Source: Chlorella sorokiniana (Eukaryota; Chlorophyta; Trebouxiophyceae; Chlorellales; Chlorellaceae). Taken from it: DNA of 64,000 bases. Positions 1 through 64,000 of this stretch are shown one piece after another; positions within the stretch are counted from its first letter, which is position 1, and every line of letters begins with the position of its first letter. The translations under genes and the position numbers were made by a program. Location: assembly GCA_025917655.1 (NCBI GenBank), contig CP084615.1:2852001-2916000 (forward strand), written 5' to 3'. The notes below the pieces were generated by a model that had not been told where the DNA came from, searched no databases, and was given only the letters and a program-made list of their open reading frames with translations.

Positions 1-2640
1 ATCAGTGGAGGCGCCACCAGGGGGTGTATCATAACCGTATACAACCCCCACCCCCTTCCTTGCAGGCTGCCGCTAACCTGAACCTTGCCTCCGCTGGCGG
101 CGCGGCGGGCGGCGCTGAGGCCGAGGCCGAGGCTGGCGAGGCCGCGGAAGCCGGCGAGGCCGGAGAGGCTGGCGAAGCCGGAGAGGCCGGCGAGGCTGGC
201 GAGGCCGCAGAGGCCGGCCGCCGCTTGTTCCAGGCTGAGGCTGGCGAGGCCGGGAGGCCGGAGAGGCTGGCGAGGCTGGCGAAGCCGGCGAGGCCGCGGA
301 GGCTGGCGAGGCCGCGGAGGCCGGCGGGCCGGCGGCGCCATCGCCCGCCCCTGCTTCCCCACCGCCACCGTGCGCGAGTACGCGGGCGACTCTGCCCAGG
401 TGCAGGAGGGCCTGGCCTACTTCCGCGCCCTCATGCCCTACCAGCTGGAGGCCTCCCGCGCCTTCACCGCCGCCGTGGAGGCCGGCGACCTGGAGGCCGC
501 GCGCGCCGCCTACACCGCCACCCGCCCGCTGTACGAGCAGATCGAGGTGCGTGCACGCAGGCCCAACACTGAAAGCAAGAACCCCTTGCCTTGGTTCTTA
601 TCCTCCCATGGGAAGGATGGCCAGCACCACCAATGGCGCAGTAGGCACTCTGGCCTGCCACACGAAACGATTGCCCCCGCCGCCCTTGCCATCACCCCAA
701 ACGCTCCCCGCCCCTCCCTCCCTGCAGGTGCTCGCCGCCTCTTTCCCCGCCCTGGACGCGGCCCTGGACGCGCGCGAGTACGTCTTCCCGGAGGGCGAGC
801 GGGACCCCAACTTCCAGGGCTTCCACCGCGTGGAGCGCCTCATCTTCGGGTGGGGCGGGGGGCATGGCTGGGGGCCTTTGTGGGTGGTGACTGGGTGCTT
901 GGTCTGTGTGGTGGCCTTGTGCGCGTTTGCCTGGGGGCATTCTGTTCTTCCTCTCCTTTCCTTGCGTCCTGGTTGTCGTCCAAGGGGGCGGTAGCTCGCC
1001 CCTGCTCCCTAGCCTTGTCTCTCATCCTGGCTCTGCCGCCGGCCCTCCCACGCCCACCCCGCAGTGACGGCGATGTGGGCCCCACCACCCTGGAGTACGC
1101 TCGCGGCATCGAGCAGACCCTGAGCGTGCTGGAGATCTCGCTCAACTCCACCTCCCCACCCGCTACACCGCCGCCGACAACTTCGATGGCATGATCAACC
1201 TGGCCGCGGAGGTGGCGGGCAAGAAGGTGGGCGGGCGCTTGTCATTCCAGCGGCGCCAGCTTTCATGTAGTGGAGACTGCAAGGCCGCCTGCAGCCACAC
1301 CCACTGTGTTCAGTGGTTGTGGAAAAGCACTGGCAACGTCCTCTCTCGGCGACGATCACAGCATCAGCGCCAAAACATATACGCTGCCATGCCCTCGCCG
1401 CCGCCCCGCAGGTGTCGAGCGAGGAGGAGACCTTCTCCGACCTCTCCCTGCTCATCTTCTACAACAACTGGAAGGGCATCCTGTCCCAGGTGGGCCGCGG
1501 CGGTGGTGCTGCTCCCTTGTTCAAACGTGATGATTGTGGGACGGAGAGGGCTGCCCTGTCCTGGTCACTTGGGGCGACCAACCCCTCCTACTCTATCAAC
1601 CTCCATACCCGCTCCCCCTCCCCCTCACCAGGCCATGCCGTACTGCGCCGACGCCGAGACCGAGTGCGCTGCCTTTGTGGCCGCCACGCGCAACGCCACC
1701 GACTGCCTGGGCCTGGACATCCAGGTGGGCTTTTGGTATTGCTTGCTTGACACTTGTTACCTTCCTCTCCCGGCATCATTGGACCATGGCGCTTGTCCAA
1801 AGCAGCCGGTGGAGGCGGGCCCGTTCAGCCTCCTCGACCACACGCTGATACACCATGCCTCACCCTGATGCACACTCCCCCTCCCCTCCCAATCGAAATA
1901 TCAGGACACCCTTGAGGATGTGTCCGCCGCCGACGTGGACGACACCTTTGCCGCCAACCTGCTCAACGCCAACTACGGCTCCTACAACGCCACCTCCATG
2001 GAGGTCCGGCGCTGCGTGGTGGAGCGCGGCTACGCCGTGCGCGACACCCTGGCCGCCTTCGCCAACGCGCTCCAGGTGGGGCGGAGGTGTTGAAGGGGGG
2101 CGCACCCGCTGGCCTCGGGCCGCACAAGGCCGCATGCTGGCTGCCCAGTGAAGACCCGTGTGCGCTGCGGAGTGCGCTGGAAAGTGAAAACCGTTGAGTG
2201 TGCTGTACACGCGCAAGTTTGGTGTGGTTTGTGTGCTCATCCCCGCCTTGCCACCGCTTCCCTCACAGGTCTGGACGACTGCCACCCCTACCACTTCTCC
2301 GCCGTTGTGACCTACCCCTCCCGCGAGGTTGAGCTGCTTGACTCTGTGGCTGGCGGCGCCGCCGGTGAGGCCGGAGAGGCCGGTGAGGCTGGCGAGGCCG
2401 GTGAGGCCGGAGAGGCCGGAGAGGCTGGCGAGGCTGGCGAGGCTGGCGAGGCCGGAGAGGCTGGCGAGGCTGGCGAGGCCGGGAGGCGGTCGCCGCGCCC
2501 GCCCCCAGGGTGTGTACTCCTCCGCCGAGAGCACGGCTCGCCGCATGCTGGCCGGTGTCTTGGCCGCCGTGGGCGCCGGGCGCTCTCATGGCTTGAACGT
2601 GCCGGACACCTGCGTGCCTGACGAGTTTAAGCAGCCTTAA
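1..2640 (+). CDS. EfeO/imelysin-like iron-uptake protein, 5' end outside window
   Basis: This is a spliced gene whose first exons lie left of the window. Visible exons are about 66-546, 728-849, 1065-1226, 1412-1489, 1632-1724, 1905-2075 and 2269-2640, each bordered by AG/GT. The translated blocks read like an imelysin/EfeO (peptidase M75-like) helical domain: TRPLYEQIEV, then EYVFPEGERDPNFQGF followed by HRVE, the HxxE metal-binding motif of the family, then YARGIEQTLSVLE and FYNNWKGILSQ. Known EfeO-type proteins bind iron in the periplasm or at the cell surface, so a role in iron assimilation is inferred; algal FEA1-like proteins are an alternative comparison. The frame slips by one base near 1150-1160, at the 2075/2269 junction and inside both EAG repeats, so no single open reading frame spans the exons. 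The likely end is ...DEFKQP followed by TAA at 2638-2640. Confidence 0.75.
117..333 (+). repeat. 9-bp (GAGGCYGGC)n minisatellite, block 1
   Basis: About two dozen imperfect 9-bp units (gaggctggc / gaggccggc / gaggccgcg) encode Glu-Ala-Gly when read in the frame of the preceding exon. A missing base near 250 (ccgggagg) changes frame from EAGEAG to RPERLARL. The repeat sits directly upstream of the conserved imelysin block. Confidence 0.9.
2367..2487 (+). repeat. 9-bp (GAGGCYGGC)n minisatellite, block 2
   Basis: This is a second array of the same 9-bp unit in the last exon of the same gene, between the LDDCHPYHFSAVV block and the C-terminal GVYSSAESTARRMLAG block. It ends in the same ccgggagg slip as block 1, which shifts the frame so that upstream and downstream conserved blocks lie in different frames. 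Confidence 0.9.
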
Positions 2641-3456
2641 TAACGTATTTCCCGTACTTCTCGGTGACTCGCACAGCTCACGCCACCTACTCCCCCACAC
2701 CCCACACCCCCTCATCCCCTCGTGAATGCGCTGGCACAGCTCGCATTGCTGGGCTGCCCTTGGGTTCCTCCATCCGATGCGCATTGCATCAATGCCCCTC
2801 AATTTTTGAGCATCGATGTTAAGAAGAGAGTTGTTTACAAACCACAGGGTCGTGTTGTCGTGCGGCACCGGGGCAACGCTCAAAGGGCTTCAAGACTCAA
2901 AACGGCGCGGCCGGCGGCAGCAGCGACACCTGACCGGCGGTGGCAATCCTATCGCTAACACACTGCCCTTCGCCAGTCCAACCTGGGACTGAAGCTGCTG
3001 CTGCTTAAGGTGCACGCCAATGTTGAATCGTCGTCAGCAATACTTCGCCGCAGCAAGAATCTCTCTCCTTCCTCGCTTGGGGCTGGCAGCTGTGCCAGTG
3101 GCTTACCAACAACACTCATAGCGCATACCAGCAGTTCATCAGTGTCTGAAGCACATCAGCAGACAGCATCAGGTGCGGAGGAGACAGGTGCAGGGGATAG
3201 CAGGGCGGGGGAGCGAATTGTACACAGGTGTGGGGGAATTGGGACCTCGGTGGGCAGCATGGCGGTGCACCCGCAGCGCACTTGCAAGGCTGCAATGCAG
3301 CCGGCGACGGCAAGGCAGGAGCGGCTGACTGCCCCTCCGAACCGGCTGACCGCTCCTAACCGCATGCCAAGCATGATCAGTCTGGTCATGGACGGGGTGT
3401 GCTGCACTTGCACTGGCGCGGGTGCACGGCTGGCGGCGGCTGGCAGCTGCAGCCAC
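2641..3456. other. Convergent intergenic region between EfeO-like gene and argininosuccinate synthase
   Basis: This stretch holds the 3' flanks of two convergent genes. I see no conserved protein block on either strand; the open frames here have no recognisable composition or splice structure. Confidence 0.6.
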
Positions 3457-6400
3457 TCAGGAGAGCTCCTTGTTCCAGTCCTCGCCGCGGTTGCGCGACA
3501 GCGTGCGCAGGCGCAGCGCCTGCGGGGAGGGGGTGGGTGGGTGGGTGGGTGGTGGGGTTGGGGGTGGGGGCGCAGGGGATGGGGTGTGGGGATACGGGGC
3601 GCAGAAACACAGGCACGCGCCTGCAGCTTGATGAAGCCGGCGGCATCCTTCTGGTCGTACGCGCCGCCGTCGTCCTCAAAGGAGGAGATCTTGTCGTCGT
3701 ACAGCGAGTAGGGCGACTTGCGGCCCACCACAATCGTGTTGCCCTGCAGGGGGAGGCAGGCAGGGGTGCTCTCAGACAGAGCGACACCGCTACAGAGCTG
3801 CCCGCTCTGGCTGCAGGCCTGTGACATGCCGGCATGCACAAAAGAATGTGTGCCGCCTGGCACGGTGTGAGGCCTGGCTGAGGCGGAGGAGGGCGGGAGA
3901 CGCTGCTGCCGCTCCTGTACTGCATGTAATGTTTGTACTGCCCACCTTGTACAGCTTAATGCGCACGGTGCCCGTGACGTACTGCTGCGTGCGGTCAATG
4001 GCGTCCTGCGGAACCAAGAGGGCAGCGCAAGACAGGGCACGAGACGTAGTGAGGCAGGGACACCCGAGAGCTCACAGCGTGCAGCGGCTTGCGGGCAGCC
4101 GGCTGCGGCTGAGGGGGGGCGCATCACGAGCGGCAGGCGCTGCGCCAGACCCTGCAGGCGAGGCAGGTGCGCAGGCAGCTGCACGCAGCAACAGGCGGGG
4201 GCCGGATCTGTCGTCCGATGGCTGACCTGCAGCGCGAGGCGCTCGGGCGAGAACCAGAAGCCGTTGTACACCAGCTCTGCGTACCGCGGCATCAGCTCGT
4301 CCTGCGGTGGTACAGGGGCGGCACGGCAGCGGTTGTGGTGTGAGCGTGGCGGCAGGGTCAGGTCCATCCGACCCGGTCTGCCGGAATGAGTGGCGAGCCG
4401 TCGTCGCTCATCCCCAGCTGCGATGGCCAGCGCCTGCCGCCCGCCGCCATTGCAGGCCGAGAGCAGCCTGCCGTCTGATAACCAGCCGCTTGCCAACCTC
4501 CCCTTCCGCTGCAATACTTCCAGCCACAGACGCACTAACAACATGTGCCTTCAAGTGCTGTGCAGCCACTCAACGCCTCCTCCCTGGTACCCATAAGTCA
4601 GCCACGCCCCCCCAACAACGTTCCCCGGCTTCTACCCACCTTCAGGTGCGCCTCGCCGCGGTCCAGGCAGATGGACTCGATCGCGCGCCTGGCTGCCAGC
4701 AGCACGGTGCCGCCGGGCGTCTCGTACACGCCGCGCGACTTCATGCCCACAAACCGCGACTCGACGATGTCCACGCGGCCGATGCCTGCAAGAAGGGAAG
4801 GAGTGGGTGGCCAGCGGTGGTGGTGTGTGGGGGCTGGCATTGGCCACCTGCAGGGCTTGTGTCGGTGTCCAGCTGGCTCACAAGGCCACATCTGGCCGTG
4901 GAGGAACCTCTGTACCCCCACCCCCACCCCCCACCCTGCTCCCCCGCCCACCGTTGTCGCCGCCCAAGCGGTTGAGCTCGGTGAGCACGGTGGCGGGTGA
5001 CATGCGCACGCCGTCGATGGCCACCGGGTCTCCCTTCTCAAACTCAACCTCCACGTAGGTGGGGGTGTCGGGGGCCTGGCAGGTGGGATGGGGGTGGGAT
5101 GGGTGGGTGGGTGGTGACGGCAGGTCGGATTTGGTCGCTGTGAGGGGGAGGGGAGGGGCAGAGGATGCCAGCCAAGGACAGGGACAGAGGGCACCAGCCC
5201 AGCGACGCCACTCACCCTTCCACAAAGCACACCTGCACTTCTCTAAACAAAACACATGCTGCCCCCTCCCCCCCCTCCCTGCCTGCTCACCTTCTCGGGC
5301 GACACCGACCGCGTGAACATCGACTCCGAGGGCTCCACCCACGGGTCCTCCAGCGCGTTGCTGCGGCAAGCCGGCGCAACCGCGGCGGGGGAGGTGGGAG
5401 CCGGGACGAGCCGGCGCAGCACAGCAGGGGCAGCATGCTGCTGCGGCAACCCGGCACGGCCAAGAGCCGCAGTGGCTGGTGGCGAGTCGGGCCCAGCGGC
5501 GCCAGGCAGGGAGAGCTGGGGAGGAGCCGGAGCGCCATAAGCCCTGGCCAGCAAGCCAGCCGCTGAGCAGCCCCTCGATCGCACGGTCCCACCGCACCAC
5601 CCCTCCCAGCAGCGCCCAGGGATACCTGTGCGTGCTCCCTGGGCCAAGCCAGGGAGGAAAAGAACCCCCACCCCCACCCCCTCCCCCCCACACACACACA
5701 CACACACACCCCCACTCACCCCTCATACGAGATGTGCCCCACACACACCCCACTCACCCCTCATACGAGATGTGCAGCAGGTTGGCGTCCATTGAGAAGG
5801 GCGGCTCGTTGCGCTTCCCCGCAGGCACCTGCGCGACAGGCGGCGCAGGGGCAGCGCGCGCGGCAGCTGTGGAGCCGGGCGCGACAGGCGGCGCAGGGGC
5901 AGCGGCGCGGCAGCTGTGGAGCCGGGGGCGACAGGCGGCGCAGGGGCAGCGGCGCGGCAGCTGTGGAGCCGGGGGCGACAGGCGGCGCAGGGGCAGCGGC
6001 GCGGCGGCAGTGGAGCGGCAGTGCACCAGCCGCAGCCCCTTCCTTGCGGTGGGGCTTGAAGGCGGGCGGCGCTGGCCCAACCAGCCCCTGCCCAGCCTCC
6101 TTGCCGGCCTGCCGCGCCAGCCGCCCCACGCCTTTCCCACACATGCACTTCCCCCCCGCGCGTGCCCCTTCACTCCCTGCCCCCAACCCCCACACCACAG
6201 AGGCCTGCACCCTGCACTTTGCTCCCCGCCCTTCTCCTCCCCCCTCCTCCCCGCCCACTCAGGCGCACCGCGATGCCGTGCTGCCAATCCCCCCTGCAGG
6301 CGCACCGCGATGCCGTGCTGCTCCGCGTAGGCGATGAGCTTGGTGCGGGAGTTGAGGTCCCACTCGCGCCAGGGGGCAATCACCTTGATGTCGGGCTTGA

Positions 6401-7965
6401 GGCCGTAGTAGCTGCACGCAAAGGGGGGGACATGTCAGGGCACAGGGGAGCGAGGGTCAAGATCCAGCCAGGTGGCAGCCGGCTTAGTGGTTCATGGTGC
6501 CAAGCGTGGATAAGGCTCGGGCACAGGGGCGCCCTCCGGCCGCCCTTGCTTCCAGGCAGCTCACCCCAGCTCGAAGCGCACTTGGTCGTTGCCCTTGCCC
6601 GTGGCGCCGTGGCTCACAGCATCGGCGCCCACCTGCGGCAGGCCAGCACGACCCAGCAGTGTCAGCGTCAGCTGCAGCACTGCATACGCAGGGAGGTTAA
6701 GCTGCAGCGGCTACCAACGCTCCCACGCCCGCTCCCCAACCAAGTCGCCTTGAGGCGACACATTCTATGTGACAGAGTGGAAGCGAGCTAGCACAGCGCC
6801 AAGCATCAGGGCAGTCCACGCAGCGCAGAGCGGCAGAGGGGGCCAGCAGAGCCCGCACCTCCCGCGCGATCTCAATCTGCCGCTTGGCGATGAGCGGGCG
6901 GGCGATGGAGGTTCCCAGCAGGTACACACCCTCGTACAGCGAGTTGGCCCTGCAGTACGGTAGCGGCACTGCACGCTTCACCGACCAGCGAGCTGGACCC
7001 TTGACTGCTGCCCTGCCAAGCACAGGCCGAGCCCAGCCTTTCGCCACCAAGGTCAACTGTCAGGCCACACCCAGCATGGAGGACCCAAAAAGCATCAGTG
7101 AAGCAGATTGAAAGCAGCGATGGCGCTCACCTGAACATGGGGAACACAAAGTCACGCACAAACTCCTCACGCAGGTCATCAATATAAATCTCCTTGACGC
7201 CAGCAGCCTCCGCCTTTTGCCGCGCAGGCTCGAGCTCCTCGCCCTGCATTCCAGAACGAATTAAAGAAAGGCCGTCCTTTCAGGAGTGAGTGATCATCGT
7301 AGCAAAGTCAGGCATCACAAGAAGAATAAGGAGCACGTGTGGTTGAAGCCTGAGGGGGCGGTGGCAAGGTGTTCGCAGGCAGTGCCTCGGGCCCCGAGTG
7401 CTGCCCCGCGGCAAAATGCACCAGCTGCTGTTTCATACTGGCGCGGAACGTGGATCGCAGCGCACCTGGCCAAGGTCAGCAGTGAAGGTCACCACCTGCG
7501 GGGCACAGCACGCCACAAGCCAAGTCAAACCCCAAGGCGTCGGCAACCCCAGCGCGTCGTCAGCCGGCGCCTGGCAGCAGCGGCGGCAGTCAGGTGTCAG
7601 GCGAGGCCGCCGGTTTGCCCGGCGATCTGACCTCGCACTCGTAGGTGTCCTGCAGCCACTTGAGAATGACAGAGGTGTCCAGGCCGCCGCTGTAGGCCAG
7701 AACGACCTTCTTGACCTTGTTGGCGCTGCATGCCACAACCCTGGGCCGGCTGGCGCGCACAACAGAGGCACGTGACTGCACCCGGCTGCCTCCCAACGCC
7801 GCCTTCTGGGTTGACAGTCCTGCACGTGAGCCAGTGGCGGCTAGGGCATTTCAGGAAGGGAAGTTGGCACGATGGCGGCCTCTTGCAGGGTCAATCGTTC
7901 CAGACACAGCCGATCCCAGGCATTGGAGTGCTCGCCGGCCCAAACTACTCACCGCTAGGCTGCAT
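3457..7965 (-). CDS. ASS: Argininosuccinate synthase, plastid-type
   Basis: The enzyme joins citrulline and aspartate with ATP to make argininosuccinate, the penultimate step of arginine synthesis; in plants and algae it is chloroplast-localised. About 15 exons on the minus strand give a near-complete protein of roughly 450 residues. [20 protein letters not shown] is the ATP-pyrophosphatase P-loop (exon 7632-7819), [12 protein letters not shown] the substrate signature (6563-6632), followed by [10 protein letters not shown] (6306-6411), [12 protein letters not shown] (5757-5830), [20 protein letters not shown] (4641-4789) and the C-terminus ...GEDWNKELS with TGA at 3457-3459. I place the start in a 13-nt first exon (ATGCAGCCTAGCG, 7965-7953) followed by GTGAGT and spliced to 7819; this restores an ATG and a Ser/Arg-rich transit-peptide-like N-terminus. 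An alternative in-phase acceptor ending CTAG lies a few codons upstream. No frame breaks were seen. Two donor sites are duplicated (separate entries). Confidence 0.92.
5714..5775 (-). repeat. 24-bp direct repeat duplicating a splice donor of the ASS gene
   Basis: Identical 24-nt copies at 5714-5737 and 5752-5775 cover, on the minus strand, the end of the exon encoding HISYEG and its GTGAGT donor. The gene-proximal copy (5752-5775) is the one used in my model; the second is an intact potential cryptic donor 38 nt further into the intron. Confidence 0.9.
5833..6017. repeat. 47-48-bp intronic minisatellite, about four copies
   Basis: Units beginning gcgacaggcggcgcaggggc start at 5833, 5881, 5928 and 5975. 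The array lies inside an intron of the ASS gene, and the last unit is degenerate. Confidence 0.9.
6260..6321 (-). repeat. 25-bp direct repeat duplicating a second splice donor of the ASS gene
   Basis: Identical copies at 6260-6284 and 6297-6321 cover, on the minus strand, the exon end encoding HGIA and its GTGCGC donor. The copy at 6297-6321 fits the protein; the other lies 37 nt into the intron. Confidence 0.88.
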
Positions 7966-9085
7966 AGTGTTGGCGATCCGAGGAAAAGGGGTAGCTGCGC
8001 GTCTTGCAGCGAATCGATTGATGGACTTGGGTCACGAAAGAGCTGGGTTCGTCGGTTTGAGCCTTGTTGAGGTACTTTTGGTGGGAGTTCATGTCGACGT
8101 GGACACTTTGCTGTATCTCGGCGCGCCATTTCTTACCCTGATCGCCATTTTGCGTTGCACGAGACTATATGTATGCAAGTGTGCATACTGCTGTAACCTT
8201 GCAGCAGCGGCCGACAGATGTTACAACTCTGGCACCCTGTAGGCGAGCCTCCACTCTCCAATCACACAGTGATTCTGACCACAATTAACCCCATGGGTAG
8301 CTATCATCGTTATCTGAGGCAGCGACACTGACACCTGCCGCCTCTTCCGCCCGCCACATCCGTAGCAACCAACCGTCGTTGTATCACTATGTCTCTTCTA
8401 AATATGCTTGAACGAGGATCACAGAATCTGCACGTTACAGAATTACCAGCACCTTGACCTTGCTGCCACATACACTGTGGCCAGCAGCTTAAGTGCTGCA
8501 GGAGCTGCCTTTCCGGGCACATGCTGGCCCTGGCTGATGTAGGTGTGGAATTTCTGCTGAGCTCCATCGATTGCATGGAGATGCCTGCACACATTGCTTG
8601 CAACAGATGGCATCAGGAGGAGAGCTTGCCTGCAGTGCCTGCCTGCTGGAGGCAGCGCGGGGAGTGGACGCAGCGGCGCCGTCCTGGCTGTGCCTGCCGC
8701 GGTATGGCAGCAGTCCCCATGGAGTACCTTCTCGATGCCATGTCATATGATTGCTGCAAAAGGTTACTATTGCATCCTGATATCAGCTTGGCTGCCAGCA
8801 ACGCATCGCACTTCACTGCGCCTGAAAGCTGCAGGTGCCTGGCGTTTCCTGTCCTCAGCAAAGTAGACTGAAACATGGTTGTGCAGAATACCACGGGGAT
8901 CCTGGGATTTACGAGTAGCCGTCAGAGCTGGTTTCTTTGCATTCTGCCATTTTGTGGCGCTGCCCGCAGGCCCTGCCGCCCCTCCTTCAGGCACCTACCA
9001 GTGCACGACACATCAACCCTCCAATTGACGAGAGCATGCAAGGAACTACTTTTGTTTGTACTCGCGGCCGCCAATTGCATCCAGC
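7966..9085. other. Divergent intergenic region between ASS and the 9086 gene
   Basis: Both flanking genes point away from this interval of about 1.1 kb, so it should hold both promoters. It is less GC-rich than the coding parts. Open frames around 8310-8894 exist on both strands, but I recognise no domain and no exon pattern in them. Confidence 0.5.
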
Positions 9086-12000
9086 ATGGTGCGCAGTTGG
9101 AGCGAGCGACGGGTCAACGTTGTTGACCTGTCCTGCACGCTGGCAGAGCATGGGAACCCGCATGCCTCCCGCGGGTGCGTGCAAGTAATGCGCTATTCCT
9201 TGCTTGTGCCGGGGAGCTGCTGCCGGCCCGTTGTATGAGCAGCGCACTTCAAGCAATCGGCTGCAAGCTTGCCAAAGCAGAGAACCTTTCAGACACCGAT
9301 TTCTACGCTTTTCTGGAGGAGCTGGACTGCGACAGAGACGGCACGGTGCGCTGCTGCAGCCGGGAGAGGGAGCGCACTGGGAGGATTGATCAGGCTGCAT
9401 TGAGCGCCGCCGAGGCTACCGTTTGCTCTTTGTCGTTACAAGAAAACATGCAACACTGCGGTGCAGGCCCAAAGTGCCCAGACTTCGAGTGCACGGGCTG
9501 CCCCCTCGCTCTCCCCTTCCTGTGGTGATGGCGGTATGAGGCTTGCCCGGCGTGAAGCAGAGGTCAGGTTCAGTGAAGATAGATGTCAGCCTGCCAGCTT
9601 TGTGCTGCTAGAAGGCGGGCGGGTGACCATCAGCGTTCAGAGCGGTCCTCCCCAGAGTTTTATGATCGCACGAGACGTGGAGGATGTTGACACGACCCCC
9701 TGATACCAGCTGGCGACTCCTACTCCTGGTGGGGGCAGCTGCGCCTCTGCCGCCGGTGCTGCCTGCTGGCCCTGCTCTCGCATGTGCGCACTCTTTGTCT
9801 GCAGCTTGAGCATGCGTCAAGCACATCCTTTGTGGATAATCGCTGCAGGACGCCTCTGACAGCTGGCCAGTACGTGATCAGCAGCGAGATCTACCCCTAC
9901 CTCAAGTCGGCAGCGCAGGTGGTGGATGCGGCGGAGGCCTCTGCAGCAGCCACCAGCCCGGCCTTGGGCGGCAGCACCGCACGGTCCAGTCCGGGCCTGG
10001 CTGCTCAGCCCACCGGCAGCAACGACGTGGAGGACTGCATCCGTTTCCCGCTGCTGGGTGCGCGGCAAGCGCTGGCTGCGGCTGGCGCCGCCCGGCCCGA
10101 CAGCCGCAGCCAGGGCACGCAGACCGGCAGCAGCAGCATGAGCCGCCAGACGTCCACCGTGGCCGTCGGCCCTTGCAACCCCGGCCCCGTGCTCAGCCGC
10201 TTTGCGTTGCCAGCCACCTCTCGGCCCAGCAGCAGCAGCAGCAGCGGCGGCGACGGTCCGCCTGCCTCGCAGCCGGATGGCTTTCTGGACTCGCCGCCGG
10301 GCACGGGGCTGCGCCGCCGCGGCCGCTCCGCAGCCCCCGCGCCCGTCGCCTCGCAGCCGGGCAGCACCATGCTGCCGCCAGGGGGCCCAGCCACGACGGC
10401 TTCTCCTCCCTGTCCAACGGCTCAGCGGTGCGCGAAATCTGATGCCTTGGCTGTGCTCCGTCTGCGCTTTCTTTGCTTACTTCCTGTGCCCTGCCGTCTC
10501 CTGCGTCACTCTACCCGTTTCACGCCATTCAACTAACCAGCACCCTCCTTTCATCTCGTTCCTCTCCCGCAGGGCTCGCCCCGCAGCGGCAGCGGCAGCG
10601 ATCTGAGCGGCGCCTCAGCCCCGCTCTACGTGCACCGGCGGCTGCCGGGCGGCGTGCTGTCCACCACGCGCGCGTACAGCGTGGCTCGCAGCGGCAGCGC
10701 CGGCTACACCGACAGCCGCAGCAGCGCAGAGGAGCTGCAGCCGCTGCTGTACAGCGTGGGGCCGCATCGCCCGCCCCACCTACAGCCCTCCAGGCAAGCT
10801 GCGAGTCGCTCTGCTGCCTTGCTGCAGAAGGGTCCCTCGCTACGTGTGCAAACAGGCTGATGCCCCTCTGCCCTGTTGATGTACCAGCCGTTCCCTTTTC
10901 CAATCCTCTTCTCGCAGCTACGGCGGCAGCTACTCGTACTCACGTGAGCCTCCTGCGGGCGCCGCCGCTGCGGCCGCCGAGCCCCGCCCGCCCACGTTTG
11001 TCAAGTGCCCGCGCTGCCGCAAGCAGTACGTGTCCACCGTCAACCAGCGGCGCTGCATCAGCTCGCACCTGGGCGCCAGCGGGACGCGCGGCGCGGCCCA
11101 CGCCAGCGCCACGGGTGCGCCGCCGTCCAGCTGTCTTCCCTGCGACATGCGCTGCGTGCACCCGGCTTGCCCAAGGGCTTGCCTGGTTCTGACCGTTTGT
11201 GTCACCCTCCGGACAAACCTGTACGCTGTCCTGTTCTCACCCCCTGCAGACTCCAAGCAGCTGGCTGAGTTCTGGGATGGGCTGGGCGAGGCGGAGAAGC
11301 GGGATGTGATGGAGCTCGGCGGGGAGCCCAACAGCGAGTTTATCGTGCGCCAGGCACGTCCCCGCTGCCCCACCCCTTTGCTGACTTTTTCACTGCCTGG
11401 TTTGTTTTTTTGGGGGGGGGTAGCGTGTGCCTGAAGCTCGTGCAGCATGCACAGCGGTTGGTTCTGCCTCAGAGGCGACAGCAGTGCATGCTTGACTGCA
11501 TCCCCTGGCCCCCTCTGTGCAGCTGGAGGTGCAGCTGCTGCACCGCAAGCGGGAGGGCCAGCTGGACGGGCTCAGCAAGGAGCAGCGCCGGCTGCACACC
11601 GCGGGCAAGATGCTGCACCAGTTCTGCACCGGGATGGCGGGGGGGGGGGCGGCTCCGCCTTCACCGGCTCCAACCTGGTCAGGTGAGGGGCTCAGCCGCC
11701 GCGGCCGCCGACAATCCCACCTGTTGCCACCTGCTGCTGATCCATTTTTCACCACTCGGCCCTTCGCTGCCTTCCCCCTCCTTGTGGACTGAACCCTGGA
11801 CGCGCGCTTCTCGTCCCCGTGTTCCTGCCGCAGCGTGCTGAGCCAGGTCAGCGAGGGCACCTTCCTCTGCGGCAGCAACGCCATCAACCGCGACGAGCTC
11901 GTGGCGGGTGCGTTGGGCCCAACTCGGTTGCGCCTTGGGGTCACTTCCGCCTGCTTTGCATCAACTGCCGCGTGCTGCATCAGCAGAGCAGTGCTCGCGT

Positions 12001-15000
12001 GCTGCATCCCAGCGGCTTCCCCATCCATCTCTTCACCACGGCGCCAAGCCTCACCCCCCCCCCCCACCCCCACCCCCACCCCCATGCCATACCTATCCTC
12101 CCTCCTCCGCCTTTTCTCCCGTTCTGCAAACCGGCAACGTACCCGACGCCTGCCTCCACCCCCTCCCCACCCCACCCAGGCGACAACCTGGAGGCGGGGC
12201 TGGGCGCCCTGGTCACCAAGCGCCTGGTGGAGGCACACCTGCGGGCCAAGGCGCGCGATGCGGAGCGCTTCCAGCGGGAGCTGGAGGTGCGGCGGCGTGG
12301 GGGCTTGTTCGCGGGTGGTATTGTGTGTGTGTCTGCGCGAGTGTGGGAGGGTGGATGGGTGGGTGGAGGTCTGGGGGGGGTTCGCAAGCTACCCAGCTGG
12401 TTACAGCGGCTGATCTCCAGCTGGACGTTTTGGCGTGCGCTCCGTGCCGCTGGAAATTAGGCTCTCCCGCACGCGCTCCTGCTGTGCTATTAACACCTGG
12501 TTCCTTGCTCTCGCAGGATTTGGAAGCGGCGCAGGCCGCCGTGCAGCCAAAGGGCAAGCAGCAACCAGGCGGCGGCACGCAGCAGGCGCAGGCCGCGGGC
12601 AAGAAGAAGGGCAAGGCCAAGGCCAAGGGAAAGCCGGCGCCGGCGGCCAGGCCCGCCGCAGTGCGCAAGGCGGCGCCCGTCGCAGCCGTGCCGGCACCCG
12701 AATCCGGCTCGGATGCAGAGTCTGTTCAGGGCGAGGCCGCCCAGCAGCAGGAGGTGCCGCCGCAGCAGCAGGAGCAGGTTCTGCCGGTTGAGCCCGCCGC
12801 GAGCGACACCGCGCCGTCCAGCCGCGGCCTGTCGCCGCCCTCTGACAGCCGCTACGGCAGCAGCCCGGAACGGGCCCTGGAAGCCACCAGCAGCTTCACC
12901 AACTTCCTGTTTGCGGCGGATGACGGAGAAGAGGAGGAGGAGGAGGAGGTTGCTGCGGAGCAGGCCGAGGGCTGGAAGACGGCCGGCAGCAGTCGCCCCT
13001 CATCCCGTTCTTCACGCGCCAGCGAGCAGCCGCCCAAGCGCAACGGCGGCCTGCAGGCAGCCGCCGGCAGCGCTAGCAAGCCGCAGAGCAGCGCCGTCAA
13101 GGGCTTCCGGGCAGGCAGCGGAGGCGGCTCTGCTGCCGGCGAGCGGCCCAGCGTGCCTGCAGCAGCAGCAGCCGAGCGCGCAGGCAGCGTGGGCGCTGCG
13201 CCGAAACCGCCTGCAGCAGCAGCAGCAACGGCTGCCCAGCCCCAGCCCATGCTTCAGCCAGCCAACGGCAAGCTGGCGGCTGCGGCGCGCCTTGCAGCTG
13301 CCAGCAGGAAACATACCCCCCGCAGCGGGATGGCTTCCCCTCCCTGCCTGCAGTGCCAGCTGGACCCAAGCCTGCGGCTGCCGGTGAAGCGAACGGCAGG
13401 CCTGCCTCTGGCTTCAGCTACGCTGCAGCCGCGGCAAAGGTGCAGCAGAAGGCAGCCCGCGTGCCTGCAGCGGCCGACGCCCTGCCGGCGCGGAGGCAGC
13501 AGCAGCAAGGGGCCAGCAGCAGCGTGGCCCAGCAGCCCAAGTCCTGGCCCCTGCCCGCCTCCCACGCCGCCCCCAGCGCCAGCAGCGACCCGCCCGCGGC
13601 GCCGCCTTCGGCGGCCCCTGCTCAGAGTTCGTCGGCGGCAGCTGCGGCCCCTGAGCTTGCTGAGGGGGCTGCTGCTGCAGCAGCGCCTGACTCGCTGGTT
13701 GAGCGGCCTGCGGCAGCACCACAGCAATCAAATGGCCCCACGCCCGCCTCGGAAACCGCCGAGGCAGCCCCGCCTGCGGCGGAGCCCACGCCTGCTGCGC
13801 CTGCTCCGGCCCCCTCGGCAGCAGCAGCTGGCGGCGTGGCAGGAGATGCTGTGCAGGAGCCGGATGCACCGCAGGCGGGGCCCGCACCGCAGCCCGAGGC
13901 GGCGCCGCCGCCAGATCCCTCCCGCCCAGCGTCAGCCACGCCACCCATCTCAGATTCAGGTGTGCTGCGTGCAGCTTCCTGTTGGAGTGCTGTGACGCAC
14001 CCAAAGCGGGTGGGAGCATTCAGCCCTGGAGACGCATCCAGAGCCGCCTCTTGTTTCAGTGTGCTCTGGTGTGCCTGCAGGGTCGCCGCCGCCCGGCGCC
14101 ATGCTGGCGCCGCCGCCGGGCGCCTACCCCATGCCGCCGCACGGCTGGGTGGCCCCCGACGGCTCGGTGCTGCACCCGGAGGGCGGCATGCTGCCGCCGC
14201 CGCCCATGGGCTACTACTGGCCCGTGATGATGCCGCCGGGGTGCAGGTGGGTCCCTGGGCCGCTGCCCTGCCGCCTCGAGTGCCGCCTGGAGTGCCGCTG
14301 CCGCCGCCGAGGTGCCAGCCTGCTCACCGGCACAGGTCCCGGCCTGCTCGGCCGTTTGCCTACGCTTCGCTCTCCCCCGCTCGGCCGTCCCAACAACACT
14401 CTCAACGCCACGCTTTCGCCCCTCCCCTCCCCCCAACACACACATCCGGCTGTCAGTTTGGAAGCATGGACATGGATGAGGTCATGCACCATCCTGCCCC
14501 CTACCCCCCCCTTCCACCCCGCCTACTGCCACCCCGGCCCCTACACGCTGCCCCCGGGCATGCCGCTGCCGCCGCCGTACGGCATGCCGCCCTTTGGGAG
14601 GCGCCGCTGCCGCCCTTCCCGCCCGGCATGCCCGCGCCGCTGCCGCCTGAAGCGGCCGAGGAGTTGGCTGCGGCCGCCGCCGGGCGCGGGCAGCTGGGCA
14701 GCAGCAGCAGCAGCCGTCGCAGCGCCAGGAAGGGGTGCCGCAGGAGCAGCAGGAGCGGGAAGTGCAGGAGGCACAAGCGCAGCAGCAGGACCCGCCCGCT
14801 GGCAGCGAAACGGCAGCAGAGGAGGCCTGCCTGCCCGCCGCCGCAACGCTGGAGGACTCTGCAGGCCCCCCCGCCAGCGCCTCTGCCTGCTGATCAGCCG
14901 CCGGAGGCGCAGGCAGCTGCAGAGAAACCGCAGGCAGCTGCAGAGACGCCGCGGCGCTCCTTTATGGACATGCTGCAGGCGGCGTGCGGCACCCGCCCGC

Positions 15001-15466
15001 CCTCTGCTCACGCCCCTGCCCCTCGCGGGCGCGGGCCCCCAGCTTCAACGCAGCTGCCGCCGCAGCTGAGTTTGAGCGGCGCTGGCAGGCTGCCGCGCCC
15101 GCCCTCGCCATGCTGAGCGCCTCAGCGGATGTGGGGGCCCGGGCGGCGGCGACCTCAGCCGGTCTGAAGAAGCAGGGCGGGCCGGTGGCGGCTTTAAAGG
15201 CTGCTGCCAAGGGCGCCAAGGCCAGCAGCAGCCCCGGCTGCCTGGCGGGCCCCAAGGGCGTAGTGAGCGGCCGAGCCGGCGGCGGCTCTGCGGGCAGCAG
15301 CGGCAGGGCCAGCCCAGCGGGGGCGGGGTGGTGGTGGCGGTGCGCGCTTGGAGCAGCAGCGACGACAGCAGCGGCGAGGGGCGCTGGCGCATCCAGACCG
15401 CCGCGCAGCAGCAGTGACAGAGCCAGCCTGCGGGGCAGGCCACCGGCGCCTTTGGCAGCGCCCTAA
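9086..15466 (+). CDS. Uncharacterised Ala/Gln/Ser/Pro-rich protein with a short Cys-rich block; possibly two genes
   Basis: I do not recognise this gene. A string of exon-like blocks with good AG/GT borders runs on the plus strand. The first begins MVRSWSERRVNVVDLSCTL (9086) and may splice to a block containing DTDFYAFLEELDCDRDG, which has an EF-hand-like acidic loop. Further on are TAGQYVISSEIYPYLKSAAQ (9860-9918), a Ser/Arg-rich stretch, FVKCPRCRKQYVSTVNQRRC with CxxC..C..H spacing that could bind zinc (10996-11060), and a helical block SKQLAEFWDGLGEAEKRDVM near 11252. After 12520 comes a very long Ala/Gln/Pro-rich tail with a Lys-rich patch (GKKKGKAKAKGK), a poly-Glu stretch and Met/Pro-rich segments. 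Frames shift several times in the tail, perhaps through base errors. The donor at 10794 appears to be GC. End at 15466 is the last open frame and is uncertain; a split into two genes near 10440 is possible. Confidence 0.5.
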
Positions 15467-16208
15467 TCCGTCGCACAGCGCACGCCAGCGCTTTGCTCCA
15501 CCGGGACTTTCTTTCTTCCTTTCATGTGACATCAAGGTGGTCGGGCGGGACCGTCGGGCTTTTCCAGGACAGCCACAGCCACAGGCCTAAACTTTCACCA
15601 CTTGAAGCTCTCCCCATGCCGCTCCATGTGCCCGCTTGGCGCCTGACCACGCTGCACAGCCTTCCATCCTCTTGATTGGCAGCACACAATACCTCACATG
15701 CCTCACTTGCCCTTCACCATTCGTGCGCCCACGGCACCACATTTTGTCAACCCTGCTATCCATCTGTAATTTTCAACTTTCACTTGTAGAAGGTGGCCAC
15801 AGCGGGAGAAAGGGGGGAAGGTTGCGCGAGAGGAGGAGCGAGGGGTGGCGGGGGAGAGCGGTGAAAGCTGGAACAAACTGCGGGCGTACCAAACAGTCCC
15901 CAGGATGGGGCGTTTGCTGCGAGGCCGCCCCGTTGCGTCTTGTTGTCAGGGCAGCGCGGTCTTCAGGAGTGCCACCTGCCCAGCGACAGCCGCGCAGCGC
16001 TGCAACACCGCAGCCTCGGCACCTGCTCCCTTGCATCTACCCAGAGCGCTGCCCAGACTGCGGGTTTGATGCTGCGCCGCCCTGCGCACCAACTCAGCGC
16101 TGGACTGCGCCCGGCTGCCGTTGCACGGTGCGAGGCCGCGTGGGCCACGCCCAACGCCAGGCAGCTGTGAGGGCTGCATCCTCGGCCTGCCCGGCCTGCT
16201 GCCCTCCC
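15467..16208. other. Convergent intergenic region
   Basis: This holds the 3' flanks of the 9086-15466 gene (+) and the OEP21-like gene (-). No conserved coding block is visible; it contains a candidate TGTAA signal. Confidence 0.55.
15765..15769 (+). terminator. TGTAA polyadenylation signal candidate
   Basis: TGTAA is the standard poly(A) signal of green algae. This one lies about 300 nt after the proposed stop of the 9086-15466 gene in locally AT-rich sequence. Confidence 0.4.
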
Positions 16209-17592
16209 TCACAGGTCGTACGACACTCGCCACTCGCCGTCGGGGTGCACCGTCAGCGCCCAGCAGTTCTCCTGCACGCGCAGGTAGGGCCGTGCGGCGC
16301 CCACGCCCTGCAAGCGGCGGCGGCAGGGAGCGGCGGCGGCAGACTGGCGCTGAGAGGGGGCAGAGCGGCAGGCAGGCACGGCAGTAGAGGGGCGCCGCAG
16401 CACCGCGGGAAGCAGGGAAGGAGGAAGATGACGATTGCGACGACTGCAACGGCAAAGCAGAATGGGAGGCGGCCGTCAGGTATGTGCCCCGCCCCACCCC
16501 CAGGTCCCCGTACCTGCTGCGAGAGCGGCGCCCGCACGCCCGCCGTCAGCCGCACGTCTTGATCGTCCGAGAAGCGGAAGAGGGCGTGAGAGAGGCGCGC
16601 GTGCAGCTCGCCCGCCCACTGCGGGTGGTGTGGAAGTGTGTGGAAGTGGGAGGGGGTGGGGTGCAGAGAGGAGGCGAATGTGGGGAGGCGCACATCAACC
16701 CCCTGCGCAAGGCGCGAAGGCAATGCTGCCAGCGCAGCATTCTCTTCATGTGTTTACCACAGGGACCCCGCCCCCCCCCCCATCTGCAATTCCCCCCTTT
16801 GCCTCCAAGCCCTCACCTTCTCGCTGCGCAGGTTGTAGTCGTAGTGCGCCTGCGCCGAGGCCTGGGTGTAGCTGCGCAGCAGCACGCGCCCCCGCACAAC
16901 CTCCTGGCTGCGCGCCACCCTCGCCTTCTTCTTGGCGCTCAGCGACAGCAGCACGTCGTCTGCGCAGGGAGCAGGCGGCGTGTGGGAGAAAGCATGGGGG
17001 GCGTAAGGAGGAGCAAAGGGTGCGGGGAGGGGAAGTCAGGGTGTGTTGCAGGAGGAGCAGGCTGGAGAGAGCAGAGGCACCAACGGGCGGCGGCGGGCGG
17101 CACAGGACGCGGGTAGGAGGCCCCACCGCAGCGCCGTACCTGCATTCAGCTTCTGGCCGCCCACGCCCGCCGCCTTAACGCCCACGCCCAGCCGCAGGCG
17201 GGTGTCGGGCTGGTAGGCTTCACTGGGGTTCAGCGGAGACAGCTTGCCGATGCGGAAAAACTGCGGGCGGACGGCGCGGCGACGGGGAAAACTGCGGGTC
17301 GCGTTAGCGGTGAGGGGGCAAGCGGCTCGCGGGAGGGTCGTTGCAGCCATCAGACCGCAGGAGAGCATGACACACCTTGTACAGTGCGTGACAAGGCGAA
17401 CAAAGGCAGCAGCACAGCCCCTTTTGCTCGCCGCCGCACCTTGTTCAGAGCGCCCTGCACCTCGCAGCTGGCCGTGATGGTGTTCAGCGCGCCCCTGACC
17501 TTCAGCTCCACCCCACTATCGTGCTGGAAGAGTTTCTTGAAGGATAAGCCGAGCTGCCGCTCTCGGCTGCCCAGGGTGAGTGCGCTCTCCAT
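16209..17592 (-). CDS. OEP21: OEP21-like chloroplast outer-envelope anion channel
   Basis: OEP21 is a small beta-barrel in the chloroplast outer envelope that passes phosphorylated sugars and other anions. Five minus-strand exons (17592-17440, 17260-17140, 16959-16817, 16618-16514, 16307-16209) join without a frame break. The protein starts MESALTLGSRERQLGLSFKK, aligns in order with the plant OEP21 layout, carries DDQDVRLTAGVRAPL where plant proteins have a QDVRLRIGYE-type strand, and ends PYLRVQENCWALTV...WRVSYDL. The terminal xVxYDL and the PYLQIRENxW-like stretch are the strongest diagnostic marks. Alternating polar and hydrophobic residues fit a beta-barrel, and no signal peptide is expected. 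Length of roughly 200 residues is normal for the family. The gene is divergent from the RuvB-like gene. Confidence 0.85.
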
Positions 17593-22451
<4,859 letters not shown>

Positions 22452-22557
22452 CGGCACCGCCCTCGTCCCCCCTTCTGCTGCCTCCTGTTTCGCTCCATCT
22501 GCCGCTGCCACTTGTTCTTCTGCCTCCATATGATGTCAGTTGTATCACTCTCTACCG

Positions 22558-22562
22558 TGTAA
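22558..22562 (+). terminator. TGTAA polyadenylation signal
   Basis: TGTAA lies 107 nt after the RVB1 stop codon and upstream of the next gene's start at 22768, the usual spacing for a green-algal 3' end. Confidence 0.6.
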
Positions 22563-22767
22563 GCATCGTTCTCACGGGGAAGCAGACAGCCGTAGCTTCA
22601 CGGGCATGCCCTGGCAGCGCAAGCTGCCCGCAATGCCCACAATGCGGCTGTGGCGCTGGCGCCGCCATGTTGCTTCATCAGCTCCTGCGCCATGATCGCC
22701 AGTACTGTGGCTTCATATGATTCCGACCTCTTTCTAGTGTTGTTGCAATCCGTTTGGGCAGGGTCCG

Positions 22768-24590
22768 ATGGCTCCCGAGGTGCAGCTCGAAGTGACGTCC
22801 ACCCTTACTCCTGCCATCGCAGCCGACACCGAGACTAGTTCGTCCGCAGACCATGTCGAGACGAGCACCGCCACCCCTGGCGACGCGGGCAGCGGCAGCG
22901 GCAGTGGCGGCGGCGACGCCCTGCCGCCGCCTCCTCTTAAAGCGAGCGCCGGCACCGAAGCTGCAGCCTGCTGTCCTGCGGCTGAGCTGGACGACTTGAT
23001 GCTGCTGGGTATCCTGCGCTGCATGCCAGATATGGATTTGGTGGCGCTGCGGGTGCGGCGGCGGCGCTGCGCCTCTTGGTTGCTTGCTGCTGCCCTTGGC
23101 GCTCTTGAGGGGCAGGAGGCTGCCCTTCGTGGGCTTCACCCTACGCGACCTTCCAGGACAAAGTGTGTCGCGTGATTTCACCAAGGATTGTTTTCGGCTG
23201 TGCTGCACCCCCTTGCAGCTGGTCAGCAGGCGGCTGCGCTGCCTGGCCGACCTGGTTCTGGAGGAGTCTTTCCGGCGGCGCTGGGGCGTGGCCGACGTGG
23301 CGGCGCCGCCGCCCGCGGCCCCGCGTTTGCCGCCGTCCGCGCCGCCAGCTGGGTGCTGGCGCACCGGCTGGAGGGGCGGGACAGCCTCGCGGCTTTGGCG
23401 GTACGGTACGGCACAGACCCGACGCAGCTGAAGCGCCTGAACAACTTGCTGAGCGAGCACGCGCTGGCGGCCAGGTGGGCGACAGCAAACAGAATAGCGG
23501 CGGGGCGGGCAGCATGGCATCGCCGGGCAGCCTTCAGGCAGGGAAGAAAGCAGGCGCTGTCGTGGCTGTCGGGTGGGAGGCAGCAGGCCGGAGCACAAGC
23601 TGCATGTTCTTGCGCTGTTCCTTCTGCCGTAGGACCCACCTGTACGTTCCCCTTGCCGACCCCGCATCCGCCGCCACCGGCAAGCGCTGCGCTTTCCTGC
23701 ACGATGAGCACAGCCGGCGGCGCCTCGTGGCTATCCTGCGCGACGGCGACGAGCCGCCAGGCGGCGGCAGTGGCGGCGGCGGCGGCGACGGGCGGCAGCG
23801 GTCCCGCGACTTTGTGGTCGCCAAGCTGGCGGCGGTGCTGCAGGTGGGCCCATGGCCGGGGCTGCGTCTTTGCTGCGCAAGTGCTGCGGACGTGCTTGCT
23901 CGCTGCACTGTCTGCATAGCAGGCGTGGATCATGTAGTTCCATTATCCACCGCTGTGTGGGTCATGGAACTGCATTAGCGCTGCTGGCTCCCGCCTGCCA
24001 GGTGGTTGCTGCAACTGCAAACACCTGTGCCCCACCCCACCCCACCCCACCCCACCCCGGGCACAGCGTGCGCTTCGCATCGACCAGCCCACAGCCGCCT
24101 ACTACGTGCAAGCAGCCGGGTGCGACGTGCGGGAGGCGATAGCAAAGGTGGGCATGCGCGTGGGCTCGGTTGCCGCGTGCGCTTGGGTTCACTTGTGGGG
24201 CGGGTCGCTGGGCTCGCCCCCAGGCTGTGCAGCTAGCACGCATCTTCGGGGTGGCGGTCTGGCCGCGCTGCCTCCTCCGCAGCAGGGCGCCTGCCCCGCC
24301 GCTGCCGCTGAGCAGCCCTTTGGCAGGATTGTGTGGCACGCCCTGCCAGCGGTTGCCTCGTGCTGGCCGTTTGTGGTTCACGAGCGAGCGAGCCCCCTGC
24401 CCCATGCTGGCGCCCGCCACCCCATTTGTGGTTCGCACCACCACCACACCACCACCACCACCACACACACACACACACACACACACCACCCCCTCGCCCC
24501 CCTGCTGGCACCCCGCCGCCACAGTTTGAAGAGGACCGGCGGTGGGAGCGGCTGATGCTGGCACGCGGCTCCCGCCTGCAGCGCCCCTGA
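22768..24590 (+). CDS. F-box protein with LysM domain and UBA-like tail
   Basis: Exons at 22768-23052, 23219-23474, 23633-23843, 24067-24147 and 24525-24590 join into one protein. The acidic, low-complexity N-terminus is followed by an F-box-like segment (ELDDLMLLGILRCMPDMDLV, then LVSRRLRCLADLVLEESFRR), a LysM domain (RLEGRDSLAALAVRYGTDPT, QLKRLNNLLSEH, THLYVPLADP), a basic stretch, then RIDQPTAAYYVQAAGCDVRE with QFEEDRRWERLM, which resembles the UBA-like tail of the plant F-box/LysM protein At1g55000. By analogy it would be an SCF substrate adaptor, and the LysM would be intracellular because no signal peptide is present. A small extra exon near 24224 (AVQLARIFG) is possible. The stop is TGA at 24588-24590. 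Confidence 0.8.
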
Positions 24591-25071
24591 GGGGCAGCGG
24601 CGGCGGCGGCGGAACCCTGCCGCTCGGCCGTCGCCGCCCCCTGCACAGCTCTGGGCGGCCCCCTGGCAGAGCTGAGCTGGAGGGGGCTGCAACAGGGCAC
24701 AGCCTCCCTGCGTGCGCCTCCCTGCACTCACTCTGCCGGGCCGCCCATTCTGCCCGGCAGTGCCCTGCATGCCTCGCCAGCGCATGCACCCGTGGTTGCA
24801 TAGAAATAGGCAGGAGGTCATTCCCATACTACCCCATGTTGTGCTGCGCATGCGACGCATGCTGCTTGCGAAGCACGCAATTCTTGAAAGTCTTGAAACT
24901 GCCAATCACATGCGATTACATAGGGCGACAGCAGCACCCCTCAGACACAGTGTGTGGGCGCTCTAGGGCACCGCCTCGCCCTGCCAGCGTCCTTGCCCGC
25001 AGCCTCAATCGCCGCGTCGGCCGCCGCGCAGCCGCCAGCCCGCGGGTCCAGCCTGCGCTGCTGCCCGCGCG
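24591..25071. other. Convergent intergenic region
   Basis: This holds the 3' flanks of the F-box/LysM gene (+) and the 25072 gene (-). No coding block is recognised. Confidence 0.55.
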
Positions 25072-28013
25072 TCAGCTGATAGCGCGCCCCACCTGGCTGA
25101 GCAGCCGGTCCACCTGACTCAGCAGGGCATCCAGCGGCCCGCCGTCTGCCCCTGCTGTCGCCGCCGCCGCTTCTGCTGACAGGCCTTCCAGAAAGGCTGC
25201 GGCGCCCGTCCCCGCGGCGTGCCCGCCGGCCCATCCGCCCTCCCAGCTGCCACCAGCGTGCAGCTCCCATTGCCTGTTGGCAGCTTGCCGGGCGGCGCCG
25301 CCGCTGTTGTCGCTGCTATGGCGGCTGGCAACGCTGTGGAGATCGTTGAGGTGAAGGGGGAGCAGGGTGGCGGCATCGTACAGCGGCGTGCCGCGGGGCC
25401 GTCGCCCGCCGCCGCCAGGCTGCGCGCTCTGCTGCCGCAACTGCCTGCTGCCCGAGCCTGGCCTGATGCCGCTGCTGAGCCTGCCGCTGCTGCCTTCGTG
25501 CCCATAAGGGGGCCTCCCTGCTGTTGGGCCGCGGCGCAAAGGGTGTGGTTCGTGCCCGCTGCTGCCCTGCCTGCTGCGTTTTGGGCCTGGAACTGGCATC
25601 ACGGCGTGCAGCTTCCACATGGCTTCCTGTGCACACCAGAGAATATGCCGCCTCCTCAGGCTGCGCTGCCTGCGGCCCGCCAGCTGCCGCTCCGCCGGCG
25701 GCCAGACCGGCGCCCCCTGCGGCTGCACTTGCAGCGGGGCCGGCAGCGCGGCCGCGGCAGGCGCGGTGGCGGGTGGCCGCGGCGTGGCCGCTCTGGATGC
25801 GGCAGGGGTGGCGGCGGCGGTGCCGCCAGGCGTGTCGGCGCGGTGGTCCCAGCGGGTGCTGGTGCGGGGCCGCACGCTGCCCCAGTCCGGCAGCTTCTGC
25901 AGGACAGGAAGCCACAAACTCGCCAGGCTGTACATGCAGCCAGTCTGCCGGCCCAGCTGCTCAGCGAGCAAAACATCCAGCAAGGACGGAGCAGCACGCA
26001 GAATGCGGGGGCAGGGGCACAGGCACGGAACAGCCAGCAGCAGCAAAGGCGGCAGCGCTGGAACAGGGCATGTGCGGCCTTGCCTGCATGGGCACCAGCT
26101 GGCTGCGCCGCCGCAGGTAGGGCCGCGGCTGCGGGGCGGGCTGCCCTGCCACAGGCTGCCCCGCCACAGGCTGCCCTCCTTCCGCAGATGGCGGCGAGGG
26201 CTCCTGGTCCGGGCTGTGGCAAGGGCTGCCGGGGCCCTGCAATGCTGGCACAGCCTCCTGAGCTCCGCCTGCCGCCATTGCCACCTCCGCTGCAGTTGCA
26301 GCGTCGCTGCTAGCGCGGCACGACTGCTGCTGCCGCTCTGTTGCCGGGCAACCCGGCGGCTGCGCGCCCGCTGCAGCGCCCGCGGTGCCGGGCCGCTGCT
26401 GCAGGCGCAGCTGCTTCAGGCGGAGCAGCGCCTTTGCCCGGCTGGAGGCAGATGGCTCTGCGGGCGCAGCCGCCGCACTCTGAGCTGCGACACCTGGCGC
26501 CGCGCTCGCCGGTTCCGCCGCAGCCTGGCTGGCGCCTGCAGCTGCATGCTGCCCAGCAGGCTCCTCCGCCCCGCCTTGCGCCTCTGCTGCCGGACGATCC
26601 AGCAGCGGCAGCAGGGCAGCGGCTGCCGCTGGCGATCCGGCCGCAACCCCAGCCGCCGTGCCAGCCGCCGCTCCAGCCGGCTCGTGCTCCGCGGCGGCAG
26701 AGCCAGAGCAGAGGGGCGGCCTGTGGTCCAGGCTGGCGGCGTGATCAAACTTCAGGCGCAGCGGCTGCAGCCCGTGGGGGATGCTTCGCTGTGATCAGCT
26801 GCTGGTGCCTTGTCAGCAGTACCGCTTGCTGCATCTGCATCACACGAGTGGGTGTCGCCACCGGCGGGCGGGCTCGAAGCCCTGGTGGTCTGGACGGCGG
26901 CGGCAGGGCCTGCTAGCAGTTCCAGCGCAGCCGCCAGCAGCGGCAGGGGGTCGGGGGCCTGTGGCGCTGCGGCGGCGCTGCCGGGTCTGCTGGCGGGTTG
27001 CGCAGCCTCTGCCACTGTCTGGCAGGAGCGGGGCTTGTCCGGTTCTGGGCCGACTGGCGGAGGGCCACGCTGGCCGCCGGCAGCAGCGTCAGCTTCGTCA
27101 GCGTCGGCGGTGGCGCCACCGCCCGCGCTGGCTGCCTTGTCCGGGCTTCCGATGAGCACCTCGTCCGCTTCCTCTGAAGCGTAGGACACCTCGCTGACGC
27201 CCCCGCTGCTGTGCACGGAGCGCGCCGATGCTGCCGGCGGCGCCGCCGTGCCCTGCTCCCCGCCCCCTGCTGGTCATCACGAGATGCATCGAGCGGCATG
27301 CCGGGCGCAGGGATCTCCGCTGCAAACTGCGGCGTCCGCTGCGGCGGCAGCGGATCCCAGCTTGCGCTCGCTGCATGGCGCTGCTGCTGAGGATGCTGCT
27401 GCTGAACGCACTGCTGCATGCCCTGCCGCAGCGGGCAGAACTGCGCCTGGAACACGCTGGCAGCAAATTTCTGGTAGCGTTCCAGCCCAACACATTCACC
27501 AGGGCTGCCAACGGGTGCTCCCGCATCCCAAGCGGCCGCAGGCAAGGCGGCGCCGCCGCCCCAGCTGCGGCGTAGATGCTGCACCTGCCCTGCGGCGGGT
27601 GGTGGCCGACTGGGGGACCCGCCCAGACTGCGCTGCAACAGACATTCTGCTGCGGGAGCAGCCGCTTGCTGCATGCCGGGGCTGTGAGGAGGCAGCAGGG
27701 TGGGCGATCCGCCGCAGCTGGCCGCTCCCTGTGCCTGCCCTGAGCCCAGCGGCCGAAGCAGCGGCGAGCCTGGCAAGCTGCGGGCTGCGGATCCAGGGTC
27801 GGTGGCTCGACGGACAGCGGGCGTCTTTGTCACTGACTGCAATGCATGTGAAGGCAATATCAATGCGACTATGACTTGCCACTACTGGCGTGTTGCAGAC
27901 GCATCGACGGCGGCAGCGGCGGCGCCGCTTACCCGGGCCTGCTGCTCCAAGTCGGCAAACGTGTGGGCCATGCGCTCAAGGTGGTCATGCAGGTCCCGGC
28001 ACTGCCGTGCCGC
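25072..28013 (-). CDS. Uncharacterised Gln/Ala/Pro-rich protein
   Basis: I do not recognise this gene. Minus-strand open blocks, read 5' to 3', begin with a helical segment (CRDLHDHLERMAHTFADLEQ, exon from 28013 down). A long low-complexity region follows with the more conserved-looking stretch RYQKFAASVFQAQFCPLRQG near 27450, then an acidic block SEVSYASEEADEVLIGSPDK, an Ala-rich region with KALLRLKQLRLQQRP near 26410, and the C-terminal blocks GCMYSLASLWLPVLQKLPDW and LDALLSQVDRLLSQVGRAIS, with TGA at 25072-25074. Frame changes near 27255 and elsewhere suggest base errors or small introns. The first exon upstream of 28013 is not resolved; an ATG in MSAH near 28110 is a candidate but its splice phase does not fit. 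Heptad-like Leu spacing hints at coiled coils. Confidence 0.4.
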
Positions 28014-28848
28014 CTGCAGTATGAAATGTCAGGCAGTGAGCGCTGCAGAAAGGGGGAAAATCACTTCCGCAAGTCGGCTCGCCTCCCCACTCACGGTGGG
28101 CGGACATGGCGAGGTAACCGCGGTTTGATGCATAGAAATGAGTTGGGGCCCCGTGGAATTGCCGGGCTTCAGGCTGCTGAACGTAGCATCGACATTGCAG
28201 CAGTAGAAGAGACTGAGGCCCAAGTACACAGTATTGAGAAGCGCGTGAAGAGCGCCTAAAGTACCGGAACGGGCTGAGACGATTCCCAAGTTGAACAGCA
28301 CCTCCCGCCTGGCGGCGCCTGTCGGGCCCCGGCGGGACTCAGAAGGATGCCTTGTGCCGTCATGGGCAGCGCCCTGCCTGGGGCTCAGGATTTCAGCCGC
28401 ATATTTCGTTCGTGCTCTCCTGGGAACCCTCATACACCTACATTGCTGGCGCTGACACTAGTTCCAACAGCGTTGCTCTTAAACTCTTGTTGCTGGGTGC
28501 TGCCCGACGCACACCATAACTGCGGCAAGGATGGATCAGAACTGACTAGTGCAGCAGCCCTGTTGATCCAGCGCATGGGGGACTAATCTCACAAGTGTAG
28601 AGCCTAAAACCATTCCCTAAACACAACGGTGGGAACTTTCGGCGCCTGCTGACTTGAGCTGCGCTGGCGCCCACATTCCCAGGCGCTGTGGGTCATGTGG
28701 AGTTGCCCTCGTTTCCCTTGTTATTCTCCTCTCTCTCATTCTCATTATAGTGCCTTATCTATCGACTACTCCCGTGAAGTTTCGCCAGAACCAGGCTTGA
28801 GTCCCTCCTCGCGGGCGGCCATCGCGCCAAGTTTCTGAGACTACTTCG
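28014..28848. other. Divergent intergenic region with AT-rich TATA-like stretch
   Basis: The region separates the 25072 gene (-) and the RING/VWA gene (+). It contains relatively AT-rich sequence and a tctcattatag stretch near 28736, about 110 nt before the RING start codon, which could be a core promoter element. It may also hold the missing first exon of the minus-strand gene. Confidence 0.4.
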
Positions 28849-31504
28849 ATGCCCGACGACTGTCCCGTGTGCCTGGAGCCGCTGCGGGCTCCGGGAGTTG
28901 TGTCTCTGGGCTGCGGGCATCTGCTGCACGCCCGTTGTGCCAGCCACTGCCACCGCTGCCCACTGTGCCGCACCAACATCGACTTTGATCGTCTCAAGGA
29001 TGCGGCGGCCGTCTCCGCTGCCAGGGCTGGCACCACGCCCAGCGCCGGCTTCGTCAACTATGCGTTGCGTTCCCGTCCGCTGCAGCGCAACAACAGCGGC
29101 CAGCGCCCTCCTCCAGGGATGCCCTCAGATGCAGCACTCCTGAGGCGGCTGCTGCCCTCGATTGCTGCTGCACCGTTGCCTACAGACCCCCGCCCAACCC
29201 TACAGCCCCCCACCCAACCCTCAGACCTCTGCGAGGGCGCACCCATTCGGTGCAACGCGCCTGGACGCCTCTCAGGCGTTCACCTTTGGCCTAGGCCTGC
29301 CGCCTCCAGGCGCAGCACCAGCATTTGGGACGATGCGACTGTCCCGATCTGCGCGCACCCACGTGGCGGCCCCGGCTCAGGCAGGTCGCCCTGATGCCAG
29401 CGACGCGGCACCTGCATCTGGCATCCCCACGGGAGAGCTGCAGGCATTGCTGGAGGGCCTCGCTTTCCAACTGGATCTCGACACAGCGGCCGCCGGGGCC
29501 GCCGGCCTCTCAACCGCCGACCAATCCGTCCGCCCCCCAACACCTGGGCGTTCTGCATCGACATCTCAAGTGGGTGCTGCCCAAATGCATCAATGCTGCC
29601 CCAAAGCACCGTTGTTGGGTGCTGGCTGCTTTCAGACGCGCCACGCCTTTTGCCAATCTGTGTCTTTCGTAGCAGCAACTGCTTCCAATGCGCTATGGTT
29701 TCGCGCTGCAACTCGGCTTCCCTGCATACATGCTGCTCGCTGTATGACCCTCACCTGGATCCTCCTCTGCTCCCCTCTCCCGCAGCCTCCATGGGCGACA
29801 TGAACAGCTGGTCCCCCTCCGCAGTGTCCCGCATCTGCTTCGCCCTGGCCTGCCTCGCCTGCTGCCTGGACAGCCAGGTGGCGGAGGGGGACTGGGTGCT
29901 GGTCACCGCCTTCAGCAACAGCCTGGCCACCCTCAAGCGCTGGTTCCGCAAGCCAGGTGGGTGGGGGGTGGGGGTGGGGGGTGGGGGGGGCAGTGGGATG
30001 CCCCACAACGAGTCAGCTGCTGCCACCGGCCGGCATCTGTGTCGCTTGTCTGCAGCGCTGCGCAATTGGCAGCAATCCAGCCGTGGCAGCTTCATGCGCG
30101 CCCTCCGGCGGCGTGAAGCAGTCCAACGCAGTTCCATGACCCCACTCCCCTGCCCCACCCCCACCTCACATGCAGCCTCTTACGACAAGGCTACCTTCGT
30201 TGCGGAGCTGGTGGGAGCCATTGAAGCCTGTGGCGTGAGCCGCGGCGGCACCGCACTCTGTTCCGCTGCACGGCAGACTGTGATGGACATCGCCGCCAAG
30301 GTTGACAGCCTGGCCGCCGACGCCACCTCCCGGGCACCCGGCGCCACGGCCGCTGCCGGCGATTCTGCAAGCGCAGGTGCTTCTTCTGGCAGCCCATCTG
30401 CACCCACCCAGGCACACTCCTTGGTGTTGCTCACAGACGGCGAGGCGACAGACAGGGAGGTGCTTCCCGCAGCGCGAGCGATGCTGGCGCAGCCGCCCCT
30501 CCCAGGCGGCGGCTTCCGCGCTCTTATGGTGAGCCGATGTGCACGTGCGTGTGTGTGTGCTTTTATGCGTGGGCGAGGGTCACGCGCTTTCTTGGAGGCT
30601 CTGCTGTAACCCTGTCTCTTGCTGTACTTGCCTAGTCTTGTGCATACCTTGTGCGTACCTTTTACGCGTTGCTGTTTCTGAATTTGTGTTGATGTTCAGC
30701 CGCCTAAACATCACGCCCCCTTCTCCACCATTCCTGCTGCAGATGCACATCGACGCCAGCCCTGGGGGCACCAGCATCTTGCGCAGCCTGGCTTCAGGCA
30801 CAGCGGCCACCCTGCACGCCCCCGCCATGCCCCCGCCGCCGAGTTTCCTGGCGCCGCCCCTGTCAATGGCGGCAGAGGCCTGGCCCCAGCGGCGGCGGCC
30901 GCAGCAGCACCGGCGCTTCTGCCCCATGTGGAGTTGCTGCAGGTGCGCATGCCTGCCCGCCTCAACCTCTCCAGCCTCAGCAGCGCCGCCAGCACCGCGC
31001 GCCTGGCCAGCGCGGGCCCATCTGCGGGCTACGCTCCTCATGCCTCCGGTGGGGCTGTGTTCGGCTTTGGCGCGATGCACGCAGCGCTGCCGCCAGCCGC
31101 CCCCGCCAGTCAGGGGTGGCCCCGGGCCGCTGTCCGGCGGGGTTGGGCACTTGCCCCCCCAGGCGTCCTGGCATCACTGGTACTACGCCCACGCCGCCTT
31201 GGCGCGCGGCGGCTTCGGCGGCGTCGGCAATGGCAGCGGCGAGGCAGGGGTGGGGGTGGAGCGGGGTGCCGACCGGGGACTGGCAGGCGGTGTCAGCCAT
31301 GACCCGCAGCATCGCCACCTTCTCCAGCAGGTCCGGCTCCGCCCCGCGTGTCCCTCGGGGCAACTAGGAACCTTCCCCCATGCAGGGGCGCATGCAATGT
31401 GGGCCCCTTGCCGGTGCGGCGGGCAAGGCAACACAGCGCTGAGGCGCCGGCTGCGGCTGACCAGAAGGACCAGTGGCAGCAGGCTGCTAGTGCACGACCT
31501 GTAA
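28849..31504 (+). CDS. RING finger plus von Willebrand factor A domain protein, probable E3 ubiquitin ligase
   Basis: The protein starts MPDDCPVCLEPLRAPG at 28849 with a compact RING: CPVC, then GCGHLLHARC, then HRCPLC, giving the CxxC, CxH, HxxC, CxxC ligands of a RING-H2 finger. A Pro/Ala-rich linker follows (frame change near 29180-29220). Then comes a VWA domain spread over exons near 29790-29954 (SMGDMNSWSPSAVSRICFAL, which contains part of a MIDAS-like DxSxS, and DWVLVTAFSNSLATL), 30176-30531 (RGGTALCSAARQTVMDIAAK, HSLVLLTDGEATDREV) and 30744 onward (DASPGGTSILRSLASGTAAT). Plant WAV3-type ligases also combine an N-terminal RING with a VWA, so a WAV3-like E3 is the best comparison. The 3' part after 30900 is Ala-rich and its frame is uncertain, so the stop could be at 31302 or 31504. 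Confidence 0.7.
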
Positions 31505-32147
31505 GCCACAGCATCACGGCGCTCAGCAGCGAAACATGAAACGAATGCTTGATGAGATCACTGGTGCTTTGTTTGAGCCTGTTCCATTCTTGAATGATTA
31601 TCCTATCGGCAACTTGCACTGCTTCTATAGAAACTGCTTGAGTTCTCATGCAACATTTGTATGGTACCTGACCATATGTAAGGCTTTGTACGGCGGGCGT
31701 CCAGTGGGGTCAACGGAGACCTTTGTGACAGGTTGGGAGCCACGCCTTTGTTTTAAAGCAAAATTGGCTGCCACGTGGTGCACCCCCCGCAACGTCGACG
31801 CTCCTGCTGCACAAAAGGGGCATCTGCGAAGCAGGAGGGGCATCCACAGTTTGGATGGCATGCAGTGCTGGTGCAGAGTGGGTGATGACCAACCAACAGC
31901 AACAACAAGCTCGGCTTACAGCGCCTGGTACGGTGCCCGCCGCCACATGCTGTGCCTGGCGCCACGCCATGCTGTGCCTGGCATGTCGGCAAAGCCGTTG
32001 AATGCATGGCTTCCCCCTTGTACACACGACATAGAGTCCTGCGCGATTTCTGTGAAGGCCGGAGCCCGCAAAGCGGGCTCCCCCGCCCCAACTCCCCATC
32101 GCTGCCGCCGCCCCTGGCCGCACATCCCGATTGTGCTGTGGGAAAGC
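31505..32147. other. Intergenic region upstream of the receptor cluster
   Basis: The stretch is AT-richer than its surroundings (31540-31700). An open frame runs through it into the signal peptide of the next gene, but its composition is not protein-like and I treat it as promoter and 5' UTR. Confidence 0.5.
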
Positions 32148-32957
32148 ATGACGACAGACCGTTGCGGTCGCGCTTTGCGGCGATGGACCTCGGCGCCGGC
32201 TGTTCTCTTGCTTGTGCTCCTTCTGGCGGCGCCACCCGCCAGGTGGGAGCGGTGGGCACTGGGCTGTGCTGCCTGTGTATCGAGCCTAGGTCAGGGAATG
32301 AGTACCGGCATGGCTTGCATTCGCTGCAGGTGCAGCCGAGCGTTGCGGCAGCAGGGCGGCACGTGCCCGACCTGGTGCCTGGCGGCGACTGCCTTACCGC
32401 CGAGGTGCCTGCCGGCGGCACCGCCACGCTGGCTGCGTACGCCGACGTGGGCCCCGTGTATGTGGCGGCCGAAGCGCTGGTGGGTGCTGCAGCTCATTCG
32501 GTTGGATTGTTCGCGCCCTGGGCGCCAGCAGCGGGGTGACCGAGGCGGTGGCAGCGACGCCGCCCTCCGCTTGCCCCCGCCTGCCGCCCGCAGGACGACG
32601 CCAGCCCAGACGGCCCCAGCAGCTTCTCGCTGGAGCTCTGGAGCTCTGCCAGCAGCAGCGGCGCCTCCGGCAGCAGCGAACAGCAGCAAGCGGCGGCGGC
32701 GGCCACCGCCGTCGGCTGTGCGACCACGCCCGTCGTGGACCCTTGCCCCGCCCCCGCCGCAGTCAGCGTGCGCGTGGCGTGCCTCAACAGCGGCGGCCGG
32801 CCCTGCCGCCTGCGCCTGGCAGCCTACATGAGCGCTTGCCCGGGGGGCCGCCGCCGCGAGCAGTGGCAGTGGCAGGCGGCAGCAGCGGCAGCGCCCGGCG
32901 ACAGCAGCAGCAGCGGCGGCGACAGCAGCAGCGGCGCCGGCGGCAGCAGCGCTGGAG

Positions 32958-32992
<35 letters not shown>

Positions 32993-33457
32993 GGGGGGTC
33001 AGCGCAACGACGTGGGTTGTGGTGGGCGCTTGCCTGGGCGGCGCCGCGCTGGCAGGTGGGTGAGCCTGAGTTGGATGGACTTAGTTTGATGGGTGGGGCC
33101 TATCCTCGCTCTGCACGCCGCGCCGGCAGCGGTCTGCCTCCCAAGCGGGCTGCACATGCCCATGCCGTGGCGGCCAGCGCTGTGATACGCATAGTGCTGA
33201 ATGGTTCACATCTGGCTTGCTGGCTGCCCCTGTGAGCAGCTCTGGTGACGTGGTGGCTGTGGCGGCGGGCGCGGCGGCGGCGAGCGGCAGGCGACGCCGA
33301 GGCTGGCCTGCCCCCCACCCCCCGAAGCAGCAGCAGCAGCAGTTCTTGGTGTCAGGCGGCGGCGCGCCCACCAAGCCGCTGGCGCCGACGCTCCTGGCGG
33401 CAGCGGGCGGCGGCGTGGCGCAGCCGCCCCGCTCGCGGCCCCCGCCGCCGCCGTTAG
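32148..33457 (+). CDS. Receptor-family copy 1: signal peptide, five-Cys ectodomain, TM helix, basic tail
   Basis: Exon 1 (32148-32242) encodes a signal peptide (MTTDRCGRALRRW, then SAPAVLLLVLLLAAPPA). Exon 2 (32330-32479) contains GGDCLTAEVPAGGT. Exon 3 (32594-33055) begins DDASPDGPSSFSLEL and carries the five cysteines (GCATTPVVDPC, ACLNSGGRPC, YMSAC), a long Ser-rich linker and the helix TTWVVVGACLGGAALAG. Exon 4 (from 33240) encodes LVTWWLWRRARRRR, a stop-transfer juxtamembrane segment. Signal exon phase 2, ectodomain exon starting in phase 0 and TM exon ending in phase 1 are shared with the copies at 36560 and 42629. The frame slips at a run of six G (32993-32998). As read, the tail stops at TAG 33455-33457, but one more slip in the C-rich stretch near 33312-33322 would join it to the DNase II block. 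Function unknown; cell-surface recognition is inferred. Confidence 0.6.
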
Positions 33458-36210
33458 CCGCATCTGGTTCTTCGGCTACAAGCTGCCCGCCCGGCGCACC
33501 GTCTACGCGACGGATTCCAGCCGCAGCGGCGGCTTGCTGCAGCGGCACGAGTGCGTGGATGCCTGGCTGGCGGCGGCGCTGGCGGCGGTTGTGCCTGTAC
33601 CGCAGGGCTGCCTGCTGTACAACGACGACCCGCCGACGGAGCGCCCGACGGAAGCCCCACCGGTGCGGCGGCGGCAGCCCGGGGGAAGAGGGAGAGAAGG
33701 TTCCTTGCAGGGACGTGCACTGCTAGGGGCTTGCGGTTGCTGCCAACACATCGCATGGACGGCCGTGGAAACAGGGGGAGAGGTTCCCCAAGAGGTGTTG
33801 GATCTGCTGGCTGGCTGTTGCCGCTGCCAACGCACCGCATGACTGGACCCCCAGTGTTTTTGCTCTGTGGCGGGCTAACGGGCAGCCCGCCGCCGCCAGC
33901 CAGACGCTGTTCCCAGCTCCGCCTGGCTTAATGGGAACCCCGGACCCGTCCACTTCCTCCACAGCCGCTCTGTTCCTCATGAACTGCTGCCTGGCAAGCC
34001 GAGCTTTGCTGCAAGCACGGCGCCCCTGCCTCCCCCGCCTTGCCCTCTCAACTGCAGGCTACGCCCGGCCCGTGCAGTACAAGCCCTGCGGCCACGCCAA
34101 GGGGGTGGTGGTGTGGGACTCTCACGCCGTGGCCTGGCTGGTACACTCGCTGCCGCGCTGGCCCTGCCACGCCGCCGCTCGCCCCTCAGGGGTGGCCCCA
34201 GGCGGGCTGTCCCCGTGCAGCCCAGCCAGCTGGATCGCGGCCAGTCGCTGCTGCTGGCGGCGCTGCCGCGGGGGAGCTGGCGGCGGTGCTGCGCCAGGTG
34301 CGCCACATGCAGGTGAGACCACTGGGGAAGCTGCGCTGCTGTTGCTGTTTGTTAAGCCGGTACGGAGTGGGCGTTTGGCCGGGGGAGTGGCTAGCACTGC
34401 AGGGAAGAGGTTGGCAGATGGGTGCGTGCGGCGCGGCTGCGCCACGCCCAAACGCAGCCCCTGCCGCTTCCTGCAAGAGCGCTCCGCTGCTTCGGCGCCT
34501 CCTCCGCTGGTTTTTTTAGGGTTTTTAGGGTCCCTAAATCGCCTCCCGCTGCTGCAGGCGCTGGTCTACTTTGCAACGGACCCGCTCCTGTGGCCCCACC
34601 AGCCGCGGGACTACAGCGGGCGCAGGGGCGGGGCTTCCTGGAGGTGCCGCTGGGGTGAGGCTGGGGAGAAGCTGGGGAGAAGCTGGGATGGCGGTGGGGT
34701 GTTTGTGGGGAGAAGCTGGGATGGCGGTGGGGTGTTTGTGGGGAGAAGCTGGGGTGAGGCTGGGGCAAAGCTGGGTAGAAGCTGGGATGGTGGTGGGGTG
34801 ATGGTGGGGAGGAGCTGGGGTGCCGCTGGGGCGAGGCCACCCGCTGGGGTTGCCGCTGCAACCAGCATCACCCTGCCGGGCAAGGCCCCGCCGCGCCGCC
34901 GCCGCCGCCTGCTTGCCAAGATGGGGCCTGGCCCCGGCCCTGCTGCCCCACTCACGAGCCCCAGCTGCTCCCCCTGCTGGACACTCACAGCCGCCGCCGC
35001 TGCTGCTCCCCTTTCGGCCGCACGTTAGCCCTGCAGCCCCTGCTCCCCGCCTCTGCATCCCACCCTCGCACTGGCTCTGACAGCCTTGCCTCGCCACCCA
35101 CGATGCCCCCCACCCCCCACCACGCAACCCCCGCCTCCACCAACCCCCACTTCACCTCCGCAGCCCCGGCCTGTGGCACCTAGCTCTCCCCCTCCCCCCC
35201 ACACACACACACACACACACACACAACCCCCGCCTGTGCCAACCCCCTCTCCTCAGCCCCGGCCTGTGGCACCTAGCCAAGGCAAACGAGCCGGAGGCCG
35301 ACTTCTACGAAGAGCTGGCGGCGCGGCGGGGCGGGCGCTGGCTGGTGCGCACCAACCTGCACACCAACCAGGTGGGGGCTGTGCTGCTGGGGCGGTTGAG
35401 CGGGGAGGCACGGGCGGGGCAAGGCGCGCTGCCCAGCTGCCAGCCGCCGATGTTTCCCCGTGAGGCTGCGGGTCGGTGGTTGGGGTCAGATGGGACGGTA
35501 GGCGGCAGGCCTGCCAGGCGCAGGCACCCTGTATGCAGCTGGGCAGCGGCACGGCAAGGGATGTATCACCCTACATTGATGTGGGCAGGCTGAGGATGCA
35601 GCCGACCGAGATGCACTGCAGACAGGGCCATGGCACAGCTCCCTGGCTGCGGGTGCTGTGAAACGACGATTCCTGCACACGCTTCGACCTCCCCATGCCG
35701 CCACGCCGCCCTGCCGCAACCGCAGGGCGCGGGGGCCAAGTGCGCCTCCACGCCCAGCGTGCAAAACGTGACCACGCTGCGCGTGCCGGGCCTGGACCGG
35801 GAGCCGTACAGGGCGGGCAGCGAGCACGCCAAGATGGCGGTGTGCGTGGGCGCACGGCAGGGAGGTGCGCGTGTGGCGCCGCCAGCGCCGGTGCCCTGCC
35901 AGCGGGGGCCCGCACGCATCATGCCCAGCTGGTGCCGCCTCCCGGGGGGCGCCTGGCCAGGCATCCGAGCCGAATGCGCAGACATATGCACGAGCGCCGC
36001 GCAGCTCCTTTGCGTCCTCATATCTTCATCTCACCTTCACAGCCTTCCTGCTGGCCGCCACCGCAGGCAACCCTGCCTGCCCGCTGGCGCTGTGGGCGAC
36101 CTGAACAACACGCGGCCGCAGCGGCGCGCGGCGGCGGCGGCCTGCTGCTGGCCTCGCAGCACCTGAACGACGTGCTGCGCCTGATGGCTGTGGAGGTTGG
36201 TTTCCCGTAA
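33420..36210 (+). CDS. DNase II-like endonuclease domain, separate gene or fused to receptor copy 1
   Basis: DNase II is an acid endonuclease of lysosome- or vacuole-like compartments. The blocks match the family in order: IWFFGYKLPARRTVYATDSS (33465 onward), GCLLYNDDPP (33607-33636), then exon 34058-34312 with CGHAKGVVVWDSHAVAWLVH (the GHxKG motif) and LDRGQSLLLAALPRG. Next are ALVYFATDPLLWPH (34558 onward), LWHLAKANEPEADFYEELAA and WLVRTNLHTNQ (35257-35370), SEHAKMAVC (35726-35848, the second HxK motif with the catalytic His), and VGDLNNTRPQR with GGGLLLASQHLNDVLRLM, ending TAA at 36208-36210. Both HxK motifs of the family are present. Single-base slips near 34190, at ggggg 34270-34274 and near 36120 break the frame. 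I cannot find a separate start codon with a signal peptide; the 5' edge overlaps the tail of receptor copy 1, so a fusion is possible. Confidence 0.72.
34511..34530 (+). repeat. Telomere-like T(n)AGGG doublet in an intron
   Basis: Two consecutive T-rich AGGG units (T7AGGG, T5AGGG) lie in the intron upstream of 34558. They contain TTAGGGTTT, the complement of the plant telo-box, and resemble the TTTAGGG telomere repeat of Chlorella. Two units are too few for a telomere. Confidence 0.5.
34655..34835 (+). repeat. Intronic minisatellite, about 33-bp unit
   Basis: Imperfect copies of ggggagaagctgggatggcg plus ggtggggtgtttgt follow each other, with shorter ggggagaagct sub-units at both ends. The array sits directly after the exon ending near 34660 in the DNase II-like gene. 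Confidence 0.85.
35161..35277 (+). repeat. 24-bp direct repeat duplicating a splice acceptor of the DNase II-like gene
   Basis: Identical 24-nt copies at 35161-35184 and 35254-35277 each carry the CAG acceptor and the first codons of the exon that continues LWHLAKANE. Only the second copy leads into the conserved exon; a (CA)n tract lies between the two. Confidence 0.88.
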
Positions 36211-36559
36211 CAGACCCACACCCAGGACCGGCAGGCTACCTGTGCATCGCAAGCTTGCACAAGCTGTGATGAACTGTCACGCAAACGTCGAGTGGCGGGG
36301 AGCAGCAGGCGGCGTGGCCTTTGGGCACACGGCGGAGCGCCAACGCTGCAATGCCGCCTTTTATGAATGATTGAAGCTCCAATCGGGCGTGGCCGGAGAT
36401 CTGACAAGGGGAGCATCTCGGAGTTTGCGCAGCGCACAGCACCGGCACATGGTTCATGTCGCATGCTGTCATGATGCCGCATTTCTGAGGTCAGCCGCGC
36501 ATGGCAAGCAGCATGTGAAGGCGGGCTACGGCCCGGTTGTTTTGGACCTGACAGGCGCG
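36211..36559. other. Intergenic region upstream of the receptor kinase
   Basis: About 350 bp separate the DNase II-like stop from the receptor-kinase start codon. No conserved coding block was seen; it should hold the kinase gene's promoter. Confidence 0.5.
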
Positions 36560-39500
36560 ATGAGTGCCGGCTCGCTTGTGTTCAGGTCTCTCACGCTCTT
36601 TGTGGCGGTTGCAGCGGCAACTGCCCACATCGTCAGCAGGTGACAGCCGATGCTAGGGGGTTTGTTGCCCGCGTGCGACATGCGGTTCTATTGTTCGCGG
36701 TTGTTACCCGGTTCTGTGCTGTCCTGTGAAATGCTGCGTCCCCTCCCCATGGTGCAGGCCCCAGGGCAGGCGCAGCCTGAAGCAGGATTCTGCCTGCAGC
36801 GGTGTGCAGCCGTCGACGCTCCAACCTCGCACCACCTGGGAAAAGCTCCTCAGTTCCGGTGAAACTGATTGGTTCGATGAGGACATTCCGCTGACAGATG
36901 TGGTCTGGGTAAATGCATCCTCAAGTGTGAGTCCTTGCAACATGGCCTGCTGCCGGCAATGCGGTACAGGGCGGGATGGGCACATCTTGCTGTCTCAATA
37001 TGCTTTGCTGGAAACCATCCTTTGGGCAACTGGGGCCATAACATGTGGCTTTTGATATTGTAGGATGCAAACAGCCCAGAAGGACCCAGCAAGTTTGAAG
37101 TGTCATTGTGGCGCTTAACCAGCGAGGATGCGGTCATGTTGGAAGTGGTTGGATCAGTGGATGGCTGTGCCATCATGGATTCTGTGAAGGATTTATGCTA
37201 CACTTTCGGTCACACGGGATACAGCATCGATGTTGAGTGCTTCAACGAAGACGTAGACCGCCCATGCCCCGTTTCATTCACCCTTTACACCAGCAAGGAG
37301 GCATGCCCACTGCCTGGCAGTGCAGGCCCAGGCGGCACTGCTCCCCAGAACCCTGGTCCACCTTCAGCTGGTGGCACTGTTTCCCAAAGCCCCAGCCCCC
37401 CAAAATGGTGGCACTGTTTCCCAGGACCCCAGTCCCGTCCCCGATGACGGCGGCACCGGCAGCACCAGCTCCAAGACCGGCATCATCGTTGGGTGTGCTG
37501 TGGGCGGCGCCCTGGTTGCCGGTGAGGCCCTCGTTGCTTTGCAGTCATGACCGCATGCATTGGACTCTCGTTTATTGGCTCCGCGCCAGTGATTGCCTTT
37601 GCTGCCTTCGCATGCAACAATTTGCATTGCAACCGCTCTGTTGGACCCTGTTCTGGTGCTCGCAGCAACGTCTTTGCAACAGCTGCCGAATGCAAGGCCT
37701 GACACAAGATGCCTTCACCATGCGTGCGGCGGGCAATACACATGGCAGATGTCGGTGATCTGCACCTGGTTCCCCTCTGTGCAGGCCTCGCTGCCTGGCT
37801 GTCATGGTGGCGCGCACGCAGGCGCCGCCGCCAGGCTGAGAGCGGCACGCTGGGAGCTCCCGACGACCAGTACCAAGGTATGGACAAGCTCGATTCGTTG
37901 GTCGTTGGCAGCAAAACGACCGATGGGGACAGAAGCAGCAGCGATCGTGATGCCATGCCGGGCCCGACCACCAAATCCACCAGGTGGGCATGTGTGGACG
38001 CCTTCTTTTGAAAGATTGTCAACTGCACTGCCACTTAGCCCGGCTGCTTTGGCCATCGATCAGGAGTGCACCCTCAGACCTCCAATGTGCACAAACGCAG
38101 GGATCTGCCAGAGACGCTGTCGCCCGGCAACGTCACCAGCATTCAAAGGGGTCTGCTTGACACCTTCCTGCCCAAGACCGGCTCTCACATGGTCTCCAGC
38201 CAAAGCAACAGGCAAGGCTGTCCCCGGGCAGTTCAGCTGCTCGATGGCTGCAAGACGCATGTTACACGCTCACTCCCGTGTTGTGCAAGCCACGTGTCAC
38301 TCCCTTGCTTGTTGCAGCCTCCATTCCTTGAGCAGCGACCCACTTCTCTCCTACATCTCCTCCGTCATGGCTGCCCAGCCCCAGGCTTCCAGTTCCGACG
38401 GGCAGCCCGGCAGCGCACCCCCCCCACTTCGCCGCTGGAGGGCCTGCGGACAGCGCCCCGCTGCCACCCTCATCGAGCAGTGGTGGCGTGCTGTTGCGTG
38501 CGGATGTGCAGCAGTGGGAGGTGCAGTGGGGAGAGCTGCAGGTTGACAGGCCCATCGGCCAGGGCAGCTTTGGTTGGGTGTACCTGGCGCAGTGGCACCA
38601 GACCTCGGTGGCCTGCAAAATACTAACAAAGCAGGGTGAGGTGCCAGCTGCGGCAGGGGTGCCAAGTGCCAGGTGCAGCTTCAGGCTTGGTTGGCACAAG
38701 CATTGGCTCAAGCCGCATTACCCACGCCTGTAGATTCTTGTGTGCTGCAGTTTCCGCCGCTGAGGGGCTGCGCCTGCCGGAGCAGACGATGCAGGCCTTG
38801 CAAGAGGTGAGGTCCACTTTGCTCTGGAGAAGGGCCTGAACACCACAGATGCGTAATGCTCATGGGGTTTCTGATTCCTGATTGACAGCCCAGCGCTGAG
38901 ACCCTGGGTGTGCACCTGCCATGCTTGGCTGGAGGCTTCCGTCCTGCACAGTGGTCTGTCCCGCACTGAATGCAGGAGAGTGGAGTCATGGCTCGAATGC
39001 GCCACCCCAACATCGTCTCCTTCATGGGCCTGTGCGCCATGCCGCCATGCATCCTCACCGGTGAGTTTGTCGCGTGGCAGTGTTTGCCATGGGCGAGCGT
39101 CTACCAACGACCACCAATGAATGTTACCTGTTGCGGTCCAATGCAGAGTACTGCCCCAACGGTTCGCTGTACGAGCTCCTGCGCCGCCCTGACGCCCAGG
39201 CCAGGCTGACCTGGCGCACACGGGTGGGCATGGCGGTGGACGCCGCCCGCGGCGTGCTGTACCTGCATAGCCGCCAGCCGGCCATCATCCACAGGGACCT
39301 GAAGAGCCCCAACCTGCTGGTGGATGCGGCTTGGCAAGTCAAGGTGTGTGGGCGACAGCTGCTTTCCTCGCCATGTGTGTTACATTATTGATGATCGTTG
39401 AACGGTGTTTTCATTCTGCTCCATTGCACCACACACTGGCACCACCACCGGCCTAGGCCTGCAGGTGTCAGACTTCAACTTGTCAAAGATTTTGAGCGGA

Positions 39501-40158
39501 TCTGAGGATGACAGCAAGTTTGTCAGCAGTAGTAGCAGCCCTAACAACCCCTTGTGGCTGGTGGGTGGCATAGCATGGCACTATGGCCTTGTGTGGAAGA
39601 TTTGACAATGCGCCAACGACAACCCTGAGTTGCGTGCAGGCGCCCGAGTGTTTAGATGGCGGCAAGGCGCTGCCAGCGTCAGACGTTTACTCCTATGGCC
39701 TGATCTTGTTTGAGCTGCTCACGTGGCAGCTGCCGTGGGGCTCCGCCTCGTCCTTTGCGGTGCGTTTTCGCTGTGCAGATCAACATATGCCCTTTGCGCA
39801 GCGTCAACTGTTCATGGTTTGAGACATGTGTGTGGGTTTCTCCTGCTCGCAGATTGCTAGCACTGTCACAGCTGGTGGCCGGCCAGCGGTGCCGCCGCTG
39901 GAGGTCCTGCCCGGCCCCGACAAGCCAGACCCTGCCAGCTACGACGCCTTCTGCCAGCTGATGAGGTGGGGCCTTGGTGCTTCACGGCCGCAATGCCTCG
40001 CCCTGCACCCCGTGCAGTCAACAGGAGCTGAGTTTCACCGATGCACTGCATGTGCACATGGCCGCTGCAGGGAATGCTGGGCCCAGGAGCCGGCGGCTCG
40101 CCCTCCCTTCGCCGCAATAGTGCCCCGCCTGCGGGCGCTGCTGGAGGGGCAGCCGTGA
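36560..40158 (+). CDS. Receptor-family copy 2: receptor-like TKL (Raf-like) protein kinase
   Basis: Exon 1 (36560-36639) encodes a signal peptide (MSAGSLVFRSLTLFVAVAAA). Exon 2 (36758-36926) and exon 3 (37064-37521) carry the ectodomain: DANSPEGPSKFEVSLW, then GCAIMDSVKDLC, ECFNEDVDRPCPVSF, SKEAC, a Pro/Gly/Ser linker with a repeated GGTVSQ, and the TM helix TGIIVGCAVGGALVAG. Exon 4 starts LAAWLSWWRARRRRR. The kinase domain lies in exons ending 38635, then 38751-38806, 38976-39060, 39147-39343, 39465-39560, 39640-39759, 39853-39965 and 40071-40158. It has the P-loop GQGSFGWVY, the VACK lysine, MRHPNIVSFMG, HRDLKSPN, DFN in place of DFG, APE, DVYSYGLILFELLTW and the C-lobe ARPPF. Frame slips occur at c6 (37396-37401) and c8 (38418-38425). 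The layout predicts a plasma-membrane receptor kinase; its ligand is unknown. Confidence 0.85.
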
Positions 40159-42628
40159 ATGGGCTGTGTCACGCACTTGGGAAAACTGCATGCCTCATAC
40201 AGTTCGCTGGCATGTCCCTGCCGCCAGCGCCATCCGGCGGTTTTGCAACACCTGCCACACTGTGCACTTCAATTCAGCGTGCTCGCCTATGCCTGTGTGC
40301 ATCATCTTTGCTGACATGCGCCCCATTGCACTTTGACTTCCACGATGCCACTGCCACATACATACTCCAGTTTGCGACAGCAAACTGCCATGCCGAGCTT
40401 TGCACTGCTTCGCTTGCACCTCCAGCGGACTGCCGCAGTATGAGGGCCCTGCACCCGTCTATGCCAACGAGAGCCCCGTTTGTCACTGATGAAACAGCAT
40501 TGTTGACCTGATTGCTCTAAAAGTGTCGAACGTGTCCTTGTAATTCCTGCATCACCACTTCACTGCTTCGCGCTGTGCCGACGTGCGCGCCGCCGCCACC
40601 CAGCCTGCATTCCGTCGAAATGCTCGAGGGGTTGGCCCGCGATGAGTGTCGCAACGCGTGCATAATTGCATGATGAAGGCGTTGTGTCCCTCTTGCGTGC
40701 AATCCCTGAAGCCGCACGATCGATCTTTGGTTGCTGCGGCTCATTAAGCAGTCTGTGTCTTTTTGGACCTTGTGGTGATTGCTGAGTACCTCATACATTG
40801 TCCCCAACAGCCCAGACAAGCACCACAAAGCGGCCGGAGTGCAGCACTTACGCCTGGCTGCAGCAATCGAAGCCCATGGTGCGGTTCACAAGCACCGGTG
40901 AGGTGTGAGTGGGATGCCTGGCCTGCAAGATGACTAGCCGTGGTATCCGCCCCTTGCTGCCGCCCAAAGGTGCCGCGCTCCCCCGCTCGAGCACTCCTTT
41001 CTGTTTGGCGCCCCGCATGGCCGTGCCTTCTGCTGCAGCAGCTTCGCAGGATCGGTACGTCAGGCGGCCGATGCTGGCCTGCTTGCAGCATCCGGCGGCG
41101 TGTCCACGCATGCCACAGCAGCCGCGCCGCTGCTGGTGCCAGAGCATGCCGCCGCAATGGCGCGGTGGGAGTGTCACATAAAAGTTTGCACCGCAAGCGC
41201 AGCCATTGCATGGCAGCAGCGTGGAAACAATGATCGTCGGCGGCGCCGCAGCCTGGACAGCACTGCAGAGGCATTTGGTGGGGCTGGTTGACTGCGCATC
41301 CGTCCCCACGCAGCGTTGCAGCGTGCAATGGGCTGTTCAGGGTGAATGTGCCGCTGGCCAGCGCCCTTTGTCCCCTTGCCGGGACTGAGGAGCAGCGCAC
41401 AATGCGGGCGCCCGCTCCAGTGCAGGCAGCCCGCCAACGTCGGCAGTGGGCTGTATGGAGAGTTTTCTGTCTTCGTTCAGTGACACGGCAAAGCCTGCTG
41501 GGCCTGGCAGAGCCTTGTCAGGGCTTGCGTGCGGAGCTGCAGCTGAGAGCAGGCGGTGTTGCACGAGGGCCAGCCTGGCTGCCCACTGCAGGCCGTTGGT
41601 TGCGGCCAGACACGCGTGCTTGAACTGGACACTCTGAACTGCCCAGCTCTGCTGGAGCAGGGCGGCAGCGGCGGCCCGTCCCACGGCCGCCAGAAACCGC
41701 CGCTCGGCGCAGTGCGCGGCGAGGGCTGCGCAGGGCTTCGCGCTGCGGCCTGGCACAGCTGCAGCTGCCAGGCGTGGGAGGGTCGCCATGCGCAGCTGCA
41801 GCGGCAGGTGCCGGTCAGATTGAAGCTCCTTGGAACTCCTTCGATGGGAGCAGGGTGGCGCGTGATCTTTCGCAAGTGAGCTGCCCAGCCTGGCTGCCCC
41901 CCTCCGCGACATGCACAGTTGCCCGGCGGTATGACTCGTCAGCGCGCGCTGCCTGCTAGGGGGTTTGCTGACAACACATCTGACAAGCGACTTTCTGACT
42001 TAGTTTTACCCCTGTCTCTTCTAGTGCGCAGATGGTGCTTCGCACCTCACCTGCTGCACCCGTGCACTGCATGAGCACCGGCGGCCAAGTGTTGGCGGGT
42101 TGCGGCGGCGGCCCATGCTGCCTCAGCTGCGCATGTAGCTTTGCAGCTGCCCCTTCGCTGTAACGCCCTTCACTGTCCAGTGTTGTTTTTCTTGCCTGAG
42201 TACCTCCTTCAAAGCATCAGTTGCACTTGCCGGACATCGGACCAGACTGGCAGCAGCTGCAGGCCTGCCGCTTAGGCGGGGTGGCGGCAACGGCGGCGAG
42301 ACCTCCTCTAGCAGACAAATAGGAATGCTCTAGGCATACCATGTTCACAGCAACTTGTGCGGCTGTCGACTCAGTCATCTGAGCGGGACCTCGTGAGGGT
42401 TCATCAGGCAGGGGTCACGACGACGGCAGACCTTGCATGCTGCGCCCGCTGACTCCATGCTGCGCCCTTCACGGGACCGCTCACGTTCATCCCGGATGCG
42501 CGATGAACTTGTGTAGTTTGTGTCATATTGCTCTGAATCACGCTTCGCTCAGGTATAGTCGTTGGGACAGCCCTCGAGCGAGCTCGCCTCTGGACTTGGC
42601 AGGATTTCTGTTTTGTCTGGCAGGAGCG
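40159..42628. other. 2.5-kb gap inside the receptor cluster, no gene assigned
   Basis: I could not assign a gene. A minus-strand open frame of 191 codons (41912-41337) containing MATLPRLAAAAVPGRSAKPC and a plus-strand stretch near 41060-41290 are the best coding candidates, but neither shows a family motif or a convincing splice pattern. TGTAA at 40538-40542 could end the kinase transcript. The segment 42000-42430 is AT-richer and probably includes the promoter of the next gene. Confidence 0.45.
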
Positions 42629-44085
42629 ATGGTTGCGTGTTTGCTACTACTGAAGATCATTCTGCTCATTTCGGCGACGGGCATGGCAACATCCGGGAGC
42701 CTGAGCGGGTGAGCTCAAAGTGCAACGAAGGGCCACCTGTTTTTTCCCTTTTGTGCTGGCATTATTGGTCGATGCCTGCGAATTTCTTCTTGAAATGTCG
42801 CACAAGGCATGTAACTCGTTGTTCTTGCCCTACCGTGCAGGGCGGGCGGCGGCCGCAGGCTGGCGCAGTACACCGCCTGTGGCAGAGAATTGTCAGACTC
42901 ATACATCGAGGAACGGACTGCAGAAATCCCTCCTCAAGAAGAGGTGGCCATGTTGAACTACTTCATTACACCCGAAAATGCGTTTTCCATTATCGCCGCA
43001 ACTTCGGTGAGCGCAGCAGTTCTCTGTCGCATAGGCGACAGCTGTCGCGGGCGCAACGTTGTGAAAGCCCCACTTTGATGCTTCACAATCTCATCCAATT
43101 CGTCTTCTCGTAGGATGTCGACAGCACAGATGGACCAAGCAGTTTTATTGTGTATGCTCAACCGGGCAACCAGCTGAGCGAGGCTATCCTCTTCAGGATT
43201 GACAGCGAGGGCGGCTGTGCTGCTCGGCAGTCAAATGACGACTGCACCAGTATAATTGGAGGAACTGTGCTTTTCAGTGTGTACTGCGCGAATGAAGACC
43301 GCCCATGCCCAGTCAGAATGGCGCTCTACGAGGACCCCAACTTTTGCCAGATTGGAACAGACATCTCCCCCGGCGTCGCCCCCAACTCCCCTTTCCCTTT
43401 GGATCCCAGTCCCTCCCCGCCGCCTGTCCCCCTGCCAAGCCCAAGTCCCAGCCCGGACCCCCTAGCGGCGGTGGCTCAGGTGGCACCAGTGCCTCCATCC
43501 CTGACACCCCGTCCCCATACTACGACGAGGAAGACAGCAGCGGCTCAGGCGTGTCCATCGGCGTCATCATCGGTGCCGCTGTGGGCGGCGTGGTGCTCCT
43601 GGGTGAGAACCTTGCCTGCGTTGTTTCCCCCAAAGCATGCGCAGCAGATGTTTTAGAATGTACCTACTCAATGGGTGAAGCAGGCAGCGCTGTGCTGGCT
43701 GCTTCGCTGCCCCTGGCTGAGCCTTCACATGGCAGAACAGCCCCTCTGCTGCCGCCACCTGGCAGGCAGTACATAATGCACCAACCGCAGCTGCTGCATT
43801 GCTGGCTGCACTCCCGACCCGTGCCGCCGCCCCTCATCTGCTGCAGCCGCCGTCATTGGCGGGCTCGTCTGGTGGCGCTCCCGCGTGCGCCGCCGCACGC
43901 GCGCTGCTGGAAACGAGCACGATATCGGCAAGGTTGTGGATGATGCCAACGATGCCATCGACACTGTCGACGATTTGAAAGCCGAAATGAAAGGCTCCAC
44001 CGACGAGGCCAACGATCGTGTCGACACTGCCGACGTGGCCGCCAGCGGTGTGGGCGCTGCGCTCAACTGGCTGAACTCCAGTTGA
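42629..44085 (+). CDS. Receptor-family copy 3: signal peptide, five-Cys ectodomain, TM helix, short acidic tail
   Basis: Four exons: 42629-42708 (signal peptide MVACLLLLKIILLISATGMA), 42841-43006 (RRLAQYTACGRELSD, RTAEIPPQEEVAM), 43114-43602 and 43847-44085. Exon 3 opens DVDSTDGPSSFIVYAQPG and carries GCAARQSNDDC, YCANEDRPCPVRMALYE and NFC, a Pro/Ser-rich linker and the helix SGVSIGVIIGAAVGGVVLLG. Exon 4 encodes AAVIGGLVWWRSRVRRRTR and a cytoplasmic tail with two related acidic segments, DDANDAIDTVDDLKAE and DEANDRVDTADVAAS, ending LNWLNSS with TGA at 44083-44085. There is no kinase, so the protein could be a co-receptor or decoy, which is inference. One base is missing in ccccc at 43458-43462, between ectodomain linker and TM. 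Confidence 0.78.
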
Positions 44086-44690
44086 GGGGGTGCCAGACGC
44101 GGCAGTGAAGCTCAAAGTTGTGGACAATTCTACAAGGCTGCTGCAGACGAGACTCCTTCTCCCCCTCCGGACGGGGATGCCTTGCCCCAGGCCCCCTTGA
44201 GGGCGGTCCAGCAGACCCTTGTTGCCGCTCTCCAGCCGTGCCTCTAATGCATCACCTATGCACACCAATCTCAGTTGATCATACATCGACAGGGTTGTCT
44301 GGCTTGCCTGGCAGGGCTTACTAAACTACCACCACGGGGAGTAGCTGTCGAAAGCATTCTCGCACCACACCAACCTGTGGTTTTGCTCTAGGTTCTACAC
44401 ACTCACGTGGGTGCACCCTCTCCTATGTATCCTTCTACATAAACGAAGATGTCTCCATGTTGCTGCGCATTTCAGTAGAATCTGGCAGGCCCAGGGACTT
44501 ATCGCAGTGGGGACTCAGGCGGCGCACCGCCACGCTGGCGGCAGCAGCGGTGGGCCTCCTGCACATATTCACGAAGCACCGAAGTTCATCTCGATTTCAC
44601 ATAGCTATATTGTGTTATTACAGTTACTATATTATCGTTTCGTTACCTTTGGAGGGTTGTTCGTGTTGTTTTTTGCACCCTGCGAGCACA
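44086..44690. promoter_or_regulatory. Intergenic region with AT-rich probable core promoter of SnRK2 copy A
   Basis: The 605 bp hold no recognised coding block. A markedly AT-rich stretch at 44601-44645 (agctatattgtgttatt, actatattatcg) lies 50-90 nt before the start codon at 44691 and is a plausible TATA/initiator region. Confidence 0.4.
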
Positions 44691-47600
44691 ATGGCTGATG
44701 GGCAGCCGATCATAGACTTTGGAGATCGTTACGAAGCGGTAAGAGCCGCGACCACATCCCGGAACGCTGAGCTCACTGCGGTCCAGGCCGCAACTCCCCA
44801 ACGCGGCACGCAGACCTCCTGTCGAAAGTTTCTGCTTGCTCCACCGGCTACCACAAACTGCCTCATTACCGCCTGCCTCCGTGCGGCGCCCAAGGGCGAC
44901 ATGCTGGCTGCTTGCTGCGGCGCCGCCATCCCGCTACTGCCGCCTGCCCTGCTTACAGGTGCGAGAGCTTGGCCACGGCACGTTTGGCACAGCGGTGCTC
45001 ATGCGCGATGTCGCTAGCGGGGAGCTAGTGGCAGTGAAGTTCATCCCGCGGGGCAGCCAGGTGCGCGGAATGGGTTCCGCTGCGGCCTTCGTACCGCGCT
45101 CACAGCCTGCTGCACAGCCTGGGACACCGTGCGGTCAGGGCTGATGCTGTCATGGCGGATTAGCGAGCACATTGCCCCCTGCAGGTGAACAAGAACGTGG
45201 AGCGCGAAATCCTGAACCACAAGCGCCTGTCGGGCCACACCAACATCGTGCAGTTCAAGGAGGTGCGCGGCGGCGGCGGGGGCGGCAGGGGCAGCGGCGC
45301 TGTCTCCATTGCTGCTCCTCGCGTTTTGCTTTCTTCCGCATCGTACATGCGCGCTGCCCTGGAAATTATGGTTGTGCTGCAGCAAACCTCTGCTGGAGTA
45401 GGCAAGGCAGGGAGGCAACCAGCCCGGGGCATTCTACACAATAAAGCTCAGTTTTCTCCCCCCCCACCGCTGCAGGTCTTCCTGACCCCCACCCACCTGG
45501 GCATTGCCATGGAGTACGTCAGCGGCGGCACGCTTTTCCAGCGCATCACCAAGCTGGGGCGTTTCCGTGAGGACGTGGCGCGCTACTTCTTCCAGCAGCT
45601 GGTGTGTGGCGTGGCGTGGTGCCACAGGCAGGTGCGGCTGACGGCACACTGCGGCGTGCCCCTGTCTGTTTGGGGGAGCTCAGCATGATGGATCCCTCTG
45701 TCTCTGTGTTGCACGTCACCCGGCCGGCGTCCCGTGCCGCCATGGGTGCTGCTGCTGCGCAGGGCGTGTGCCACCGTGACTTGAAGCTGGAAAACACGCT
45801 GCTGGATGGCAGCCGCGCGCCGCGTCTCAAAATCTGCGACTTTGGCTACAGCAAGGTCAGCTGTTTGTTTTTTGGGGGGTGCAGGGGGCGGCAGGGCGGC
45901 GGACGAGCGACAGCTGCTTACTGTGCCAGCTGGTGTCTTGCTGGGCAGCCACCGGGTGACGCGCTGTAGGACGGTTGGCAGAGCAGTACCCGTGGCTCTT
46001 GGCACCACAGTGCCTGCACCCTTGCGCTGCCCTCACGCTGCTGCTGCCTCAAGCCTTCCCATTTCACTCCTGCTAGTAGCCCAATGCTGCCGCGGCAGTG
46101 TCCACCATGCTCACGCTGCTGCTGCTGCTGCCTGACGCCTGCCCGCAGGACGATGCGACCGACTCGAGGCCCAAGACGATGGTGGGCACGCCTGCCTACG
46201 TGGCGCCAGAGGTGCGCACGTGCGGCGGCCCTGGCCCTGGGGCGCAGCGGGCGCAGCTCCTGCGCCGTGGCTTCTGCCTGACGATGCAGCGCTCGCAGGA
46301 GCCTGAGCGGGCAGGAGCTTCGTGTGAGGTTTCCATCTGCGTTTGAGTCTGCTGGTGTGCATGGCTGGGCTTCTAGTTATGCCACCCATAGCCCCCCCCC
46401 CCCCCCCCACCCCCCACACACATCCCCCACCCACCCACCCTGCAGGTTCTCACGATAGGGGCGGTGAGCAGGCTTCGCGATTCGCTCGCGGTGCCGTTGC
46501 GCTCGCCGGGCGCGGCATGCTCCCCCACCTCAGGCTGCTGCCCCGCCAGGCCGCTGCCGCCGCCGCTGCCGTATGTGGCGTCAACTGTTCCGCTGCTGTG
46601 CCGCTGCAGTACGATGGCAAGCTGGCGGATGTGTGGTCCTGCGGAGTGGCGCTGTACGTGATGCTTGCGGGGGCCTACCCCTTTGAAGACCCTGAGGACC
46701 GTGCCGCGTACCATAAAACCGTGCAGGTGGGTGGGGGTGGGGGGAGATGAGTAGGGGGAAGGGCAGAGCACAAGGGGGCCCGTGGGGGTAGGCTGGGCGC
46801 GGGTGAGCGGCAGCATGGCTGCTGCAACAGCAGGGAAGGGACTGGCTGGCGGCGGCAGGCGGTAAAGGTAACGCTCCCACATGCACAGCCCACCTCCTTC
46901 GAACCTGCTGGTCACTTGAGGCCAGCCTGAACCGCTTCTAGCGTTACAAGCCAGTGCCGAGGCTTTTGCCATGTGGCTCGGCGTCCCCCTCCATACCTTC
47001 TTTCCACCTACGGTGTCGCTGCAGCGCATCCTCAAGGTGGAGTACAGCGTACCGCCCACGCTGCAGCTGTCGCCCGACTGCCTGGACCTCCTGCGCCGCA
47101 TCTTCGTAAAGGACCCCGCCCAGCGCCTGTCCCTGGACGCGATGCGGCGGCACCCCTGGTTCCTCACAAACCTGCCGCTGGAGTGCCAGGTGCGTGTGCG
47201 AACGGGTGCTGAGTGCGGTCGCGTGTGCGATGGGTTGTGCACATGTGTGGGTGAGGCAGCCAGGCCACCACTGTGTGGACAGCCCCGCTTCGGTTTTGCC
47301 GTCCAACACACAGCGTGGCTTCCTGACTTCAGCCAAAGGCCACGCGCGGCGCCGCCAGGTTGCCTGCCGTGCATCCGACAGCCTAAACAACCGCTAAAAG
47401 GTTTAATTAAGTTATGTCGTTGTCACTTCTTGTCGCTGCGTGACCAGCCCGCCCCGGCGGGTGTTGCAGGGCGACGGCGAGCGGCTGCGCTGCGAGCCGC
47501 CGCGGCAATCAGACGCAGACATCGCGGCGATAGTGGGCGCTGCTCGAGCGCCGTCCAGGAGCGCAGCGCAAGCGGAGGTGCGTCAGCCCACGTCCCTCGC

Positions 47601-47816
47601 GCTTTACAAGCTGCATGTGGTTTGCGTCGCTGTTGCCTCCTGGCTACCAGTCAGCTCCTGGGGGCGGTGCGAGGCCACAGCTGACTAGCGGGCCTCTCCT
47701 GCCGTGCATTGCAGCAAGAAGCGGCGCGGTTGCAAGCGTTGGCAGGCAGGGAACGCTTTCTAGAAGACGATGCGCTGGGGGAGCTGCTGGAGGAAGAGGA
47801 GGGCTTTCTGGAGTAG
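44691..47816 (+). CDS. SnRK2-type serine/threonine kinase, copy A
   Basis: SnRK2 kinases act in osmotic-stress, nutrient-stress and abscisic-acid-type signalling in plants and algae. Eleven exons, all in phase 0, total 1050 nt and give 349 residues, the usual SnRK2 length: 44691-44738, 44959-45060, 45185-45262, 45476-45631, 45763-45855, 46149-46211, 46446-46463, 46610-46726, 47025-47189, 47470-47577 and 47715-47816. Landmarks are [21 protein letters not shown]-loop [101 protein letters not shown] and the acidic C-terminus [14 protein letters not shown], reminiscent of the SnRK2 acidic regulatory patch. The 18-nt exon encoding VLTIGA is a micro-exon. All donors here are GT. Confidence 0.9.
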
Positions 47817-48002
47817 AGCCTGAGCCAGCGCTATGATGGCCGGCGGCGCAGCACTGCCAGCTCAGCCTCCCTTCAGGTTAAAATGCAGCTGTGAGCCCCC
47901 CACCCTTGCTTGCGCCATGTAATTGCGACCAGAAATCTACTTTTGCCGTGAGGGTCACTTGAGCTGGCCGGCCCCGCAGGGGCCAGGGGGCGCTTCAGCA
48001 AT

Positions 48003-50511
48003 ATGCAGCCCCAGGGGGAAACGATACCGTCGGGATGCATCTTGAGGCCAAATGGAGAGGCTCCTATCGAGCTGGGATACCGCTTCAAGCCCTTGCAGTT
48101 CCTCGGCTCGGGCTCCAATGGCCTAGTCTATCTGGTGCACGACTCGCACACACAGGAGGATGTTGCGATCAAGCTGCTGGAACGCGGCCCCCAGGCGCGT
48201 CCGAATCACGACGGCGCCTGCCGGCTGCTGTGGCCGCTGCTGCCGCCTGCGCATGGCGACGCTTGCACATTCCTTCACCCACACTGTGTTGGCGCTGTGT
48301 CCAACCATGCCCATGCAGATAGACCACACCGTGGAGCGCGAGATCTTGTGTCACCGCCAGCTGTCGGGCCACACCAACATCGTGCAGTTCAAGGAGGTGC
48401 GCGGCGGCGGCGGCAGTGGCAGGGGCAGCGTGCAGTCGGGAAACGGCAATGCCTTGCTGCGCCGACACCCACGCCTGAATGCGTGTCCTGGGGAGAGCCT
48501 GCTGGCGCCTGTGTGTGGCCCCACCTGCTGGCCATGCATCCGATCGGCTGCCCAGCTCCGTTGCCTCGTTGCCGCTCATGCCGACCCACCGCCGCAGGTC
48601 TTCCTGACCCCCACCCACCTGGGCATCGCCATGGAGTACGTCAGCGGCGGCACGCTCTTCCAGCGCATCACCAAGCTGGGGCGTTTCCGTGAGGACGTGG
48701 CGCGCTACTTCTTCCAGCAGCTGGTGTGCGGCGTGGCGTGGTGCCACAGGCAGGTGCGGCGGGCGGCCCGCTCTGGACCGGCTCATCAACTCTCATTCGG
48801 GGGAGGGGGGGGGGAGGGGGCTGAGAGCGCGGCGCAGCAGAACAGGTCGGCGGCGACTCAGCATGGGGCTCCTTGGCAGAAGTGGATGGGTCCATTGTGC
48901 ACGGCGGCCTCTGTCTTGCTGAAACTCTCCTTCACGCTGCGTGCACGTGGTGCAGGGCGTGTGCCACCGAGACATCAAGCTTGAGAACACGCTGCTGGCA
49001 GGCAGCCGCACGCCGCGCGTCAAGATCATCGATTTCGGATGCGCTAAGGTGCCCGGACCCAGCCGCTGCATGCTGCTGCAGCCGCCTCTTGTGCAGCCTC
49101 TGTGAAAGCAGCCTGCTCGCCTTCCACGGAGGCCCCATGCCCAAATCCAATGCGTTGCCCGTCCGCCCCCTCCCACCCCCACCACCCACGCACATGCACA
49201 CATACCTTGCGCCTCCCTCTTCGCCCACCACTGCCACCACATGCCCCTGCAGTCTGCCTACATCAACAGCAAGCCAAACACGGCGGTGGGCACACCCAGC
49301 TACATCGCACCAGAGGCACGCCCGCTGCCGCCTTCACCGCACCTTGCTGCAATCAGCCGGTGCCAGCTGCTTCAGCCGCCCCGCTGTGTCAGTTCTTTTG
49401 CTGACGAGCGGGTGGTGGGGTCCTGTTGGTCGGGTCTGGAAGGACGGCCTGCTTGTCAAGGAGGAAACTGCCCGCCTGAACCTGCCTTCCAGTGATGCGC
49501 TGTCTTTGCTCGGTGTGAGACAGGGGCAGCGTAATCGGCCTGCCCGCTCCTTGCTGCAGGTGCTGGAGGTGGTGACCCTGGGGGAGAGCCAGGTGGGCGG
49601 TTTCCGGGCAGCTTCCAGCCTTCTCTGACAACCGCCCCGCCCCCTGCCCAGCGCCGCCCGTCACTCAGCAGTGCCCAGGCCAAGCAAAGCCGCGGCCCCC
49701 TGATTCCTCTTGCTGCCTACTTGGTGCCCCCTCAACGTGCTCCCCGCACCGTCCTTTCTGCCATGCATCGCAGCAGTACGACGGCGAGGCGGCGGATGTC
49801 TGGTCCTGCGGCGTGGCGCTGTACGTAATGCTCGCGGGGCCTACCCCTTCCAGGACCCTGCCAGGCCGAGGGACAGCAGGGCGATGGTGCAGGCGAGGGC
49901 CGCTGCCGCCCGCTCCACGCGTCTGCGACACCGCTCTTTTGTCCCACGTGCCGCCCCGCTCTGTGTCTGTTTGAAGGCACCCTGGCTCTCAGCGACCGCT
50001 CTGTGATCGCTGTACTGCTGTCCCTGTACCGCCTGCAGCGCATCCTGGCGGTTCAGTACGCTGTGCCCGACTCGCTGGGCCTCTCCCCTGGCTGCTCCGC
50101 GCTGCTGCGCCGCATCTTTGTGCGGGACCCCTCCTGCCGCATCTCGCTGGCGGACATCCAGCGGGACCCTTGGCACCTCACGAATCTGCCGCTGGAGTGC
50201 CAGGCGAGCGGCAGCCGGGGCGCGTGGGGCTGCGTGGCAGGCCAGGCGGCTTCCGGAGAACAGCACCCTGCTGCAGTGCGTGTTTGTGCTCATCGCGCAC
50301 GAGGGGAAAAAGGGGGAGGGCGGGCAAGTCGGGCCCTGCCCATGGCCCTTGAGCGGGTGTGACCCCGCCAGCTGCCGCAAACACTCGCGCCCCTGCGCTG
50401 CAGGGCGACGGCCCGCTGGTGCAGGTGCAGCGGCCGCTGCAGTCGCCGGAGGACATCCTGCGCCTCGTGCAGCAGGCGCGGCAGGCGGGGCTGCCCCCGA
50501 CGCCTGCATAG
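48003..50511 (+). CDS. SnRK2-type serine/threonine kinase, copy B
   Basis: This is a tandem paralogue of copy A with matching exon borders: 48003-48194, 48319-48396, 48598-48753, 48956-49048, 49253-49315, 49560-49592, 49777-49892, 50039-50203 and 50404-50511. Landmarks are GSGSNGLVY (P-loop), [87 protein letters not shown] and a short tail ending PPTPA. The exon [20 protein letters not shown] is identical in protein to copy A and nearly so in DNA, pointing to recent duplication or gene conversion. Exon 49777-49892 is 116 nt where copy A has 117; one G is missing in gggg at 49836-49839. Four introns begin with GC instead of GT (after 48194, 49315, 49892 and 50203). Unlike copy A, no acidic C-terminal patch is present. 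Confidence 0.87.
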
Positions 50512-51067
50512 AGGAGGACCTGATGCTTGACGTCCAGGCAGGGCTGGATCCCTGGTGACCAGGCGGTGCTGCCTGGGCCCACCGGTTGGTTGTCGACATG
50601 GTTGCCGACACGACGAAGGCGGTTGGTCGCTGCAGCGGCGGCGCCCCAGCTCCTAGCAGCCTCGCGCTTGTGCCCGCGCCTGCTCGGCTGACGCCTGCCC
50701 GCCGCTGCCTTTTGGCTTCAGCTCCCACCTCAGCTGTGTAGCTGCCGCCAGCAGCACTCGTCATGGAGCGCCGGTGGCAGCACGATGGCTCCCCAGCCTG
50801 CACCGCGGCAGACTCCGCTTTAGTTTCCTTCTGCTTCAGTTTCCGGCTTTTATGCGACTCTGGTACCTCGTTATTTCCGTTCACAGCTGACTTTCAGTAT
50901 TGCTTACCAAGACGTGGGGTGTCGGCTGCTGCCGCAAGCACTCACCGGCTACCACTTTCATGTTGTATTTACTTTTGTGGTGACCCCCGGCTGGCCACCC
51001 CCTCTCAGCCCTTGAACGTAACAGCCTCGGCCTTGACTCGCAGAACAGCCAGGCAGCCAGCATTCGA
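50512..51067. other. Intergenic region between SnRK2 copy B and the MscS gene
   Basis: No conserved block was seen. The stretch 50810-50960 is comparatively AT-rich and may include the promoter of the next gene, whose exact start is uncertain. Confidence 0.45.
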
Positions 51068-54000
51068 GTGATGTGGCGCACGCGCATGCGGCGCCAGCGC
51101 ATTCGGCACCTGGAGCCGCCTGGCATGGCTTGGGTAGGCGCCCTCCCAGTTCACAATTGGCTACAACATCTTTGTGTACAGTATTCCGATCCCGGAAGCC
51201 GCGCCTGGGCTCTCCATGGGAGATCAGACGGGCAAGCCCTGGGCCGGGAGGTGCAAATGCTGAGAACAGGCGGTCCTGGCTCCCCGGGATCCTCCGTTAT
51301 ACATGCAGACTCGAAGCTGACCCCCACCATCCCGGAGGACGAGGCGCTGGAGGATGCGGCCCTGCCGGCAGAACTGCTGGAGGGTTTGGCGGAAGTGAGC
51401 TCGGCCGCGGGTCCTGATCATCATGGAGGGACGCCGGATGGCCACGCGCCCGCCACCAACGGGCTGGGTCCAGCAGCCGCCGCTGCCGCCGCCACGGGGC
51501 CCTGGGTGAGGAGGCCGGCCGGCAGGCTTCCCCCATTTGGGCGGTCCCCCAGGCCGCGGCCCGGCGGTCGGCTGGCCTCTGCGGCTACAGCAGCGCCAGA
51601 CGTGCTGGCGCATGCAGCCGCGGACAGGCCGCGCATCCCGCTGCTGCCCACCGCCCGCACCGTCGACCCCGCCACCCTCCACAGCGCCATCCTGTGAGCC
51701 GCCGCTGCAGGAAAATCACCCGTGCCTGCCTGGCAGCACTCTACTGCCTGCTGCGAAATGTCGCATTGCTGCCAGACCCTGGTTTGTAGCTCGGCATCCG
51801 CCCTGCTTGGCTCGACCGCATCCTGCTGCCGCCGCCGCAGGAAAATCTTGCCGCCGCCGCCGCCCAAGAAGACCACCATCTTTGGCATGCCCGAGGCGGC
51901 CCTGACGGCGGGCAGGGCGCGGGAGGAGGAGGGAGACTTCTTCATCCTGTCGGTGCGCTTTTTACTATGTATTTATGCTTCTTTTTTGTTTTTAGTCTAC
52001 TTTCTCTAAGCCCTGGCAGGAGGGCTGCGCAGCTGTGGCAGGACGTGAGCATGAAGGCAGCGGCGGCGTGCTGCGCCTGCAGGGCGGCCGGCGGCTGCAC
52101 AACTGCTGTGCCCTGATGCCCGTGGGGATGCCCCCTGCAGGCGGCCAACAAGCGCGAGGGCCCGCCCTTCTACCGCCGCTCGAGCTTCTGGCTTTGGCAG
52201 GGGCTGCTGCTGGCGTGGACCGGCCTGTTTGCCGGGCTGGTGAGGGGCCGACCGGGGGGTGGGAAGCGCGCAGGCATCCCTCCCTTGCCAGCGGTGGCGC
52301 GGCAGAGTCACAGGCTGCCTGGCTGCCGTGTGCCTGCCTCACTGCCCTTCCGGCCTGCCGGCCGCTTCCATGCGACCTGGCCTTGGCTTCATGCCCGATG
52401 CCAAGCAGTGCCCACCCTTTCGCATCGCTGCTCTCCCCTACCCTCCCCTTCTTCTCAGCTGCTTGCCTTGCTTTGTCCCCGTGCAATACTCTCGTCTTGT
52501 GCTGTGCAGGGAGCACACTACTTCCTGGCTGAACGCAGCTACAACCAGCAGCACTGCAGCGGCACCGCAGGCTGCGGCCCCGCCTCCATCCAGTGGCGCG
52601 TCTTCTTCTTTCTGGCCAGCTTGCCGGGTGAGCGGCGCCTGCTGCCTGTCCCTGTGCTGTTCACGGGGCGAATTTGAAAATTTTATGGCGTGCCAGCCTG
52701 ACAGTTTCATCCCAGCTGGCTCCTGTGCCGTCTGCCTGGCGTGCTCGGAATAGGCACCGGGAAAGTGCCGCGGCTGCACCGGCTGCGCGAGCCTCAGCAT
52801 GCCGCCATGGCCTTCACGGTTGGCCCACCGCGGCATCCCCCTTTCCCCCTGGCTGCCAGCCGCGCTGTGGGCCAGCTACCTACTGGGCTGGAGCTTCGTG
52901 GGCTTCTGTTCCACAATAGAAGCCTGGGCGGATGCAGCCGAGGAGCGCAGCAAGCAGAGCGTGGCGGCGGAGCGGGCGCGGGCGGCGGCGACGGCGCGCC
53001 GCGCGAAGCCGCCGCCAAGGCGCGGGCGGCGGCGGAGGAGCGGGCGCGGGAGGCGGCGGCGGCGCGGGCCGCCATCGACGCCAAGCGGCTGGAAACGCCG
53101 CTGCCGTCCACCCAGTCGGGCTTCGAGCGCTGGCGGCGGCGGGTGTTAGACGAAGAGGGCGGCGGCGGCGCTGCGGCCGGGGGCGCCACCCCCACGTTGC
53201 GCAGCGCAAGCATGGCTCGCGGCGAGGGACCCCTGCCCCCCCCCTCCCCAGGCAACCGCCCCACACCTGGCATCACCGGCAGCGCTGCCGCCGCCGACAG
53301 TTCGGCGCGCGGCAGCTCCAGCAGCGGCGGCGACGGCCCGGGTGAGGAGGCGGACGTGGAGGCAAGCCTGGCCAGCTCTGCGCGTCGCTTCATCTTGAGG
53401 CTGGAAGCTTCCTACCTGGCGGCCCACGTTCAGGCAAGGCCTGTGAGGGGTGGGGATTGTTGCTGTGATTTTGCGTATGTTTGCAGCGGTGTGTGTGCGT
53501 GTGCGTGTGTTTGCATGTGTGCATCTGTGGTTGCTGTCGGGGGTGCGGGGGCGGGGCGGAACGGCGGTCGGCAACCGGAACGCTGCTGTGCTGCTGCCGC
53601 CCACCCGCCGCCACCACCACCTTCGCTCCCCCTCCACACACGCACGCGCACATACACACCGCTCTGATTCCAGCCCCCCCCCCGCGCCTGCGTTGCAGGC
53701 CCAGGTTCGCCACGTCATCTTCCTGGGCGTGGCCGCCGCCCTGTGGTACGTTTACTGGGCGCTGGATGCGCCGGGGGCGGGCCCCGGCTCCTCGCCCGAC
53801 CTCGACTCACGCTTCTGGATCTTCTTCAGGGTGAGCCTTGAGCTTGCTCTGCCTGCGTCTGACCCTTGCCCTGCCTGCGGCCCTGCATGCCTCCCGCGCG
53901 TGGCTGGGCTCCGGGTGGATGGAAGCAGGAAGTGGGTGGAGGGTGGGCTGTGCAGCCGCCGTGCAGTGCGGCCAGAGCGCCCGAGCGCCCCTCTCCCCGT

Positions 54001-55099
54001 GGCTTGTCAGGCTTGTCAGGCGGCTCGCCCTCCTCATGTTTACTGCGCGCCGCCGCTTGGCTCCACCGCCGCAGATCCTGCTCTGCCTCACGCTCTTCTG
54101 CTTCGCCAACCTGCTCACCCGGGTCATCTCCTCGCTAGCGGGGTCAGCATCAAGCGCTGGAACCACCGGCGGCGCATGCTGGACATCGCCAAGCGGGTGG
54201 GCTGTTGCATGTGTGTGTGGGGGGGTGGGTGGGGTGGGGGCGCGGCCGGGGGGCTGTGCGATCAACAAAGACCACAGCTTTACAGCTCAGGCGGAAAGTC
54301 TTCGGATGGAGCGGCCTGCCTCAGCTGCGCTGCTGCCGCGTGCTTGCTGCAGACAGCTGTGCAGTTGCCGACCATGGTACCGTTTATGGTACCGCTTTGT
54401 ACTGTAGGAAGCTCTGCTGAAGTTGCTGCTCTCCTCCGGCCTCGAGGACAGCTTGAAAACCGACCAGACGGACTCTATCTGGCGGCGGCTGCTCCCCCGA
54501 AGACCCCGAGGAAGAGGGCGCAGCGGAGGGAAGGAAGCGCGGCGCCGCCGCGTGGCACGGCAATGTCGTGGCACGGGCCTCAGCGGTGAGAGCCTTGCAG
54601 GCACCCCGTGGCCGCTGGGCTTGCTGGGCAGATGCCACACCCCCGACGACGAAACATTGCAGCCGCAGCTGTGGGCCGCCGCACAGTCCGACCAACCGCC
54701 CACCCGCCCCCTACACACACACTCACCCCTGCCCACAGGTCTTCCGCGGCGCATCCCGGCGCCAGCTGCGCTCCCGCTGCGCCTGCTGGGCGGCATGCTG
54801 GGCGCGCTGACGCCGCGGCGGCGGAGCCGGAGCTTGGGGGACCTGGTGAGCGCTGTGCTCGGCCTGGCTTTTACTTGTGCATGCATTGTTGTGCGCTCTT
54901 CTTTCCTGGAGCTTTTTGCTCGATCCCTTCTGTGTTCTTGCTTGTTGAGACCCTAGGCAGACGGGGGCAGGCTGCGGCGGCGCATGGGAGCACTCTGCCC
55001 CTCCCGGCCGCTGCATCAAGGCTGCGCAACAGGGCAGTGCAGCTGTTCTGTGCCTCATTGCACCATGCACCCCCCCCCCCCCCCCACCCCCTTCCCTGT

Positions 55100-55182
<83 letters not shown>

Positions 55183-55421
55183 TATCACCTCGCCCCTACA
55201 GGCCGATGAAGAGCAGGGAGGCACGACGCCGCTGGCTGGCAAGCTGCAGGTGTGTGGTTTGTGTTGTGAGGGGGCGCTCCTGGCGGGCGGGCGCATGTGC
55301 ACCCCACTTGCCAGCCTGGCAGCCGCTGCCTGCCCATCGCTGCGGCTTGCGCGTGCGATGGCCGCGACTTCCCCCTACACACACACACTTCCCCCACCAC
55401 CCACCACCACCACCACTACCA

Positions 55422-55467
<46 letters not shown>

Positions 55468-58400
55468 CGACACCGCACACACACACAAAACACACACTCT
55501 TCCCCCCCCCCCCCCCCGCAGGTCCCACACCGATGCGAAAGTCACCTTCCTGGGAAGCGAGCCGCCCACCCCCTGCCCCGCCGCCGTTCCCCTGCTCCCC
55601 AGCCCCCGCTGGCACCCCGCGCCCTCTGCCGCGCAGCGCCAGCGACGGGTCGCCCCCAGCCCCGCCTCCTCCCTCCGCAGCTGCTCCCAGCGCACAAAAT
55701 CCGTCGGCTCCGCCGCCGCCGGGCGCCAAGGCAGGCGCAGCTTCTGCAGCGGCTGCAGGCGGCGGCGGAGTGGAGCAAGAGCGGCGGGCGCTGAGCGCGG
55801 AGACGGGCAATCTTGGGCGGGCGCGGCTGCTGGCTCTCGGGAGAGGCACTTCTTGGAGCCGGAGCTGCAGGCGCGTTCCCGGCTCTGCTGTCCGCCGCGC
55901 GGCGGGTTGCAGGCTTTGCCCCGCCTGCTGCTTCCGCCCTCCTTCGCTCTGCAGGGTGCATGTTGTGCTTCCCCTCGGTGTGGTCACCTCAATCCCGCCC
56001 GCCCGCGTGCCACCTGCGGCGCTGCCGCCCTTGTGGTTGCTTTTGCGGCGGCCCCACCGGCCGCCCTCCTCGCATCACCGACGCGCAGCCATTAGTTCCC
56101 GTCATCCAACTATTTTTGGTGCCTTCCAATCCCTGAACCGCAGCTGGCGTATTGGGATGTGCACGGGGGCCCTGGACGCCAGGGGGCGCAAGGCGTGACC
56201 ACCCTGCGCTGCGAGGAAGATGCCAAGCAGCTGGGAGCCTACGTGAACCGCAGAATCAAGAGATTCCTGGCGCTGAGGGCCGAGGCCGTGGCACGCGCAG
56301 AACAGGAGGCAGCCGCCGCCGCGGCGGCGGAGGAGGCGGCGGAGGCGGCGGCGGCGCGCAGCGCCGCCCCGCGGCGCCCTCGCCCCTCACCGCATCGGGC
56401 GGCGCCACGCCGCGGGGGCGTGTGTACTGGGGCGATCGATCACAGATGTGGCAGCAGGGCTGTTTGGGGATGAGGATTGGTCTGCCGCCGCGGATGATGC
56501 CCCGCCCGGCACCGCGCTGGCCTCTGCCCTCAGCGGCGCTTTCCCTCCGCCCGTGACCAGCGGCAGCGCCCCACCTGGCGGCCTGGCTGCGCCGCTGCCG
56601 CAGCCGGCGCCGCAGGCGGCCGTGCAGCAGCAGGTCCGAGGTGACAGCGGCGGCAGCAGCGCACGTAGGGTGCCAGGCTTTGACGAGGAGATGCTCCATG
56701 CTTTCCTGGACGCCCGCCTGGCAGGCGAGTGTCTGCTCGTCTCCGGCCCTTTCAGTGTTTGTTGAGGCAGTGCGTGTGCGCATGCTGCTGTTCACTGCAG
56801 CCGCCTGGGCATCTGCTCCTGTCTCAGCCACTGACGCCACCCTGCCCAAGCGCTGGCCCCCTCAGCAGCCGTGTATGTCGACACGGCATGCGCTCGCTGC
56901 TGGCAAGCTGGGGCCCTGTTCCAGCAGTCAATGGGCCCACAAACGTCCACCGTACTGCCCTTTACCCCCTGGTTCCATGCAGGCAAGGAGGCGGGCTATG
57001 CCTTCCAAGTGCTGGATCGAGACTTTGACGGCTGGGTGACGCAGGAGGTCAGCTGGGTGTGCCGGTGGTACAGAGCCTGGGGTGGGAGGGGGCGGGGCGG
57101 GAGGGGGCAGGCCCAGCAATGTCTTCGCACGGCTGCGGCGTCAGACTGAGGCCGTCAGCCTCATGCTGCTGTCTGCGGTTCTTTCTTCCTGCACGCCCCT
57201 GAGCTGCGTGCCACCGCCACCTCCACCACCACCACCAAACACACACACACACACATGCTCACCCCATACCACCCCACCCTCCGCTCTGCCGCGCAGAACG
57301 TGAAGCGCTTTGTGCGCCAGCTGCACAAGGACCGCGCCAACCTGCGCAAGACGCTGCTGGGGACCAACGCCATACTGGGGGTGAGCGCGCCTCCTCCCGG
57401 CGTATGCCTCACATGCATCACTGCACCGCCTGTCTTGTTGTTTCGCGCTGTTCAGGTACAGGTGAAGGGGGTGGGGTTAAGCAGGGAGGGCGCTGGGCAG
57501 GCCCGCTTGGTGCCGGCCCAAAAGCAGCGGTGTCGCTGGCGGCTGCACTTGCTTGTGTTCACGTGATGGGGCTAACACTCCCTCGAATCACCCTGCAGAC
57601 TCGGCACTCATGACTGTACTGCCCTCCCTGCACTGCGCGACTGTACTGCCTCCCTGTACCGCAGAAGCTGGACCTGTTCATGGGCGGCGTGCTGCACCTC
57701 CTCTTCATCCTCTTCTACCTCCTGGTCTTCGGGGTGGGCAGCGCCTTGCCTTGCTTATGAGCTGTTGCTCAGCGGCTGCCCTGGTTGTGCGCTGTTGCTC
57801 AGCGGCTGCCTGCCCGTCCTGGCATGGGTGCAGCAGCCACGGACTGTACCCAGCTGCTGCCTTGCCGGCCGCCTCCCCCTCCACGACTCATGAACACATG
57901 CTGCCTGGTGCCTGCCCATCTCCCCGCAGGTCCCCTTCACTGACAGCTTCTTCCAAGGCTTCTCGGCAGGTATGGCTGAACGGCTCGCTTGCCTCGCTTG
58001 CCTAGCCTCACGCTGCCGCAGATGCAGGGCGCCTCTTTGCTGCCTGACACACCCTACCGCCCCACCCCCAGCTGTTTTTCTCAATCTTACAAGCTCATTC
58101 CACTCTTCTTGTTCTCCTTCGTCTTCTGCAGTGCTGCTGGCCTTCTCCTTCATCTTCCAGTCAGCCATCAGCAACCTGTAGTGAGTGCATGCCGTGCTCC
58201 GCGCTGCGTACTGCCTGTGGCCAGTCCTGCCAAAAGCGGCTTCTCTGGCCTAGCCGCCTGCGGCCGTACCGCCGCTGACACCGCATTGCACCCACTAGTA
58301 CTGCCTCACCAGTGCTGACCCCCTCCATCCCCACCCACCCACCCGCCCCCTATCGCAGCGAGAACGTGATGTTCATCTTCCTGGTGCATCCCTTTGACGT

Positions 58401-60497
58401 GGGAGACACCCTGCTGCTGGACCACGTTCGACACGACGTGAGCGCTGTGGTCCCCTGCTGTGGCCGTGCTGCAATCGCCTGCTGTTCGTTGTTTTGTCTT
58501 TGTGGGATGTTGGCGAGGCAAGCTTGGCCGCTGATACCCGCCTGGCCAGTTGGCCTGGGCTTGCCTGGGCGCGGAATGATGGCGGTGAATGGTTTGAGGG
58601 AGGGGCCACAACGCCTCGCTGCTGGCCAGCTACTTATGCCCATGCCTACCACCTCGCCCCCTCCCTCTCCCCTTGCCGCCGCCCGCCTGTCTGTCTGATG
58701 GGTTTGCACGCTGCGCTGATGCGCTGTGTCGCCGCCCGCTGACACACCCTGCTCCACTGCTGCAAGCTCGGCCGCCTGTGCAAGCGCTTGGCTGCCGCGC
58801 TGCCCAGCTGCCCTCCACCTGCGGCGCTTCTGCTGGCTTATGTTGAAGAGGATCCGCTTCTGCTGAACACTCCCACATGCCCCCTTGCACCCACCACGCT
58901 TCTGCCGCTGCTTCAGGTGGAGGAGATCCACCTCAACCACACCAAGTTCCTGGACAAGGACAACGGGCGCGCGGTGTGGCCTAACCGCGTGCTGCGCGAG
59001 ACGCCCTTCATCAACCTCACCGCCTCGGGTGGGCTGGGCTTGCATGGGGTTGGGCATGGTTGGTGTGGGTGTTGGGGGAAAGAGGAGGGAGTGGCGTTAT
59101 GTGTGAGGGGGTGGGCGGGGGGTGGAGGGTGGGGGCGCCGCCAGGGGGGGCGCGCGGGCGCAACCAAAGAGTATGCAAGCATCACGGCCTGTTTCCATTC
59201 CTGAGGCCCGTAAACTTCACCTCAATCGCTGCAGAGGTCATGGAGGACAGCTTCCACCTGTTGCTGGACCTGGAAACTGCGGTACAACAGCCCGACCTGC
59301 TGAAGAAGGTGCTGCTGCTGCAGCTGCGGTACTGCTGGGCAGAGCAGGGTGCAGGCCCTACCCGGGCTCGGTCGCCAAGCATTTGCCGCATTGCTTGCAT
59401 AACCTGAGGCCTCCCAACCTCTTCCATTCACAACGGACACGTGTTCTGTTCTCCACTCTTTCTTTCCAGATCAAGGCCTCCCTGGATGCCTACTGCTACC
59501 GCCACCGGGGGAGTTTGACACCGGCGGCACCCAGATCACCTACCGGTGAGGGGCTCCCTGCTCGCCTCCTGCCGCCCTTGCCCCGGCTCCCAACCCTCAG
59601 GTGTGTGCCGCGCGCCCCCGCTGCTCTCCCTGCAGGGACATCACTAGCCCCATGGGCCTGCTGATGAAGGTGGAATGGCACTACAGGTGGGCGGTACAAA
59701 CATCTGTGGGCATTACTGTGGCTGCGCATTGCGGTGTGCAGGGCCCTGATCTCAGTCGGAGCGGAGAGGCGGGGATGGGAGGCCCGTGGGAGGCATGGCG
59801 CACCGCGCGGCAGGGCTCGCATCTGCGGGACATGCCTCTTTCGCCCCTGCCCCCGTTGCTCCCTCACCCTCTCCCATCCCTTGCCCCCCAACTTGCTGAC
59901 TCGTTCGTTTTTGATGCCTCCTTTTCACGCAGTCACACCGGCACCAGCAAGGATCGCTGCGCAAAGGCCCGCACCGGCATGCTCATGCACACGGCGGCGC
60001 TGCTGGGCCAGCTGGGAGTCAACTTCTCGTGGCCAAACGACCAGCCGCTGCGGCTGGCGCACGGCGGCGGTGCCAGCTCAGCGGGCGGCGGAAGTGGCGG
60101 CGGAGGAGGAGGCGGAAGAGGAGGGGGAGGAGGGGGAGCGGGGCCCAGAGGGGGGCAGGGCGGCGGCGCAGAAGGAGGAGGGCTGCTGGGTGGGGAGCCA
60201 GGGAGGCAGCCAGCAGACGGCGGCGGCGCCTCGCTGGCAGCTCACCGGGACGCGCCTCCTAGCAGCGACACAGCGGCGGCGTCAACAGCAGCAGCCCGCA
60301 GCCATCGCCCGCTGGCCCAGAGCTCCAGCCTGGGCTCCGGAGGCCGTGGCCGCGGCCAGTCGCAGCGCGGCTGGCTGTCGGAGGCTTCCTTGGCGGCCAC
60401 CGCTGCGGGGCGGGCCTCACTGGCGCGGGCGACAGGGGTGGTGGACCCCGGAAGCCACCCTGAAGCCATGCAGCCGCTTACCTTCGCTGTGCCTTGA
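51068..60497 (+). CDS. MscS-like (MSL10-type) mechanosensitive ion channel
   Basis: MSL proteins are tension-gated channels of the plasma membrane or organelles. About 23 exons were traced. The acidic and Pro-rich N-terminus (exons near 51068-51696 and 51841-51952, KILPPPPPKKTTIFGMPEAA) is followed by TM helices near 52180-52239 (WLWQGLLLAWTGLFAGL), 52590-52627, 52845-52915 (ALWASYLLGWSFVGF), 53699-53830 (VIFLGVAAALWYVYWAL) and 54075 onward (ILLCLTLFCFANLLTRVISS). A long charged loop contains EEDAKQLGAYVNRRIKRFLA and an EF-hand-like DRDFDGWVTQE (56983-57048). The MscS core follows: FMGGVLHLLFILFYLLVFG, VLLAFSFIFQSAISN, ENVMFIFLVHPFDVGDTLLL, EEIHLNHTKFLD and VWPNRVLRETPFINL, a match to the MSL10 HPFDVGD and PNSVL motifs. 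The tail is Gly-rich and ends LTFAVP at 60497. Frame slips occur at gggg 54140-54143 and near 59507. The start codon is uncertain. Confidence 0.87.
53485..53660. repeat. Complementary TG-rich and CA-rich tracts at the two ends of one intron
   Basis: Within the intron bounded by exons ending near 53433 and starting 53699, a TG-rich tract (53489-53525) follows the donor and a CA-rich tract (53634-53660) precedes the acceptor. The two could pair in the transcript. Confidence 0.6.
55103..55181. repeat. (CA)n microsatellite, about 39 units
   Basis: This is a perfect AC/CA dinucleotide run just upstream of the acceptor at 55200 in the MSL gene. Its length makes it prone to polymorphism and assembly error. 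Confidence 0.98.
55423..55461. repeat. (CA)n microsatellite in the next MSL intron
   Basis: A second CA run, followed by interrupted CA-rich sequence to about 55498 and a poly-C tract, again lies directly upstream of a splice acceptor. Confidence 0.95.
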
Positions 60498-60762
60498 GGG
60501 CAGAGTGTGGAGTCTGGCTGGTGCCGGCAAGCGGCCGGCAGCTGTTGCTTGCGCTCGCGTTTCCTCCCGCCTTTCTTTCTGGTGCTAGCTTCTAAGTGTG
60601 GCAGCTGCTTTGATTTCCATTTTGCTCACATTCTTTACATCTTGGCACAAATACTGTTTGGCTCATCTTCTTTGAAGCAACCGTCTGCTTTGCCAAGACA
60701 TTGAGGGGGCCATTGCAGCAGCGCAGCCGCCGGGAGGGGGAGGGGCTGAGTAACGGCGGGCG
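60498..60762. other. Convergent 3' flanks of the MSL and Raf-like kinase genes
   Basis: This short, partly AT-rich interval lies between two convergent stop codons. No gene was seen. Confidence 0.6.
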
Positions 60763-63700
60763 CTAGGCAGCGTCTGGCGAGGCGTCAGCCCCGCCGCCGC
60801 CTGCCGCCGCCGGCAGCGCTGTGTCCAGGATCGTCCTGCAAGATCGGGAAGGGCCCCCTTGAAGGAGTCGACTGCCATGCGCCTGTGCATGGACTGATGG
60901 GCAGGTGCTGCCACGCCCGCCCCTTCAGCACACCCCCACCCCCACCCTGGCCCTAGCTTTGCCAGACAGACAGCCGACAAAGACGCGTCCCAGGCCACCC
61001 CACCTCAGTGCGCGGATGACGTCGCCGAAGTCTGGCCGTGCCACCGCCTCCTGCGGCGCATCACCCAGGCACGCCTCGGCCAGTTGAACTCAGGCTCAGC
61101 CCCCCCCCCCCCCCAACACACACACACACCCCACCACCCAACTCAGACACGAGCACCGCCACAACAAACAATCTGACCCTGCAAAGTGTGACCATGACGA
61201 TTGACGTGACGGCCAGGGCCATCTATGCCCCTCCTCACCCACCTCTGCCCAGCACCGCTGCACGAGCCGCACATACTCGTCGTAGCTACGGGCGACAGCG
61301 GCGTGCCGCGCAGCGCTTCCCGCGCCGGCACCTCTGGCCGTGCACCGCTGCTCAGCTGCGCCGTGATCTGCGGGCAGCGGGGGTGCAGGCAGGAAGGCCA
61401 TCTGAATGGCCAGGGAGGGTTGTGAAATGGGGAAATGGGGGAAGAAGAGGCGGCGGGGTGGGTGCACCGGCGCCGGCACAGGCCGGGGATGAGAGCAGCA
61501 CAGCCACATGGCGGGCGCAGCCCGCGCCCCCCACCCCATCCCCCCACACCCACCCCACACCCACCCACCCGCCTACACGACGGCAGCAAAAGGCAATTGT
61601 CAACAAAGCAAACTAAACGCAGCAAACGCACGTTCCACGTGGTTAGCTTGCCCCAGGGCAGCTTCAGCGTGAGCAGCTCCCACAGAATGATTCCAAAGGA
61701 GTACACATCGCTGGCGGAGGTGGCGGGCTCGCCCCTCACGATCTCCGGGGCCTGGTGGGTGGACAAGGGGGGTGGACAGGTGGGGGCGGATAGGTGGGGG
61801 GTTGGGGCGGTGGGAGGTTGTGCATTTGTGGGCGGGGGCGGTGGGTGGATAGGTGGTGGGCGGGTTGGTGGTAGGTGGCGGGTGGATGCGAGGTGGGTGG
61901 TAGGAGGTGCGTAGGGGAAGTGGAGTTGTATGCGTTAGTGGGAGGGGGCAGAAGGGCGGCAAATGCGCCAGTGAGAGTGAGTCAGGGGGCAGCTGGTGCA
62001 GCGTGCTGGGAAAATTAGCAGGCTGCTTGGCGCGGCTGCGCACGGACAGCACACACGCACGCATGCACATCGTGGCACAGTCAAGCCAGGCTGGCGGGCG
62101 GTCTCACCGCCCAGCGCGGGTTCATGTCGGCCATGGCGGAGGAGTGGGGGCGGGCCGGACCGTCCTCCACAATCTTGCTCAGGTTGAAGTCCGCCACCTG
62201 CCGGTGTATGTTCAGGAGGGGGTGGGGGTGGGGGGGAAACATGCAGGTGAGATGTGTTTGAGTTGCTTGCTGTGGGCTTTCCCGTTGTGGTGTGGCATAC
62301 ACCAGCGGCGAGTTTAAAAATGTGGAAGGCCGCCAGCAAGCATGGGATGAAGAGGAGGAGGCATGCGGGCAGAGGGGTGCTGCACTTGAAGGGTAAGATG
62401 TGCAGGAGCAGGCGGGCCGCCAGCCTCACCTTGACCCGCCACGTGCTGTCCACCAGCAGGTTGGGCGACTTGAGGTCGCGGTGCACAATGCCGCGGCGGT
62501 GCAGGTACAGCATGCCCTTGGCCGCGTCCAGCGCCTGCGCTAGCCATGGCAGCAGGCAACCACGGATTCAAATGCAACAGAAAGCAATGCATAAACGCAT
62601 TGATTGGACCCTGGGCTGGCCCAGCAAGCTTAACCTCAACCTCAAGTTCAAGCACAAGCCCAGGAAACGCAGGTGGCCCCACCATGCTCAGGCGGCGAGC
62701 CCAAGGCAGCTGCGCCAGCCGCTGCGGGCTGCGCTTGGCGCCCAGCAACACTTCCGACAGGGCCCCCTGCCGCAGTACTCTGCGCGCGGAGAGGGAGGCA
62801 GGAGAGAAAAGGGGGCACTGCTGGGATGGAGCGCGCAGAGGCGTGTGCAGCTGGCTGTGCTGCGGGCTTGCTGCTCACACGCAGAGAAGCGGCCTCCTGG
62901 CAATTGCGGCGTTGCAGCCGCAGGGCTGGGTACTTCTTGTGGGCTGCAGCAGCACACATCCCCAAGCCTGCCCGGCCGCTTCCCATGGCCCTCCAGCAGC
63001 CGTGCGTGCCAGTGCGCACCCGTGATCATGGCCGGCGGAACCGCGGAGACGCCCATGAACTGCACCACGTTTGGGTGGCGCAGCGAGGCCATCAGCCCGC
63101 ACTCCTTTTGCAGGTTGAACAGGATGGGGTTGGAGAGGGTCCAGGCAGCTTCGGGCCCCGCCGCCTTCTGAGCCTCCTCCAAGTCCAGCAGCACCTTGAC
63201 CGCCACCAGCGTCTCGTGCCACTTGGCCACGTACACCTGGCGGTGGTGGGGTGAGAGATTGGAGGTTTGTGTTTGTGTGGTTTTGTGTGCGTGCGCGCGC
63301 GTGTGTGTGTGTGTGTGTGGGGGGTGGGGGGTGGGGGCGCCAGCGCAGAAGTGTTGGCCGTCACCGTCAGAAGTGACTGCAGAGGTGCCTGAAGCTTTGC
63401 AAGGGCCCCGCAGCAGGCTGCCCAGGCAGGGGCCCACCTTGCCGAAGCTGCCCTCCCGATGGGCCGCTGCAGCTCCAGGTCCCCAAAATGGATCTCCCTG
63501 CGGTGCCGCAGCGGTGCAAACGCAGCGCGCTGCAGCACAAAGTGGCGACGGCGGCGGCGGCGGCGGCGGCCTGCCGTGCACGCAGCAGCAGCCCTGACGC
63601 CCCAGAACCCCTGGCAACAAGCAGCGCTGCCCGCCCAGCCCCGCAGGCCAGCGTCTCTCACCAGGGGCTGATGTCGATCTGGCTCCTGGCTGCAGCCTTG

Positions 63701-63984
63701 AGCCGCCCGTGCCGCCCGCCTTGGGCGGCCCCGCCAGCGGGCGCCCTGCCCTCCTGTTGCTGCTGCTCCTGCTGCTGCTGCTGCACCGTCACTTGCTCGC
63801 CCGGTTGCGGCGGCTGCCGCGGCTGCAGTGCCGCCGAATGGGGGCAAAGGCCGAGGCGGAAGCAAGCAGCGCAGCTCGCGCCAGCCTGCCGCCCGCCGTC
63901 ACCGAGAGTGGTGGGGCGCGGCCGACCGCGCTGCCGTGCTGTGCCGCCCTCCACGGCGGCTGCTGCTCCGACTCCGCCGCCCAT
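60763..63984 (-). CDS. Raf-like TKL (MAPKKK-type) protein kinase, cytosolic
   Basis: Ten minus-strand exons were placed: 63984-63662, 63497-63438, 63236-63020, 62779-62683, 62534-62430, 62197-62108, 61751-61632, 61367-61243, 61074-61004 and 60835-60763. The N-terminus is Ala/Gly/Gln-rich and leads to ISPW, then EIHFGDLELQRPIG, a typical Raf-like lead-in. Kinase motifs are the P-loop GSFGK, VAVKVL, LRHPNVVQFMG, MLYLHRRGIVHRDLKSPN, ADFNLSKIVED (DFN instead of DFG), APEIVRGEPATSASDVYSFG, ILWELLTLKLPWG, RLVQRCWAE and RPDFGDVIRAL, ending in DASPDAA with TAG at 60763-60765. No signal peptide or TM helix is seen, so it is probably cytosolic. Introns coincide with those of the receptor kinase at 36560 (for example between RVK and VADFN), showing common ancestry. 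Single-base slips occur at the P-loop (ccc 63455-63457), ccccc 62763-62767 and near 61285. Confidence 0.88.
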
Positions 63985-64000
63985 TGTTCGATTTGTAGCG

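Follow-up and report, generated by a model that had tools for sequence, protein, structure and literature searches.

In plants, a protein that couples an ectodomain to a kinase is called an RLK and its kinase-less counterpart an RLP, following the definitions of PMC10834447. According to the passages of PMC2939053 and PMC10868138 that concern them, single-celled green algae possess few receptor kinases. The former passage gives Chlorella NC64A two LRR-kinase receptors and the other chlorophytes none. The latter source tabulates 1-4 RLKs for the chlorophytes that it lists, an RLK-type count that may leave out CTR1-like kinases.

We analysed a 64,000-nt stretch of the Chlorella sorokiniana assembly GCA_025917655.1 (contig CP084615.1, positions 2,852,001-2,916,000, forward strand), hereafter the window. 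Three neighbouring (+) genes, copies 1-3, span positions 32148-44085. As an earlier note had proposed, they form a tandem family with homologous ectodomains, each pair (z = 12.3, 7.5 and 17.6) scoring above 1000 of 1000 shuffles. The common exon design described there was also recovered in all three copies. Exon 1 (95, 80 and 80 nt in copies 1, 2 and 3) ends in phase 2 and is followed by a short exon 2 (139, 169 and 166 nt as modelled); exon 3 starts in phase 0 and ends in phase 1, at a GT donor. The features are as follows.

32148..32242, + strand: copy 1 exon 1, putative signal peptide (open frame, hydropathy 2.92 over 12 residues), GT donor, phase 2 end
32341..32479, + strand: copy 1 exon 2, carries cysteine 1; start uncertain (weak acceptor GCCGAG or frame break)
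32594..33055, + strand: copy 1 exon 3, cysteines 2-6, Ser-rich linker with frame change, first helix half; phase 1 end
33240..33459, + strand: copy 1 exon 4, second helix half, WWLWRRARRRR juxtamembrane stretch, basic tail to TAG
33461..36204, + strand: DNase II-like exons, in a frame different from the copy 1 tail (PF03265 above cut-off; frames by eye)
36560..36639, + strand: copy 2 exon 1, putative signal peptide, phase 2 end
36758..36926, + strand: copy 2 exon 2, carries cysteine 1
37064..37521, + strand: copy 2 exon 3, cysteines 2-6, linker, first helix half; phase 1 end
37785..37984, + strand: copy 2 exon 4, second helix half, SWWRARRRRR juxtamembrane stretch; 3' end uncertain
38064..38211, + strand: copy 2 exon 5, approximate, GC donor at end (frame and splice signals by eye)
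38318..38635, + strand: copy 2 exon 6, SDPLLSYIS motif, glycine loop, frame change, 8-C run at 38418
38751..40158, + strand: copy 2 kinase exons with HRDLKSPN and DFN motifs; spliced frame open to the stop (PF07714, E 4.7e-52)
38751-38806, 38976-39060, 39147-39343 and 39465-39560, + strand: first four of these kinase exons
39640-39759, 39853-39965 and 40071-40158, + strand: last three of these kinase exons
42629..42708, + strand: copy 3 exon 1, putative signal peptide, phase 2 end
42841..43006, + strand: copy 3 exon 2, carries cysteine 1
43114..43602, + strand: copy 3 exon 3, cysteines 2-6, Pro-rich linker, first helix half; phase 1 end
43847..44085, + strand: copy 3 exon 4, second helix half, VWWRSRVRRR juxtamembrane stretch, short acidic tail, stop

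Exon 2 of copy 1 can be joined in frame only via the weak GCCGAG acceptor, and no good donor fitted the exon 4/5 joint of copy 2. Helix hydropathy over 19 residues is 1.91, 2.21 and 2.75 in copies 1, 2 and 3, and exon 4 has a Trp/Arg-rich opening in each. The C-terminal parts differ, as had been claimed: a basic tail in copy 1, a kinase in copy 2 and a short acidic tail in copy 3.

In the three copies, exon 3 starts at D-x2-S-x-[DE]-G-P-S-[SK]-F, a motif with three matches in the six frames of the window against a mean of 0.0 in 100 shuffles of two-base blocks. The pattern C-x(8,9)-C-x(11,13)-C-x(6,8)-C-x(10,12)-C has four matches in the window, three of them being copies 1-3 (mean 0.23, maximum 2 in 100 shuffles of the same kind). 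The five-cysteine spacing initially described is present in 3/3 copies, but the count is six, with the first cysteine on exon 2, 70-77 residues ahead of the first of those five. The full spacing is C-x(70-77)-C-x(8,9)-C-x(11,13)-C-x(6,8)-C-x(10,12)-C, and the ectodomain comprises about 110-130 residues with six cysteines, which probably form three disulfides.

The view that this domain is unrecognised held up, as neither the Pfam and PDB searches nor the capped protein searches gave a relative. The CPL1-like domain (PF21671) was rejected at 12.2-13.4 bits, below the cut-off of 27.4, and the best PDB match by sequence had an E value of 0.14. Protein searches, which require shared 5-residue words and similar length and may thus miss relatives, returned two matches among a capped set of 7995 candidates scored, both to the Gly-rich helix alone, and none at E ≤ 10 among 290 candidates scored with the copy 2 ectodomain. 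By profile, the domain is absent from all 120 kinase relatives. AlphaFold models of exon 3 alone were poor (pLDDT 61.0 and 54.8), so that no fold supports the ectodomain; Foldseek with the better model found 412 matches with E ≤ 10, of which none reached 0.001 and the best had an E of 0.65, a result that is not interpretable. An exon-wise search of the 38.8-Mb genome with single-protein queries from copies 1, 2 and 3 and their consensus found the ectodomain in these three copies only, although diverged copies may escape such searches, whose first look is limited. Hence, from these genome and word-based protein searches, the family looks restricted to three copies with no protein relative.

Several weaker candidates were discarded. 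Two further profile matches in the window (E 0.017 and 0.087) were judged chance on view. Among 11 weak genome matches to copy 1 (E 0.0019 and up), five were translated: the top three belong to a single interspersed repeat, and by eye the remaining two look unrelated. The third match of a pattern search of the genome, on contig 12, is unrelated, and this search says little since a reversed-pattern control also gave two matches.

The six-cysteine domain could instead be a diverged form of a domain known from kinases of Chlorella vulgaris, for instance P0004 (D9Q98_004110), which is among the kinases nearest to copy 2, has an ectodomain of similar size and contains a stretch, YADITCFKPVDQCTVS, that resembles YSIDVECFNEDVDRPCPVS of copy 2. 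We consider this unlikely: the similarity lacks significance (z 1.06, a score that 146 of 1000 shuffles reach), hhalign gives a probability of 0.1%, P0004 is absent from the profile matches at E ≤ 10, and its ectodomain has four cysteines as against six.

The TKL kinase announced for copy 2 is confirmed over its whole length, the spliced sequence matching PF07714 at positions 1-258 of 258 (E 4.7e-52). Its nearest solved structure is Arabidopsis CTR1 (3ppz, E 8.4e-61, among the best 60 of 707 PDB matches), followed by an EGFR chain (2.3e-44) and then B-Raf (1.2e-36); as an indirect test, no plant RLK/Pelle kinase occurs among these best 60. As judged by this PDB ranking, the copy 2 kinase is CTR1/Raf-like (TKL). 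It retains Lys, HRD and APE, DFG reads DFN as in all 12 relatives compared, and it may be catalytically active.

One exon of this kinase has 20 further genome matches at E ≤ 1e-6, and the SDPLLSYIS motif of exon 6 is common to related kinases. A phase-1 intron divides the membrane helix in the trio and, as read from the donor sides, in seven of the nine related loci examined (C1, C3, C6 at 2585907, two at C7, C9 and C13); the helix is unsplit at the C12 locus and was not placed at C6 2590876. The ectodomains of related loci are an LRRNT_2 domain (C1), LRR (C12), RCC1 (C13) and an unnamed Cys-rich region (C3), and among the 120 database kinases listed, 21 have LRR-type and 9 RCC1-type Pfam domains. 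On the kinase tree, the LRR label requires 14 changes, at least 8 of them forced by starred branches, counts that are inflated because 80 of the 121 rows lack a named ectodomain, some of them being fragments. The labels cluster beyond shuffles (0/500 as low for LRR, 4/500 for RCC1), so that exchange is not free. Overall, sequence comparison shows this type of kinase joined to many different ectodomains, both here and in other trebouxiophytes, which means that outer parts were exchanged at least as much as inner ones. The idea of a lineage-specific receptor family with swapped intracellular parts stands for the tandem family and its varied C-terminal parts, but the swapping is wider and involves outer parts too. 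The phase-1 intron inside the helix may be a natural joint for swapping the two halves.

The earlier note had placed ectodomain, linker and helix on one exon; these parts and the phase-1 end are present, but the frame is not continuous. In 3/3 copies, ectodomain and helix lie in different frames, with the change inside the linker (between 37306 and 37444 in copy 2, and between 43354 and 43545 in copy 3). Copy 2 contains signal peptide, ectodomain, helix and kinase, with the frame broken in the linker and again in exon 6, which holds the 8-C run. Runs of 5-6 equal bases are located in the linker stretches where the frame changes, and all four frame-break intervals have runs of 5 or more bases; the copy 2 kinase exons (38520-40158) have neither runs nor breaks. 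Because a conserved HSP70 exon elsewhere (contig 3) also has a break, located at a run of five bases (G5), the linker frame changes are probably an assembly error. If the assembly is right, the breaks make the three genes pseudogenes or secreted proteins. Programmed frameshifting was set aside, as the direction of the change differs among copies. The copy 1 ectodomain has one 5-base run without a visible frame break, which counts against a run-linked error.

The frame changes could also be real and the cluster decaying, with at most secreted ectodomains still made. Such decay would fit the change in every linker, the additional one in copy 2 exon 6, the weak acceptor of copy 1 exon 2 and, by eye, the frame changes in the adjoining DNase II-like exons. 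However, the coding signal is back at once beyond the break, with the helix, the juxtamembrane stretch and a fully open nine-piece kinase frame, the ectodomain and kinase exons have no internal stop or frame change, and the breaks coincide with base runs just as in the HSP70 exon. We regard decay as improbable and retain assembly error as the preferred reading.

Copy 1 had been proposed to run through its basic tail into a DNase II-like domain. The basic tail is present, but the fusion is unproven: the tail stops at a TAG near 33456, and its frame is not that of the DNase II-like exon. These exons reach 26.6 and 27.3 bits with PF03265 (cut-off 23) over 28 of 326 positions only, and show by eye HAKGVV and a second HAK stretch. 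A true fusion that joins a DNase II enzyme to the ectodomain and helix would be consistent with their location within 220 nt after the juxtamembrane stretch and with the fact that neither start codon nor signal peptide was seen upstream in their own frame (the open frame contains no Met between 33249 and the domain, an unseen upstream exon being possible). Against it stand the TAG and the different frames, together with a DNase II gene on contig 1 that has its own N-terminal part; moreover, the cytosol is the wrong compartment for DNase II. We find such a fusion quite doubtful, and the exons would belong to a separate gene or to a broken fusion.

Least plausible is a short unrecognised intron in each linker, which would restore the frame in all three copies and leave the genes intact as assembled with no sequencing error, since the linkers are no longer than some 140-190 nt while the shortest intron modelled in these genes takes 98 nt, and in copy 2 a GGTVSQ protein repeat on both sides of the change argues for coding on both sides.

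The model that we favour, with reasonable though not strong confidence, is that copy 2 is a receptor kinase and that the receptor-like proteins of copies 1 and 3 lack a kinase, all three being tandem duplicates with a common novel ectodomain and a joint at the helix intron. It builds on the ectodomain homology, the exon layout, the kinase class and the split helix with its recurrence. The three paralogous genes would encode single-pass membrane proteins whose six-cysteine ectodomain is held out by the low-complexity linker, copy 2 being a receptor Ser/Thr kinase with a cytosolic CTR1/Raf-like (TKL) domain. Binding of a ligand or partner to the ectodomain could gather two or more copies, or change their orientation via the Gly-rich helix, and thereby activate the cytosolic kinase of copy 2. 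With their short basic and acidic tails, copies 1 and 3 would likely act as its partners, co-receptors or decoys. Tandem duplication would have produced the three genes, their inner parts being altered by gain or loss of all that lies downstream of the helix-cutting phase-1 intron; the cut helix of most related kinase loci examined would make the halves exchangeable without breaking frame or helix. In this model, we infer the disulfides, surface location, signalling and exchange at the helix intron.

More tentatively, Chlorellaceae might possess a receptor-kinase system derived from CTR1/Raf-like kinases, apart from plant RLK/Pelle and re-armed by exon exchange at the helix phase-1 intron, the six-cysteine domain being a newly born ectodomain with kinase and kinase-less versions side by side. 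If true, such a modular membrane family, with its joint for exchange between outer and inner halves, would give the green lineage a second way to receptor kinases, and receptor birth would be directly testable on a new ectodomain with one kinase and two kinase-less versions, 12 kb apart.

Compared with known DNase II (PF03265), the exons after copy 1 are alike in reaching the Pfam cut-off, but have several frame changes and no own start or signal peptide found. The Chlorellaceae CTR1/Raf-like membrane kinases P0004, P0005 (D9Q98_002144) and P0006 are 55-60% identical to copy 2 in the kinase and share with it a Gly-rich helix, a basic juxtamembrane stretch and a TDPLLSYIAS motif ahead of the kinase, whereas their N-terminal parts are unlike one another and unlike the six-cysteine domain. 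The chlorophyte LRR receptor kinases are likewise membrane kinases in a Chlorella relative, with a different ectodomain. With plant RLK/Pelle kinases and RLPs, the locus has in common the single-pass layout, exchangeable ectodomains and one ectodomain in kinase-bearing and kinase-less versions; unlike RLK/Pelle, copy 2 is nearest to CTR1 and then mostly to B-Raf and other MAP3-kinases, among the best 60 of 707 PDB matches.

Judged from sequence, the three tandem genes of the window (contig 5, 2852001-2916000, in a genome of 38.8 Mb and 15 contigs) are a real, old set sharing a predicted six-cysteine ectodomain that is unrecognised. All lie on the + strand and, as the earlier note had described, open with a signal-peptide exon ending in phase 2 and a short exon; exon 3 starts in phase 0 with D..S.[DE]GPS[SK]F and exon 4 carries a Trp/Arg-rich stretch in every copy. 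The ectodomains are homologous in each pairing (z of 12.3 for copies 1-2, 7.5 for 1-3 and 17.6 for 2-3; 0 of 1000 shuffles each), which upholds the tandem family, and their DNA identity of just 52-60% indicates that the duplications are old. Five cysteines had been counted. Their spacing stands, but inclusion of exon 2 raises the count to six, C-x(70-77)-C-x(8,9)-C-x(11,13)-C-x(6,8)-C-x(10,12)-C, an even number that would suit three disulfides. Base composition contrasts strongly between these paralogs less than 11 kb apart, with G+C 0.76 and GC3 0.89 in copy 1 (32594-32845), and 0.53 and 0.58-0.59 in copies 2 (37064-37327) and 3 (43114-43362). Downstream (3') of copy 3, from window 44691 onward, lies a Ser/Thr kinase gene, presumably SnRK2-like, whose first exons are clean by eye.

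The ectodomain has no assignment, as had been claimed: Pfam gave no score near cut-off, the best PDB match by sequence had E 0.14, and protein searches with the trio sequence returned helix matches only, or none. A look-alike stretch in P0004 (D9Q98_004110), a Chlorellaceae membrane kinase near copy 2, has no significant similarity to the copy 2 ectodomain. AlphaFold models of exon 3 alone were poor (pLDDT 61.0 and 54.8) and suggest strands only; the Foldseek list obtained from the better of the two was not interpretable. Given the stated limits of all these searches, we call the domain unrecognised, not unique.

The continuous frame from ectodomain through linker to helix is not borne out. 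In all three copies the two ends are in different frames, a point missed earlier, and each linker contains runs of 5-6 equal bases:

between 32842 and 33010, + strand, linker frame change of copy 1
between 37306 and 37444, + strand, linker frame change of copy 2
between 43354 and 43545, + strand, linker frame change of copy 3

In an HSP70 gene on contig 3 (1270400-1271200), the reading frame shifts at a G5 run between two profile-overlapping pieces of one exon, the sole clean case noticed by eye among 57 HSP70 pieces; another frame change in this gene may be an intron. Together with the base runs at the linker breaks, this is a sign of run-length errors in the assembly, which we take as the probable cause of the breaks. 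Real decay of the genes, the other way to read a break in every copy and a second one in copy 2 (exon 6, which has an 8-C run), seems unlikely: the copy 2 kinase exons from 38520 onward have zero such runs and are open throughout. The single run in the ectodomain exons (copy 1, 32751) comes without a frame break, a point against the error reading.

The basic tail of copy 1 had been thought to run into a DNase II-like domain. Instead, it stops at a TAG near 33456, the DNase II-like exon is in another frame, and no Met was found upstream of that exon. The PF03265 match passes its cut-off over 28 positions, and the DNase II gene of contig 1 has an N-terminal part of its own. A fusion is possible, though unlikely. 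Within the DNase II-like exons themselves (33461-36204) the frame changes several times, and no start is visible.

The TKL kinase of copy 2 is confirmed as a whole domain (PF07714 1-258, E 4.7e-52). Among solved structures its best match is Arabidopsis CTR1 (E 8.4e-61), and an EGFR chain (2.3e-44) comes second, ahead of B-Raf (1.2e-36); the nearest named kinases are from Chlorella vulgaris. A probable GC donor of a copy 2 intron lies at window 38212. One kinase exon has 20 further genome matches at E <= 1e-6 (59 candidates scored), the nearest on contig 3 (74% identity) and two lying on contig 7 (587500-597400) as tandem CTR1-like kinases whose kinase exons are nearly identical. Upstream DNA was read for nine of the 20, and the outer parts differ: LRRNT_2 (contig 1), LRR (contig 12), RCC1 (contig 13) and a nameless Cys-rich part (contig 3). 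The six-cysteine profile found the domain in none of the loci that it was run on (best E 0.21); two of the nine were viewed by eye. Separately, contigs 2, 4 and 13 carry near-identical copies of an interspersed repeat whose length is 1.5 kb or more.

Database relatives (120 listed of 124 at E <= 1e-60; 7992 candidates scored) vary likewise. Among those listed, Pfam matches comprise 21 LRR-type, nine RCC1-type, three ankyrin, three PF22633 (which we take to be discoidin-like), two PF07452 (presumably CHRD) and one PF02469 (presumably fasciclin); the six-cysteine domain occurs in 0 of 120. A quick tree was built from 121 kinase domains. LRR, present in 22 of its rows (among them P0006, a Chlorellaceae kinase with Pfam-confirmed LRRNT_2), takes 14 changes on it, no fewer than 8 of which are imposed by starred branches; for RCC1 the figures are 7 and no fewer than 2. 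The two labels are more clustered than in shuffles (0 of 500 and 4 of 500 as low, respectively), so exchange would be frequent, yet not free. The neighbours of copy 2 on the tree are three C. vulgaris kinases (SH-aLRT 85, branch not starred), each with a different N-terminal part. That outer parts were exchanged in this family is thus a supported reading.

A split helix may be the joint. In all three copies the helix exon stops at G|GT (phase 1), four residues past the helix GG. In seven of the nine related loci (contigs 1, 3, 6, 7 twice, 9 and 13) the exon end is likewise phase 1 and falls zero to four residues past the matching place, as read from the donor side. The contig 12 helix is unsplit, and the helix at contig 6, 2590876, could not be placed. 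Common descent of the helix exon would account for the agreement, and a phase-1 split would make outer and inner halves exchangeable in frame with the helix kept intact.

Overall, copy 2 is best read as a CTR1-like receptor kinase, and copies 1 and 3 as predicted kinase-less partners, within a larger modular family. The open-licence literature yielded no publication on Chlorellaceae CTR1-like receptor kinases or the six-cysteine domain. According to PMC2939053, Chlorella NC64A has two LRR-kinase receptors and other chlorophytes have none. PMC10868138 tabulates 1-4 RLKs for the chlorophytes it lists, and PMC10834447 defines RLKs and RLPs and reports LRR-RLK expansion in green algae, which argues against novelty of algal receptor kinases as such.
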